A stretch of 47,753 nucleotides of DNA, from positions 1 to 47,753 of the IMG/VR virus record IMGVR_UViG_3300031565_000064; one strand, given 5' to 3'. This DNA is from a virus. The translations under genes and the position numbers were made by a program. Shown piece after piece: positions 1 through 47,753 of the stretch; position 1 is the first letter of the stretch; each line of letters opens with the position of its first letter. Under the pieces are notes generated by a model. That model ran no database searches and was not told the DNA's origin. It worked only from the letters and a program-made list of their open reading frames with translations.

Positions 1-173
1 TGGCAACGGATATAAACAAAACAAATGCTTTAACTAAACCTAAACCTGTAAAAGAATTAACTACCCGAAATAAGTTTATTGATTTAATGCAAAAGCAGGT
101 AGATGAGAAAGGCAATAGAAAGTTTACTGATGAAGAGATAGAGGAGTTAGCGGATAAAAACGAATTAAAGTAA
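1..173 (+). CDS. Small hypothetical protein, 5' end cut by the window
   Basis: An open frame ends at the TAA at 171-173 and reads back to the first complete codon at position 3. The window opens with TG GCA ACG, so one missing base (A) would give an ATG; the gene is probably nearly complete at about 57 residues. The product is Lys/Glu-rich and hydrophilic, with an acidic C-terminal helix (DEEIEELADKNE). It sits just before the MuF-like gene, where portal-associated small proteins are often found. I do not recognise the family. Confidence 0.6.
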   Translation, partial: ATDINKTNALTKPKPVKELTTRNKFIDLMQKQVDEKGNRKFTDEEIEELADKNELK

Positions 174-295
174 CAATTTCTAGGTGCGGTTCATTACCGC
201 TTTACAGTGCCTAAACACTGACTAGCTGACACACTTTTAGGGGTGTATGGTTAAAATCCATATACCCCTTTTTTGTGTGAAAAAAAATAAAAATT
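174..295 (+). other. Structured intergenic RNA region between gene 1 and the MuF-like gene
   Basis: This 122-base gap contains three consecutive hairpins: GCGGT/ACCGC near 186-200, CAGTG/CACTG near 205-220, and the terminator-like hairpin at 239-275. The MuF-like ATG at 296 has no obvious Shine-Dalgarno sequence. The 3' part (ACTTTT-AGGGGTGT ... CCCCTTTTTTG) closely resembles 47256-47315. The hairpins are seen directly; any role as a small RNA or processing/attenuation element is inference. Confidence 0.4.
239..275 (+). terminator. Rho-independent terminator-like hairpin
   Basis: AGGGGTGTATGG (239-250) pairs with CCATATACCCCT (258-269), with one G-U pair, around the loop TTAAAAT, followed by a T run. 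The loop and closing pairs (GGTTAAAATCC) also look like a tRNA T-arm, and the same 11-mer occurs in the tRNA-like element at 37055-37065. Confidence 0.7.
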
Positions 296-1123
296 ATGTG
301 TGAAATTTGCAAAGATAAAAAAGATTTAGTTACCTCAAATGCCGATGCTAATAGACAGGTTGCTATTGATTTAGCTAAAAAACTTAAACTTGAACCTGCC
401 TTTGCAAAAGACATAAGAATACTTTTAAATACGATTATAACTGATTATGAAGTGTTTTATGGTGTAACAGGACAAGTACCTAGTATGCAACCTTATCAAG
501 ATGACTTAACAGGTATTTTGAAAAATCATTATCGTAAAACCAGTAAACAATTTAAAAATAATATTACAGGTAATTTAGATAAAACAGAAGAAGTTAAGAA
601 TTTAGAAAATGCAGTTAGTGTGGCTATGGCAAATTATATTAATCAACATTCTACAGAACAGGCACAATTTATTAACCGCACAACGCAAAATGAAATAACA
701 GATATTACAAGAAAAACTATAGTGAATGCATCTATTGAGGGCGAACAATTAAGTAATTCAGAAGTTGCCACTAAAGTTAAACTGGATTATAAAAAACAAA
801 TACCTGCTAGAGCTGATACTATAGCAATGACCGAAGTAAATAATGTTAGTGAAACATCTAAACAAACAGAGGCTAGTATGGTTTATGTAAGTGGATTAGT
901 TGTGGCAGGAACTGCGGTGGCTGGATTAATGCAAAAAACTTGGCATACTGTTTTAGATAGTAAAACAAGAACTTCACACGCAAGGGCAGACGGGCAGACT
1001 GTAGATACCAATCAACCTTTTTTCGTTGGTGGTGAGCCATTACGATATCCAAGTGATAGTAGGGGAAGTGTGGGTAATACAATAAATTGCAGATGTTCTG
1101 TTACTTATGGATTAAGGAAATAA
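296..1123 (+). CDS. MuF-like minor head (head morphogenesis) protein
   Basis: 275 residues. The C-terminal 60 residues carry the MuF signature: HTVLDSKTRTSHARADGQ near residue 217, a G-G-E-x-L-x-Y-P segment, then NTINCRC near the end. Family members are minor capsid proteins that help package or eject DNA and usually lie directly after the portal gene, which fits this position. The N-terminus (MCEICKDKKDL) is unusual in having two cysteines so early. No good ribosome-binding site precedes the ATG, which directly follows a terminator-like hairpin; an internal start is possible but none is clearly better. Confidence 0.85.
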   Translation: MCEICKDKKDLVTSNADANRQVAIDLAKKLKLEPAFAKDIRILLNTIITDYEVFYGVTGQVPSMQPYQDDLTGILKNHYRKTSKQFKNNITGNLDKTEEVKNLENAVSVAMANYINQHSTEQAQFINRTTQNEITDITRKTIVNASIEGEQLSNSEVATKVKLDYKKQIPARADTIAMTEVNNVSETSKQTEASMVYVSGLVVAGTAVAGLMQKTWHTVLDSKTRTSHARADGQTVDTNQPFFVGGEPLRYPSDSRGSVGNTINCRCSVTYGLRK

Positions 1124-1154
1124 ATTATGAAAATAAATTTAGGAGATAAATAAT

Positions 1155-1922
1155 ATGGAAACATTGGATGTAAAGATTTCTACAATAAGTGATTTAAAAT
1201 TAAAAAAAGAAAACGGTAAATTATTCCTTCGTGGTTACGCAAACACTAAAGGCACGGCTGATAGATATGGGGATATTCCTACTGTTTTTAACAGAGATTT
1301 TATTTACGAATTAACGCAGTTTAAGAAAAATCCTGTTATGTTAATAAATCACGAAAATAAAGTTGAAAATATTGCAGGTAGTTTTACTAAATTGGAAGAA
1401 GACGACAAAGGTTTATATTTTGAAAGTGAATTTAGCCAAAGTGATTTACCACTTATAAAACACGCTAGAACTGTTTATGGCGAGGGACACGCTAAAGCGT
1501 TATCTATTGCAGGTAAATTTCTATATGAAGATGAAGACAATCCAAAGCATTTAACACTAGCAAAGATTTATGAAATTAGTTTAGTTCCTGTACCTGCCGA
1601 CCCTAATAGTTTAGCAGTTGCTTTTGAAAAGGCGTACAAGGAATTAAACGAAAAAAAGGAAGTTAAAAAATCTGAAGTAGAAATAAAAGAAATTGAAACT
1701 ATTAAGTCTTTGAGTGAGTTAGAGACTTATTTAAAAACGAAAGGAATAAGTAATAAAGAGGCTTTGATAGTAATATCAAAAGTAAAACAATTTTCTAACA
1801 GTGATTGTAAAGAAAATACCCAGCGTGATGCTGGTAAAATAGACCTTAAAGCTATTAATAATAAATTAAATGAAGTTATTTTTGGCTTAAAGATAAATGA
1901 AAGTTTAAGAAAAATAAAATAG
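1155..1922 (+). CDS. Prohead protease, HK97 type, with C-terminal helical extension
   Basis: 255 residues. The first 160 fit the HK97/herpesvirus-fold prohead protease: a GYA(N) strand near 27-30, the catalytic histidine in LINHENKV (His66) and the catalytic serine in KALSIAGKF (Ser117), followed by EISLVPVPADP. Proteases of this family cleave scaffold and capsid protein during head maturation. Residues 160-255 are charged and helical and may act as scaffold, because no separate scaffold gene is visible. AGGAGATAAATAAT precedes the start. It lies directly before the capsid gene, as is usual. Confidence 0.9.
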   Translation: METLDVKISTISDLKLKKENGKLFLRGYANTKGTADRYGDIPTVFNRDFIYELTQFKKNPVMLINHENKVENIAGSFTKLEEDDKGLYFESEFSQSDLPLIKHARTVYGEGHAKALSIAGKFLYEDEDNPKHLTLAKIYEISLVPVPADPNSLAVAFEKAYKELNEKKEVKKSEVEIKEIETIKSLSELETYLKTKGISNKEALIVISKVKQFSNSDCKENTQRDAGKIDLKAINNKLNEVIFGLKINESLRKIK

Positions 1923-1934
1923 GAGATTAAAATT

Positions 1935-3245
1935 ATGGAATTGCAAACAATACAAAAAGATATAGATAAAAATTTATCTACTCTTGGCGATATGGTAAAA
2001 GCCACGCAGGAAAGAATAGATAAACTTGAAAAAAGTACCGATGCTGTTACTAAAGCAGAATTGGAACAGATTGGAAAGAAGTCTACTGAATTAGAAGATA
2101 AAATTCAAAAACAATCTGCAGCTAGAGATGCTTTAAAAAAACAGGTTGATGAACTTGAAAAAGCTAAATATAGGTTTGGTGTAGGTTCTGAAGAAGAATT
2201 AAAAAATATGTCTAAAGAATATGATAAAGATATTAGAACATATATGCGTAAAGGTGTTATACCAAAACAAGAAAATATAGATAATATGCTTGAAAATATG
2301 ATAAGAAAAAATATTAAAAGCATAAGTGATGAAGAAATTCCAATGGCAAAAAAGGAACTTTCTGTTATTATAAATCCTGAAGGCGGATATTTAGTAAGCC
2401 CACAAAGACTTTCTAAAATGGTTGAAAGAAGTTTTGAAACTTCACCTATAAGAAGAGTTGCCAGTATAGAAACAACAACTACCGATAGCGTGGAACTTAT
2501 CATTGATGATAATGAAGCGTCTAGTGGTGGTTGGATTGGAGAAAAGCAGGCAAGAACTAATACAGACACACCTGAAATAGGAAAACTCACAATATTTAAT
2601 CACGAACAATTTGCCAAACCTAGAGCCACTCAAAAAATACTTGATGATGCTGGTTTTGATATTGAAGGTTGGCTAATGAGAAAAGTTGAGGATAAGTTTA
2701 TAAGAACTGAAAACACTGCTTTCATAAGTGGGAATGGAGTAGGTAAACCTAAAGGATTTTTAAGTTATCCAGCTTGGGCAGTTCAAGGAACTTACGAAAG
2801 AGGCAAAATAGAGCAAATTACATCTGCTACAAGTGGAACTTTGGGAGCTGATGATTATATTGATACTCAAGGTTCTTTACAAGAAATATATCAACCTAGA
2901 GCTGTGTGGATGATGAAACGCTCAACTTGGACTAATGCAAAAAAATTAAAAGACGGACAAGGTAATTACTTGATTGATTTCACTTTGCTTAAAGATGGTA
3001 CTGATATGAGAATGTTAGGGAAACCAGTAATTTTTGCAGATGATATGCCAGCTATTGCAGGAAGTGCATTATCCGTTGCATATGGCGATTTCAATATGGG
3101 CTACACAATTGTTGATAGATTAGGAATAAGAGTTTTAAGAGACCCTTATTCTGCCAAGCCTTATATAGAATTTTATACTACGAAAAGAGTTGGTGGAGAT
3201 GTAACCAATTATGAAAGCATAAAAATTCTAAAAGTACAGGCATAA
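1935..3245 (+). CDS. Major capsid protein, HK97 fold
   Basis: 436 residues. Residues 1-75 are a strongly coiled-coil, Lys/Glu-rich segment like the HK97 delta domain that is removed by the prohead protease. From about 140 onward comes the capsid core: NPEGGYLVSP, RRVASIETTTTDSVELIID, then the AxFISGNGVGKPKGFL motif near 255-275 and a C-terminal GDFNMGYTIVDRLGIRVLRDPY segment, all typical of HK97-type capsids. Starts 12 bases after the protease behind AGGAGATTAAAATT. The main structural protein of the head. Confidence 0.93.
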   Translation: MELQTIQKDIDKNLSTLGDMVKATQERIDKLEKSTDAVTKAELEQIGKKSTELEDKIQKQSAARDALKKQVDELEKAKYRFGVGSEEELKNMSKEYDKDIRTYMRKGVIPKQENIDNMLENMIRKNIKSISDEEIPMAKKELSVIINPEGGYLVSPQRLSKMVERSFETSPIRRVASIETTTTDSVELIIDDNEASSGGWIGEKQARTNTDTPEIGKLTIFNHEQFAKPRATQKILDDAGFDIEGWLMRKVEDKFIRTENTAFISGNGVGKPKGFLSYPAWAVQGTYERGKIEQITSATSGTLGADDYIDTQGSLQEIYQPRAVWMMKRSTWTNAKKLKDGQGNYLIDFTLLKDGTDMRMLGKPVIFADDMPAIAGSALSVAYGDFNMGYTIVDRLGIRVLRDPYSAKPYIEFYTTKRVGGDVTNYESIKILKVQA

Positions 3246-3269
3246 AAATAATTTAAAGGAGAAATATAA

Positions 3270-3704
3270 ATGAATAGAGAAATATCAAGCAATATATTTA
3301 CAGCTGAAGCATTAGCACCGCAGGAAATAGCTTCTGATACTACAACTGTAGGAGCTATTTTAGACCTTGCAAATTATGATGGTGGAGCTACTTTAGCTAT
3401 ACATAGCGGTACTCTTACAGACGGAACTTATACGCCATTAGTTGAGGAAGGCGATGACCCAGCACTTTCTGATGCAGCAGCTGTTGCAGATACTGACCTT
3501 TACAGAAAAGGGGTAACAAGCGGACAGGAAGCTGATGCGGCTTTTGCTGCAACTGATGATAACGAAATACATAAACTAGCTTACATTGGTACTAAAAGAT
3601 ATATCAGATTAAGCATAGTTTCTGCGAGTACATCTTCGGGTGGTTTTTTATCTGCAATGGCATTAAAAGACCCTGAAATAAAAGATGTAGGCGATAGTGC
3701 TTAA
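3270..3704 (+). CDS. Accessory head protein of unknown function
   Basis: 144 residues, acidic, rich in Ala/Thr/Asp/Gly, and predicted beta-rich. It follows the capsid gene by 24 bases with a good AGGAGA site. Proteins of this size and position often decorate or stabilise the shell, and the text (SGTLTDGTYTPLVEEGDD ... RYIRLSI) reads like a beta-sandwich virion protein. Assignment rests on context and composition; no family motif was recognised with certainty. Confidence 0.6.
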   Translation: MNREISSNIFTAEALAPQEIASDTTTVGAILDLANYDGGATLAIHSGTLTDGTYTPLVEEGDDPALSDAAAVADTDLYRKGVTSGQEADAAFAATDDNEIHKLAYIGTKRYIRLSIVSASTSSGGFLSAMALKDPEIKDVGDSA

Positions 3705-3717
3705 AAGGAATACTTAA

Positions 3718-4041
3718 ATGAAAATTAAGTTTAATAAAAATTATGATTACGCTTTTGATGGCATTAATATAACTCGTTTCAAAGAAGGGCATATTTACGA
3801 AAATATATCAGATGATTTTTGTAAATTAATGATTGAAAGGGGTTATGCTGTTGATGCTAAACCAAAAGAAATTATAATAGAAAACAAACGGGCAGAAATT
3901 GAAGACAAGAAAGAAACTTTTACTGAACCTAAACGGGATATAGGTTTGGTTACCAAAAAAAAAGTCCAAAAAAATGCAGTAGAACCTCCACTGCAAAAGA
4001 AAAGAGGCAGACCTAGTAAAAAGGGCAAGCAAAAGAAGTAA
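3718..4041 (+). CDS. Head-module protein with AT-hook-like basic tail
   Basis: 107 residues. The N-terminal 50 residues look like the small phage proteins found in head gene clusters (KEGHIYENISDDFCKLMIERGYAV). The C-terminal third is very basic and ends KKRGRPSKKGKQKK, with a GRP core typical of AT-hook minor-groove binding motifs. This suggests contact with DNA, perhaps packaged DNA; that is inference from the motif. It follows the accessory head gene by 13 bases. Confidence 0.6.
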   Translation: MKIKFNKNYDYAFDGINITRFKEGHIYENISDDFCKLMIERGYAVDAKPKEIIIENKRAEIEDKKETFTEPKRDIGLVTKKKVQKNAVEPPLQKKRGRPSKKGKQKK

Positions 4042-4045
4042 TTAA

Positions 4046-4086
4046 TTCCCCCTCTGTTTTTTAAGTTTTTTTCGGCAGAGGGGGAA
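4046..4086 (+). terminator. Strong hairpin, first of a related pair
   Basis: TTCCCCCTCTG (4046-4056) and CAGAGGGGGAA (4076-4086) form an 11-bp stem with a 19-base T-rich loop. It lies between the AT-hook-like gene and the next head gene and resembles the hairpin at 4603-4630. The T tract is in the loop, so it may be a processing or stability element rather than a classical terminator. Confidence 0.55.
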
Positions 4087-4117
4087 AATAAAAATTTAGT
4101 TTTATAGGAGATTTTAA

Positions 4118-4591
4118 ATGGCAGGAGAAAATCAAAATACCAAAGTTGGTATAGAACAAGGCGGAGAATTACTTTTTGTTAAAAGCGGTGGTAAAATATT
4201 GATGGAAACTGGCTCTACTTTAGAAAAAGAAAGTGGAGTTACTGAAACAGGAAATAAGGTTTATTTAACTGGCGAAATAGCAGATATTTCAAGTGCTGCA
4301 TCAAGCTGGGTAGTAAGTCCAGTTGCAGGTACGATAACCAAAATATATTCGGTTATTGATGGAGTGATAACTACTGGCGATGCTGCATTATCTTTTGAAA
4401 TTGGTGGTGTTGCGGTTACAGGTGGAGGCATAACAATTGCCAATAGCGGTTCGGCAGCAGGCATTGTTGATAGTTCTACACCAACAGCTGCAAACACATT
4501 AGCAGCAGGCGGTGCATTGGAATTAATAACAGATGGTGGTTCTACCAATGCAGTTAAAGCAGTTTTGATAATAGAAATAACGCAATCTTAA
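4118..4591 (+). CDS. Probable head decoration or fibre-like protein
   Basis: 157 residues, low in charge, very rich in Gly/Ala/Thr/Ser/Ile and predicted all-beta (SPVAGTITKIYSVIDG ... ALSFEIGGVAV). Such proteins near the capsid gene are commonly surface decoration proteins. The gene has its own good AGGAGA site and is bracketed by two similar hairpins (4046-4086 and 4603-4630), which would make a discrete, highly expressed mRNA segment. Function is inferred from composition and context. Confidence 0.6.
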   Translation: MAGENQNTKVGIEQGGELLFVKSGGKILMETGSTLEKESGVTETGNKVYLTGEIADISSAASSWVVSPVAGTITKIYSVIDGVITTGDAALSFEIGGVAVTGGGITIANSGSAAGIVDSSTPTAANTLAAGGALELITDGGSTNAVKAVLIIEITQS

Positions 4592-4602
4592 TCTTAATTA
4601 AA

Positions 4603-4630
4603 TCCCCTTTGTCTATTATGGCAGAGGGGA
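4603..4630 (+). terminator. Hairpin, second of a related pair
   Basis: TCCCCTTTG (4603-4611) pairs with CAGAGGGGA (4622-4630) with one G-U pair. Similar in sequence to the 4046-4086 hairpin; the two flank the decoration-like gene. No T run follows, so termination is uncertain. Confidence 0.45.
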
Positions 4631-4649
4631 AATAAGGGGTTAGTAATAA

Positions 4650-5498
4650 ATGAGCTATGATTATTACCGAAATAATGTAGAAAAATATCAACCAAGTAGT
4701 TATAAGGTTTTGTTTAAACCAGTTACATTGCCTATTAGTTTAGTAGAGGCAAAAGAGCATTTAAAAGTTGATGACACAAGTTCTGATGCTTATATAAGTT
4801 CTCTTATTTCTAGTGTAACCTTATTTGCAGAAAAATATACTAAACGAGATTTTATAACTAAAAAATATTTAACTTATATTGATTGTTTCTTTGAACCTAT
4901 AACACTTCGTAGGAATAAAGTGTTTGAAATTATAAGTATTAAATATTTGTTGGATAATGTTTTAACTACGGTTGATAGCTCAATTTATTATTTAACTGAC
5001 GAACAAAATGATTTTGCAGATATTCTATTAACAGACGGTAGTAGTTTCCCTAGCAGTGTAGATAATAGACGACAAGCAGTTCAAATACAATTCTATTCAG
5101 GTTTTGGGATAAAAATAGATAGTGCTATATTGGCAGGTGGAACAGTAACGGTAACCACAGTAAACGACCACTATTTTACAAGCGGACAAAAAATAGTTAT
5201 TAGTGGTGCGATTGAGAGTAATTATAACGGCACACATACAATTACTGTAACAGGGGATAAGACATTTACATATCCACTTACCGCAACACCCACAAGCCCC
5301 GCAACGGGAACATTATTTGCAAATGATATACCACAGGATTTAAAGACAGCAATGTTACAGCATATAAGCAGGGTGTTTGAAAATAGAGGTGATTGTGATG
5401 CTGGTAATTCAGAGGCTTGCGATATAAGTTCTAGCATTAATTTACCAGCAGAAACTAAACAAACTTATTCTATGTATAGAATTTGGGAAATATTATAA
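4650..5498 (+). CDS. Head-tail connector (gp6/phiE125 gp8-like) with an inserted FCCH-like module
   Basis: 282 residues. Residues 27-100 match the gp6-like head-tail connector family: LPISLVEAKEHLKVDD, then a helical segment with FAEKYTKRDFITKKY. These proteins form the adaptor ring beneath the portal. Residues about 158-224 are an inserted beta module (SGQKIVISGAIESNYNG ... TFTYPLTATPTSPATG) also seen in the proteins at 6334 and 18147. The C-terminus then resumes the connector helix (PQDLKTAMLQHISRVFENRG). The start is preceded by AAGGGG. The stop overlaps the next ATG by one base. Confidence 0.8.
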   Translation: MSYDYYRNNVEKYQPSSYKVLFKPVTLPISLVEAKEHLKVDDTSSDAYISSLISSVTLFAEKYTKRDFITKKYLTYIDCFFEPITLRRNKVFEIISIKYLLDNVLTTVDSSIYYLTDEQNDFADILLTDGSSFPSSVDNRRQAVQIQFYSGFGIKIDSAILAGGTVTVTTVNDHYFTSGQKIVISGAIESNYNGTHTITVTGDKTFTYPLTATPTSPATGTLFANDIPQDLKTAMLQHISRVFENRGDCDAGNSEACDISSSINLPAETKQTYSMYRIWEIL

Positions 5499-5890
5499 TG
5501 ACAATCTGTAAAAACATAAGAGGAGTTAAAAGGGGAATTTGCATAGGTGATTTGGATGTAAAAATAAAGGTGCAAGTTAGAACTATTAACGCCCCTGAAA
5601 GTGGAACTGATTTTGATTTAACTTTTGCAGATGAAAAAGAAGTTTGGTCTATGGTAAAAACAGTGCGAGGAACGGAGTTATTTGATGGTGTGAGTTTAAC
5701 CAATGCTTATACACACGAGTTTTACATTAGATATTCTAGCGATTTTACGATTGATGCTCAAAACTGGTTAGAATGGAAAAATGAAAAATACGATATTGTT
5801 GATGTAGAAAACCTAGACGAAAGGAATGAGTTTTTACTTTTAAAAGCAATTAAAAAAGGCGATAAGGATATAAACGCAAATAAGGTTTAA
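5498..5890 (+). CDS. Head-tail adaptor / head closure protein (SPP1 gp16-like)
   Basis: 130 residues from the ATG at 5498, which shares one base with the upstream stop (TAATG). I prefer this coupled start to the ATG 15 bases earlier. The text VRTINAPESGTDFDLTFADEKEVWSMVKTVRGTELFDG followed by HEFYIRYSSDFTIDAQNWLEWKNEKYDI is characteristic of the phage head-tail joining/adaptor family that closes the head after packaging. It sits between the connector and the HK97 gp10-like gene, as in other phages. Confidence 0.8.
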   Translation: MTICKNIRGVKRGICIGDLDVKIKVQVRTINAPESGTDFDLTFADEKEVWSMVKTVRGTELFDGVSLTNAYTHEFYIRYSSDFTIDAQNWLEWKNEKYDIVDVENLDERNEFLLLKAIKKGDKDINANKV

Positions 5891-5893
5891 ATA

Positions 5894-6334
5894 ATGCCAA
5901 AGTATAAAGTTATTGAGAGTTCAGAAAATAAAGTTTTCAAAGTTCAAGTTAATAATTTAACTGGTAACTTTCGTACAGGTATAAGGCAAGGTTTTTGGGA
6001 AACAGGAAAAGAGTTAGTTAAAACAGCAAGTAGTGAAATTAAGAGAAAAAAGACAGGCAAAGTTTATAAATATAAAGGTAGACGAATAAGGGCTGGTGCG
6101 GCAGGTGATTACCCAGCTAATAGAAGTGGTGCAAATAGGCGTAGTCTAGATTTTCAAGTTCACGGGGCAGATGAGTTAGAATTTGGAGCAGGAGTTGATT
6201 ATAGTCCATTTTTAGAACGAGGTACAAGTAAAATGAAAGCTAGACCTTTTTTAAAACCAAGTATAACTAAAAACATAAATAAACTCCGTTCTAATTTAAG
6301 AAATAATATAAGAAGAGCGATAAGGGGCAGATAA
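5894..6334 (+). CDS. HK97 gp10-like neck / tail-joining protein
   Basis: 146 residues, strongly basic. The C-terminal half has the gp10-family signature: GDYPANRSGANRRSLDFQV, then VDYSPFLERGTSKMKARPF and a helical, Arg-rich end. The family joins the tail terminator region to the head. It lies 3 bases after the adaptor gene, and its stop overlaps the next ATG by one base. Confidence 0.82.
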   Translation: MPKYKVIESSENKVFKVQVNNLTGNFRTGIRQGFWETGKELVKTASSEIKRKKTGKVYKYKGRRIRAGAAGDYPANRSGANRRSLDFQVHGADELEFGAGVDYSPFLERGTSKMKARPFLKPSITKNINKLRSNLRNNIRRAIRGR

Positions 6335-7449
6335 TGAAAGCAAGCGACATAGTTAAACAATTACAGGCTACATTACCAATATACACTGAATTATTTAGTG
6401 ATGTGGTTACTGTTAATAGTTTAACCAAATCTACCACTACTATTACTGCCACTACTGCATTAGCTCACGGCTTAAAAACTGGCGATTATGTAAACATTCA
6501 AGGTGCTAGAGTTCCCAATGCCATAACTAGTTTAACGCAAACAGATAACATAGCAACTGCTGTAACTACAAATCCTATTGATTTAACTTTAAGAATTGGA
6601 ATTGATAAAAATGATAAATATGTAGAAATTAGCGGAGCTACTCAAACCGAATATAACGGAACTAAAAAACTATTATCAGTTATTGATAGTACATCATTTA
6701 CTTTTCAAGTTAGTGGTAATCCAACAAGTCCAGCAACTGGAAGTCCTGTTTTAAATGAGGATATAGAAAACCTTTACAACGGCTGGTATACAGTAACTAG
6801 AATTAGCGATACAGTTTTTACCTATGTTGTAAGAAAAGAACCATTAGCAAATGCAAGTGGAACTATAAAAGTACATAGCGATATAAGGGTAACTGGAAGT
6901 GCAAGTTTGGGTAGAATTATAGATGCTTATACTAAAAAAGCAATAGATAAATTATGGACTTTTGTTGTTTTAGGTGAAACTAATGCAAGTAAAAATCAAA
7001 ACTCTGTTAGAAATGATGGTGTTGGAACTTATACTTCACAAGACGATTATAGACCTAATTTATACCAAAACTTCAATATATACACTTTTGACCCTGCAAA
7101 AACAACATATGCAAGTTCGGAACGCAGAGACAGGGCAGAGGATATGAGAGCTATATTTTTTAAATGTATTTTAGGTACAAAATTTGAACGAAGTATAATT
7201 GATAACTTTGATAATTTATCAAGTGGGAATGAAAAATTAAAAACTATGTTTGTATCTGATAATTTACAGCAAGATGTAAATGCTTATTACATACATAATT
7301 TTCAATTCCAATACTCTTATGATTTAACAGCAGATGACATTGTTAAACCACAATGGAGTACCGCATTTAAAGAATTTGAGTTTTCACAAAGAAACATAGA
7401 AACTGATTTAGAAATAAGAAATATAAAAGGAAAATTACAAGGAGATTAA
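6334..7449 (+). CDS. Probable tail-completion protein with two interleaved FCCH-like modules
   Basis: 371 residues. Residues 10-35 and about 180-371 form the native fold, which I do not recognise firmly; the position between the gp10-like and sheath genes suggests a tail terminator or completion role. Residues about 36-180 hold two beta modules, one apparently nested in the other: an outer copy starting HGLKTGDYVNIQGA and finishing LYNGWYTVTRISDTVFTY, and an inner copy with VEISGATQTEYNG, FTFQVSGNPTSPATG. The same module occurs at 4650 and 18147. Start couples to the preceding stop (TAATG). Confidence 0.65.
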   Translation: MKASDIVKQLQATLPIYTELFSDVVTVNSLTKSTTTITATTALAHGLKTGDYVNIQGARVPNAITSLTQTDNIATAVTTNPIDLTLRIGIDKNDKYVEISGATQTEYNGTKKLLSVIDSTSFTFQVSGNPTSPATGSPVLNEDIENLYNGWYTVTRISDTVFTYVVRKEPLANASGTIKVHSDIRVTGSASLGRIIDAYTKKAIDKLWTFVVLGETNASKNQNSVRNDGVGTYTSQDDYRPNLYQNFNIYTFDPAKTTYASSERRDRAEDMRAIFFKCILGTKFERSIIDNFDNLSSGNEKLKTMFVSDNLQQDVNAYYIHNFQFQYSYDLTADDIVKPQWSTAFKEFEFSQRNIETDLEIRNIKGKLQGD

Positions 7450-7451
7450 AG

Positions 7452-7676
7452 ATGGAAAAAGAAAAGACGGAGTTTATAAAGTTAAAAATTAATGCTGATT
7501 TAGCAGGTTGTAAAAAAGGACAAGTTATAACTTTAAAATCAAAAAATAAAATGCCATTAGATATATATTGGCGAAAAAGAGTAAGAGACAGTATCCACGA
7601 TAATTGCGTAGAAATGGTGGAAAATAAAAAAACATCTTTTGAAATAAATAAAAAGAAATTTAAAAAAGGAGAATAA
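7452..7676 (+). CDS. Small basic protein preceding the tail sheath
   Basis: 74 residues, Lys-rich. It begins two bases after the previous stop, with the AGGAG inside the end of that gene. In Mu-like tails a small protein of similar size (Mu gp38/DUF2635 type) precedes the sheath, and the sequence (LKSKNKMPLDIYWRKRVRD) is compatible with that, but the match is weak. Confidence 0.55.
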   Translation: MEKEKTEFIKLKINADLAGCKKGQVITLKSKNKMPLDIYWRKRVRDSIHDNCVEMVENKKTSFEINKKKFKKGE

Positions 7677-7681
7677 TTATT

Positions 7682-9232
7682 ATGGGACAAAGAGTAAGTT
7701 TACCAAGAGTAACGGGAGTATTCACATCAGACAGTAGAGCAATTTTAGGCGTTCCACAAAGAATTTTAGTGGTAGGGCAAAAGGTTGCAGCAGGTAGTGC
7801 TACATCAGGGGCTTTAGTTGAAAATATAGCTAATGGTGGAGCGGAGAATGCTTTATTTGGCGAAACTTCACAAATAGCAGGTTGTATAAGAGCTGTTAAA
7901 TTAATTAATCAACAAACACGATTAGATGCTATTTCACTTGACGACAATGGAGCGGGAGTAGATGCCACTGGAACTATTGCATTTACAGGAACTTCTGCAA
8001 CAGTAGCAGGAACTTATACAGTCAATATAGGCTCAAGAGAAAATCATAGTTATGATATAGCGGTAGCTATTGGAGACACTCCAACAGACATAGGCGATGC
8101 TTTAGTTGCAGCTATAACTGCCGATACTAAATCAAAAGTAACAGCGGTAAATACTACTGGTTCAGTTGCATTAACAGCAGTAAACGCAGGTACAATTGGA
8201 AATAGTATTGGTTTGGAAGTTCAAAATAGTGTGGCAGGAATTACTGTTACAGTAACAGGAATGGCAAGTGGAGCTACCGACCCTGTATTAACAAATATAT
8301 TTGATGTTTTAGGTGAAAATAGATATCAAACTATAGTGTTTCCAAGTGAATATGGTTTTGATTTTGTTACAGATTATTTAGACCCTAAATTAAGTGTAGA
8401 TAATATATTTTTAATTGGGGATGGATATTGCGGACAAACTGATACGCTGGCTAATTTGAAAACAGTAGCTAATGCAGAAAATTCTCAAAACCTAGTTATA
8501 TTTGGGAATGAACTTGTAAACGAAACACTTTATAAAGGTTCTGCAATGTTTGAACTGGATTATGTTAGGGCTGGTTATTTTGCAGGTTGGAAAGCATTAA
8601 AACTTACCGAAGGTGCAAACATAACAAGCAGAATTTCGTCAAGGTCAAGCGGGACAATAGATAGAGTTGGTGGAGTTAGCCAAAATTCATATCCATTTTT
8701 CAACACGCCATTTGCTGAATTACCTTTGATAGACACAGGCAAAGGATTTTCACAAACTGAAATATCAGAATTAAACGCAACTGGTATTTCTGTGGAAGGA
8801 AATAATCCTGCAAATACAAGTGTTGTTTTAGGTGAAGTTGTTACCACTTATAAAACTGATGCTCAAAGTAACCCCGATACTACTTTTAAATTTGAAAATA
8901 TAAAACTTACTACGGATGCAATTAACGAATATTTTTTCAATAATTTAAAAGCTGATTTTGACCAAAGCAGAGCTACATTTGGAGACTTAACTGCAAACGC
9001 TGCAATCGCTAATGAAGATAAGGTTAGAGTTGCAATGACAACTTACTATAAACAGCTTGGTGATTTGCTTTTAGTTGAAAAGGGTGAAACAAGTAGAAAG
9101 TATTTTAATGATAATTTAACAGTAACGCTTGACGGTTCTACTGGTAAATTTACCATTACTGGAAAAGTAATAAGTATTATTCAGTTAAGAGAAATTGACT
9201 ACAATTTCAAAGTTGCTTTTCAAGCAAGTTAA
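7682..9232 (+). CDS. Tail sheath protein (Mu gpL-like)
   Basis: 516 residues. The N-terminus (RVTGVFTSDSRAILGVPQRILVVGQKV) and the arrangement of an N-terminal domain, an Ig-like insert (about 95-200, many Gly/Thr/Ala) and a C-terminal sheath core (LDYVRAGYFAGWKALK, TSRISSRSSGTIDRVGG, YNFKVAFQAS at the end) fit the Mu-like contractile sheath family. It polymerises around the tube and contracts on infection. Directly upstream of the tube gene, as in Mu. Good AAAGGAG site. Confidence 0.92.
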   Translation: MGQRVSLPRVTGVFTSDSRAILGVPQRILVVGQKVAAGSATSGALVENIANGGAENALFGETSQIAGCIRAVKLINQQTRLDAISLDDNGAGVDATGTIAFTGTSATVAGTYTVNIGSRENHSYDIAVAIGDTPTDIGDALVAAITADTKSKVTAVNTTGSVALTAVNAGTIGNSIGLEVQNSVAGITVTVTGMASGATDPVLTNIFDVLGENRYQTIVFPSEYGFDFVTDYLDPKLSVDNIFLIGDGYCGQTDTLANLKTVANAENSQNLVIFGNELVNETLYKGSAMFELDYVRAGYFAGWKALKLTEGANITSRISSRSSGTIDRVGGVSQNSYPFFNTPFAELPLIDTGKGFSQTEISELNATGISVEGNNPANTSVVLGEVVTTYKTDAQSNPDTTFKFENIKLTTDAINEYFFNNLKADFDQSRATFGDLTANAAIANEDKVRVAMTTYYKQLGDLLLVEKGETSRKYFNDNLTVTLDGSTGKFTITGKVISIIQLREIDYNFKVAFQAS

Positions 9233-9255
9233 TTTAATAAAAGGAGTATAAAAAT

Positions 9256-9639
9256 ATGGCAGAATTAATTAGTACACCATCTATAGTTATAAACAACGAA
9301 AATATAAAAATAAAGCCAAATTCTTTTAGCTATACAGAAGGATTTGGTGAGGCTATAAAACGAACTGAAAGTGCAGGCGGAGGAAGTGTAAGTACTGTTA
9401 CAGCAAGAAATATAGAAACAGCAAAGTCAATGATTAAGTTCACATTAGAACCATTAGCAGAGAATGCAGACAAGGTAAGGGAATGGAAAAATAACTTTGA
9501 AAGTAATGTAATTCAAGCTACTGGGGAAAATAATTTTACCCGCTCTTTTACAAGTGCTGTTTTAATTAATGACCCTGAAATTGGATTAAGTGCTGATGGA
9601 GAAATATCATTAGAATGGGAAAGCGACCCAGCAAGTTAA
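9256..9639 (+). CDS. Tail tube protein (Mu gpM-like)
   Basis: 127 residues, the expected size for the Mu tube protein. It has the expected beta-rich layout (IVINNENIKIKPNSFSYTEG, then ITARN-like strand, ending ISLEWESDPAS). It lies 23 bases after the sheath gene with an AAAAGGAG site, and before the tail chaperone pair. The tube is the inner channel through which DNA and tape measure pass. Confidence 0.87.
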   Translation: MAELISTPSIVINNENIKIKPNSFSYTEGFGEAIKRTESAGGGSVSTVTARNIETAKSMIKFTLEPLAENADKVREWKNNFESNVIQATGENNFTRSFTSAVLINDPEIGLSADGEISLEWESDPAS

Positions 9640-9659
9640 AATAAAAAGGAGTTGTATTT

Positions 9660-10172
9660 ATGATGAAAGAGATTAAACATAATCTAGAAAAACCGTTTGA
9701 ATATGCTTATAAAGGCGAAAAGGTATTTGCTAAACACATTACTATGAAATCTCCTACAAGGTATGTTTTAAATGATTTATCTATATTAGAAGGTGAGTTA
9801 TATAAATCAATGATGAACGCTCAAAAACTTTTACCACCAAAATCAGATAATGAAAAAGATAAAGAAATAGAAAAATTAAATCAAACTATATCTGATTTAA
9901 AAGCAGGCAAAAAATCAAAAGAGCAATCTAATAATAGTGTAGATTTAGATAATGCTGGTAAAATGATGGCTATGGGTGGTGCGGATATGGCTAAATGCTA
10001 TAAAGCATTTGATAGAATTTTGACATCTCAAAATAGTCAACTAAAATCTGCGTTAATTGATGACAAAGAGCCTATAACAGAAGTTATTTTATCTAATATG
10101 GATTTAAAAGATTATAAATCTCTTTTTGATAAATATATAAACCATTTTTTAGAAATATCCCCCGAGAGCTAA
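9660..10172 (+). CDS. Tail assembly chaperone, zero-frame product (Mu gp41/lambda G-like)
   Basis: 170 residues when read without frameshifting. The N-terminal part (KHNLEKPFEYAYKGEKVFAKHITMKSP) is typical of the Mu-like tail-tube chaperone family, and the middle is a charged coiled coil. It lies between tube and tape-measure genes, where contractile- and siphophages make a short chaperone and a -1 frameshifted extension. The slippery heptamer lies 8 codons before the stop. Two ATGs start the gene in tandem (9660 and 9663). Confidence 0.85.
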   Translation: MMKEIKHNLEKPFEYAYKGEKVFAKHITMKSPTRYVLNDLSILEGELYKSMMNAQKLLPPKSDNEKDKEIEKLNQTISDLKAGKKSKEQSNNSVDLDNAGKMMAMGGADMAKCYKAFDRILTSQNSQLKSALIDDKEPITEVILSNMDLKDYKSLFDKYINHFLEISPES

Positions 10173-10184
10173 TCGGTTCGGGGG
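10145..10184 (+). promoter_or_regulatory. Programmed -1 ribosomal frameshift site
   Basis: The heptamer T TTT TTA at 10145-10151 is in the exact zero-frame phase (cat ttt tta) for the classical X XXY YYZ slip. It is followed by a 7-base spacer and a hairpin whose 7-bp stem is CCCCCGA (10159-10165) with TCGGGGG (10178-10184). A -1 shift here enters an open frame that runs to 10357. All three elements are visible in the sequence; efficiency cannot be judged. Confidence 0.88.
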
Positions 10185-10357
10185 AGGGATTTCTAAATGA
10201 GATTATTGCGAGATTGCTAGTTTACTATAAAGGCGGTATAAGTTTAACTGAATTTTTAAATATGGATTTATTAAGCATATTTGAATTTAATAATATCGCA
10301 ATCAAAATGAATGCAGAAGAAAAAAAAGCATACGATAAAGCTAAAAGGCAAGGATAA
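10151..10357 (+). CDS. Tail assembly chaperone, -1 frame extension (lambda T-like)
   Basis: After the slip at 10145-10151 the -1 frame encodes about 68 further residues (RNIPRELIGSGEGFLNEI, then ARLLVYYKGGISLTEFLNM, ending KAYDKAKRQG) and stops 2 bases before... directly at the tape-measure start. It has no ATG suited to independent translation near its beginning, which supports expression only as the extension of the 9660 product (about 232 residues in total). In lambda and Mu-like phages the longer form binds the tape measure. Confidence 0.82.
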   Translation, partial: RNIPRELIGSGEGFLNEIIARLLVYYKGGISLTEFLNMDLLSIFEFNNIAIKMNAEEKKAYDKAKRQG

Positions 10358-11995
10358 ATGGCATTTCAAGAAAGTTTTTTAATTAAAGCGGTAGACCAGT
10401 TTAGTAGGGTTAATCGTAAATTTGCAGACCAAATAGAAAAAAACAGAAAGAGTATAAAAAAGTTTACTTCTAATTTGGAAAAAGCTAAATTTGCTTTTAC
10501 TGCTTTTGCTGGTGCTATTGCTTTAGGTTTTACTGCAAGTGTGGTAAGTGCTGCTAAATTTGAAAAGGGAATTACGAATGTATTTACTTTGCTTGATAAA
10601 CCGCAGATACAACAGTTTGGTAATCAGCTTGAAATGGCTCAACGGAATGCGGTTAGAATGGGCTTTGCTATTGAAGATGCAAACAAAGCATTATTTGATA
10701 CTGTTTCAGCTTTGGGTGCAGGTAAACAGGCATTAAAAACTTTTGATATTGCAAATAAACTAGCTATTGGTGGGCAAACTGAATTAAGAATAGCGGTTGA
10801 TGGATTGACTTCTATTGTTAATGCTTATGGCAAAGAAACTACTGATGCTACAGAAGTGGCAAATGCTTTTTTCTCTGCTCAAAGAGCAGGTAAGACAACC
10901 GTTGCGGAATTGTCTGCAAGTATAGGTAGAGTTGCCCCCGTTGCAAAACAGGCAGGTATTGGCTTTAAGACTTTACTTGCAACCGCTTCACAATTAACTT
11001 TAGGGGGATTGAGTACAGAAGAAGCTACCACTGCTTTAAGAGGTGCAATAGCTGGTCTTATAAAGCCGACTGGAGATGCTGCAAAAGTAATTAAAAAATT
11101 TGGTATACCAATTGGTGCATCAGCTTTGCAAAATGCAGATTTCACAGAAGTACTTTTAAAACTTGCAAAAGCAGCAAAGAAAAACCCTGATGCTTTAGCT
11201 TTAATGATACCCAACATTAGAGCATTAACTGCAATATCTGCTATAGGTACAAAAGAGGTAGGTAATTTAAGAAATATAATTGCAAGTATAAATAAAGATT
11301 ATAAAGAGGGAACTGGTTTAACAGAAGCTTATGCTAAAAATGTGAAAACTTTAACACAAATATTTAAAGCTGTTGTTGGTAGTGTAAAAGATTTATCAGC
11401 TGAATTTGGTAAAGAATTATTTCCTATTTTAAAACCTATTGGTTTACAGATGATTAAATTGATAAGAGCATTTGCTGATTTATCTCCAAACACAAAAAAA
11501 CTTATTTTATTAATTACTGGATTAGTGGGTGCATTTGCAGGATTATTGGGTGCTATTGGGATATTGGTTGCATTTAAGGGAACATTAATTGCCATAGGTG
11601 CTGTTTTGGCTACCCTTTCATTACCTGCATTAGCTGTTGTTGCTACATTAGGAGCGGTGGGAGCTATAATTATTTATTGGAAACAAATATCAAAAGCAAT
11701 AAATGATACAGTAGATGCCATTGATAGATTTTTTGAAAGGATTACTAGATTTAGGGGAGTTGGCAAGGGACTGTTGAAAACTGCTTTAAGACCTTTGGGA
11801 TTAGGTGGTTTAGTTGATGTTAAGAGACCAGAACTTACACCACTTCCCGCAGGTGGGGACATAACCACACGGGCAGGGTTAGATGCAAACATAAATATTA
11901 ACGCACCAAAAGGCGTTGTAGGTAGTGTGGAAACTAAAACAACAGGAACTGAATTTGCAAATTTAGGAGTTAATTTAGCAGGAGCAAAAATATAA
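10358..11995 (+). CDS. Tail tape measure protein
   Basis: 545 residues. The N-terminal 340 residues match the TP901-type tape measure core (FEKGITNVFTLLD, then GIEDANKALFDTVSALGAG-like helices, AQRAGKTTVAELSASIGRVAP, GLSTEEATTALRGAIAGL). Residues about 380-445 form a long hydrophobic stretch with two or three membrane-insertion segments. It is short for a tape measure and predicts a short tail. The start lies immediately after the frameshift product's stop. Confidence 0.9.
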   Translation: MAFQESFLIKAVDQFSRVNRKFADQIEKNRKSIKKFTSNLEKAKFAFTAFAGAIALGFTASVVSAAKFEKGITNVFTLLDKPQIQQFGNQLEMAQRNAVRMGFAIEDANKALFDTVSALGAGKQALKTFDIANKLAIGGQTELRIAVDGLTSIVNAYGKETTDATEVANAFFSAQRAGKTTVAELSASIGRVAPVAKQAGIGFKTLLATASQLTLGGLSTEEATTALRGAIAGLIKPTGDAAKVIKKFGIPIGASALQNADFTEVLLKLAKAAKKNPDALALMIPNIRALTAISAIGTKEVGNLRNIIASINKDYKEGTGLTEAYAKNVKTLTQIFKAVVGSVKDLSAEFGKELFPILKPIGLQMIKLIRAFADLSPNTKKLILLITGLVGAFAGLLGAIGILVAFKGTLIAIGAVLATLSLPALAVVATLGAVGAIIIYWKQISKAINDTVDAIDRFFERITRFRGVGKGLLKTALRPLGLGGLVDVKRPELTPLPAGGDITTRAGLDANININAPKGVVGSVETKTTGTEFANLGVNLAGAKI

Positions 11996-11996
11996 T

Positions 11997-13187
11997 ATGG
12001 CAGATATATTAAAAGATTTAAAACCTGCAAGTTTTAGAGGGATAGAGTTTTTTGTTCAATCAGTTGATACAACTGGAGGTAGAAAAACTATTACTCACGA
12101 ATACCCAAATAGTAATACTAGGTTTGTAGAAGATGTGGGATTATTAGAAGATAGTTTTAGCATAACAGCCATAATTGCAGAGCCAAATTATTTTAGTAAA
12201 AAGCAAGCATTAAAAAACGCTTTAGATACAGCGGGGATAGGAATATTAATTAATCCTTTTGGAGATAGTGTTTCAGTTGCATTAGCAGAGCCGTATACAA
12301 TAAATGAAAGTAAAAATAATTTAGGTGTGGCTACTTTTACAATGTCATTTAGTAAAGCAAGCCGTAATATATTCCCTACTGAAACAGTAGAAAATGACAG
12401 CTTAATAGTAGACCAAGCAAATGAATTAGTAACAAATACGGAGACAAATTTAAGCAATAATTTAAAACTTAAAACAAATAATTTTACTAATTTTAATTTT
12501 GTTAAAAATAAACTTACAGATGTAGCAGATTATTTTGAAATAGCTAAAACAAAAGCCGAACAAGTTGCAGAAAAACTAAATGATTTTGATAGTAAACTTA
12601 TAGATTATAGAGCTAATTTAGTTGAGTTAATAAATAAACCTGATGAATTAGCAAGTGAAATAACTGATTTATTTAATTTTTTAAATGTACTTGCTAAAGA
12701 TGCTTTAGGGCAGATTGAGATGTATAAATATTTCTTTGATTTTGGAAGTGAGGATGAAGAGATAGTAGGTTCAACTTTTGCAAGAATTGAGAGAGAAGAA
12801 AACCAGCAAATAATAAATGAAAATATTTTAGTAAATAGTTTAAGTTTAGCATATCAAAATATTATCAATGTAGATTTTACAAATACAGATGAGATTGATG
12901 AATTATCTAGTATTTTAGAAACGCAATACGATGCTATTGCAGATAATGTTTTAGATACTACCACATATGATAACTTACAAGAATTAAGAAAAGAGGCAAG
13001 AATATTTTTTGATAGACAAAGAGCAATAGCGTATAGGGTAACGCAAATAAATACTAACTTAATACCTGCTACTGTTTTGACTTATGATTATTATGAAAAT
13101 TTAGATAATTGGGAACAAATTTTGAGTTTAAACAATAGTGTAGAGCCGTCATTTTTACAGGGAGAAATTAATATTTTAACACGATGA
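11997..13187 (+). CDS. DNA circularisation / tail protein (Mu gpN-like)
   Basis: 396 residues. The first 130 match the DNA-circularisation N-terminal domain of Mu gpN: LKPASFRGIEFFV, GGRKTITHEYPN, RFVEDVGLLEDSFSITAII, then ALAEPYTINE. The remainder is helical. In Mu-like tails this protein is part of the tail-tip/hub complex and lies after the tape measure. Starts one base after the tape-measure stop and overlaps the next gene by 4 bases (ATGA). Confidence 0.85.
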   Translation: MADILKDLKPASFRGIEFFVQSVDTTGGRKTITHEYPNSNTRFVEDVGLLEDSFSITAIIAEPNYFSKKQALKNALDTAGIGILINPFGDSVSVALAEPYTINESKNNLGVATFTMSFSKASRNIFPTETVENDSLIVDQANELVTNTETNLSNNLKLKTNNFTNFNFVKNKLTDVADYFEIAKTKAEQVAEKLNDFDSKLIDYRANLVELINKPDELASEITDLFNFLNVLAKDALGQIEMYKYFFDFGSEDEEIVGSTFARIEREENQQIINENILVNSLSLAYQNIINVDFTNTDEIDELSSILETQYDAIADNVLDTTTYDNLQELRKEARIFFDRQRAIAYRVTQINTNLIPATVLTYDYYENLDNWEQILSLNNSVEPSFLQGEINILTR

Positions 13188-14272
13188 TTATATTGGAAAT
13201 AGAAGGTAAAAGATACGAAAATTTTAAAAGTATAGAAATCCGCAAATCAATGGAAATGGTTAGCGGTGCTTTTACCTTTAATGCTACTAGTAATAATACA
13301 ACCGAATTTCCAATAAAACGCAGTGCATCTGCAAGAGTTTTAATAAATGATATCCCTATCATAACAGGATATGTAAACAGGGTAACTCCTAATTATGATA
13401 ATCAAAGTCATATTTTAATAATAAATGGAAGAGATAAAACTGCTGATATAATAGATAGTTCGTTGCGTTCAAATATTGAATTTAATACAGGCATTACTTT
13501 AAAAAGAATAATTGAAAAGGTAATAGCAGATTTAGGCATAACTGATATTAGTGTTATAGACAATGTGGGTAATATAAAAAAGTTTGATAAGTCGGAATTA
13601 GTTAGTGGCAGTGCTGATAAAAACGCATTTGAATTTATAGAAAATTACTGTAGATTAAGACAAGTTTTATGCACTACAAATGGAGATGGAAATATAGTTT
13701 TAACAAGGGGAAGTAAAGAATTATTACCTATTAAACTTATAAATAGAAAAAATAACCAAACAAATAATATTAAAAATGGCGATAGTTTTTTTGATGAGAT
13801 AGGTAGATTTTATAGAGTTACAGTTTTATCACAAGGTAATCCTAGTGCATTTGACGATACAAACATAGTAAGTAAAAGTGGTATTGCATTTGATACTGAA
13901 ATACGCAAAAGCAGAAGTCAAACAATAATTTCAGAACATTCTAGTAGTGATTTTACAAACAAAGAGAGAGCCACTTGGCAAGTAAATGTAAATAGAGCAA
14001 GGGGAACAGGCTATGCTTGTTTAGTTGAGGGATTTAAGATAGCACCTGATAAAACAGAAATTTGGCAACCTAATAAATTAGTAAAAGTAGAAGACGAATT
14101 TGCAAACATTAACTCTCAAATGCTTATTAGAGAATGTGTTTACAGATTATCAAATGATGTTGGTAGTGAGACACTTTTAACTTTAGTGCCAAAAGATGCT
14201 TATCAAGTAGAAGCACAATTAAACGAAGTTGAGGCTAGGGCAAATTTAACAGGGAAAGATTTAACACAATGA
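13184..14272 (+). CDS. Baseplate hub protein (Mu gpP/gp44-like)
   Basis: 362 residues. The order of strands and the segment SARVLINDIPIITGYVNRV followed by INGRDKTADIIDSSL and KRIIEKVIADLGI are characteristic of gpP-type hub proteins, which form the ring holding the central spike. A later WQPNKLVKVEDEFANI segment also fits. ATGA overlap with the upstream gpN-like gene and the downstream spike gene indicates one translational unit. Confidence 0.87.
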   Translation: MIILEIEGKRYENFKSIEIRKSMEMVSGAFTFNATSNNTTEFPIKRSASARVLINDIPIITGYVNRVTPNYDNQSHILIINGRDKTADIIDSSLRSNIEFNTGITLKRIIEKVIADLGITDISVIDNVGNIKKFDKSELVSGSADKNAFEFIENYCRLRQVLCTTNGDGNIVLTRGSKELLPIKLINRKNNQTNNIKNGDSFFDEIGRFYRVTVLSQGNPSAFDDTNIVSKSGIAFDTEIRKSRSQTIISEHSSSDFTNKERATWQVNVNRARGTGYACLVEGFKIAPDKTEIWQPNKLVKVEDEFANINSQMLIRECVYRLSNDVGSETLLTLVPKDAYQVEAQLNEVEARANLTGKDLTQ

Positions 14273-17118
14273 GTAAATTAGACAATATAATTAAATGGGC
14301 TGAAGTTACTTTGCCCGATAATGATAAGGATAATTTTTCAAGGTCTCAAGTTAAATCTATAGGGCAAAATCCTAAACAAATTACAAATATATTACCTTAT
14401 GGTTTTATATCAAGAGCACCTGTTGGAACAACGGCTCTTTTATTTAATGTTAATGGCAATGAAGAAAAAACTGTTGGTATTCCTATTAGCTCAAATAATA
14501 GAAAGAAAGCGGAACTTACAGAGGTTGGAATTGAAAATCCAGTTTCTAAAAATTATGTTTTATGTAGAGAAACTGGAGTTACTGAATTAAATGGAAGTGA
14601 TTATGAGGGTATAATAAAAATAGAAGATTTGACTGGTAAATTAAATGATTTAATAACCGAATTTGATACTCATACTCATAGCGGAGTTCAAACAGGTGGT
14701 GGCGTTAGTGGCGTTCCTGTAACCCCTGCAACTGCTTTTAATAAATCAGATTATGAAAATGAAAGTGTTAAACACGGATTTACAAGTGTTGCAAGCACAC
14801 CAAGCGGTAGCGGTAACGGAATTTTAAATTTAAATGGATTAACCGCACAAGTTCAATCATTTGCAGTAGGGATAGTAGGAAGTGATTTTAATATTTCAAG
14901 TTCGGTAAGTACTCATACCTTTAATTTACCGACTGCTAGTGCGGTAAACAGAGGAGCGTTGAGTTCTGCTGACTGGACTACTTTCAATAATAAACTTTCA
15001 AATATTAGCGGACAAGACCATAGTACTTTAATTAATTTAGATTTTGCAAGTGCGGGGCATACTGGATTTGAAAAGGCATTAACTTTTTCTACGGGACTAA
15101 CCCGCACAGGCGATACAATAACAACAGATGACACTCAAATAGTTCATAACAATTTAAGTGGTAAACAAGGTGGAGTAGCAGGACAATATTTTCATTTAAC
15201 AAACGCACAACATACTATCGCAACACAGCAGGCTACTACAAGTCAAGACGGCTATTTACTATCAAGCGATTGGAATATTTTTAATAATAAACTATCTGTA
15301 GAAACAGACCCTATATTTACCGCATCGCCTGCATTTGGAATTACAAGCGGAGATATAACAAACTGGGACACTGCATATGGGTGGGGAGACCATTCTACTG
15401 AAGGATATTTAAAAAACATAGTAGAAGATACAACCCCTCAACTTGGCGGTGATTTAGATACAAACTCAAACGACATTAAATTTTTAGATAATGATAAAGC
15501 AATATTTGGAACTGGTTTAGATTTTGAAATTTACCACGATGGAAATGATACTATTTTTAGGAATTTACTACAGGATAAGGACACAGTTTTTAATGTTAAT
15601 TTAGGTGGCGTTGATACGGAAGCGGTGAGGGTATCAGGTAGTAATGGTTATTTTGGAATAGGAACTTCGGACCCACAACAACAATTACATCTAGCCAAAG
15701 AAGGTGCTAATGGTGGTATTTGGTTTCAAGTTCACAGCAACACAGGCACAAATCACGGTATATTTAATTTTAATAGGGCAAGGGGAACACTAGCATCACC
15801 AACAGCAGTACAAAGTGGAGACAATCTAGGAAGTTTTAGATTTAACGGACACGACGGAACTGCAATAGGGGCAGGTTCTCAAATTATTGGGAGAGCATCA
15901 GAAAATTGGTCAGTGGGAAATCACGGGTCAGATTTAAATTTCTTTACAGTGGCAAATGGGGCTACTACAACAACACAACGAATGATTATAGGAAATGACG
16001 GAATTTTAAATTTATTAGAAAATCCTATAGATAATGTTGGCAATATAACTCACGATGATGCAACTGCAAGTGATTGGATATTTAGAAATTCAAATTTAGA
16101 TAAATTTACTAGATTTTTTGGTAATGACGGGGGATTAGATACAGAATTATTAACACTTGATTATGCTAACCGTAGTATAGGAATAAATCAGCCAAATCCT
16201 ACTAAAAAACTGCATATAACTGATGCAGTTACAGCAAATTCAGTCTGGGAACGAACAGGTGGAACTATATTTACACTCACAGCAGGTTCACTTTATGGAT
16301 TTATTGGAACACAGACAGATAACCAGTGTCGCTTATTAGTTAATGATACCCCTGTAATGAGATTAGGAGTTTCAACAAATAATTACAATATCTCTGTGGG
16401 TAATTTTGACGCAGATGAAAAATTACAAGTAGATGGAAATATATCACTAAAAGATGATAACTACAAAGCAATTTTTGGAACAGGCAAAGATGGAGAGATT
16501 TTTGTAGATAGTAATGATGACTTTAATATTAAAAATGTAACACAAGATAAAGATATTATTTTTAATGTTAATTACAGTGGCGTTGATACTAAAAGATTTC
16601 AATTATTTGGAGATGATACTTCTCAAGCAGTTACTATTTTTGGAAATGGTTTAAAAATACAAGGCGGTGCATTTACTTGGATAGACGAAGCAAGCGGAGC
16701 TAATGCGCGAGGTGAAGTATATTCAGATAGTGCTACTCAAAACGCAGGTTTTTTATTTATTAAAGGCAGGGGAACAGAGGCTAGCCCAGCTGCAATTCAA
16801 AGTGGAGATTTAATTTCTAGACATTCATTTTCAGGATACTATGACGGTTCAAACAGATTTACCGCATTACGAACAGAATATGAAGCAACTGAAAACTGGA
16901 GTAGTGGAAATAATGGTGCTAAAATGTCTTTCTTTACTACACAAAATGGAACTAGCATATTAAAAAATAATTTAACAATAGAAAATGATGGCGGTGTTTT
17001 TATGCATACTCTAAAATCAGGAGCTACGGCAGCAGGAGCTGGAGCTTCAAGTAAAGAGTTATGGATAACTAGTGGACACGCTACATTACCTGACGGAGTT
17101 TTAAATATAGCACCTTAA
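14269..17118 (+). CDS. Baseplate spike (Mu gp45-like) fused to a long fibre
   Basis: 949 residues, about five times the length of Mu gp45. Residues 1-150 match the gp45/gpV spike family, including PYGFISRAPVGTTALLFNVNG and the His pair DTHTHSG (135, 137), which in Mu and P2 binds the tip metal. The rest is fibre-like: ADWTTFNNKLS and SDWNIFNNKLS repeats, then two long related blocks (AIFGTGLDFEIYHDGND near 405 and AIFGTGKDGEIFVDSND near 755), each leading to QDKD-FNVN-GVDT. It ends without a recognised intramolecular chaperone. It sits in the spike position of a Mu-type operon. Confidence 0.75.
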   Translation: MSKLDNIIKWAEVTLPDNDKDNFSRSQVKSIGQNPKQITNILPYGFISRAPVGTTALLFNVNGNEEKTVGIPISSNNRKKAELTEVGIENPVSKNYVLCRETGVTELNGSDYEGIIKIEDLTGKLNDLITEFDTHTHSGVQTGGGVSGVPVTPATAFNKSDYENESVKHGFTSVASTPSGSGNGILNLNGLTAQVQSFAVGIVGSDFNISSSVSTHTFNLPTASAVNRGALSSADWTTFNNKLSNISGQDHSTLINLDFASAGHTGFEKALTFSTGLTRTGDTITTDDTQIVHNNLSGKQGGVAGQYFHLTNAQHTIATQQATTSQDGYLLSSDWNIFNNKLSVETDPIFTASPAFGITSGDITNWDTAYGWGDHSTEGYLKNIVEDTTPQLGGDLDTNSNDIKFLDNDKAIFGTGLDFEIYHDGNDTIFRNLLQDKDTVFNVNLGGVDTEAVRVSGSNGYFGIGTSDPQQQLHLAKEGANGGIWFQVHSNTGTNHGIFNFNRARGTLASPTAVQSGDNLGSFRFNGHDGTAIGAGSQIIGRASENWSVGNHGSDLNFFTVANGATTTTQRMIIGNDGILNLLENPIDNVGNITHDDATASDWIFRNSNLDKFTRFFGNDGGLDTELLTLDYANRSIGINQPNPTKKLHITDAVTANSVWERTGGTIFTLTAGSLYGFIGTQTDNQCRLLVNDTPVMRLGVSTNNYNISVGNFDADEKLQVDGNISLKDDNYKAIFGTGKDGEIFVDSNDDFNIKNVTQDKDIIFNVNYSGVDTKRFQLFGDDTSQAVTIFGNGLKIQGGAFTWIDEASGANARGEVYSDSATQNAGFLFIKGRGTEASPAAIQSGDLISRHSFSGYYDGSNRFTALRTEYEATENWSSGNNGAKMSFFTTQNGTSILKNNLTIENDGGVFMHTLKSGATAAGAGASSKELWITSGHATLPDGVLNIAP

Positions 17119-17131
17119 AGGAGCGTAAATT

Positions 17132-17437
17132 ATGGCATTACAATTAGATTATGTTTTAAATATTTCAAGCGAACCAAAAAATGTGTATGTAAAAATAGAG
17201 CAGGCTAATACTATTGTAAAAAAAGAAATTATAGACGAAGATACTGGCGAGTTAGCAGAAACTTTAAAGACATATATGAGAGTTAGTTTTTATAATTCTC
17301 AAACAGATAGAATAGCAGAAAAAAACCCTATAGAAAGGAAGTCATTTATATTTGAAAATCAAGCAATATCTAGTTTAGCGAGTTCATACACCTTACTAAA
17401 AACTCACGCTGATTTTACAGAGGCAATAGATGTATAA
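17132..17437 (+). CDS. Hypothetical protein in the baseplate operon
   Basis: 101 residues, preceded by AAAGGAGCG. The N-terminal half is beta-rich (LQLDYVLNISSEPKNVYVKIEQA) with an acidic loop (DEDTGELAET). Being between the spike-fibre and gp46 genes suggests a small virion or assembly component. No family recognised. Confidence 0.6.
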   Translation: MALQLDYVLNISSEPKNVYVKIEQANTIVKKEIIDEDTGELAETLKTYMRVSFYNSQTDRIAEKNPIERKSFIFENQAISSLASSYTLLKTHADFTEAIDV

Positions 17438-17452
17438 AAGGAGACAAACAAA

Positions 17453-17689
17453 ATGATTAACAAAGAAAAAAACAAAGACGAAAAAAAACAGGAAGTAAAT
17501 AAACAAAACGAACAAGTAGTAGATGCTTACATAATTCCAAAAGAAATATATATAAAGGTTTTAAGAATAGTAGGCAAAGCACCTTCTGAAATTTCAGATG
17601 GTATTTATACTTTTCTAAAAAATCAAAATACTACAAAAATAACTTTATTAAAAGATAAAAATATTAAGGATAAAGAAAATAATAAATGA
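17453..17689 (+). CDS. Small Lys-rich hypothetical protein
   Basis: 78 residues. A highly charged first 23 residues (Lys/Glu/Asn/Gln) leads into DAYIIPKEIYIKVLRIVGKAPSEISDGIY. Preceded by AAGGAGACAAACAAA and overlapping the gp46-like start by 4 bases (ATGA). Some tail genes in this position encode small structural or chaperone proteins; no specific assignment. Confidence 0.6.
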   Translation: MINKEKNKDEKKQEVNKQNEQVVDAYIIPKEIYIKVLRIVGKAPSEISDGIYTFLKNQNTTKITLLKDKNIKDKENNK

Positions 17690-18135
17690 GCGTTGATTTA
17701 AAATTAACAAAAGATAGTGAAGGAACTTACGATATTGGATTTCAAGCTAATGGTGATTTTGAATTAGAAGAGGGATTTGATACTGCTATTTTAATGTCTC
17801 TATTTCAAAATAAACGGCTTGACGAAAGCGAACAACCTATCCCCCAATATCGTGGGGGCTGGTGGGGTAATTTATTAAATAATGATGAAAATTATCAAAT
17901 AGGTTCAAAACTGTGGGCTTTAGATGGGCGTAGAACTACAAACACTTTAAATCAAGCTATAGATTTTGCAAGAGATTGTTTGCAGTGGTTTATTGATAAC
18001 GGACTTTTAAAAGATATAAATGTAACAGGAGAATTTAAAACTAATGGCATAACATTAGCAATAACTTTGATTAGATTTAACAATAAAAGCGAAACATTAT
18101 TTTTTGATTTATGGGAAAATACAGATTTGATATAG
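17686..18135 (+). CDS. Baseplate wedge protein (Mu gp46 family, T4 gp25-related)
   Basis: 149 residues. DLKLTKDSEGTYDIGFQANGDFELEEGFDTAILMSLF, then RGGWWGN, GSKLWALDGRRTTNTLNQA and a terminal FDLWENTD match the gp46 family. In Mu it forms the inner wedge of the baseplate together with gp47. Overlaps the preceding gene by ATGA and is followed by the gp47 gene after 11 bases. Confidence 0.9.
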   Translation: MSVDLKLTKDSEGTYDIGFQANGDFELEEGFDTAILMSLFQNKRLDESEQPIPQYRGGWWGNLLNNDENYQIGSKLWALDGRRTTNTLNQAIDFARDCLQWFIDNGLLKDINVTGEFKTNGITLAITLIRFNNKSETLFFDLWENTDLI

Positions 18136-18146
18136 GGAGATAATTA

Positions 18147-19460
18147 ATGGCGATACAAGTACCTGAAAACAGAAAAGAAGTATCTGATAGAATTAAAACT
18201 GATGTGCAAAATAATTTACCACAATCTAATCCATTTTTAAAAAATAGTTGGATTGCTGCTTTAATACAGGGTTTTGCAGGTAGAATTTACGATATTTATT
18301 ATCAAATTAAAAAACTTTTATTTCCAAATTTATTTATAAATACAGCGACTTTAACAGAAACTATAGAACGCTGGGCTGACATTTACGGCATTGTTAGAAA
18401 CTCGGCAACGCAGGCAGAGGGTAATATTACAGCCACAGGTATAGCTAGTACTGTAATACCTGATAATACCGAATTTCAAAGTACCGACGGCATTGTTTTA
18501 AAAACTCAAGGTAGTGTTACCATAACAGCACAAAGTATTTCTATTAGTAGTTTAACACGAGTAGGAACTACTGTAACCGCCACTAGTGCAAGTAACCACC
18601 CTTTGGCAACAGGCGTATCGGTAACAATATCGGGTGCGGTTGAAACAGATTATAATGGAACTTTTGAAATAGTAGTAAATGGATTAAATACTTTTACTTA
18701 TGAAATTACCGCAACACCAACAAGTCCAGCAACAGGAACTATTTTAGCAGGATTTACTATTGCTGATTTATCTGTAAAAACAGATGACTTCGGGCAGTCT
18801 GCAAACTTATTAAATGGCGATACTGTTACAGTAACTACCCCAATTGTAGGAATGACTAGTGAGGCAGTAGTACAATATGGCGAAGTAGGAGGTGGAACTG
18901 ATATTGAAACAGATGCTAGTTTACAGGATAGAGTTTTATTTAAAATACAAAATCCAACAAGTCATTTTAACTCTGCAAGTATAACATTAAAAGCAAAAGA
19001 AGTTAGCGGTGTTACAAATGTTTGGATATTTGAAGCTACCCCAAGTGCGGGTAAAGTTGAGATTTATTTTGCTAGATACAATGATGTAGACCCAATACCA
19101 AGTGGAGCGGAAGTTACCGAAGTAAAGAATAAAATTTTAGAAATTAAACCAGCTCATACTCCAGATAGTTATGTGATAGTACAAGCACCTACAGCGGTAA
19201 CTGTTGATTTTACTTTTACAGCTTTAAGCCCAAATACTACAAGTATGCAAAATTCTATTAATACAAGTTTACAACAATTTTTTAGAGAAGAAGTTAATGT
19301 GGGTGAAAATATTACACAGGATAAATATCGCTCTGCTATTCAAAATACTATAGATAATGAAACAGGCGAAAAGGTTACAAGTTTTACATTATCTACCCCT
19401 ACAACAGATATAAGTATTACAGGCGGGCAATTAGGTATTTTAGGGACTGTAACTTTTTAA
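18147..19460 (+). CDS. Baseplate J-like protein (Mu gp47) with an inserted FCCH-like module
   Basis: 437 residues. The N-terminus (SWIAALIQGFAGRIYDIYYQIK, LTETIERWADIYGIVRNSATQAEG) and the segment ASLQDRVLFKIQNPTSHFN ... AKEVSGVTNVWIFEATP define the baseplate J family. Residues about 133-201 are an extra beta module (NHPLATGVSVTISGAVETDYNG, TFTYEITATPTSPATG) closely matching the insert in the connector at 4650. GGAGATAATTA precedes the start. The protein is a main component of the baseplate wedge. Confidence 0.9.
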   Translation: MAIQVPENRKEVSDRIKTDVQNNLPQSNPFLKNSWIAALIQGFAGRIYDIYYQIKKLLFPNLFINTATLTETIERWADIYGIVRNSATQAEGNITATGIASTVIPDNTEFQSTDGIVLKTQGSVTITAQSISISSLTRVGTTVTATSASNHPLATGVSVTISGAVETDYNGTFEIVVNGLNTFTYEITATPTSPATGTILAGFTIADLSVKTDDFGQSANLLNGDTVTVTTPIVGMTSEAVVQYGEVGGGTDIETDASLQDRVLFKIQNPTSHFNSASITLKAKEVSGVTNVWIFEATPSAGKVEIYFARYNDVDPIPSGAEVTEVKNKILEIKPAHTPDSYVIVQAPTAVTVDFTFTALSPNTTSMQNSINTSLQQFFREEVNVGENITQDKYRSAIQNTIDNETGEKVTSFTLSTPTTDISITGGQLGILGTVTF

Positions 19461-19473
19461 AGGGATAAATTAA

Positions 19474-20079
19474 ATGGCATTTTTTAAAGTAAGAAATAGC
19501 GACCAACAAACAAATGTAAAAGCACAGTATATGCCAAATGGCTTAATATGGCAGGCAAAGCAAAAAGCAGGTAGTAATTTTAGAAATTTACTTGCTGGTT
19601 TATGTGTTGAAATTGTAAGAATGGAAAACTTACAAAACGAAATATACAAAGAAATGAACCCAACTGAAACAGTTGCTTTATTAAGCGAATGGGAGGCATT
19701 AGTAGGAATACCTGATGATTGTTTTCCTTTAGCTGATACCATAGATGAGAGGCGAAGTAATTTAATTTTTAAATTAACAGCTTCTATGAATGGTACTAAA
19801 GAAGACTTTGAAAATTTAGCAAGTGTATTAGGTTTAACTGTAAAGGTTAAAACTGGAGTAGAAGAGATTACATTTCCCTTAACCTTTCCTATACCTATGA
19901 TAGGCACTTTAGAAGAGGCTGGATTTGTAATGATAGTAGATTTTATAGGAGTGCCATTACCTAATAGTTTTCCATTAACATTTCCTATAACTTTTACAGC
20001 TGACCCGACAACTGCGGTTAGATGTTTATTTGATAGGTTAAAACCTGCAAATGTTTCAATAATTTATAGATATAAATAA
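19474..20079 (+). CDS. Baseplate protein (Mu gp48 / DUF2313 family)
   Basis: 201 residues, the expected length. LPNGLIWQAKQ-like start (YMPNGLIWQAKQKAGSN), ETVALLSEWEALVGIPDDCF and ERRSNLIFKLTAS are family hallmarks. The C-terminus has two PLTFPI-type strands and ends RLKPANVSIIYRYK. In Mu it links the baseplate to the tail fibres; here the fibre gene follows directly. Confidence 0.88.
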   Translation: MAFFKVRNSDQQTNVKAQYMPNGLIWQAKQKAGSNFRNLLAGLCVEIVRMENLQNEIYKEMNPTETVALLSEWEALVGIPDDCFPLADTIDERRSNLIFKLTASMNGTKEDFENLASVLGLTVKVKTGVEEITFPLTFPIPMIGTLEEAGFVMIVDFIGVPLPNSFPLTFPITFTADPTTAVRCLFDRLKPANVSIIYRYK

Positions 20080-20096
20080 ATAAGGAGAATAATAAT

Positions 20097-21290
20097 ATGG
20101 ATAATGTACCAGTAAAAAGCACAGGAAATCAATTATCTGCTGTTGAGTGGAACTCTAATCAAACGGAAAATGAAAATATAGTAACTTCAACAGGAGATAG
20201 TTTAGGTGGAGATAATTTTCAACTCTCAAGAGCGACTGCAACTTATGCGAGTGGAGCAGATTATTATACAGAGAGTGGAATAGCAGATGCTTATATTGCT
20301 TCACCAGTTGGAAGTAAACTTGCACCTCATACTTATTTTACAGGGATGCGAGTAAGATTTAGAACTGCCAACGCAAATACGGGAGCAAGTACTATTAATG
20401 TAAATTCTTTAGGTGCTAAAAATATCAAAAAAGCAGATGGCTCAAATGACCCCGATGCAGATGATATAAATGTAAGAGGTGATACTGTTTTAGTTTATGA
20501 CGGAGCTAACTTTAGATTGCCATTAAAAGAATTAAATTTACCTACTTTGCATTTAAGTATTTTTACTGAAAATGATAGTACTGACCCAGCAAAAGATATT
20601 TTATTTAAAGCAGGAAAAGCAAGAGATATATTAGATACTTTTGATATTGTTTTATCTGCAAATATGGTTAAACAACTTGATAGCGTATGGGTTGCGGGCA
20701 CAGGCAACGGAGGCAGAGCAAGCGGAGTTGCATTATCTGCTGATACTACTTATCATATGTTTGTAATTTCAAAACCTGATGGCACTACCGATTGCGGATT
20801 TGATACTGCTGTAAATGCAACAAATCTTTTAGCCGATGCAACTGGATATACTAAATATCGCAGGGTTGGGAGCGGAAAAACTGATGGCAGTTCTAATTGG
20901 ATTGGATATACACAACTTGGGAATTGGTTTACTTACAAAGTTAGACATATAGATTTGTCAACAACTACCCCTTCAACAGCTAGGACAGCCCTTCCATTAA
21001 CTTTGCCTACTGGTTTAAAATTAATGGTTAATGTAAATTTAGGTATAGATGATAGTGGAAGTTTAACTATTATGGTTTCAAGCGACGGTTATGAAGATTT
21101 TGCAGTTTTAGAAATTGGAACATTAGCAGCAACTGCAACTAGAAATATTAAAGCTTTAGCCACTGGAGACCATAACGAATTGCAATTATTAACTGATACT
21201 AGCGGTCAAATTTATTATAGAGCAAGTCAAGCCACTGCAGATGCCTTTGTCATAATAACATTGGGATTTTATGACCCATTTATAGCATAG
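20097..21290 (+). CDS. Tail fibre protein
   Basis: 397 residues. Residues about 45-125 contain the block common in phage tail fibres: ADAYIASPVGSKLAPHTYFTG, FRTANANTGASTINVNSLGAK, VRGDTVLVYDG. The C-terminal half is a Gly/Ser/Thr-rich beta region, likely the receptor-binding part. It follows gp48 by 17 bases with AAGGAG. A possible fibre-assembly protein cannot be identified with certainty among the small genes downstream. Confidence 0.8.
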   Translation: MDNVPVKSTGNQLSAVEWNSNQTENENIVTSTGDSLGGDNFQLSRATATYASGADYYTESGIADAYIASPVGSKLAPHTYFTGMRVRFRTANANTGASTINVNSLGAKNIKKADGSNDPDADDINVRGDTVLVYDGANFRLPLKELNLPTLHLSIFTENDSTDPAKDILFKAGKARDILDTFDIVLSANMVKQLDSVWVAGTGNGGRASGVALSADTTYHMFVISKPDGTTDCGFDTAVNATNLLADATGYTKYRRVGSGKTDGSSNWIGYTQLGNWFTYKVRHIDLSTTTPSTARTALPLTLPTGLKLMVNVNLGIDDSGSLTIMVSSDGYEDFAVLEIGTLAATATRNIKALATGDHNELQLLTDTSGQIYYRASQATADAFVIITLGFYDPFIA

Positions 21291-21309
21291 TAAAAGGAGA
21301 CAAAAAATA

Positions 21310-21585
21310 ATGTATATAACTAGAAATAAAACTACAAAAAAAATGACTGGATTTGCAAAACGCATTCCAAAAATATTTGATGACAAAAAAGGTAAATATG
21401 TGCCTGATAAAAACTATGAAAAGATAGACCAAAAATCAAAAGAGTTACAAGATTTTTTAAATGGTACTGGCGATTATGAAAAACCTAAAAAACCAAATTA
21501 TGATATAGAAAAACAGTTTGAAATACTTGAAAATGAAATACCTGCTTTAAAAAAATATCGTAAATCGGTAAGGGAGGATAATTAA
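21310..21585 (+). CDS. Small protein after the tail fibre, function unknown
   Basis: 91 residues, Lys/Asp-rich, with YITRNKTTKKMTGFAKRIPKIFDDKKGKYVPD and a helical C-terminus. Preceded by AAAAGGAGACAAAAAATA. Position right after the fibre is where fibre-assembly chaperones usually lie, but I see no chaperone motif. Followed two bases later by the next gene. Confidence 0.6.
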   Translation: MYITRNKTTKKMTGFAKRIPKIFDDKKGKYVPDKNYEKIDQKSKELQDFLNGTGDYEKPKKPNYDIEKQFEILENEIPALKKYRKSVREDN

Positions 21586-21587
21586 TT

Positions 21588-21947
21588 ATGGCAACAAGAG
21601 ATGATAGTAGTTACACACAAGATAGAATTTTTAAATATACTGGAGTTAAAATATTAAGCGGGCAGACTGAAAGTGAAGCAATAGATTGTCTGGGTGGTGT
21701 TTTAGTAGGAATTAAAACTCCGTCTGCTTTAACAGGCACTTCATTTACTGTAAAAGTATCTGATGACGGGGTTTCTTATGTAGATTATTATAATGCTTTG
21801 GGTGCAAAAGTAACTATAACAGCAGGTGTAGATAGGCGTATAGGCATAGAGCCTGTTGATTTTGCAGGTATACAAAAAATAAAACTTGTTTCAAGTAGTG
21901 CAGAAGCAGCAGAAAGAGAACTTACTTTGTTTTTGAGAGGTATGTAA
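21588..21947 (+). CDS. Beta-rich virion-like protein
   Basis: 119 residues. The text resembles accessory head/tail proteins: IDCLGGVLVGIKTPSALTGTSFTVKVSDDGVSYVDYYNALG, then IGIEPVDFAGIQKIKLVS. This layout of a surface beta-sandwich is shared by several small phage appendage proteins. GGAGGATAATT precedes the start. Overall role unknown. Confidence 0.6.
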   Translation: MATRDDSSYTQDRIFKYTGVKILSGQTESEAIDCLGGVLVGIKTPSALTGTSFTVKVSDDGVSYVDYYNALGAKVTITAGVDRRIGIEPVDFAGIQKIKLVSSSAEAAERELTLFLRGM

Positions 21948-21948
21948 T

Positions 21949-22314
21949 ATGCCATTATTAAATTGTTTATTATGCGGTGGTGGGGATAGACCATTTTCAC
22001 AGCAAAGTATATCAGGTGCTACCGATACTATTGATCCTACACTTGTAAATATAGAGTTAGTAGTTTCAAGCCCTACCACAATGACATCTACCCCTACCAT
22101 TTCAAACGGACTTTATGATAATCAACAAGTTATTATACGGGGTAGTGATAATACAAATACTATTACATTGCAAAGTGTAACTAATTTAGGCGGTAGTAAT
22201 TTATTTATGGACGGTGGAATAGATATTGTTTTAGGCGAAAATGATTATATAGTTTTTCGTTGGAATAATACTACATCTAATTGGTGCGAGCAATCAAGGA
22301 GCGTAAATTCTTAA
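21949..22314 (+). CDS. Beta-rich virion-like protein with C-rich N-terminus
   Basis: 121 residues. The N-terminus has LLNCLLCGGGDRPF; the rest is beta-rich with IIRGSDNTNTITLQSVTNLGG and DGGIDIVLGENDYIVFRWNN, a pattern often found at the ends of fibre or appendage proteins. Contains the only GATC site found in the window (22033-22036). Starts one base after the previous stop. Confidence 0.6.
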   Translation: MPLLNCLLCGGGDRPFSQQSISGATDTIDPTLVNIELVVSSPTTMTSTPTISNGLYDNQQVIIRGSDNTNTITLQSVTNLGGSNLFMDGGIDIVLGENDYIVFRWNNTTSNWCEQSRSVNS

Positions 22315-22334
22315 TTTTAGGAGATAAAAAATAA

Positions 22335-23486
22335 ATGTCTCAATATGATAAAACAATGAGTAAATTTAACTCTACTGATACATCAGTAGGGTCAAGTGTT
22401 GGAACTAGAGATATTAAATCAACAGCAGGATTTAATAATAATGGGTTCGTGCAAGACGATTTAGAAGTATGGATTAAAGATGCTTCTGCTGTTAGCGGTT
22501 CAAAACTTACAAGAATAAATGATTTAAACTCTGTGTATGAAACTTTAGGAGATGCTGGAGACCAAATATTATTCGGTTCACCAGTACAATGTTGGGGAAT
22601 ATATAGTTCATTATTAACAGCTAAAAGTAACGAGCAATATATAGGTAAATATTATAGCTCAAGTTTAGCTGATTTAAAAGAAACTACATATATGAGTGTT
22701 GTGGATGAGTTTTTAAATCAAAATAAAACTAATGTATTTGAGGCTTTAGTTTCAAATAACATTACAATGAATAAAAAAATAAGACTTGACTGGATGTCAA
22801 ATACACCAAGTGGAATTTTAGATAAAATACCAGCAACTAATGATGGCGTTAATAGATATTGGTGGGCGTTAGAAGTCCCTGTCGGTGGACTTACAACTAC
22901 TCCAAGACTTATTGATACTGCGTATAGAGGTAGTGGATTATCTAAAATAGAATATAATCAACAGGATGTTTATTGGGGTAATGCTAGATTACAAGACCAA
23001 AAAAATATTAATACTGATAATATTAGAACTCCCTCAGGTACGCCTGTTGTAAGCATTGATATAACATCTACGCAAGTACAATTAGTTTACAATATGAGAA
23101 GTGCTTTAAATGATAATGTTGTATTTAGGTGGCAATTACCTGTAGGTATAGATACATCAACTCCTATAGATATTGACTTTAGTTACATAGCTAATGCTGC
23201 TATAAATACTGCCGATATAAATATTGATATTAAAAAATTAACACAAGGTAGTATCGTAGGAGCAGGTGAAACATCTGATTTAAATCAAACGGAAAACATA
23301 AATATAACTGCAGGAAACACAATAAATTTATGTCATAATTTAGCAACTGATTTTGATATATCGGATATGAAACCATTTGATATTTTATCAATTGAAGTAA
23401 TAAGAACCGATAGTAATGGTGGTAGTTTTTATCCGTTACATTCTTGTATCAAACATACTCTATTTAAAATGGGGAAGTTTAGCTAA
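22335..23486 (+). CDS. Large virion-like protein of unknown function
   Basis: 383 residues, acidic and beta-rich, with no recognised domain. Segments such as LDDEVWIKDASAVSG-type strands and QLVYNMRSALNDNVVFRWQLPVG suggest a carbohydrate- or surface-binding appendage, but this is inference from context (between fibre and lysis genes). AGGAGATAAAAAATAA precedes the ATG; the stop overlaps the next ATG by one base. Confidence 0.6.
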   Translation: MSQYDKTMSKFNSTDTSVGSSVGTRDIKSTAGFNNNGFVQDDLEVWIKDASAVSGSKLTRINDLNSVYETLGDAGDQILFGSPVQCWGIYSSLLTAKSNEQYIGKYYSSSLADLKETTYMSVVDEFLNQNKTNVFEALVSNNITMNKKIRLDWMSNTPSGILDKIPATNDGVNRYWWALEVPVGGLTTTPRLIDTAYRGSGLSKIEYNQQDVYWGNARLQDQKNINTDNIRTPSGTPVVSIDITSTQVQLVYNMRSALNDNVVFRWQLPVGIDTSTPIDIDFSYIANAAINTADINIDIKKLTQGSIVGAGETSDLNQTENINITAGNTINLCHNLATDFDISDMKPFDILSIEVIRTDSNGGSFYPLHSCIKHTLFKMGKFS

Positions 23487-23791
23487 TGTTACAAAGATTA
23501 TTAACTTCAAGTTATAGTAATAGTGCTATAACAATTACATTGGCAGACGATGAGAGTGTTACTTTACCCCCTAGTAAAATAGGCAGAGGGTGGTTAATGG
23601 TAGGTGATGACGAGGAGTATTCAGATTTTAGATTTTCACAGAATGCAACAGTAACATTATTTTCAAGTTCTGCTAATGTAATAAATTCAGATACAGATAC
23701 TAACTTTTGTATTTTCGGTAGTGCTAATTCTGTGGTGTTAAAAAATAGACTTGGGGCTACTAAAGTTATAAAATATTTCTATTGGGTGTGA
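23486..23791 (+). CDS. Small beta-rich protein, function unknown
   Basis: 101 residues with NSAITITLADDESVTLPPSKIGRGWLMVGDDEEYSDFRF. Start overlaps the upstream stop (TAATG), so it is probably translated by coupling and may be a partner of the 383-residue protein. No family recognised. Confidence 0.6.
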   Translation: MLQRLLTSSYSNSAITITLADDESVTLPPSKIGRGWLMVGDDEEYSDFRFSQNATVTLFSSSANVINSDTDTNFCIFGSANSVVLKNRLGATKVIKYFYWV

Positions 23792-23801
23792 GGATAAAAA
23801 A

Positions 23802-24221
23802 ATGACTTTTGAAAATGTTATGGGAGTATTAAGAAAACCGATAAAATTTTCTAGTATAACAAATTGGCTATTTAATAGAAAAGTAGGATTTAGAGAAGAC
23901 GGCACTATAAGAAGTTGCGGTAGGGAATGTTATATTAACGGACAATGGAATAAAATTTGTACTAAATATTTAACAGGAATGACAGGCACAAGTACTACTA
24001 CTTTAGTACCTCACGGCATAAATAAAACAGATATATTGAGTGTAGAATGTGCTATAGATGACGGCATTAAATTTTGTAAATCAGAGTATAATTTAGTTCC
24101 TTCTACTTCAAATGGATTTAATTATGGTTGGGATAATACCCATATAATCATAGATAATATAGGGAATATTTTTAAAGGAAAGGATTATAAAATAAAAATA
24201 GAGTATAAGAATGGTAGTTAG
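23802..24221 (+). CDS. Appendage-like protein, function unknown
   Basis: 139 residues, basic (several Lys/Arg), four cysteines. Contains FREDGTIRSCGRECYINGQW and GTSTTTLVPHGINKTDILSVECAIDDG, the latter resembling strand-turn-strand segments of phage virion proteins. The last gene of the appendage group. Weak ribosome site (GAGGATAAAAAA). Confidence 0.55.
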   Translation: MTFENVMGVLRKPIKFSSITNWLFNRKVGFREDGTIRSCGRECYINGQWNKICTKYLTGMTGTSTTTLVPHGINKTDILSVECAIDDGIKFCKSEYNLVPSTSNGFNYGWDNTHIIIDNIGNIFKGKDYKIKIEYKNGS

Positions 24222-24308
24222 TTTTTTAGCAGTAGAAGTAAAAATTAAAATACTCTTGCTTTTTGCTGATTGAGTTATGAGCTGAAAGTAAGGGAAGGAG
24301 ATAAGAAA

Positions 24309-24449
24309 ATGGCAGATGAAATAAAAGGATTAAAAGAGCATATAGAATGGCAAACAAAAGCTATAAAAGCTATTGCTGAAGCTCTTAAATTAAAGGGGTT
24401 TGATGTAAAGATTTCTGAACCACCTGAACCCCCTCCACCGCCAAACTAA
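24309..24449 (+). CDS. 46-residue helical protein with proline-rich tail
   Basis: Starts at ATG 24309 behind GGAAGGAGATAAGAAA, an excellent ribosome site. An amphipathic helix (GLKEHIEWQTKAIKAIAEALKLKGF) is followed by EPPEPPPPPN. Small proteins of this kind occur before holin genes. Too short for a family call, but the site and codon pattern make it convincing as a gene. Confidence 0.6.
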   Translation: MADEIKGLKEHIEWQTKAIKAIAEALKLKGFDVKISEPPEPPPPPN

Positions 24450-24453
24450 AATT

Positions 24454-24879
24454 ATGATATTAATATTGCATATTACAGCGATTATATTAAAAAGTTTGCA
24501 TACATTTTTTGATGGTGCAAGAATACAATGGTTTTTATTGGTAATAAATAGAAATACCATTATACTTTTTTTAGCTTTAGCTTCTTATCTTTTGCTAAAA
24601 GCTTTATATAGTCGCTGTATGCAATTTAATAAACATATAGATGTAAAAGTCAAAAACATACATTCTGATTTTTTATTTAATTTAAAAAGAATAGTTAATT
24701 TAAGTAGATTAGCTTTTGAATTTTGGCTTGTTTCTTTTATTTTCTCTAATACGGATTTAATCCTTTCTTACTTTAAAATACAGATTTTTGCAATACTTTT
24801 GATTGCAGAACTTATACCTTATATTTATATTTTTATAAGGGCTAATAAAGAAATTATAAAATGGTTAAGGGGATTATAA
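24454..24879 (+). CDS. Membrane protein of the lysis region
   Basis: 141 residues with four likely membrane segments, near residues 1-15, 22-50, 85-105 and 108-128. Basic loops lie between them. Follows the 46-residue gene by 4 bases and overlaps the beginning of the next ORF only in an alternative start. It could be a holin or membrane anchor; no diagnostic motif. Context (lysis genes downstream) supports a membrane-permeabilising role. Confidence 0.55.
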   Translation: MILILHITAIILKSLHTFFDGARIQWFLLVINRNTIILFLALASYLLLKALYSRCMQFNKHIDVKVKNIHSDFLFNLKRIVNLSRLAFEFWLVSFIFSNTDLILSYFKIQIFAILLIAELIPYIYIFIRANKEIIKWLRGL

Positions 24880-24881
24880 AA

Positions 24882-25175
24882 ATGTGTGCTGCTAAAGAAT
24901 ATGTAAAGAAAAACGGATTTAATATAAAAGCGATAATTAGTTTAATTGTAATAAGTAGTTTTGTTGTAAGTTGTTTTATGGCAATTGCTTTTTTTATATT
25001 TAACGCTCAAGGAGCTAATAAGAGAAGCAGAGAAAATAAAACTGAAATTTCCACCTTAAAACTAGATTTTAAAGAAGTTAAAGTAAAACAAGAAAATTTT
25101 GGAACTCAACAAACTAATATGTATGAAGATGTAAAAGAAATTCAAAAAGATATTAAGAGCCTTTTGAGAAGATAA
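24882..25175 (+). CDS. Single-TM coiled-coil protein, spanin- or holin-like
   Basis: 97 residues from ATG 24882. I prefer this start to the ATG 21 bases upstream because AAGGGG lies at the right distance and it follows the preceding stop by two bases. One membrane segment (about residues 19-43) is followed by a charged coiled coil (STLKLDFKEVKVKQEN ... KEIQKDIKSLLRR). That layout fits an inner-membrane spanin or a phage haemolysin-like small protein. No paired outer spanin was found. Confidence 0.55.
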   Translation: MCAAKEYVKKNGFNIKAIISLIVISSFVVSCFMAIAFFIFNAQGANKRSRENKTEISTLKLDFKEVKVKQENFGTQQTNMYEDVKEIQKDIKSLLRR

Positions 25176-25194
25176 AATTTAGTATAATAAAATT

Positions 25195-25632
25195 ATGAAT
25201 TTATTTATAACTTCAAAAAGTCCTAAAAAATCTGCTAAATTTTTATCGCAAGATAGATTAAGATTAAATAAACAAATATTAGAATGCAATCAAATTTTAG
25301 CTACAGCATTGCATTTAAACGGAGCAGATAAGCGTTTTATGCCATATAAGAAAAATGGCGATAGATATAAACCTACTCACGAAAAACACCCTATTTGCAA
25401 ATGGGTAGCAAGTAGTTTAGATAATTTTATGTGGGCTTTAGAATTTATGAACGAACTTTGTAAATACAACCTAAAACACGCTTGCAAAGCTAATATTCCA
25501 TTACTTTCTTTTACAGGAAATTGTTTTATTAAATCAAATGGCTTTAATGGATTTGAAAACTGCACTCCATATAAAGATTTACCAGTGTTTAATGCGTATA
25601 AAAAACACTTGGCGGATAAATGGAAAAAATGA
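25195..25632 (+). CDS. Pyrimidine-dimer DNA glycosylase-like protein (DenV-related)
   Basis: 145 residues. NLFITSKSPKKSAKFLSQDRL followed by KQILECNQILATAL, EKHPICKWVASSLDNFMWALEF and LCKYNLKHAC matches the pattern of the DenV/Pyr_excise family, in which conserved helices hold the base-excision site. Family members nick DNA at UV dimers. Its place inside the lysis cluster is unusual, so the annotation should be treated as moderate; a role unrelated to repair is possible. No strong Shine-Dalgarno (AAATTTAGTATAATAAAATT). Confidence 0.5.
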   Translation: MNLFITSKSPKKSAKFLSQDRLRLNKQILECNQILATALHLNGADKRFMPYKKNGDRYKPTHEKHPICKWVASSLDNFMWALEFMNELCKYNLKHACKANIPLLSFTGNCFIKSNGFNGFENCTPYKDLPVFNAYKKHLADKWKK

Positions 25633-25663
25633 AAAACTACAAAAAATAGTATAATAAAACAGT

Positions 25664-26095
25664 ATGATTATAACCCCACATTTCAAGTATAAAGAATTAG
25701 TACACACAGACCACACTCAATTTAAACAACAAAATCACGAGCAGGGAAAGGCTTTTATTGGCAATATGCGTATGCTTGCATATTACTATTTAGAGCCTAT
25801 ACGGGCTAGATATGGCGTTCCTGTGGATATAACAAGTTGCTTTCGTATACCTGCATTAAACAGATTTATAAAAGGTAGCAAAAAAAGCCAACATAAAAAA
25901 TGCGAGGCAGTTGATTTTAGGGTTAGAAAAACAGACTGCAAAACAGTTTTTGATTACATACTTTTACAAGATTGCTTTAAGTGGGGACAGTTGATTTTAT
26001 ATCCCGATGATAATTTTATACATTTAAGTTTTCCAACTTTGGAAGAAAATATGCAAGTAAAGATATTTGAAAATGGGAAGTATACTAGATTGTGA
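25664..26095 (+). CDS. M15-family peptidase, probable endolysin
   Basis: 143 residues. Metal-binding residues are visible: HKKCEAVDF (His and Asp) in a SxHxxGxAxD-like position, and FIHLSFP (His) near the end. ITPHFKYKELVHTDHTQF, DITSCFRIPALNRFI also fit the Peptidase_M15_3 group. These zinc peptidases cut peptide cross-links of peptidoglycan and are common phage endolysins. Its neighbours (membrane proteins, 3-TM holin) support this. Confidence 0.85.
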   Translation: MIITPHFKYKELVHTDHTQFKQQNHEQGKAFIGNMRMLAYYYLEPIRARYGVPVDITSCFRIPALNRFIKGSKKSQHKKCEAVDFRVRKTDCKTVFDYILLQDCFKWGQLILYPDDNFIHLSFPTLEENMQVKIFENGKYTRL

Positions 26096-26204
26096 TAAAC
26101 GAATTTTTTGCGTATATTTAGCTGTTTTTTACGGAAAATATGCAAAAAACAACAAGATAAACGCATTTTTAGGTTATTTAATGTAATATAAAGGAGAATA
26201 ATTA
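26096..26204 (+). other. Intergenic hairpin before the holin gene
   Basis: TTTTTTGCGTAT (from 26104) can pair with ATATGCAAAAAA (to 26149), a 12-bp stem including one G-U. On the plus strand it ends in A, so it is not a typical rightward terminator; on the minus strand it would be followed by T. A good AAAGGAG lies before the 26205 start. Confidence 0.4.
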
Positions 26205-26585
26205 ATGTTTTTAGGATTACCGATAATCAAAGATATTTTTGGTGCTGTATCAAAAGTAGCAGATAAGCTAATACCTGACAAAAATAAAAGAGAACAATTT
26301 AAAGCTGTATTAAATGAAAAGTTATTGGAATTACAATTCAAAATAACAGATATTATGGCAAACGAAACAAATGGGAATTGGTTTCAAAGAAGTTGGAGAC
26401 CATTAACCGCTTTAATTTTTGTTTTTATAATTGTAAATGCAAAATTAATTTCTCCATATTTGAGAGCATTTTTTCCCGAAATACCACAGTTTGAAATAAG
26501 CCCTACAGAGTGGGGTTTGTATACTGCATTCTTAACATCGTATGGCATAGGTAGAAGTTACGAAAAATCAAAAAAGAAAGAATAA
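26205..26585 (+). CDS. Holin, 3-TM family
   Basis: 126 residues. The N-terminal helix (KDIFGAVSKVADKLIPDKNKREQF) followed by NWFQRSWRPLTALIFVFIIVN and a final membrane segment (EWGLYTAFLTSYGIGRSYEK) is typical of the 3-TM holin family found in phages and gene-transfer agents. The protein makes the membrane hole that releases the endolysin. Downstream of the M15 peptidase and with an AAAGGAG site. Confidence 0.8.
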   Translation: MFLGLPIIKDIFGAVSKVADKLIPDKNKREQFKAVLNEKLLELQFKITDIMANETNGNWFQRSWRPLTALIFVFIIVNAKLISPYLRAFFPEIPQFEISPTEWGLYTAFLTSYGIGRSYEKSKKKE

Positions 26586-26602
26586 TAAAGGAGGTAAAAT
26601 AA

Positions 26603-26830
26603 ATGATAACTTTTGATATAAAAAAACTAATTGAGAAGGGTATTAAAGGTTTTTTGAAAGGTTATATTACTGCTTTTGCTGGAATAAAGATTGTTGAAAG
26701 TTCTTTAACATCAGCTAATATAACAGAAGACCAATTGCTTGCATTAATTGCAGGCGGTGCGTTAGCAGTATTTGATATGTTGCGAAACTGGCTTAAAATA
26801 AAGTTTCCAAAAGTATTTGGCTGGCTTTAA
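26603..26830 (+). CDS. Small membrane protein after the holin
   Basis: 75 residues. A basic N-terminus (KKLIEKGIKGFLKGY) leads to two hydrophobic segments (ITAFAGIKIV and DQLLALIAGGALAVFDML), ending in a Lys-rich amphipathic part. AAAGGAGG site. Might be a second holin or an antiholin; no firm family. Last gene of the late operon before the terminator. Confidence 0.6.
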   Translation: MITFDIKKLIEKGIKGFLKGYITAFAGIKIVESSLTSANITEDQLLALIAGGALAVFDMLRNWLKIKFPKVFGWL

Positions 26831-26844
26831 TAGTTGCTGGCATT

Positions 26845-26905
26845 CTCACATCCTCGCTTATGCGTGTGAGTTAACCCCGTAGGAATATAAAAAAAACCTA
26901 CGGGG
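26845..26905 (+). terminator. Late-operon terminator, two hairpins
   Basis: First stem CTCACA/TGTGAG (26845-26850, 26865-26870); second stem CCCCGTAGG/CCTACGGGG (26875-26883, 26897-26905), 9 perfect pairs with an A-rich loop followed by ATTTAAAA. The second hairpin can act in both directions: on the minus strand the T-rich loop region follows. It ends the structural/lysis operon. Confidence 0.8.
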
Positions 26906-26916
26906 ATTTAAAAAAG

Positions 26917-26940
26917 GGCAACTATATAGTTATTTGACCC
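26917..26940. repeat. Left terminal inverted repeat of the outer transposon
   Basis: Begins GGCAACTATATAG and ends GACCC. It lies 8 bases downstream (minus-strand sense) of the stop codon of the small membrane gene. Pairs with 31211-31234 at 18/24 positions. Confidence 0.6.
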
Positions 26941-26948
26941 AAAAAAAA

Positions 26949-27107
26949 TTAATAGGTATTAACATATCCACTAACTTCCATATTTCCATAGGTGTTTATA
27001 GAAGAATTACCGAAGTAGAACTTAATTAAAACCAATACAAGCATAAGCAACGCTATAAAAATTAGGCATTCTTTAATAATTTTGTATATTTTCAAAAACT
27101 TATTCAT
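26949..27107 (-). CDS. 52-residue membrane protein, second cargo gene of the outer transposon
   Basis: Minus-strand ORF starting two bases after the stop of the cargo gene fragment, behind AAAAAGGAAAAATAATT. A basic N-terminus (NKFLKIYKIIKE) precedes one strong membrane helix (CLIFIALLMLVLVLIKFYF) and a short polar tail. It ends 8 bases from the transposon end. Co-transcription and near-overlap with the cargo gene suggest a two-gene unit, e.g. a soluble sensor plus a membrane partner; that role is inference. Confidence 0.6.
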   Translation of the reverse strand: MNKFLKIYKIIKECLIFIALLMLVLVLIKFYFGNSSINTYGNMEVSGYVNTY

Positions 27108-27109
27108 AA

Positions 27110-27745
27110 TTATTTTTCCTTTTTATCGTGTTCTATTTGTTTTGGCTTAACTGCTTCTAGTATATTCAAATGTTGCTTTTGTGATATTTTTTGTCTCTTT
27201 ACTTTTTCTATCAAATATTTTGGAAATTTTTTATATATATATTCAAATGAAAACCAATTTCTAAATTCAGGCAATGATTTATCAGGATACGCCCACGCTG
27301 GTTGTGGGTTACTATCTGATTGAGGATAATATTCTGGATAGTTATGTTCGTATGGTGTTCTTTCTCCATATTTTGAGTTTAGTTTTTTTTCTTTCCAATA
27401 TTTACCCCAATTTATACCTACACTTAAATCTGGTATAGTTTTGTCATTCACAATTACACTTCCCCTTATAAGCGTAACTATCAAGCCATTCATTTCCCTA
27501 AAAACACTAAAAAATCCGTTTGGAACTTTATCAAAATTTAAATCAACTCTATCTAAAAAATATTTCCACTGATTTAATTTTTCAGTTTGGTATACATATC
27601 CTACTTTATTGTAAATATATTGTCTAAACGATATTCTTGCTAATATTCTGTAATTTTGTATTGCTTCTTTTCTAGGTTCTGCGTCCTCATATGCAAAATA
27701 TTCTAACAATGCCATACATACTGCTTCAGGATAAGCATTATATTT
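27110..27745 (-). pseudogene. C-terminal fragment of the split cargo gene (BstA-like region?)
   Basis: Open on the minus strand from the target site (27745) to TAA at 27110. Joined to the N-terminal piece (29848-30251) across one copy of the target duplication, it restores a 343-residue protein in frame: ...GIKYNAYPEAVCMALLEYF.... Conserved-looking blocks include KVPNGFFSVFREMNGLIVTLI, TIPDLSVGINWGKYW, YGERTPYEHNYPEYYPQSDS, NPQPAWAYPD and FRNWFSFEYIYKKFPKYL. From memory these resemble the C-terminal part of phage BstA-type abortive-infection proteins; this is tentative. An internal ATG at 27715 could still start a 201-residue product. Confidence 0.7.
27738..27745. repeat. Target-site duplication, left copy
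   Basis: TTATATTT directly left of the inner IS; identical to 29848-29855. Eight bases is the usual duplication length for the IS1595 family. Confidence 0.92.
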
Positions 27746-27771
27746 GGGATTTATATACTTAACTAGCCAAA
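27746..27771. repeat. Left terminal inverted repeat of the inner IS
   Basis: 26 bases starting GGGATTTATATAC, a perfect inverted copy of 29822-29847. The GGG start is typical of IS1595 ends. Confidence 0.93.
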
Positions 27772-27786
27772 AAAACTAAAAAACAC

Positions 27787-27815
27787 TTGACTAGCCATTA
27801 TTTTTATGTTACGAT
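27787..27815 (+). promoter_or_regulatory. Promoter of the inner IS transposase
   Basis: TTGACT (27787-27792), 17-base spacer, TACGAT (27810-27815), then TTAGGAGGATACATATT before the ATG at 27842. A good sigma70-type match. Confidence 0.7.
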
Positions 27816-27841
27816 ATGTTTATATTAGGAGGATACATATT

Positions 27842-28783
27842 ATGATTAAATTTAGTCTAATTGAATTTTTTAAGAAGTTTCCAAGTGAAGAGGATGCCAC
27901 ACTTTATTTTGAAAAATTAAGATGGGGAAATGATATTACTTGTCCTTATTGTAAAAGCAAGTCTATATCAGAATGTGTAAGGCCAATGCCATATAGATGT
28001 CGTGATTGTCGCAAACATTTTAGTGTTAGGGTTGGAACTATACTATCAGAGTCAAAATTACCACTTCAAAAATGGTTATTGGCCATATACATACTTACTA
28101 ATTCTAAAAAGGGTATTTCTTCAATTCAGTTGGCCGAGTATTTAGAAACTACTCAAAAAACAGCTTGGTTTTTAGCTCATAGAATAAGGGAAACTTGGTT
28201 GCAAGAAAATGATAAACTTGATGGAGTTATTGAAATTGACGAAACATACATTGGGGGAAAAGAGGGCAATAAACATCAGAACAAGAAAACATTAAATACA
28301 CAGGGTAGAAGTACAAAAACAAAAATGGCTATACTTGGAGCACTAGAAAGACGAGGAAAAATAAAGGCCAAGATAGTAAATAATACAAATGAAACTACTA
28401 TAAATTACTTTGCTAATAATAATATTAAAAAATCTGCAATACTTAATACTGATGAGTATAGAAGTTATAATCAACTTAAAAATCAGGGTTTTATACACAA
28501 AAGAGTAAAACATTCAGTAAAAGAATATGTATATGGCCAATATCATACAAATGGAATAGAAAGTTTTTGGGCTTTGTTAAAAAGAGGGTATTATGGAATT
28601 TATCATCATATGAGTTCAAAACATTTACAGAGATATATAGATGAGTTTTCTAACAGGCATAATATGATAGAAACCTCTGGAATTGATAAAATAAAAGTCA
28701 CATTTAATAAGGGTATAGGTAAGAAACTAACCTATAGGGAGCTAATAAATGACAAAAAAAAAGAAAATTATAGAACCAATTAA
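27842..28783 (+). CDS. IS1595-family transposase of the inner element
   Basis: 313 residues from ATG 27842 (AGGAGG 8 bases upstream; an ATG 36 bases earlier lies inside the promoter region and is less likely). An N-terminal zinc ribbon has C34-C37 and C53-C56 (TCPYCK, YRCRDCRKHF), followed by VGTILSESKLPLQKWL, typical of the family. Catalytic residues: D133 (IEIDETYIGGK), D204 (NTDEY) and E240 in HTNGIESFW. Near the C-terminus, GKKLTYRELIND overlaps the start of the cargo gene by 35 bases. Intact and probably active. Confidence 0.93.
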   Translation: MIKFSLIEFFKKFPSEEDATLYFEKLRWGNDITCPYCKSKSISECVRPMPYRCRDCRKHFSVRVGTILSESKLPLQKWLLAIYILTNSKKGISSIQLAEYLETTQKTAWFLAHRIRETWLQENDKLDGVIEIDETYIGGKEGNKHQNKKTLNTQGRSTKTKMAILGALERRGKIKAKIVNNTNETTINYFANNNIKKSAILNTDEYRSYNQLKNQGFIHKRVKHSVKEYVYGQYHTNGIESFWALLKRGYYGIYHHMSSKHLQRYIDEFSNRHNMIETSGIDKIKVTFNKGIGKKLTYRELINDKKKENYRTN

Positions 28784-29789
28784 AGCATCATCTGAAGATG
28801 TTGTAAAAGCTATTGTTGATGTGGGTAAATCAATGGAAGAAAAAAAATATCCAAGAGCTTTAACTAGTGATGGTGTTATATCTCCTATCATTAAAGCAGA
28901 ATGTTGGATATTAGATAATGGTAAATATATAGTTCGTGGCCGTGGTTTTATTAGAACATTAACAGGGGTTGAGGATGACAAGAAATTATCAGGCCAAAGA
29001 TTTAAAAGACTGTTAAATAGTAAAGCATTGTGCAATATTTTATCAGAAGAATTAAGAAACAAGCTAAGTATTCCAATTGATTTTTACACAAAAAAAGGGA
29101 AAATGGAGTGGGGATATGATGCTACGGCTTTACCACAAATGGCAAAGGATTTTTGGAAAGCATACCTAACTAAAAAAATAAAAGAGGGAGATACCTACTT
29201 TTATGAGGCCAAAAATTCGGAAAAATTAGTTAACGCTTTCTTAAATTTAAGCATTACCACTCATATAGAACAAATTACAGGATTTAACCCAAAGGCAAGA
29301 GAATTTGCCGAGGCATTTTTTAGAGAAAATTTTGTCAGAGAATTACCATCAGGCCAAAAAAGGAAATTTGAAGATATTGGTTTCTTTGATGGTATGTATA
29401 AAATATATGGTCTTATTAGAAAAAAAGATAAACCTTGGCAAAATCCTTCCTTTTTTGGAAAATTTATAAACAAATATATATATACTCCACTAGATGTTAT
29501 AGTTACTAATGGAAAAATAAAAACAAGGGATATATTAAGAAAACAATTAAAAGAAAAAAGAGGTAAAAGCGGAAGAACTTTATATTCTTTTATACAAGAA
29601 AAGGGAGAGGCCAAGTTTTTTGGCCATCTTGGTATGCTCACACATCTTATGAAAGTTTCTGATAACAAAGATGAATTTGATGAGTTATTTAACCAGTTTT
29701 TTACAAATTTATTACCAACGAAAGATTTATTTGAGAAAGAGCATAGACGGGATGTTTTTAGTAGGATTATAAATAAAAAGGGACAATAG
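28749..29789 (+). CDS. P63C-domain protein, cargo of the inner IS
   Basis: 346 residues. The N-terminal half has KAECWILDNGKYIVRGRGFIRTL and GYDATALPQMAKDFWKAYL; the C-terminal half has REFAEAFFRENFVRELPS, NPSFFGKFINKYIYTPLD and LYSFIQEKGEAKFFGHLGML, which together match the layout of P63C-domain proteins known from phages and mobile elements (function uncertain, probably DNA-related). Its start lies within the transposase 3' end, with the ribosome site in the codons for the ELIN motif (GGGAGCTAATAA-ATG). Co-transcription with the transposase is likely. Confidence 0.75.
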   Translation: MTKKKKIIEPIKASSEDVVKAIVDVGKSMEEKKYPRALTSDGVISPIIKAECWILDNGKYIVRGRGFIRTLTGVEDDKKLSGQRFKRLLNSKALCNILSEELRNKLSIPIDFYTKKGKMEWGYDATALPQMAKDFWKAYLTKKIKEGDTYFYEAKNSEKLVNAFLNLSITTHIEQITGFNPKAREFAEAFFRENFVRELPSGQKRKFEDIGFFDGMYKIYGLIRKKDKPWQNPSFFGKFINKYIYTPLDVIVTNGKIKTRDILRKQLKEKRGKSGRTLYSFIQEKGEAKFFGHLGMLTHLMKVSDNKDEFDELFNQFFTNLLPTKDLFEKEHRRDVFSRIINKKGQ

Positions 29790-29821
29790 ATATTTATCAA
29801 TTTAGTAATGTAAATTTAAAC

Positions 29822-29847
29822 TTTGGCTAGTTAAGTATATAAATCCC
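29822..29847. repeat. Right terminal inverted repeat of the inner IS
   Basis: 26 bases ending ATATAAATCCC; perfect inverted copy of 27746-27771. Confidence 0.93.
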
Positions 29848-29855
29848 TTATATTT
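29848..29855. repeat. Target-site duplication, right copy
   Basis: TTATATTT, identical to 27738-27745. On the minus strand it encodes part of the K-Y codons of the split cargo gene. Confidence 0.92.
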
Positions 29856-30251
29856 AATACCTTTTTTTGTTACTGATATAAAAAGATGCTCGCCATTGTA
29901 ATTTGTATCTCTCAATATTTGTTTAATTTTTATAGTTCTAGTGTTGTCATCTCTACCGTCCCATTCTTTATTAACCCTGTATAGAGTTTTTCTATGTACT
30001 CCACAAATTTTAGCAAGACCAGTCTCTGTTAAATAAGGTATTCCATTTTCTAATACTCCCATTATTATACCATCTACATCTTTTTCTACATCCACTATAA
30101 AAGAAAACTCGTCTTGACCTGCGCCCAAATTCGGTGTTTTGCGGGTGTTTTTAATTAATTTCCCCTCTGAAACAATGGGTGCGCCCAGTTCGCTTTTTTT
30201 CACTCTAGCAACACGATTTAAAAATTCTTCAAATTTTTTTTTCTTATCCAT
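29848..30251 (-). pseudogene. N-terminal fragment of the split cargo gene
   Basis: 134 codons from ATG 30251 to the insertion point; reading on, the frame runs into the inner IS and stops at 29802, giving a 149-residue hybrid. Residues 61-97 (GIIMGVLENGIPYLTETG, LAKICGVHRKTLYRVNKEW) look like a helix-turn-helix domain with a BRO/KilA-like lead strand. The ATG overlaps the last 8 bases of the outer transposase gene, with AAGGAGCTTATAA supplying the ribosome site from its ELIN codons. The intact gene would encode a 343-residue protein. Confidence 0.8.
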
Positions 30252-31161
30252 TTATAAGCTCCTTATACTGTAATCTCTTACCACTTGTTAAACTAAAAAA
30301 CTCATTTATCCGTTCCTGTATACTGTAACCCCTTGTATTCCAACGAAAACAAAACATATCGGCATATTTTTGTATATGCTTTTTACTAGCAGAGTGATAT
30401 ATTCCATTTATTGTTCTTTTAAAATGAGCAAATGAACCCTCTATATTATTTGTAGTAATCCCGCCTTTGCCTACATACTCTTTAAAGGTATGGTTAACTA
30501 TTTTTCTTTTATCTTTTGGTAAGAACTTATATATAGGGCTTTCGTCTGTATGTATTATAGCATTATCAGATATATTACTTTCAATAATTGGCTTTACATT
30601 GCCTTTAGTGGCTTTTTCTATGCTTTGATATTTAATACTGCCTTTTTTCTCTATCATACCCAAAATAGGCTTTTTATCGCCTAATATGGTGTTATATTCT
30701 TTGGTGCGTTTATTTTTATGCTTGTTTGTTTCCTTACCGCCTATATATGTTTCGTCAACCTCTACAATGCCTTTTAACGGCTTTTTAAATGAATTACTAT
30801 CTACCGCATATCTTAACCTTTGTAACATATACCACGCTGTTTTTTGAGTTACTTTAATATCTTTGGCAAGCTGTAAACTGGATATACCCTTTTTATGTGA
30901 AGTCATAAGGTAAATAGCCATAAACCATTTTTTTAATGAAATTTTACTATCTTCAAATATAGTGCCTATTTTAACACCAAACTTTTTTCTACACTCCGCA
31001 CATTTATGAGTTTTATTATTAGAAAAATGATATATTTTTTTACTGTTACAAAACGGACAGTAAAAACCATCTTTGTATATTATTGCAGTGAGATATTTTA
31101 TACACTTTAATTCGGTATCAAAGGTATTTATTACTTCTAAAAAACTGTTAAATTTTTTCAT
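30244..31161 (-). CDS. IS1595-family transposase of the outer element
   Basis: 305 residues, full length. Zinc ribbon C35-C38 and C54-C57 (FYCPFCNS, HKCAECRKKFG), VGTIFEDSKISLKKW-type segment, and catalytic D136 (VEVDETYIGGKE), D206 (HTDES) and E241 (NNIEGSFAHFK). Related to but clearly different from the inner transposase, with GKRLQYKELING as its last residues. A GGGAG site precedes the start. Alone on the minus strand with its cargo. Confidence 0.92.
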   Translation of the reverse strand: MKKFNSFLEVINTFDTELKCIKYLTAIIYKDGFYCPFCNSKKIYHFSNNKTHKCAECRKKFGVKIGTIFEDSKISLKKWFMAIYLMTSHKKGISSLQLAKDIKVTQKTAWYMLQRLRYAVDSNSFKKPLKGIVEVDETYIGGKETNKHKNKRTKEYNTILGDKKPILGMIEKKGSIKYQSIEKATKGNVKPIIESNISDNAIIHTDESPIYKFLPKDKRKIVNHTFKEYVGKGGITTNNIEGSFAHFKRTINGIYHSASKKHIQKYADMFCFRWNTRGYSIQERINEFFSLTSGKRLQYKELING

Positions 31162-31210
31162 TTTTATAGCTCCCTTACTCTTAACTAAATATATTATATC
31201 TTAATTAGCT

Positions 31211-31234
31211 GGGTCTGTAAAGTATATAGTTTCC
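31211..31234. repeat. Right terminal inverted repeat of the outer transposon
   Basis: Begins GGGTCTGTAAAG and ends ATATAGTTTCC. Reverse complement matches the inner IS end at 16/23 positions and the left repeat 26917-26940 at 18/24. Confidence 0.6.
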
Positions 31235-31256
31235 TTGTTTTATATAAAACTAGCAC

Positions 31257-31285
31257 TTGACATATATAAGGTATATGTGTAGTAT
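31257..31285 (+). promoter_or_regulatory. Early promoter candidate 1
   Basis: TTGACA (31257-31262), 17-base spacer, TAGTAT (31280-31285). It lies directly outside the transposon end, so the element inserted just upstream of the early promoters. The -10 match is weaker than in the next promoter. Confidence 0.5.
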
Positions 31286-31312
31286 ATATGTATAGTTATT
31301 TTAAAATAACAC

Positions 31313-31341
31313 TTGACAAGAAATAAAAAAACATTTAAAAT
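31313..31341 (+). promoter_or_regulatory. Early promoter 2
   Basis: TTGACA (31313-31318), 17-base spacer, TAAAAT (31336-31341), followed by ATTAGTGTAGTAAG. The TTGACAAG start and GTGTAGTA downstream are shared with the promoters at 33342 and 36630. Confidence 0.85.
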
Positions 31342-31357
31342 ATTAGTGTAGTAAGAA

Positions 31358-31390
31358 AGTAATAAAAAAACTGAAACCAAAAGGAGAAAA
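31358..31390 (+). repeat. Leader repeat copy 1 (5' UTR with ribosome site)
   Basis: Contains ACTGAAACCAAAAGGAGA after an A-rich run. Near-identical copies at 31541-31570 and 36674-36706, each ending a few bases before an ATG. Confidence 0.85.
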
Positions 31391-31394
31391 GAAA

Positions 31395-31535
31395 ATGGAA
31401 ATAACAATACTAAACGAAAGACTTTTTATAGCAGAAGCAAACGAAATCGCTGGAAACTTAAACACACATTTGGAAAATTTTCAAGGCGAAACAGAATTAG
31501 AACGAGCAATGACTTGTATAGAAAACAACAACTAA
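31395..31535 (+). CDS. 46-residue early protein, unknown
   Basis: Starts 5 bases after the leader repeat with AAAAGGAGAAAAGAAA. EITILNERLFIAEANEIAGNLN and an acidic C-terminal helix. Not recognised; real because of the strong promoter, leader and site. Confidence 0.65.
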   Translation: MEITILNERLFIAEANEIAGNLNTHLENFQGETELERAMTCIENNN

Positions 31536-31540
31536 AAAGA

Positions 31541-31570
31541 AGTAAAAAAACTGAAACCAAAAGGAGAAAA
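31541..31570 (+). repeat. Leader repeat copy 2
   Basis: AAAAAAACTGAAACCAAAAG followed by GAGAAAA; second copy of the leader, placed between the 46- and 61-residue genes without a promoter of its own. Confidence 0.85.
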
Positions 31571-31574
31571 TAAA

Positions 31575-31760
31575 ATGAAAGTAAAAATTTTATATAGATA
31601 TCGCGACTTGGAATTGAATTACTATAAACTTGAAAGCATTATTACAAATAGTCGGTATAAAACTATCTATGAAACTCAAATAAACCTGTTTAAAATACTA
31701 CCAAAAAAAATATTGGAATTACCAAAGCTATTCATACGGGATATTGTGAAAATAAAATGA
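31575..31760 (+). CDS. 61-residue basic early protein, unknown
   Basis: Behind the second leader repeat. Rich in Lys/Tyr/Ile/Leu (KVKILYRYRDLELNYYKL, then helical ILPKKILELPKLF). The stop overlaps the next ATG (ATGA), coupling it to the outer-membrane protein gene. Function unknown. Confidence 0.6.
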   Translation: MKVKILYRYRDLELNYYKLESIITNSRYKTIYETQINLFKILPKKILELPKLFIRDIVKIK

Positions 31761-32284
31761 AAAAAATAACAATAATAATAAGTATTATATTTTGTGTTTG
31801 TTTTTCACAGGCAAAGAATATAATTAGCTTAAATGTTGGTAGTGCAATACCTGTAACTTGGAATTATGGAAGTGCATTTTATGCAGGCTTTTCACAAGGT
31901 TATAGTATCTCAAAGTATTTTAATTTAGGTTTTGATTTATCCTATAATTTTAACCATAGACAGTATGAAAATAATCTAAAAAGAGAAATTAAAATATTAA
32001 ATTTAATTCCTTATGTAGAATATAATTTGTCTATTAACAGGCATTTAATATATTCATATTTTGGTTTTGGGATTAGTTTTATAAATATGGACGATGATAC
32101 TACTATACCCGACATAGATGATATGACTAAACGATATTTTACTGGCATTTTTGGAATAGGGTATATGTATCAATGGTTAGAGAATATATACATAGGTTTT
32201 GATTTAAGATACCAACATATATTTCAAAGCGGTGGTATAAAGAATAATATTATACCGACTGCTAAAATATCTTATATTTTTTAA
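31757..32284 (+). CDS. Phage-encoded outer-membrane beta-barrel protein
   Basis: 175 residues. An N-terminal signal peptide (basic KK, hydrophobic ITIIISIIFCVCF, cleavage likely after SQA) is followed by alternating short amphipathic strands with aromatic residues at their ends (GYSISKYFNLGFDLSYNF, LIYSYFGFGISF, FGIGYMYQW). It ends SYIF, with the terminal Phe typical of proteins recognised by the outer-membrane insertion machinery. Such phage barrels (lambda Lom is a known example) can change the host surface or block other phages; the role here is inference. Confidence 0.75.
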   Translation: MKKITIIISIIFCVCFSQAKNIISLNVGSAIPVTWNYGSAFYAGFSQGYSISKYFNLGFDLSYNFNHRQYENNLKREIKILNLIPYVEYNLSINRHLIYSYFGFGISFINMDDDTTIPDIDDMTKRYFTGIFGIGYMYQWLENIYIGFDLRYQHIFQSGGIKNNIIPTAKISYIF

Positions 32285-32358
32285 CAATTTTACAATCTTC
32301 CACTGGGGCATCTGATGAAGTGAGGCATCGGAAGAAAGTAAAAAAAAGGAGTAACTCA
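32285..32358 (+). other. Structured leader before the 74-residue membrane gene
   Basis: CTTCC ... GGAAG closes a loop containing ACT/AGT and two GGCATC copies. Followed by AAAAAAAGGAG. Might be a local hairpin hindering or aiding translation; no known family. Confidence 0.3.
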
Positions 32359-32583
32359 ATGAGTGAAACGAAAAAAAAAGACTATAAAACAAAAAACATC
32401 GCAAAAATGTCTCATCGTGAAATATACGATGAGATAAATTCCTGCATAGAACAAGAGGATTATGACCTTGTTAAAATGTGGGAAAATGTATTATTTTTGC
32501 GAGGTGTCCAGTTGTTGTTTAAACTTATGATAGGAACAGTTATAGCAGTTGTTATAATTGGAGTATTACTTATCGTAAGGTAG
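32359..32583 (+). CDS. Small single-pass membrane protein
   Basis: 74 residues from ATG 32359 (AAAAAAAGGAG site; the ATG 39 bases upstream lies within a hairpin). A charged cytoplasmic N-terminus of about 45 residues precedes one membrane helix (LFKLMIGTVIAVVIIGVLL). Probably an early host-modifying or exclusion protein; no family seen. Confidence 0.6.
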   Translation: MSETKKKDYKTKNIAKMSHREIYDEINSCIEQEDYDLVKMWENVLFLRGVQLLFKLMIGTVIAVVIIGVLLIVR

Positions 32584-32590
32584 TCTGAAC

Positions 32591-32618
32591 CTGTCCGCTC
32601 GCACAAACGGGCGGGCAG
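32591..32618 (+). terminator. GC-rich hairpin after the 74-residue gene
   Basis: CTGTCCGCTCG (32591-32601) pairs with CGGGCGGGCAG (32608-32618), with G-U pairs, around CACAAA, followed by TTATATT. Probably a partial terminator. Confidence 0.6.
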
Positions 32619-32652
32619 TTATATTATACTAAATTAAGAGAGGTTTAAAAAA

Positions 32653-32964
32653 ATGAAAGAAAAAACAAAACTTGTAAATTGTCCAGACTGTAATAAAATG
32701 GTTTCTAAAAATTCAAAAGCTTGTATACATTGTGGTAGAAAATTTGATGCCATAGATAGAATGGCTTTTGATAAAGGTTTAAATGTTGATGTTTTAAGAA
32801 AACAAAATAAAAGACTTGCTTATGGTGGTAGTTTTTTATTTATAGGAATAATATTTTTAATATTATTTTTCCCTTTAGGTATTTTGTTTTTACTTATAGG
32901 CATAGTATGGGTTATAGTAGCAACTATAATTAATCTTACTGAAAAAAAGGAGACTGAAAAATGA
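32653..32964 (+). CDS. Zinc-ribbon membrane protein
   Basis: 103 residues. An N-terminal zinc ribbon (NCPDCNKMVSK, ACIHCGRKF) is followed by a linker and two membrane segments (FLFIGIIFLILFF and GILFLLIGIVWVIVATI). Overlaps the next gene by ATGA. The fold is common but has no fixed function. Confidence 0.65.
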   Translation: MKEKTKLVNCPDCNKMVSKNSKACIHCGRKFDAIDRMAFDKGLNVDVLRKQNKRLAYGGSFLFIGIIFLILFFPLGILFLLIGIVWVIVATIINLTEKKETEK

Positions 32965-33311
32965 CAGAAAAACAAATAATAAAAGGTAAGATTTTAAGTT
33001 CGATACCGTCAATAGCATTTTATTGTAAAAATAGAACTAGCAAGTATTTAACTTTTAATGCTAATTTTTCAAGATTGATTTCATATGAAAACTATGTAGA
33101 TATTTTTATCAATGGAAACATTCTTAAACTAAAATTTAGTAAAAAAGAAAATAAAAACAGCTATAAAATTAGCAAAAATAGTGTAAATTATTTCATATCT
33201 GCTAACAATATTTTAAATCAAATAGACATACCTCTGTGTGAAAAAAGATTTAAGGTAGAATATTTGAATGATAATATTTATATTGCTGATTTAAGTAAGG
33301 CTTTAGAATAA
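32961..33311 (+). CDS. Hypothetical early protein
   Basis: 116 residues, basic, beta-rich (YCKNRTSKYLTFNANFSRL, YENYVDIFINGNILKLKF). Coupled to the zinc-ribbon gene. No family recognised. Confidence 0.55.
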   Translation: MTEKQIIKGKILSSIPSIAFYCKNRTSKYLTFNANFSRLISYENYVDIFINGNILKLKFSKKENKNSYKISKNSVNYFISANNILNQIDIPLCEKRFKVEYLNDNIYIADLSKALE

Positions 33312-33341
33312 TAAAATTACCGATATGAAAATAAATAACAT

Positions 33342-33370
33342 TTGACAAGCAATTTTTATTAAGTTAAACT
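33342..33370 (+). promoter_or_regulatory. Promoter of the replication operon
   Basis: TTGACA (33342-33347), 17-base spacer, TAAACT (33365-33370), then TTTGGTGTAGTAACGG. Shares the TTGACAAG start and GTGTAGTA downstream block with the 31313 and 36630 promoters. Confidence 0.8.
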
Positions 33371-33396
33371 TTTGGTGTAGTAACGGAACTTTAATT

Positions 33397-33582
33397 ATGA
33401 ACGAAACGCTTACCAAAGAATATTTCAAAAAACACATAGCAAAAATAATGTCTCTGCTTGATTTGTCGGGGTCTAATCCTATATTAAAACAAGAAATAAA
33501 AAAAGAGATTTGGAATATACATACGGAAACGGAACGAGAACTTTTAAACAACGGAGCAAAAAATGGCAAAAAGATTTATTGA
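33397..33582 (+). CDS. 61-residue hypothetical protein leading the replication operon
   Basis: Helical, Lys/Glu-rich (TKEYFKKHIAKIMSLLDLSG ... KQEIKKEIWNIHTETEREL). No strong ribosome site. It overlaps the replication initiator start by 20 bases, which indicates coupling. May be a regulator of replication; unknown family. Confidence 0.55.
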   Translation: MNETLTKEYFKKHIAKIMSLLDLSGSNPILKQEIKKEIWNIHTETERELLNNGAKNGKKIY

Positions 33583-34294
33583 CACAAAACTATTTAAAGA
33601 CAGTTGGTTTTCTAACCTTTCAAAAGATGCAAAACTATTATATATCTATTTAATAACAAACTGCGACCACGCAGGAATAATTGATTTTAACGCAAAACTT
33701 ATAGATTTTGAAACAGAAATCAAGGGTTCAGCAAGAGTTAGGCAAGAGTTAGGCAAGTGTTTAATACACTTGAGAGATAACTACTTTTTTATAGTAAAAT
33801 TTCCTAACTATCAATATAAAGACTTTTCAGAGGGAAACAATAATATAAAAAGTAGTGTAATTAAACGCTTAAATGAGTTTAACTTATTAGATGAAAATTC
33901 AAGGGTTAAGCAAGGGTTAGGCAACAGTTCCCCAACTGTTATGGATATGGTTAAGGATAAAGAAAAGGATAAGGATAAGATAAAATATAAAGATAATGTT
34001 AATATAAATGTTAAAGCTAAAAGTAACAACTTATCTTTTGTTGATAATAAATTTCTACCTATTGTTAAAAAATGGCTTGACTACAAGAAGTCTAAAAATC
34101 AAACATATAAAAACGAGGCAAGTCTTAAAGCACTTTATAACAAGATTTTAGAACTTTCGGGCAATAATGCAGATATTGCTGATAAGATAATTAATCAATC
34201 TATGGCTAATAATTGGGCGGGACTTTTTGAGCTAAAAAATGAAAACAAACAAAAAGGAGAAAACGGAAATGACTTTGGAAAACTCCCATATTGA
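33563..34294 (+). CDS. Phage replication initiator (lambda O / replisome-organiser type)
   Basis: 243 residues. The N-terminal domain resembles winged-helix initiators: FIDTKLFKDSWFSNLSKDAKLLYIYLITNCDHAGIIDF, then FIVKFPNYQYKDFS. A charged linker (KDKEKDKDKIKYKDNVN) leads to a DnaD-like C-terminal part (ALYNKILELSGNNADIADKIINQSM). It precedes the helicase-loader gene, as in many phages, and contains tandem DNA repeats inside its coding sequence, as lambda O does. Ribosome site ACGGAGCAAAAA. Confidence 0.8.
   Translation: MAKRFIDTKLFKDSWFSNLSKDAKLLYIYLITNCDHAGIIDFNAKLIDFETEIKGSARVRQELGKCLIHLRDNYFFIVKFPNYQYKDFSEGNNNIKSSVIKRLNEFNLLDENSRVKQGLGNSSPTVMDMVKDKEKDKDKIKYKDNVNINVKAKSNNLSFVDNKFLPIVKKWLDYKKSKNQTYKNEASLKALYNKILELSGNNADIADKIINQSMANNWAGLFELKNENKQKGENGNDFGKLPY
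33725..33757 (+). repeat. Iterons, cluster 1 (three tandem 11-bp copies), probable origin
   Basis: Three head-to-tail copies of RGTTMRGCAAG: GGTTCAGCAAG, AGTTAGGCAAG, AGTTAGGCAAG. The 11-bp period is out of phase with codons, so the repeats are conserved as DNA and not as peptide. They lie within the initiator gene. Confidence 0.75.
33904..33940 (+). repeat. Iterons, cluster 2 (two copies) plus inverted repeat
   Basis: GGTTAAGCAAG (33904-33914) and GGTTAGGCAAC (33915-33925), the same repeat as 33725-33757. An inverted repeat AACAGTT-CCCC-AACTGTT (33923-33940) follows, then a very A-rich stretch (from about 33950), as in origins that open next to iterons. Confidence 0.72.
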
Positions 34295-34988
34295 AATTGC
34301 TGTTAATAAAATGGTTCAAGCTGAATTAGAAAAGAAAAAAAACAATATTAATAAAATTGAACCAAAAAAAATAAAAGAACCAATTTGGTGTGAAAAATGT
34401 GGATTTTCAAAAACAGGCGATATATGTCAAAAATGCGTTGAAATTGAAAAAGAGGTACAAGTTATGGCTAATGACAAAAAAAACGCTACAATAGCAAGTT
34501 TGGGCGGTTTAAGAGCATATGAGAAGTATACTGTTAATAATTTTAATGATAAAAATATTTTAAAAGATTGTTTAGGATATCCAAACATAAATATATATAT
34601 AACTGGGGCAGTTGGAACGGGTAAAACTCATTTAGGAACAGCATTAATAAGAAAGTGCGAAAATTTTAATCGCTTTAGTAGTATACAAATTTGCCGGGAA
34701 TTAAGAAAAACCCAAAGTAGTGCTAATCCTGCACTATCAGAAGAAAAACTAATTAAAAACTTAAGTGAAATTCCTTTAATGATAGACGATTTCGGTGTTG
34801 AAAAAACCACAGAATATACTAAACAGACTTTATATGAAATTATTGATAAAAGATATGAGTTAGGAAATGGCGGTTTAATTATAACCAGTAACTTTGAACT
34901 TGGAAAAAATAGAATTTCTAGCAGGTTATATGAAATGTGTAAAATTATCAAATTAGACGGAAATGATTTTAGGTTAAAAAAACTATGA
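34269..34988 (+). CDS. DnaC-like helicase loader (AAA+ ATPase)
   Basis: 239 residues from ATG 34269; AAAAGGAGAAAACGG at the right distance makes this better than the ATG 30 bases upstream. An N-terminal zinc ribbon (C41, C44, C53, C56) precedes the AAA+ domain with Walker A GAVGTGKT (113-120) and Walker B PLMIDDFG (169-176). Loads the replicative helicase at the origin, working with the initiator upstream; no phage helicase gene is seen, so the host's is probably used. Overlaps the methyltransferase gene by 4 bases. Confidence 0.88.
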   Translation: MTLENSHIEIAVNKMVQAELEKKKNNINKIEPKKIKEPIWCEKCGFSKTGDICQKCVEIEKEVQVMANDKKNATIASLGGLRAYEKYTVNNFNDKNILKDCLGYPNINIYITGAVGTGKTHLGTALIRKCENFNRFSSIQICRELRKTQSSANPALSEEKLIKNLSEIPLMIDDFGVEKTTEYTKQTLYEIIDKRYELGNGGLIITSNFELGKNRISSRLYEMCKIIKLDGNDFRLKKL

Positions 34989-36448
34989 AAGAATACCTAA
35001 ATAAAGTGCATAATTGCGATTGTTTGGAGCTGTTAAAAAAGTTGCCTGATAATAGTGTTGATTGTATTGTAACCGACCCACCTTACGAATTAGGATTTAT
35101 GAATAAAAAATGGGATAGCACAGGCATTTCTTATAATGTAGATTTATGGCGTGAATGCTTGCGTGTACTTAAATCAGGCGGTCATTTACTTGCTTTTGGG
35201 GGAAGTAGAACATATCATAGAATGGCTTGTGCTATAGAAGATGCGGGCTTTGAAATAAGAGACCAAATACAATGGTTGTATGGTTCAGGTTTCCCGAAAA
35301 GTTTAAACATATCAAAAGCTATAGACAAAATGCAAGGTATAAAACATCCTGAAAATAAAGTTATTAGCGAAAATACTGCTATGAGCGGAGCAAATTATAC
35401 CAGAAATAAAATGGAAATTAAATCTGAATTAGCCAAACAATGGGATGGTTGGGGTACTGCTCTTAAACCCGCATACGAACCTATTTGTATGGCACGCAAG
35501 CCACTTTCTGAAAAAACAGCTTGCGACAATGTTTTAAAATATGGCACTGGGGGAATAAATATAGATGCTTGCCGTATAAATATAGATAAACAAAAAGAAA
35601 CTGACAATAGAGTTGGTACTGATATTAAAAGAGGGGACAAAGAGGGTTTAAAAAGTACAAGTATTTTTAAATGCACTGAAAAAGGCGTTCAAATGTACAA
35701 AGAAAACGGACGCTTTCCCTCAAATGTAATATTATCACATCACAATGAATGTGTGGAAATTGGGGTTAAAGAGGTTAATGGTATAAGTGGTGGAACAAAT
35801 AAAACTGGTAATAATTTTATGGGAAAATATAAACAAGGACATAAACCATTTAATTATGCTAAAAACGGCAAAGAAATAGTATCTCATTACGAATGCCACC
35901 CTGATTGCCCTATTGGTATTTTGGATAAGCAGAGTGGGGTAAGACCTAGTAGCGGAAGAATTGGGGAAAGTGGAAGTGGAATTGGTGCTATTAATGGAAT
36001 TTATCAAAAAGGTATGGGTGGTAAAAGAATGGATACTTATTTTGACATAGGCACAGCATCCCGCTTTTTTTATTGTGCTAAAAGTTCACGGGCAGAAAGG
36101 AATAAAGGTTGTGAAAATTTGGAAGATAAAAAACAGAGGGCGAATTATAAGGTTAGTGGAGGTCGTTCATTTAAAAATGGAGAATGGATAGAAAATAATT
36201 CTAAACCAAAATTAAGACAAAATTTTCATCCCTGTGTTAAACCAAAAAAACTAATGCAATATCTTATTAAACTTATTACACCACCTAATGGAATTGTACT
36301 TGATATTTTTGCAGGTTCGGGTAGCACTTTAGTAGCTTGTAAAAGTTTAGGATTTGATTTTATAGGCATTGAAAAGGAACAAAAGTATTGCCAAATAGCA
36401 GAGGCTCGCATTAAAGCCGAACAAGCACAAGGAAAATTTTATTTATGA
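34985..36448 (+). CDS. DNA N4/N6 methyltransferase, beta-class order
   Basis: 487 residues. Catalytic motif DPPY at 31-34 (IVTDPPYELGF), then LRVLKSGGHLLAFGGSRTYHRM, and the SAM-binding motif FAGSGST at 442-448 near the end, preceded by HPCVKPKKLMQYLI. Motif IV before motif I marks the beta class. A long central region (about 150-400) with several Cys and Gly may be the target-recognition part. No restriction enzyme gene lies next to it, so it is an orphan enzyme, probably protecting phage DNA. Confidence 0.9.
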   Translation: MKEYLNKVHNCDCLELLKKLPDNSVDCIVTDPPYELGFMNKKWDSTGISYNVDLWRECLRVLKSGGHLLAFGGSRTYHRMACAIEDAGFEIRDQIQWLYGSGFPKSLNISKAIDKMQGIKHPENKVISENTAMSGANYTRNKMEIKSELAKQWDGWGTALKPAYEPICMARKPLSEKTACDNVLKYGTGGINIDACRINIDKQKETDNRVGTDIKRGDKEGLKSTSIFKCTEKGVQMYKENGRFPSNVILSHHNECVEIGVKEVNGISGGTNKTGNNFMGKYKQGHKPFNYAKNGKEIVSHYECHPDCPIGILDKQSGVRPSSGRIGESGSGIGAINGIYQKGMGGKRMDTYFDIGTASRFFYCAKSSRAERNKGCENLEDKKQRANYKVSGGRSFKNGEWIENNSKPKLRQNFHPCVKPKKLMQYLIKLITPPNGIVLDIFAGSGSTLVACKSLGFDFIGIEKEQKYCQIAEARIKAEQAQGKFYL

Positions 36449-36540
36449 AAAAACTAAAACTAGACATACTTTTATTTTGGATATTAGCCTTAACTTTTTG
36501 CATTATTTTTTGGGTAAAAGTTATTAGTTTAATTTGCTAA
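36445..36540 (+). CDS. 31-residue membrane peptide
   Basis: ATGA overlap with the methyltransferase stop. MKKLKLDILLFWILALTFC and a second hydrophobic run; essentially one membrane helix. Small size makes it uncertain, but coupling and composition support translation. Confidence 0.5.
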   Translation: MKKLKLDILLFWILALTFCIIFWVKVISLIC

Positions 36541-36550
36541 AAATAACCCC

Positions 36551-36580
36551 TTGACAAATTTTTTAAATTAATGCTACAAT
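36551..36580 (+). promoter_or_regulatory. Promoter upstream of the 68-residue gene (distal)
   Basis: TTGACA (36551-36556), 18-base spacer, TACAAT (36575-36580), then TTTTATGTAGTCG. Confidence 0.75.
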
Positions 36581-36629
36581 TTTTATGTAGTCGTTTTAAG
36601 AGTGAAAATAGCAAGTAATAAAAAAGTAC

Positions 36630-36658
36630 TTGACAAGTACCTAAACATTTGCTAGACT
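36630..36658 (+). promoter_or_regulatory. Promoter upstream of the 68-residue gene (proximal)
   Basis: TTGACA (36630-36635), 17-base spacer, TAGACT (36653-36658), then AATAGTGTAGTAGAAAGT. Followed directly by leader repeat copy 3. Confidence 0.8.
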
Positions 36659-36673
36659 AATAGTGTAGTAGAA

Positions 36674-36706
36674 AGTAAATAAAAAAACTGAAACCAAAAG
36701 GAGAGA
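36674..36706 (+). repeat. Leader repeat copy 3
   Basis: AAAAAAACTGAAACCAAAAG and GAGAGA, near-identical to 31358-31390 and 31541-31570; the ATG follows at 36711. Confidence 0.85.
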
Positions 36707-36710
36707 GAAA

Positions 36711-36917
36711 ATGGAAAATCAAAACGAAAAAGAGTTAACAATAGGATGTATGGTTATGGTTGACAATAAAATTGGAAGAATTACATATATACAGCCAAAC
36801 AGACGGATGGCACGGGTTAGGTTCTCTTTGGAAAAATCTCAATTATGTTTTGTATCCTATATTTCAAAAACAAATTTAAAAAAAGATGTTTATGTAAAAG
36901 AATTTAACCCCGCCTAA
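36711..36917 (+). CDS. 68-residue early protein, unknown
   Basis: Strong double promoter, leader repeat and AAAAGGAGAGAGAAA site. MVMVDNKIGRITYIQPNRRMARVRFSLE looks like a small SH3-like beta barrel. Stop codon lies within the first arm of the following hairpin. Function unknown. Confidence 0.65.
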   Translation: MENQNEKELTIGCMVMVDNKIGRITYIQPNRRMARVRFSLEKSQLCFVSYISKTNLKKDVYVKEFNPA

Positions 36918-36978
36918 TTCTCTCTAGGCGGTTTCAGAAACCCCCTGCTCTATTACTAAACAGGGTTAGGGCAGGGGG
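36910..36978 (+). terminator. Two hairpins before the tRNA-like cluster
   Basis: CCGCCTA/TAGGCGG (36910-36916, 36925-36931), overlapping the stop codon and followed by TTTCAG, and CCCCCTGC/GCAGGGGG (36941-36948, 36971-36978). The first could terminate; the second lacks a T run and may be a processing hairpin. Confidence 0.5.
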
Positions 36979-37005
36979 ATAAAACAAAAGTTCTTTTAAA
37001 AATTT

Positions 37006-37079
37006 GGGAGTGATATAACTCTCGTCTTTTCAAGGCGACAGTTATATTTAGCAAGGTTAAAATCCTTGCCACTCCCGCA
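37006..37079 (+). ncRNA. tRNA-like element without D-arm (Glu-type anticodon loop)
   Basis: Acceptor-like stem GGGAGTG (37006-37012) with CACTCCC (37070-37076). A long hairpin follows directly: ATATAACT (37013-37020) with AGTTATAT (37040-37047), a C/C mismatch, then TCGTC/GGCGA around the loop TTTTCAA, whose middle triplet is UUC as in tRNA-Glu. T-arm-like hairpin GCAAGG-TTAAAAT-CCTTGC (37051-37069). The D-arm is missing and the T-stem has 6 bp, so it is not a normal tRNA. It ends GCA, not CCA. The stems are seen; any function is unknown. Confidence 0.6.
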
Positions 37080-37084
37080 TATTT

Positions 37085-37286
37085 GGCAGGGTGGCGGAAT
37101 AGGTAGACGCGGGAGTATGGTTAGCGTTTCAGACCGACAAGGGAAGAACCCGAAAGATGCTAACAGTGTGCTTGAAAAACACACTCGGTTAAACGACACT
37201 ATTTGAAATAATTTTTTCAGATTATTTTAAAAAAATGTTTTTTAATTACTATGTTATGTAGGGTGCAAATCCCTGCCCCTGCCACA
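37085..37286 (+). ncRNA. Leu-type tRNA-like RNA with a giant central region
   Basis: Starts as a textbook tRNA-Leu 5' half: GGCAGGG TG GCGGAATAGGTAGACGC (acceptor plus D-arm, 37085-37110). A matching acceptor strand CCCTGCC (37277-37283) is preceded by a T-arm-like hairpin GTAGGG-TGCAAAT-CCCTGC and followed by ACA. Between them are 147 bases in place of the usual 40 or so, with stems GTTAGC/GCTAAC (33-base loop) and AGTGTG/CACACT. The usual anticodon arm is not visible, so this is either a degenerate gene, an intron-bearing tRNA or a new structured RNA. Confidence 0.55.
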
Positions 37287-37307
37287 AAATTTCAACAGGA
37301 GGATAAA

Positions 37308-37469
37308 ATGGTAATAGAAGTATATCAAGATGTAAACGGAGCAATTTGTTTTAAGGCAGAAAAGTGCAATATGCAACTGGGAAAAGAACAAAAGAAAATG
37401 GCTATTACTTTAGCTAAAAATTTACATCCTAATATTAATACAGTAACTTTTAAGGATTTTTATTATTAA
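37308..37469 (+). CDS. 53-residue protein between two tRNA 3' halves
   Basis: Starts at ATG 37308 behind CAACAGGAGGATAAA, an excellent ribosome site (an earlier in-frame ATG lies inside the tRNA-like part). IEVYQDVNGAICFKAEKCNMQLGKEQKKMAITLAKNL. Not recognised. The tRNA-like 3' end finishes 21 bases before the ATG; a canonical tRNA 3' half begins 8 bases after the stop. Confidence 0.6.
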   Translation: MVIEVYQDVNGAICFKAEKCNMQLGKEQKKMAITLAKNLHPNINTVTFKDFYY

Positions 37470-37477
37470 TAAGGATT

Positions 37478-37505
37478 GCAGGTTCAAATCCTGCCCCTGC
37501 CACCA
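37478..37505 (+). other. Solitary canonical tRNA 3' half (T-arm, acceptor strand, encoded CCA)
   Basis: GCAGG-TTCAAAT-CCTGC (a perfect 5-bp T-stem with the consensus T-loop), CCCTGCC and ACCA. The acceptor strand pairs perfectly with GGCAGGG at 37085-37091, 390 bases upstream; no other 5' half is nearby. The bases after it (AAATTTCAACAGGAGGAT) also follow the T-arm at 37258-37286, so the two 3' halves and their downstream ribosome sites are duplicates. Confidence 0.65.
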
Positions 37506-37525
37506 AATTTCAACAGGAGGATTTA

Positions 37526-37708
37526 ATGTTTAGAAAAATATTAAGTTGGATTTCAAAGAAAGCATATCTATGTGGCAGAGTAGACGCTTTTACGGAAGTT
37601 TATAATAATCGCAACAAGTGCGGACACTTCATTTCAACATCAGATTTTTGTACACAAGAAATGGAAAAAGATAGTAAGAAAATTTTAAAATTACTTACTA
37701 GAAAATAA
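37526..37708 (+). CDS. 60-residue protein after the second tRNA 3' half
   Basis: Starts 20 bases after the encoded ACCA, behind CAACAGGAGGATTTA. MFRKILSWISKKAYLCGRVDAFTEVYNN with a basic tail (KDSKKILKLLTRK). Unrelated in sequence to the 53-residue gene although the leader is duplicated. Unknown function. Confidence 0.6.
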   Translation: MFRKILSWISKKAYLCGRVDAFTEVYNNRNKCGHFISTSDFCTQEMEKDSKKILKLLTRK

Positions 37709-37805
37709 AACAGGCTCTTTAAAATTTAAACTGGTCGCTCCCCATAAGAAATGTATGTCCATCACTAAAGGGCGGTAGGAAAAAAACTAAACGGAGGTAA
37801 GGAAA
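37709..37805 (+). other. Leader before the 97-residue gene, no clear structure
   Basis: 97 bases with CTCTTTAAAATTTAAACTGG and GTCGCTCCCC ... GGGCGGTAGG, which can pair only partially. ACGGAGGTAAGG is the ribosome site. I see no promoter or gene here. Confidence 0.4.
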
Positions 37806-38099
37806 ATGGCAGAAAGAGGCGAACTTACAAGTAAAATAAAAAAAATGTCAAAAGAGTTATTAGGCTATGAAATAGATAAAACGGAATTAAGGTTAATGCC
37901 TTATATTCAATATCAAATAATGAACGAACAAAAACTAGACCCTAACAAAATGAATAAAGACGATAGGGATATACTTCAAAAATGGAGGGAGGCAGGACAC
38001 ATGGAGGGTGGTGCATTAGGACTTTCAATTACCAAAGATTTTTGGAATAAAATAAATGAAATTCTTTGGTTAGGATATGCATCATATAGAGAAGAATAA
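37806..38099 (+). CDS. 97-residue hypothetical protein
   Basis: Excellent GGAGGTAAGG site. Helical, charged: ELTSKIKKMSKELLGYEIDKTELRLMPYIQYQIM and MEGGALGLSITKDFWNKINEILWLGYASY. The middle reads like a small phage protein of unknown function that is common near recombination genes; no name assigned. Confidence 0.6.
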   Translation: MAERGELTSKIKKMSKELLGYEIDKTELRLMPYIQYQIMNEQKLDPNKMNKDDRDILQKWREAGHMEGGALGLSITKDFWNKINEILWLGYASYREE

Positions 38100-38180
38100 C
38101 CCAATTCCATCACCTTGAGTGGTAGAAATTCAGGTAAGCACAAATTGTGATTAACTGAAAATTAACAGGAGGATAGCAAA
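38100..38180 (+). other. Leader with two small hairpins
   Basis: CATCAC/GTGGTA-type stem near 38107-38125 (one mismatch) and TTCAG/CTGAA with an inner CAC/GTG stem near 38129-38159, followed by AACAGGAGGATAGCAAA. Similar in plan to the other structured leaders in this segment. Confidence 0.35.
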
Positions 38181-38378
38181 ATGAAAAACCTTGAAAAAAA
38201 ACTAGCAGTAGCAAGAGACCAATTGGTTAAAGCAAAAGAAGAATTGAAAGAATTAGTTAAATTGGATGTTACTAGTGAAAAAAAAATAGATGTTTCTATT
38301 AATATAATTGATAAAAAACAGCACGAAATAGACAATATTAAATTTATAATAAGATTGTATGAAGATTTGCTGAAATAA
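38181..38378 (+). CDS. 65-residue coiled-coil protein
   Basis: Almost entirely heptad-like Lys/Glu/Leu (KNLEKKLAVARDQLVKAKEEL ... KKQHEIDNIKFIIRLYEDLLK). AGGAGGATAGC site. Probably a dimeric coiled coil; role unknown. Confidence 0.6.
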   Translation: MKNLEKKLAVARDQLVKAKEELKELVKLDVTSEKKIDVSINIIDKKQHEIDNIKFIIRLYEDLLK

Positions 38379-38390
38379 CGGAGGAATATT

Positions 38391-38543
38391 ATGGAAGAAA
38401 AAATAAACGAAAAAACAGAACAAAAAAAACAATGTAGTGCATTTTGCAATGACGGTTATTTCACAGTAAGGCAGATAGGACACGATGGCAAAGTTTTGAA
38501 ACAGTATAAACAAAGATGTGCTAATTGCAATAAAAAAAATTAA
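38391..38543 (+). CDS. 50-residue Cys-containing protein
   Basis: Starts behind ACGGAGGAATATT. An acidic/basic N-terminus, then CSAFCNDGYFTVRQIG and CANCNKKN: two Cys pairs that could form a small zinc site. No family. Confidence 0.55.
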   Translation: MEEKINEKTEQKKQCSAFCNDGYFTVRQIGHDGKVLKQYKQRCANCNKKN

Positions 38544-38554
38544 GAGGTAATCAG

Positions 38555-38764
38555 ATGAAAAAATGGCATAAGAGAAAGTATTGTAAAAAATGTAAAGGAT
38601 ATAGAACAACAGGCGGATTTAAGATTTTATTTGGAGCATTTAGCATTGGAAATTGGGAACACGAATGCAGGTGTTTCAGATATAGTGGTAAAACAGAACT
38701 TGATAAGAAAAAATGTAACGAAGTTTTAAGGGAGCAAGAAAATGACAATAAAACAACACTGTAA
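38555..38764 (+). CDS. 69-residue zinc-ribbon-like protein
   Basis: AAGAGGTAATCAG site. KYCKKCKGYRTTGGF and HECRCF pair up as a likely zinc ribbon; the tail is charged. Overlaps the next gene by 23 bases. Confidence 0.55.
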   Translation: MKKWHKRKYCKKCKGYRTTGGFKILFGAFSIGNWEHECRCFRYSGKTELDKKKCNEVLREQENDNKTTL

Positions 38765-38909
38765 GAGTTTTGACACTTTGTGGGAAGCTGCTAACGATTT
38801 GTATACCAGTCCCCCAACTTACAGATTATGGCTAAAGGGTGCTAAACCAAAAATCAAAGCACATAGGGAAAGAATTTTGCAAAAAGGCATAAAAAAATGG
38901 TGGAGGTAG
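38742..38909 (+). CDS. 55-residue basic protein
   Basis: ATG 38742 within the end of the previous gene, behind AAGGGAGCAAGAAA. KSFDTLWEAANDLYTSPPTYRLWLKGAKPKI; Arg/Lys-rich C-terminus ending KKWWR. The gene's end supplies GGAGGT for the next gene. Confidence 0.55.
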   Translation: MTIKQHCKSFDTLWEAANDLYTSPPTYRLWLKGAKPKIKAHRERILQKGIKKWWR

Positions 38910-38917
38910 TAAAAAAA

Positions 38918-39667
38918 ATGATAGAACAAAAAAATGAAGTATTAGTAAAAGAAACAGAAGTGTTGCAGACGGCAACAATGGATACTGACGATATAATTTC
39001 TAGTGCAGAAAGGCGTATTGCTAATTTACAAAAGGTTATAGGTCTTGCATTGAAAATAACAAATAAAAATGATTGGGTGGATATGCACGGAAATCCATAT
39101 TTGACTGGAAGTGGTGCTCAAAAGATAGCTCGTCTATTTGGTGTATGTTGGCGAGAGATGAAAACAGAAAAAAACATATCTGACGATGAAAACGGACAAT
39201 TTTATTTTTACAAAACAATTGGACTTTTTTATTTAAAAGGTAAAAATGATTTAGTTGAGGCGGTAGGTACTTGCTCTCAAAAAGACCAATTTTTTGCAAA
39301 ATCTGGTGGGGTTATGAAACCAAAAAGTGAGATAGACGAAACTAACATTATGAAGGCAAGCGTAACAAATTGTATTTCAAATGGGATAACTTCACTTTTG
39401 GGATTAAAAAATTTAACTTGGGAACAAGTGAAATCAGGTGGAATAAATCAATCTCAAACAGCCTCTGTTAACTTTGCAACAGGCGGGGCAGGTGGTGGTA
39501 AAATAAGTGTACCACAGCAAAAAAGATTATTTGCCATAGCAAAAAAAGCGGGAAAAACAGATGAGCAAATAAAGCAATATCTTACTGATTTAGGTATAGA
39601 ACACACTAGAGATATAAGCACTGGAAACGAATATAAAGAAATAGTAAAGTGGGCAGAAACAAAATGA
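38918..39667 (+). CDS. Putative single-strand annealing / recombination protein
   Basis: 249 residues from ATG 38918 (GGAGGT 10 bases upstream; the ATG 21 bases earlier lies before that site). Segments LQKVIGLALKITNKNDWVDMHG, YLTGSGAQKIARLFGVCW and IMKASVTNCISNGITSLLGL recall phage recombination proteins that often pair with a RecB/Cas4-like nuclease, as here. The C-terminal 60 residues (PQQKRLFAIAKKAGK, QIKQYL) look like a separate helical domain. Family name not certain; function inferred from partner. Confidence 0.5.
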   Translation: MIEQKNEVLVKETEVLQTATMDTDDIISSAERRIANLQKVIGLALKITNKNDWVDMHGNPYLTGSGAQKIARLFGVCWREMKTEKNISDDENGQFYFYKTIGLFYLKGKNDLVEAVGTCSQKDQFFAKSGGVMKPKSEIDETNIMKASVTNCISNGITSLLGLKNLTWEQVKSGGINQSQTASVNFATGGAGGGKISVPQQKRLFAIAKKAGKTDEQIKQYLTDLGIEHTRDISTGNEYKEIVKWAETK

Positions 39668-40635
39668 GCTATGAATTAACAGAAAAACTAATTAATGAAA
39701 TTGCAGAAAATAGAAAGCGGGTTTTAAATTCCAAAATAACCCGCTATCCCCGCAATAATTTTATTGCAAGCGATATACACGAATGTGATAGGTATATGGT
39801 TTATTCTATTTTAAATTGGAAGGATAGACCATTACATAATGAGGGTTTACAGGCTATTTTTGATGCGGGAAACAAAGAGGAAAAAAACATAAAAGCAATA
39901 TTAGCTGAATGTGGTTACGATGTAATACATCAACAGACACCATTTGAGATAAAAAACAAATTAGGTGAGATGTTTTGCAGGGGAAATATTGATGGTGCTA
40001 TTTCTTTCCAAAGACAAGTTATTCCATTTGAAGCTAAATCAATGCATCCTAATATATTTGCAGGGATAAAAACTATAGATGACTTTCAAAAAAAACCTCA
40101 CTTGAGAAAATATTTAAAACAAATGCAATTATATTTATATGGTAAAGAAAAAGAGGCTGGATTGTTTATATTGTCTGATTTTAGGCAAATTAAATTACTC
40201 CCTGTGGCTTTAGATTTGGCAGAATGCGAGTGGATAGTTGGCAGACTTGAGCGATTATGGAAAAATGTTAAATCAAAAGAATTACCACCACAAGTAGATT
40301 ATGCAAAAGGACTTTGTAATCAATGCTCTTTTAAACATATTTGTCTACCTGAAGTTAAAAATGAGGGTGCGAAATTTATTGAAAATGAGGAATTGGAAGC
40401 CTCTTTAGAACGCAGAGAAGAAATAAAACCTATTGTAAAAGAATATGGCGAAATAGATAAATCCATAAAAGAAAACTTTAGAGAAATAGAGCAAGTTTTT
40501 GTAGGTAAAAATTGGCAGATATCAGGAAAAAAACAAATTAGAAAAAGTGTAGATACTAATGCTTTACCTGATGAAATAAAAGAAAAATATACTGTTGAAA
40601 AAGAAACTTGGATAACTAAAATAGTTAAGTTGTAA
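39664..40635 (+). CDS. Cas4-like PD-(D/E)XK nuclease with Fe-S cysteines
   Basis: 323 residues from ATG 39664, coupled to the upstream gene by ATGA. Nuclease core: GNIDGAI (Asp), PFEAKSMH (E-x-K), KQMQLYLYG (Q-x-x-x-Y). One Cys near the N-terminus (IHECDRYMVY) and three near 225-235 (LCNQCSFKHIC) are the iron-sulphur ligands of Cas4/AddB-type nucleases. The C-terminal helical part (KEYGEIDKSIKENF) may bind DNA or its partner. Likely the 5'-3' exonuclease of a recombination pair. Confidence 0.8.
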   Translation: MSYELTEKLINEIAENRKRVLNSKITRYPRNNFIASDIHECDRYMVYSILNWKDRPLHNEGLQAIFDAGNKEEKNIKAILAECGYDVIHQQTPFEIKNKLGEMFCRGNIDGAISFQRQVIPFEAKSMHPNIFAGIKTIDDFQKKPHLRKYLKQMQLYLYGKEKEAGLFILSDFRQIKLLPVALDLAECEWIVGRLERLWKNVKSKELPPQVDYAKGLCNQCSFKHICLPEVKNEGAKFIENEELEASLERREEIKPIVKEYGEIDKSIKENFREIEQVFVGKNWQISGKKQIRKSVDTNALPDEIKEKYTVEKETWITKIVKL

Positions 40636-40658
40636 ATTTTTTACATGGAGCTTTTAAA

Positions 40659-40976
40659 ATGCAAAAACAAATAAATCCAAATCAGTTAAATTTGATTGAC
40701 AATACATATCACGGAGAAATACCTGTAAAGTTTTTTGGAAGTGATTTAACTAAAATTGACGAACATAGATTGACTGGTAATTTAAAAAAAGTATTTGATG
40801 TTTTACTTAAAATTGGTTGGCACACAAACGAACAGTTATATTCCGAAACTGGTATTTTTCAATGCGATAGATATCGTAGATATATTTTAGAGGGTAGAAT
40901 ATCAGGTTATACAATAGAAAAAAAGAATTTTAGAAATGGTGTTTTTGAATATAGAATAGTTAAACTTTTAAAATAA
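40659..40976 (+). CDS. 105-residue winged-helix-like protein
   Basis: IDEHRLTGNLKKVFDVLLKIGWHTNEQLYSETGI followed by RYRRYILEGRISGYTIEKK reads as a helix-turn-helix with a wing. May bind DNA near the recombination genes. ATGGAGC site. Confidence 0.55.
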   Translation: MQKQINPNQLNLIDNTYHGEIPVKFFGSDLTKIDEHRLTGNLKKVFDVLLKIGWHTNEQLYSETGIFQCDRYRRYILEGRISGYTIEKKNFRNGVFEYRIVKLLK

Positions 40977-40989
40977 AGGAGTGTGAAAA

Positions 40990-41181
40990 ATGCAAGACAT
41001 ATATAAAAAGGCTAAACCAAAAGACGATAGAAGTGTAGACGAAATAATGCAAAATATTAAAAGAATGGGAGACTGCTTAATAGCTTCATTTGGATATAAA
41101 AGTTGGAAAGATATACCAAAGCTTGAAACTAAAAAAACAGACGAAAAACAATTACCTAAACTGTGGACTGTTGTCTACTAA
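40990..41181 (+). CDS. 63-residue hypothetical protein
   Basis: AAAGGAGTGTGAAAA site. Charged helical N-terminus (YKKAKPKDDRSVDEIMQNIKR) with SFGYKSWKDIPKLE. Not recognised. Confidence 0.5.
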   Translation: MQDIYKKAKPKDDRSVDEIMQNIKRMGDCLIASFGYKSWKDIPKLETKKTDEKQLPKLWTVVY

Positions 41182-41256
41182 TTTTAAACAAATTAGTAGC
41201 AATTAGTAGTTGATATTTTAAAATGGTGCAATTACACCAATTAAGGAGACTAAAAA
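41182..41256 (+). other. Short spacer with a small hairpin
   Basis: Two copies of AATTAGTAG and a GGTG-CAATTA-CACC hairpin just before the AAGGAGAC ribosome site. Could be an operator; no repressor known. Confidence 0.3.
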
Positions 41257-41619
41257 ATGACGATAGATGAGATTGTTAAGGAATTAGAGGAAAATTTTGA
41301 AATAGAAGACGATGATGGGTATGGTTGTACCTCTGTGCCGTTTGATATAGACGAAGTAAAGCATTCAAAAAAGGTAGGTGTAAATTTAAGAAACTGGCTC
41401 AAGGAAAAGCTAACCGAGTATGGAAAGCAGAGGGAAAAAGAAATTTATATTTCTATTTTGAAAAAAAATGTAAAAATTGATGAAGCTATTTTTGAAAATC
41501 AAGATACTTGTTGGAAAGAACTTAAATTGTATTCCAACGAAGCTAGATGTGCGAGTAATGCGTTGGATGAAATAAACACATTTTGCGAGCAAAAACTCAA
41601 AGAACTGGAGGGGGAATGA
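41257..41619 (+). CDS. 120-residue hypothetical protein
   Basis: AAGGAGACTAAAAA site. Acidic, helical: IDEIVKELEENFEIEDDDGYGC, LRNWLKEKLTEYGKQREKEIY. Four Cys, none paired as a ribbon. Overlaps the next start by ATGA. Confidence 0.55.
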   Translation: MTIDEIVKELEENFEIEDDDGYGCTSVPFDIDEVKHSKKVGVNLRNWLKEKLTEYGKQREKEIYISILKKNVKIDEAIFENQDTCWKELKLYSNEARCASNALDEINTFCEQKLKELEGE

Positions 41620-41816
41620 AAAGGAAATATTTCTATTTACATAAAAATGGCGAACTTATAGAGAAGTCTGCTTTTGTGGTTGAGAGCGAGGGAGTGCAAT
41701 CTTATTTCAACAGTCCATTTGTTGTCAAGTTTTGGATAGCTACAACTTTGGAAGATGAAATTAAAATAAAAAAAGAGGCTGATATTTTAAGAAAATTAAA
41801 GGAGCAATCAAAATGA
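41616..41816 (+). CDS. 66-residue hypothetical protein
   Basis: ATG 41616 coupled to the previous gene (GGAGGGGGA-ATGA). KRKYFYLHKNGELIEKSAFVVESEG, then YFNSPFVVKFWIATT: looks like a small alpha/beta phage protein. ATGA overlap downstream. Confidence 0.55.
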   Translation: MKRKYFYLHKNGELIEKSAFVVESEGVQSYFNSPFVVKFWIATTLEDEIKIKKEADILRKLKEQSK

Positions 41817-42004
41817 CCGCACTTGAAAAAAACATTTATGGATTAAAATTACACGAAAGTTTGTTTTTTAAAAATAAACATAGTGAATTTGTAGTTACAA
41901 GGGTTGCGAGTGGTTGGATATATTCTGAACTAACAGACACTGCGATTAGAATTAATACTTTTGTCCCATTTGATAACGAATTTATGGAGGAAAACAACTT
42001 ATGA
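41813..42004 (+). CDS. 63-residue protein with MTALEK start
   Basis: Shares the first six residues (MTALEK) with the next gene, suggesting a local duplication of the start region. GLKLHESLFFKNKHSEFVVTRVASGW. Coupled on both sides by ATGA-type overlaps. Confidence 0.55.
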   Translation: MTALEKNIYGLKLHESLFFKNKHSEFVVTRVASGWIYSELTDTAIRINTFVPFDNEFMEENNL

Positions 42005-42432
42005 CCGCACTTGAAAAGATAGTAGTAGATTTGGAAATGGCAAAAGAATTGCAAAAGTCAGGTATTGACTTTGGGGAGACTGCTTTTGTGTGGGTTATTG
42101 ATACTTTGTTGGCAAAAGAATATCCAAAATTAATATTGCGTAGTAATAAGTTTGCAATCAGAAAAAAAGGGGATGGTTATAAAACAATCCCCGCTCCCAC
42201 AACAAACGAGCTACTTGATTTGTTGCCTCACTTAATTGAAACTAAAAACAATAAGCATACTTTTTATGATTTGCATATTAAAAAGTTAGAAACAGTAGGG
42301 GATAAGACTTCTTCATATATGGTTTTTTATGCTAATTCAAAAGATATTCTTATTTACTACGATATAAAAACACTACTACAAGCATTATCGCTACTATTGC
42401 TATGGTGCAAAAAAGAGGGATATTTAAAATGA
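42001..42432 (+). CDS. Phage ABA-sandwich-like protein
   Basis: 143 residues. KFAIRKKGDGYKTIPAPTTNELLDLLPHLI is typical of small phage proteins with an alpha-beta-alpha sandwich whose function is unknown. Starts MTALEKIV like its neighbour. Overlaps both neighbours by 4 bases. Confidence 0.55.
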   Translation: MTALEKIVVDLEMAKELQKSGIDFGETAFVWVIDTLLAKEYPKLILRSNKFAIRKKGDGYKTIPAPTTNELLDLLPHLIETKNNKHTFYDLHIKKLETVGDKTSSYMVFYANSKDILIYYDIKTLLQALSLLLLWCKKEGYLK

Positions 42433-42599
42433 TAAAAAGACTTATTTGTGTTGTTTTCGGTCATAGTTTTGAGCCAATATCTTGTCTGCGAAAAAAAACT
42501 AATGGCAATTTAAGATATTTAGATAACAAAAATATGATAATTTCATTTTGTCCCGACTGTAATAAAATAAAAATTGTTTTAGAAAAGAGGATTAAATAA
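42429..42599 (+). CDS. 56-residue Cys-containing protein
   Basis: ATG 42429 coupled (ATGA). IKRLICVVFGHSFEPISC followed by SFCPDCNKIK: the GH and CPDC pattern is common in tiny phage zinc-binding proteins. Stop overlaps the next ATG by one base. Confidence 0.55.
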   Translation: MIKRLICVVFGHSFEPISCLRKKTNGNLRYLDNKNMIISFCPDCNKIKIVLEKRIK

Positions 42600-42790
42600 T
42601 GGCATACTTAAACTACGGAAATTTCGGCAACACAAGTATTATGATACAACCGCCTGAAAGTGGGTACGAGTGCGATAAATGCAATTGTACTTATGCAGAA
42701 GAGGCAGAGTGGGGTTGCGAGTGCAATTGCCACTATAGTAGTGAACCTGATGCAATGGATATGGCAAAGGAGGCTAAAAATGAAAAATAG
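42599..42790 (+). CDS. 63-residue Cys-rich protein
   Basis: Contains GYECDKCNCTYAEEAEWGCECNCHYS: six Cys and one His in 22 residues, a probable zinc site. Acidic tail. Coupled to both neighbours. Confidence 0.55.
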   Translation: MAYLNYGNFGNTSIMIQPPESGYECDKCNCTYAEEAEWGCECNCHYSSEPDAMDMAKEAKNEK

Positions 42791-43205
42791 ATTAAAGTTT
42801 AGGGCTTGGAGTTTTGAAAAAGAAAAAATGATTTATAATGTTTTTCCTATAAACAATATAGCTCACGCAGTTACAGCAGAGGATTGCGATTTTGGAACTG
42901 GAAAAGGAACTTTCAAAATGCACACAACAACCAATGACAGAAAGTGTCCTTTAATGCAGTCCACTGGCTTAATAGACAAGAACGGAAATGAGATTTATGA
43001 GGGGGATGTTTTAAGGGGATATTTTAATATAGATGATGTGGAAAATCATATTTATTTGCAACTCACTGAAAAAGAAAAAAAGAACTGCTATAAAATATTT
43101 TTAGTAGATAACATACATTTTGGATACTCGTATCCAATTCCTGAAATTTTAGAAATAATTGGAAACCGCTTTGAAAACCCCGAACTTTTGGAGGCAGTGA
43201 AATGA
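42780..43205 (+). CDS. YopX-family protein
   Basis: 141 residues from ATG 42780 behind AAAGGAGGCTAAAA. The layout RLKFRAWSFEKEKMIYN, then MQSTGLIDKNGNEIYEGDVLRGY and VLEIIGN-type ending (PEILEIIGNRFENPELL) is diagnostic of the YopX family of small phage beta proteins (function unknown). ATGA overlap with the next gene. Confidence 0.85.
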   Translation: MKNRLKFRAWSFEKEKMIYNVFPINNIAHAVTAEDCDFGTGKGTFKMHTTTNDRKCPLMQSTGLIDKNGNEIYEGDVLRGYFNIDDVENHIYLQLTEKEKKNCYKIFLVDNIHFGYSYPIPEILEIIGNRFENPELLEAVK

Positions 43206-43345
43206 AAGAAGAATGCTGTTTAAATTGTTGCTGGTATCAAAAATTTAATAAATTTGAGTGTGGTCGTTTTCCTGATGGAACAACTATACAGTTTGCAGAT
43301 AGACATTGTTGTGGGGAATTTAATTTATTTAAGGTGGTGGAATAA
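43202..43345 (+). CDS. 47-residue Cys-rich protein
   Basis: EECCLNCCWYQKFNKFECGRFPDG ... HCCGEF: seven Cys. A zinc-binding mini-protein seems likely. Coupled to the YopX gene; the next ATG follows the stop directly. Confidence 0.55.
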   Translation: MKEECCLNCCWYQKFNKFECGRFPDGTTIQFADRHCCGEFNLFKVVE

Positions 43346-43648
43346 ATGATTAAAAAAATGTGGGTTATAAGAGAAATTGACACAAAGATTTTGAAAGTGA
43401 TGAATAAAAATAAATTTAAGGTTAAAACACTAAGTCATTTGGGTTACAACAAATATATTATTGATAATCATAATAATTATAATATAAAAGACTACGAGCA
43501 AATTCCTGTTTTCGTAACAGACGAAGACCCTTTAATTTTATTAAGGGAATGTCAAAGTAAGATTTCTGTTACAAGCCCACCTACTATAAGAGGGCTTTGC
43601 GAAGCAATAGATAAAACAATCAAAAACTGGGATGATAAAACTAAATGA
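43346..43648 (+). CDS. 100-residue hypothetical protein
   Basis: Basic N-terminal half with KFKVKTLSHLGYNKYIIDNHNN, then VFVTDEDPLILLRECQSKI. The last 25 bases of the gene recur at 44736-44761 as part of a rearranged segment. AAGGTGGTGG site. Confidence 0.55.
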   Translation: MIKKMWVIREIDTKILKVMNKNKFKVKTLSHLGYNKYIIDNHNNYNIKDYEQIPVFVTDEDPLILLRECQSKISVTSPPTIRGLCEAIDKTIKNWDDKTK

Positions 43649-43782
43649 TATTGAAATGCTTAAACGAAAACTGCCAAGAAAGTATAGAAGTGGAGTTAGA
43701 CCAAGATAATTTTATAATTGTTGACTGCCCAAAATGTGATACTGTTATGCAATTCAATGTAGCGGGAGAAATATTGAAATGA
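43645..43782 (+). CDS. 45-residue zinc-ribbon-like protein
   Basis: ILKCLNENCQESIEVEL and VDCPKCDTVMQF give two Cys pairs of a compact ribbon. ATGA coupling on both sides. Confidence 0.55.
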   Translation: MILKCLNENCQESIEVELDQDNFIIVDCPKCDTVMQFNVAGEILK

Positions 43783-43955
43783 CACAAGACCATATGCAGT
43801 CTTTGATAGATTTACTAGATGCAACTAAAATTATGCTAGTTACAGATTTGAAAAAAAACTATGTTACTATTTTAAAAAACATTGCACTTGCAAAAGAATT
43901 ACTAGAAAAATGCAAGGAATTTGAAAAAATAGCAAAGGGGATAGAGATAAAATGA
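43779..43955 (+). CDS. 58-residue helical protein
   Basis: MTQDHMQSLIDLLDATKIM followed by a Lys/Glu/Leu helix. The first 24 bases recur at 44762-44785. Coupled by ATGA. Confidence 0.55.
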   Translation: MTQDHMQSLIDLLDATKIMLVTDLKKNYVTILKNIALAKELLEKCKEFEKIAKGIEIK

Positions 43956-44161
43956 CAAAAACACTTAAATTTAAAGGAAACAATAAACATACTGGCTGGT
44001 CTGTTGGTTTACACGGTATTTGGCATTATTTTAAAAAACATACTTCTGTTTGCGATAATGAGCTTGATTTTGCAATGGATTATATTTTTGTGCCGAAAAT
44101 TTGCAAACACAGTGAAATATGCCCGCAGTGTAGAAAACTTGCAAAGGATAAATTGAAATGA
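43952..44161 (+). CDS. 69-residue Cys/His protein
   Basis: LKFKGNNKHTGWSVGLHGIWHYFKKH and ICKHSEICPQCRKL, a possible zinc site. Coupled to the VRR-NUC gene by ATGA. Confidence 0.55.
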   Translation: MTKTLKFKGNNKHTGWSVGLHGIWHYFKKHTSVCDNELDFAMDYIFVPKICKHSEICPQCRKLAKDKLK

Positions 44162-44553
44162 CAGAACACGATTTTCAAGTCAATATAGTAAATACTTTAA
44201 AACGAATGAATATCTTTGTTTTTGCAGTGCCGAATAGCCAAAGTTTACTTTCAAAAATACCCTATAAACAAAGATTTTTTCTTATGGCATATCTTAAAAG
44301 AGAAGGACTTATGACTGGTGCTAGCGACCTTGTTGTAGTCAGCAATGGCAAAGTGTACTTCGTTGAGATAAAAACCCCCACAGAGTACAAAATAAGCGAT
44401 AAAACAGGTAAAAAAATAATTGCTAAAGCAGGCGGAGTACAATCAAACGAGCAAAAGCACTTCCAATCAGAAGTAGAGAAAGAGGGGTTGCCATATATTT
44501 TGATTGACAGTCATAAAAAGTTTGAAGAGTTTTTAAGCGAGGTGAAAAAATGA
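44158..44553 (+). CDS. VRR-NUC domain nuclease
   Basis: 131 residues. Catalytic layout TEHDFQVNIVNTLKRM (Glu), GASDLVVVSNGKVYFVEIKTP (Asp and E-x-K), and GGVQSNEQKHFQSEVEKEG (Gln) is that of the VRR-NUC PD-(D/E)XK family, which often acts on branched DNA. It may resolve replication or recombination intermediates. Its last 40 bases recur in the rearranged segment at 44789-44828. Confidence 0.85.
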   Translation: MTEHDFQVNIVNTLKRMNIFVFAVPNSQSLLSKIPYKQRFFLMAYLKREGLMTGASDLVVVSNGKVYFVEIKTPTEYKISDKTGKKIIAKAGGVQSNEQKHFQSEVEKEGLPYILIDSHKKFEEFLSEVKK

Positions 44554-44723
44554 AAAAATATAAACATATTTGGATTTATAGTTCATTTGTAAATGTTTCA
44601 GATAATAAAGTGAAAAGAATTTGCAAGTTATGTGGCAAAAAAATGACTGTAAATAAAAATTGTATGTATGGGGAAGAATTTTATGCTGATGTCGTAAAAA
44701 GATTTAAGAAAATTAAGGAGTGA
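44550..44723 (+). CDS. 57-residue protein with one Cys pair
   Basis: YKHIWIYSSFVNVSDNKVKR, ICKLCGKKMTVN: a CxxC zinc knuckle, then a Lys-rich helix. Coupled to VRR-NUC by ATGA. Confidence 0.55.
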   Translation: MKKYKHIWIYSSFVNVSDNKVKRICKLCGKKMTVNKNCMYGEEFYADVVKRFKKIKE

Positions 44724-44727
44724 AACA

Positions 44728-44839
44728 ATGGGACTGAAAAAAACTGGGATGATAAAACTAAATGACACAAGACCATATGCATTCTTTGATTGACAGTCAT
44801 AAAAAGTTTGAAGAGTTTTTAAACGAGGGTTGCTTTTAG
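44728..44839 (+). pseudogene. Mosaic remnant of three nearby gene ends
   Basis: The segment repeats, in order, the end of the 100-residue gene (AACTGGGATGATAAAACTAA, from 43627), the start of the 58-residue gene (ATGACACAAGACCATATGCA, from 43779) and the end of VRR-NUC (TTGATTGACAGTCATAAAAA, from 44502). The only coding products are 21 (ATG 44728) and 25 residues (ATG 44762, MTQDHMHSLIDSHKKFEEFL...), so it looks like a rearrangement scar. Confidence 0.7.
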
Positions 44840-44860
44840 GTATGATTGTACGGAGGACTT

Positions 44861-45037
44861 ATGGATAAATTAATTGCTTTCAATGAAGAAAGTATAAAAA
44901 TAAAAAAAGATTATGAAAAAAACATACAATTTTGTCCAAAATGCAAAAATGAAATGATGCTAAAAGGAGATTGTGAAGAGCCTATGTGTTATTACAGTTG
45001 CAATTGTGGCTATATGACTGAACCATTTTATGTTTAG
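44861..45037 (+). CDS. 58-residue zinc-ribbon-like protein
   Basis: ATG 44861 behind ACGGAGGACTT. FCPKCKNEMMLKGDCEEPMCYYSCNCGY: several Cys pairs. Unknown function. Confidence 0.58.
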   Translation: MDKLIAFNEESIKIKKDYEKNIQFCPKCKNEMMLKGDCEEPMCYYSCNCGYMTEPFYV

Positions 45038-45071
45038 GAGGACTGATGGCTGATAATGCGGAGGTGGTTAG

Positions 45072-45233
45072 ATGAAATTTTGTTGTAAAAAATCAATAAC
45101 AGAAACTATCAATATGTTGTCAAGCAATGATAACGAAAAATACGATATTCTTGCCACTTGTTGTTGTGGTATTAAAATAGGTATCACAACAACTAAAAAG
45201 GAGACTAAAAATGGGACTGAAAACAAAGATTGA
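45072..45233 (+). CDS. 53-residue Cys-rich protein
   Basis: FCCKKSITETINMLSS and ATCCCGIKIGIT give two Cys clusters. The site GCGGAGGTGGTTAG precedes it, overlapping a possible 9-residue ORF (45046-45075). Overlaps the next gene by 23 bases. Confidence 0.5.
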   Translation: MKFCCKKSITETINMLSSNDNEKYDILATCCCGIKIGITTTKKETKNGTENKD

Positions 45234-45429
45234 CACAGGATATAAAGATAAAAATAATAACCCTATTTGCGTAGGGGATAAAATTAAAAAATGGGATAAA
45301 ATAGGTATTGTTATTAAAACCGAACACGAATATTTGATTAAATTAAATAGTGGACTTTTAACTACTTTTCACGATATGGAATATATCGGAAGAAATAATT
45401 TTGAGGTAATCAATGAAAACAAAAAATAA
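45211..45429 (+). CDS. 72-residue beta protein (YopX-like core?)
   Basis: AAAAAGGAGACTAAAA site. NPICVGDKIKKWDKIGIVIKTEHEYLIKLNSGLL resembles the small beta barrel of YopX/KOW-like phage proteins; not conclusive. Overlaps the next gene by 17 bases. Confidence 0.55.
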   Translation: MGLKTKIDTGYKDKNNNPICVGDKIKKWDKIGIVIKTEHEYLIKLNSGLLTTFHDMEYIGRNNFEVINENKK

Positions 45430-45553
45430 AATATGCTCTATTAAATGCGAGATTTGCGATGGGCGGGGGAAATATTTTGATAAAAAACATATAGAGCATA
45501 ATTGTGGAAAATGCAACGGAAAGGGGTTTTATGCAAAACGAAAACAACAATAA
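45413..45553 (+). CDS. 46-residue DnaJ-type zinc-finger protein
   Basis: Two CxxCxGxG-type motifs, CEICDGRGK and CGKCNGKGF, the pattern of the DnaJ Cys-rich domain. Such tiny proteins are common in phages and host operons; partner unknown. Overlaps both neighbours. Confidence 0.6.
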   Translation: MKTKNKICSIKCEICDGRGKYFDKKHIEHNCGKCNGKGFYAKRKQQ

Positions 45554-45731
45554 AAAAAACGGATTTGAGTACAATTTAGCAACAAATTTGGCTGAAATAA
45601 TTAAAAAATATAAATTTTCTTATAGTTACATTCAGCTAGATTTTGTAAACAAAAGCAACAAAAAAATATCTGGTCAAACTACTTTCTTTTTAGATAGTCA
45701 GGGAAATTTAAAAAACGGAGGTAAGGAATGA
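45531..45731 (+). CDS. 66-residue hypothetical protein
   Basis: ATG 45531 (GGAAAGGGG site inside the previous gene). FEYNLATNLAEIIKKYKFSYSYIQLDF, then SGQTTFFLDSQGNLK. Coupled to the next gene by ATGA. Confidence 0.55.
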   Translation: MQNENNNKKNGFEYNLATNLAEIIKKYKFSYSYIQLDFVNKSNKKISGQTTFFLDSQGNLKNGGKE

Positions 45732-46054
45732 ATTATTTTTTATTATTTAAGGAATTTTTTAGAGATATAAAAAAGTATTTTGAATATTTATTTAAAAAAG
45801 ATTGTAGTAATGATATTGAACCCCATTATACTATTATTGCTAAAGATGTAAATTTTCCAAATGCAACTTTTACAAATGGCAAAAAAATCCCAACTACAAC
45901 AGTTAAAACTGAACTTACAAAAGTTGAAACTATAATTGGATTTTCTAAAGTTAAACCTACACTATTTGAAATTGTATTTGAAACGCATAAATTTAAGGAA
46001 GCTAGAATTGTATCATTAAATAGAAAACACACTAAAGTTAACGGGGATAAATAA
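45728..46054 (+). CDS. 108-residue hypothetical protein
   Basis: Aromatic, basic N-terminus (YFLLFKEFFRDIKKYFEYLFKK), then a Thr/Lys-rich beta part (TTTVKTELTKVETIIGFSKV). AGGTAAGG site. The stop overlaps the next ATG. Confidence 0.55.
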   Translation: MNYFLLFKEFFRDIKKYFEYLFKKDCSNDIEPHYTIIAKDVNFPNATFTNGKKIPTTTVKTELTKVETIIGFSKVKPTLFEIVFETHKFKEARIVSLNRKHTKVNGDK

Positions 46055-46263
46055 TGCCAACAATAAAAATTAAGTTAAAAGACCCGAAATATTGTCAAAT
46101 GGAAGATATGACAGATTGCATTTGTCTTATGCTTTGGAAAACATCGGAGCGAATGGGTATGGCTTGTAAAGCATTGAGTACTAAAGATAATATAATTTGG
46201 TTAGAAACAGAGAATGGTAAAAGTAAACGCCCACAAGCCTGCATAGATAAATTCGGGGAGTGA
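46054..46263 (+). CDS. 69-residue hypothetical protein
   Basis: TIKIKLKDPKYCQMEDMTDCICLMLW, MACKALSTKDNIIWLETENG. Basic, mixed alpha/beta. Coupled to the previous gene (TAATG). Confidence 0.55.
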   Translation: MPTIKIKLKDPKYCQMEDMTDCICLMLWKTSERMGMACKALSTKDNIIWLETENGKSKRPQACIDKFGE

Positions 46264-46267
46264 AAAA

Positions 46268-46465
46268 ATGAAAATATTTATACAAACCAAAAAAGAAATT
46301 ATTATGCTTAATTTACTCGTAGCATTGGTAACTTTTTTTGCAACATATATAATCTTTTTATCTATAAGAATAAATCCTATAGTTATTAATTGCAAATATA
46401 ACATAGATGGAACTTTAGATTTTTCAAGCGGTAAGTATAAAATAAGTTATAAAACGGAGGATTAA
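46268..46465 (+). CDS. 65-residue membrane protein
   Basis: One membrane helix (LNLLVALVTFFATYIIFL) after a basic start, then a short polar segment. GGGGAGTGAAAA site. Confidence 0.55.
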   Translation: MKIFIQTKKEIIMLNLLVALVTFFATYIIFLSIRINPIVINCKYNIDGTLDFSSGKYKISYKTED

Positions 46466-46468
46466 ATT

Positions 46469-46708
46469 ATGAAAATTATAATATATAAATGCGATATTTG
46501 CGGGGATATTTTAAGCGATGAAAGTATAGAGCCTAAAATAGCAAAAGCTCATATTAACATAAAGAACCCTGATACTTTTCGTTTATCAGTTACAAATGAA
46601 AATGGAACTTGGATAAACAAAAGATTAAATTATGCCAAAAGCAACAGATGCATAGAACAGCAGTATTGCATACATTGTTTGATAGAAAAACTAAAAGAGT
46701 TGATATAA
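46469..46708 (+). CDS. 79-residue zinc-ribbon protein
   Basis: YKCDICGDILSD and QQYCIHCLIEKLKEL are the two knuckles of a treble-clef or ribbon, with a beta middle. GGAGG site. Last gene before the terminator at 46786. Confidence 0.6.
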   Translation: MKIIIYKCDICGDILSDESIEPKIAKAHINIKNPDTFRLSVTNENGTWINKRLNYAKSNRCIEQQYCIHCLIEKLKELI

Positions 46709-46785
46709 CCCTTTTAATTTACTAGAATATTAATATGAATATTTTTTATAATAAAAATATTTTTAAAAAAAACATATTTAACTTT

Positions 46786-46809
46786 AGCAGGTTAGTGCCT
46801 GCTTTTTTT
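46786..46809 (+). terminator. Rho-independent terminator
   Basis: AGCAGG (46786-46791) and CCTGCT (46798-46803) with a TTAGTG loop and a run of seven T. Ends the small-gene operon. Confidence 0.85.
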
Positions 46810-46814
46810 ATTTT

Positions 46815-46982
46815 ATGAGATACATAAAAAGACTTAAAATAAATTGTCCCAAATGCAAGCAAGATTTTTACATTGGAAGTGAAAATATAAAATTTACAAC
46901 TGAATTGAAATATGGTATAGAAAAGGTAGTATTGCATTGCATTTGTAAAAAATGTAATGTAAAATTGGAGTTGGAAGTATGA
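46815..46982 (+). CDS. 55-residue zinc-ribbon-like protein
   Basis: INCPKCKQDFYIG and LHCICKKCNVKLEL; two Cys pairs. Starts within a few bases of the terminator, without an evident Shine-Dalgarno, so leaderless or read-through expression is possible. Overlaps the next gene (ATGA). Confidence 0.5.
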   Translation: MRYIKRLKINCPKCKQDFYIGSENIKFTTELKYGIEKVVLHCICKKCNVKLELEV

Positions 46983-47101
46983 AAAAATATAATAAATTTA
47001 AAAACTTAAAAAAACAATTTACAGATAAGGAAATTAAATTACTTGCAGATGCTTTTACTAAAACTGCAAAAATTTCAGCTAATTGTGGTATAGCTCTTTA
47101 A
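46979..47101 (+). CDS. 40-residue protein, unknown
   Basis: KKYNKFKNLKKQFTDKEIKL, helical and basic. Coupled by ATGA to the previous gene. Weak evidence apart from coupling. Confidence 0.45.
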   Translation: MKKYNKFKNLKKQFTDKEIKLLADAFTKTAKISANCGIAL

Positions 47102-47334
47102 ACAATTTGTGTGGTTAGCGTTGTGGTGCTATTTTGTACCTATAGCTATTTATAAATGGTTAACACTTTGACACACATCAATTAAAAGTAACAGTTGAGC
47201 CTTGCAAGCTCTTTATTCGGCATTTGGAAATCCTACCGAACCTGTTAAAATACGCACTTTCTAGGGGTGTTTGTATTAGCATATATATTTATGTTAGTAT
47301 AAACGCCCCTTTTTGCGTATATAGGATTAAAAAA
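47102..47334 (+). ncRNA. Structured intergenic RNA candidate
   Basis: No gene in 233 bases. Visible hairpins: GAGC-CTTGCAA-GCTC (near 47197), TTCGG/CCGAA (near 47217-47240) and the terminator at 47263-47314. It starts TAAACAATTTG, like TAACAATTTC at 171, and its end matches 233-275 (ACTTT-C-TAGGGGTGT ... CCCCTTTTTTG). It also shares TGGTTAGCGTT with the tRNA-like region at 37118. Might be a phage small RNA or a packaging-region element; that is inference. Confidence 0.4.
47263..47314 (+). terminator. Long terminator-like hairpin
   Basis: AGGGGTGTTTGTATTAGCAT (from 47263) pairs along about 21 bp, with several G-U pairs, with the sequence ending AAACGCCCCT (47301-47310), then TTTT. The longest hairpin in the window. 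Confidence 0.75.
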
Positions 47335-47481
47335 ATGAATAAATACGAAGTAATTCATTTGGTAGATAATTTTAAAAATTACACTTATTTTAATAATAAA
47401 ACAAGTGCGTATACTTTTGCTTATAAAAATAAACCCAGCATAATTTTATTTAATAGAAAAAACCATAAGGAATTTAAGTGA
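47335..47481 (+). CDS. 48-residue hypothetical protein
   Basis: Starts at ATG 47335 after the terminator hairpin. YEVIHLVDNFKNYTYFNNKTSAYTFAYKN. Shares a general pattern with the next protein. The stop overlaps the next ATG. Confidence 0.5.
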   Translation: MNKYEVIHLVDNFKNYTYFNNKTSAYTFAYKNKPSIILFNRKNHKEFK

Positions 47482-47624
47482 TGAATTTTGAAGTAACATA
47501 TAACAATGACGGTAAGTATAACACTGCGGAGTTTTACAACGAAGATGAGGCTATTAAATTTGCTATGAAAGTAAAGGGTATTGTATTGCAGGATAAAGAA
47601 GTAATTGAGAATTTTAGTGAGTGA
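47481..47624 (+). CDS. 47-residue hypothetical protein
   Basis: FEVTYNNDGKYNTAEFYNEDEAIKFAMKVKG, similar in plan to the preceding gene (EV strand, then Tyr/Phe, then FA-K), a possible tandem duplicate. Coupled by TGATG. Confidence 0.5.
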   Translation: MNFEVTYNNDGKYNTAEFYNEDEAIKFAMKVKGIVLQDKEVIENFSE

Positions 47625-47681
47625 TTATAAAAAATAATATGTAATGTTTTAACAATTTAAAAAAAGGTAGTTTACATTAAA

Positions 47682-47753
47682 ATGTCAACATCAGATAAAT
47701 TAACAAAAGCAATGAGACTTAAAATAGACGAGGCAGCTGCATATGGTTGTACT
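47682..47753 (+). CDS. N-terminus of a possible terminase small subunit, cut by the window
   Basis: 24 codons to the window end: MSTSDKLTKAMRLKIDEAA, then AYGCT. The helix followed by A-A-A-Y-G-C/T resembles the start of the DNA-binding domain of some small terminases, and its place before a missing terminase/portal region fits. AAAAAAGGTAG precedes it. Tentative because only the first helix is visible. Confidence 0.45.
   Translation, partial: MSTSDKLTKAMRLKIDEAAAYGCT

Follow-up and report, generated by a model that had tools for sequence, protein, structure and literature searches.

The window analyzed here, 47,753 nucleotides of a phage contig in IMG/VR (IMGVR_UViG_3300031565_000064, to which all window coordinates refer), carries two adjacent tRNA-like elements on the + strand. 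The second of these, element 2 (37085-37286), consists of GGCAGGG, TG, a Leu-type D-arm, an insert of 147 nt, a 6-bp T-arm and CCCTGCC, and it folds with z = -3.7. Its closing, acceptor-like stem comprises 8 bp, formed by the 5' strand TGGCAGGG (37084-37091) and the 3' strand CCCTGCCA (37277-37284), after which there is no CCA. Enclosed by this stem are TG with the D-arm GCGGAATAGGTAGACGC (37092-37110); the hypervariable structured insert, with predicted hairpins, in place of the anticodon arm and variable region (37111-37257); and the T-arm, with its 6-bp stem and TGCAAAT loop (37258-37276). An earlier, sequence-only reading of this DNA had correctly recognized a tRNA-like frame here, with acceptor, D and T parts, and had counted 147 bases after a Leu-type D-arm where an anticodon arm should be, a count that is exact.

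Immediately upstream lies element 1 (37006-37079), a Glu-like structure that lacks a D-arm. It is composed of the acceptor-like 5' strand GGGAGTG (37006-37012) of a 7-bp stem, an extended 35-nt hairpin (37013-37047) with UUC at the anticodon positions of a 7-nt TTTTCAA loop, and a 6-bp T-arm with the loop TTAAAAT followed by the acceptor-like 3' strand CACTCCC (37051-37076). The fold agrees exactly with the anatomy first described from the letters, and T-stems of 6 bp, claimed for both elements, were found in both on folding. The minimum free energy of element 1 is -34.6 kcal/mol (z = -8.4 against dinucleotide shuffles), so a chance fold is very unlikely. A 6-bp T-stem and a 13-bp stacked acceptor/T domain are features that element 1 has in common with the RNA class described below; it lacks a D-arm, however, and, in keeping with this, its T-loop lacks C56. 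A pattern search for D-armless Glu-like relatives returned 0 contigs, and a structural scan of about 2 Mb of loci found no element of this plan besides the one in the window. For this single copy, a decoy presenting a UUC anticodon would be a guess. Just upstream of element 1, at 36941-36980, there is a G+C-rich hairpin, CCCCCTGC...GCAGGGGG, whose outer stem is kept in the close relative G001 while the top of the stem and the loop differ.

Downstream of element 2 is a remnant of a canonical tRNA 3' half (37478-37505, + strand), with a 5-bp T-stem, TTCAAAT loop, CCCTGCC, A and CCA; immediately after it comes the ribosome-binding site for an ORF at 37526-37708. The tRNA remnant belongs to a 52-nt direct repeat of 85% identity (37272-37323 and 37490-37541) that duplicates the tRNA 3' half together with the ribosome-binding site following it. 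The second copy has the fully canonical tRNA end. A small ORF of 53 amino acids (37308-37469, + strand) is carried along with the extra tRNA 3' half.

Over 31 kb, the window shares 99.2% identity with G001 (IMGVR_UViG_3300031539_000042; 54,138 bases with a 127-base terminal repeat). Queries with the MTase, Cas4 and two small ORFs found it to be the sole close relative with the locus, and BLAST of the region against phages gave short tRNA-like matches only. At the same locus, G001 has a closing stem, D-arm and T-arm identical to those of the window, but its insert is 92 nt long and wholly different: the local alignment score of the two inserts is 13, against a shuffled mean of 15.2, that is, no likeness beyond that of shuffled sequence. 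The sequence features of the class are kept in the G001 element, whose unconstrained alternative minimum free energy fold breaks the D-arm. Element 1 is entirely absent from G001, the 53-codon ORF is missing at this place, and a single copy of the repeat is found there, its one tRNA 3' half immediately preceding the downstream ORF. Alignment of the two contigs also revealed near-identical repeats of 27-44 nt at window positions 43622-43648, 43777-43810, 44499-44542 and 44760-44828. In the window, a large tail-fiber-like ORF (14269-17118) contains an internal 134-nt repeat of 72% identity (15487-15617 and 16456-16589).

Element 2 proved to be one member of a large and apparently undescribed class of phage RNAs. 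The common plan is a closing stem of 7-11 bp, a TG-GCGGAATAGGTAGACGC Leu-type D-arm, an insert of 18-219 nt, a 6-bp T-stem and a TGCAAAT loop, and element 2 has every defining feature, including a closing stem that covaries in the family. A single insert value of 306 nt, from LP65, lies outside this range and represents two adjacent elements read as one. The family was recovered by two independent patterns. The first, GGCGGAATNGGTAGACGC-N75-105-GTGCAAATCCC, matched 46 viral contigs; the second, a T-arm-only pattern that required neither closing stem nor D-arm, matched at least 119 viral contigs and 52 genome contigs. In 150 of 178 unique T-arm matches, among the matches listed, an upstream strand pairs with the 3' closing strand and is followed by TG and the Leu-type D-arm. 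In Lactobacillaceae genomes the real T-loop was found in 6 of 301, and a control T-loop altered at a single base in 0 of 301. When TTCAAAT was substituted for TGCAAAT at the same spacing, 5 contigs matched as against 46, and by inspection at least 4 of the 5 are also members; G at position 55 is therefore usual, not an absolute rule. Since sampling relied on exact patterns, these prevalences are lower bounds, and the invariance of the D-arm and T-loop in the pattern-selected relatives is partly by construction.

Altogether, members occur in more than 100 IMG/VR contigs, in many isolated Lactobacillus phages and in dozens of bacterial genome contigs, with the proviso that genome bins can hold foreign phage contigs. 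In the isolated phages the elements carry no annotation. The tRNA cluster of LP65 (locus L083, 40000-60000) has three unannotated minus-strand elements, one overlapping annotated ORF 80 and another with a normal TTCGAAT T-loop. The statement that no RNA of this plan has been described stands against Rfam 15 and the searchable open-access papers, where no description of such an RNA was found; that coverage did not extend to bioRxiv as a whole or to most papers behind subscriptions.

The members of the class are not tRNAs, having no anticodon arm above chance, almost never an encoded CCA and no ARAGORN call. An anticodon arm (5 bp with a 7-nt loop) follows the D-arm in 1 of 112 inserts among the matches listed, compared with a mean of 2.6 in shuffled sequence. 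An NCCA end is encoded in 1 of 74 scaffolds among the matches listed, although CCA could be added after transcription. ARAGORN reported no tRNA in the window and none in 134 elements among the matches listed, tmRNA mode (-m) included. The window gave 0 matches to Rfam 15 above the gathering threshold (RF00005 was not matched), and a relaxed search of the region found no tRNA match at E values up to 5. For the other loci searched, Rfam matched ordinary tRNAs elsewhere in the locus only; there was no match to tmRNA (RF00023 and relatives), and no Rfam ribozyme or riboswitch was found in the elements or inserts searched. The dimensions of the frame are also distinctive. Among the matches listed, the closing helix often exceeds 7 bp, with an 8th pair in 46 of 74 scaffolds and a 9th in 31 of 74, and the T-stem is 6 bp in nearly all members, in contrast to the 5-bp T-stem with TTC-type loop of tRNAs. 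The sequence-only reading had called the ends of element 2 a perfect Leu acceptor; the acceptor-like stem is present, but the label is misleading because the sequence of the closing stem varies freely across the family, the matches listed containing 76 different closing 7-mers (and 134 different inserts). The features of a tRNA elbow, GG in the D-loop and C56 in the T-loop, are both found in most members, as the GGTAG D-loop and the TGCAAAT loop; some members have altered D-loops. One subclass has a large insertion in the D-loop, GGAATAGACA ... TGGTAAAG ... hairpin ... CAATAGTAGACGC, besides the usual hypervariable insert (loci L087, L096, L116, L118, L123, L126, L138, L172, L207, L212, L217 and L233).

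Covariation was scored in 29 distinct scaffolds selected by D-arm and T-loop only, pairing not being a criterion. Double compensatory changes were seen at 8 of the 9 pairs in the closing stem and at 3 of the 6 in the T-stem, with 132 compensatory cells compared with 41 in shuffles, and the covariation score was 0.576, against 0.149 for shuffled sequences and 0.06-0.13 for slid structures. In the T-arm-selected set the D-stem covaries as well (GCG/CGC, GTG/CAC, ATG/CAT, CTG/CAG, TTG/CAA and ACG/CGT). Compensatory changes, which the sequence-only reading had proposed as support for a functional RNA, are found in the closing stem, T-stem and D-stem. In an aligned trio of loci (A3), conservation spans the element from one closing strand to the other, and the DNA on either side is unrelated. 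Selection acts on the chassis as RNA.

The inserts are recurring modules that are found on different scaffolds. For example, one 160-nt module is carried on an ATCGCTG scaffold in a Lacticaseibacillus songhuajiangensis genome and on a GTGCTTG scaffold in the L. plantarum phages LP65, 8014-B2, Bacchae and Lpa804, its helices kept by compensation, as in GTAGATG/CATCTAC to GTAAATAG/CTATTTAC. The converse, the same scaffold with other inserts, is seen in Lacticaseibacillus phage R29.1 and others. Among about 105 pairs of elements with both flanks homologous, the inserts are unrelated in 77, near-identical in 27 and intermediate in 1 (two same-contig pairs having been removed from 79 of 107). This bimodal likeness between homologous flanks indicates exchange of whole cassettes, not drift. 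Taken together, inserts have no more than a modest folding advantage over shuffled sequence (mean z -0.33, P = 0.003); because the average barely exceeds that of shuffles, the evidence for insert structure is mainly the compensatory change within modules. The cassettes have structure, form recurrent families and move between chassis as complete units. At L037, L059, L114, L125 and L132 the inserts have in common a module inside which a T-arm-like hairpin, GGGTTCGATTCCC, is nested, resembling a second tRNA-like piece inside the first.

The genes next to the elements are phage genes of many kinds, among them late activators, terminase, helicase, ligase, exonuclease, ParB/methyltransferase, endolysin and anti-repressor, and no constant partner gene was found among the neighbors of the loci examined. 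This variety of neighbors suggests a stand-alone factor acting in trans. We favor, with a probability of roughly 0.6, a reading of element 2 as a phage-borne non-decoding RNA, a natural 'tRNA scaffold' in which an effector cassette acting in trans is mounted on a tRNA-elbow chassis. The closing helix, Leu-type D-arm and 6-bp T-arm would make up this chassis, with the folded cassette at the place of the anticodon arm. The RNA would presumably be transcribed together with the adjacent phage genes; the chassis would provide a compact, nuclease-resistant fold and may recruit factors that handle tRNA, and the cassette would act in trans on a host factor. The step we hold least firmly is the nature of the targets: the likeliest may be host anti-phage or takeover factors, because the cassettes diversify as an arms-race locus does. 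Counter-defense would be the most natural reason for the turnover of cassettes, a weak inference. The analysis found no defense partner or target, and the arms-race function is read from the pattern of variation. The wider proposal, that the class as a whole is a widespread set of phage effector RNAs on a tRNA-elbow platform, each cassette a distinct folded RNA effector against a host factor and exchanged, much as specificity cassettes are, among unrelated phages, we consider evenly poised.

The active part could instead be the tRNA-like frame itself, acting in place of tRNA or as a decoy to soak up defense nucleases that target tRNA, or enzymes that handle it, while the insert would do no more than replace the vulnerable anticodon. 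Phage-encoded tRNAs are known to counter tRNA-targeting defenses, those that cleave tRNA included (PMC10264068, PMC11555353), and they resemble the present class in their phage tRNA clusters, fast evolution and plausible counter-defense role. Among the matches listed, 31% of elements have a tRNA gene no more than 1 kb away, as against 10% for positions drawn at random from these loci, and element 1 has a perfect UUC anticodon loop. However, those phage tRNAs decode, whereas the relatives of element 2 lack an anticodon arm and carry large cassettes, and a passive filler has no need of large, structured, recurrent inserts that are exchanged whole. We consider this account unlikely. Somewhat less probable still is an antisense or guide RNA, in which the insert would pair with transcripts of the host or the phage and the chassis would act as a stabilizer. 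Extreme variability of inserts on a constant chassis would fit target-specific guides, but within insert families compensation keeps the stems and not the linear sequence, and a k-mer search found no seed or motif common to all inserts.

All-or-none exchange of cassettes, and the HNH genes close to some loci, might also be expected of a recombination or homing hot spot at the DNA level, where the conserved D-arm and T-arm would be mere crossover sites in former tRNA genes. We find this improbable, as covariation of the closing stem, D-stem and T-stem is not required of a DNA site, and the insert modules covary too. Decaying or intron-bearing tRNA genes, for which the Leu type of the D-arm and the true tRNA 3' half downstream of element 2 could be cited, are very improbable given compensatory changes across very diverse phages, the 6-bp T-stem, the want of anticodon arm and CCA, and no exon-like anticodon halves; for element 2, whose homologs retain their stems through compensation, the suggestion of decay is refuted. 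A mutually exclusive switch between elements 1 and 2 deserves practically no credence: the perfect 8-nt complementarity noted between 37071-37078 and 37109-37116 is real, but 28 of 200 shuffles (14%) do as well, and G001 keeps the element 2 scaffold in the absence of both element 1 and the window's insert.

Regarded as a non-decoding scaffold, the class is by analogy the natural equivalent of an engineered system, the 'tRNA scaffold' of Ponchon and Dardel for recombinant RNA, in which acceptor stem, D-arm and T-arm are kept and a foreign folded RNA is placed at the anticodon stem-loop (PMC3753655). The class differs in being natural and phage-encoded, and in its Leu-type D-arm, its closing stem free in sequence and length, its 6-bp T-stem, its G55 T-loop and its lack of CCA. 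Such a scaffold, whose folded cassettes can be swapped, is common in Firmicutes phages and present in unannotated gaps of well-known Lactobacillus phages; it provides a searchable signature and many ready-made RNA modules, along with non-pathogenic, genetically workable hosts for studying them. The class may account for some of the 'pseudo-tRNA' and of the empty stretches in the tRNA clusters of phages, and the proposed function, if true, would add a layer to phage-host conflict that is run by RNA instead of protein.

In tmRNA, too, a tRNA-like end domain (acceptor and T-arm with a reduced D region) closes a large folded insert, but members of the class have no CCA, a full Leu-type D-arm and a variable insert, and receive no tmRNA call from ARAGORN or Rfam. 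The tRNA-like structures of plant viruses are viral RNAs that mimic parts of tRNA; they terminate genomic RNAs and are aminoacylated, whereas the present class is a closed RNA without CCA encoded by DNA phages. T4 species 1 RNA (rnaC) may be a distant analog, as a stable phage RNA in a tRNA cluster with no assigned function and a T-arm-like hairpin at its end, but its loop is the canonical TTCGAAT and it has no GCGGAATAGGTAGACGC D-arm. In rnaC (locus L082, 1409-1547; 70908-71046) the terminal hairpin, CCGGG-TTCGAAT-CCCGG, is a perfect T-arm-like structure.
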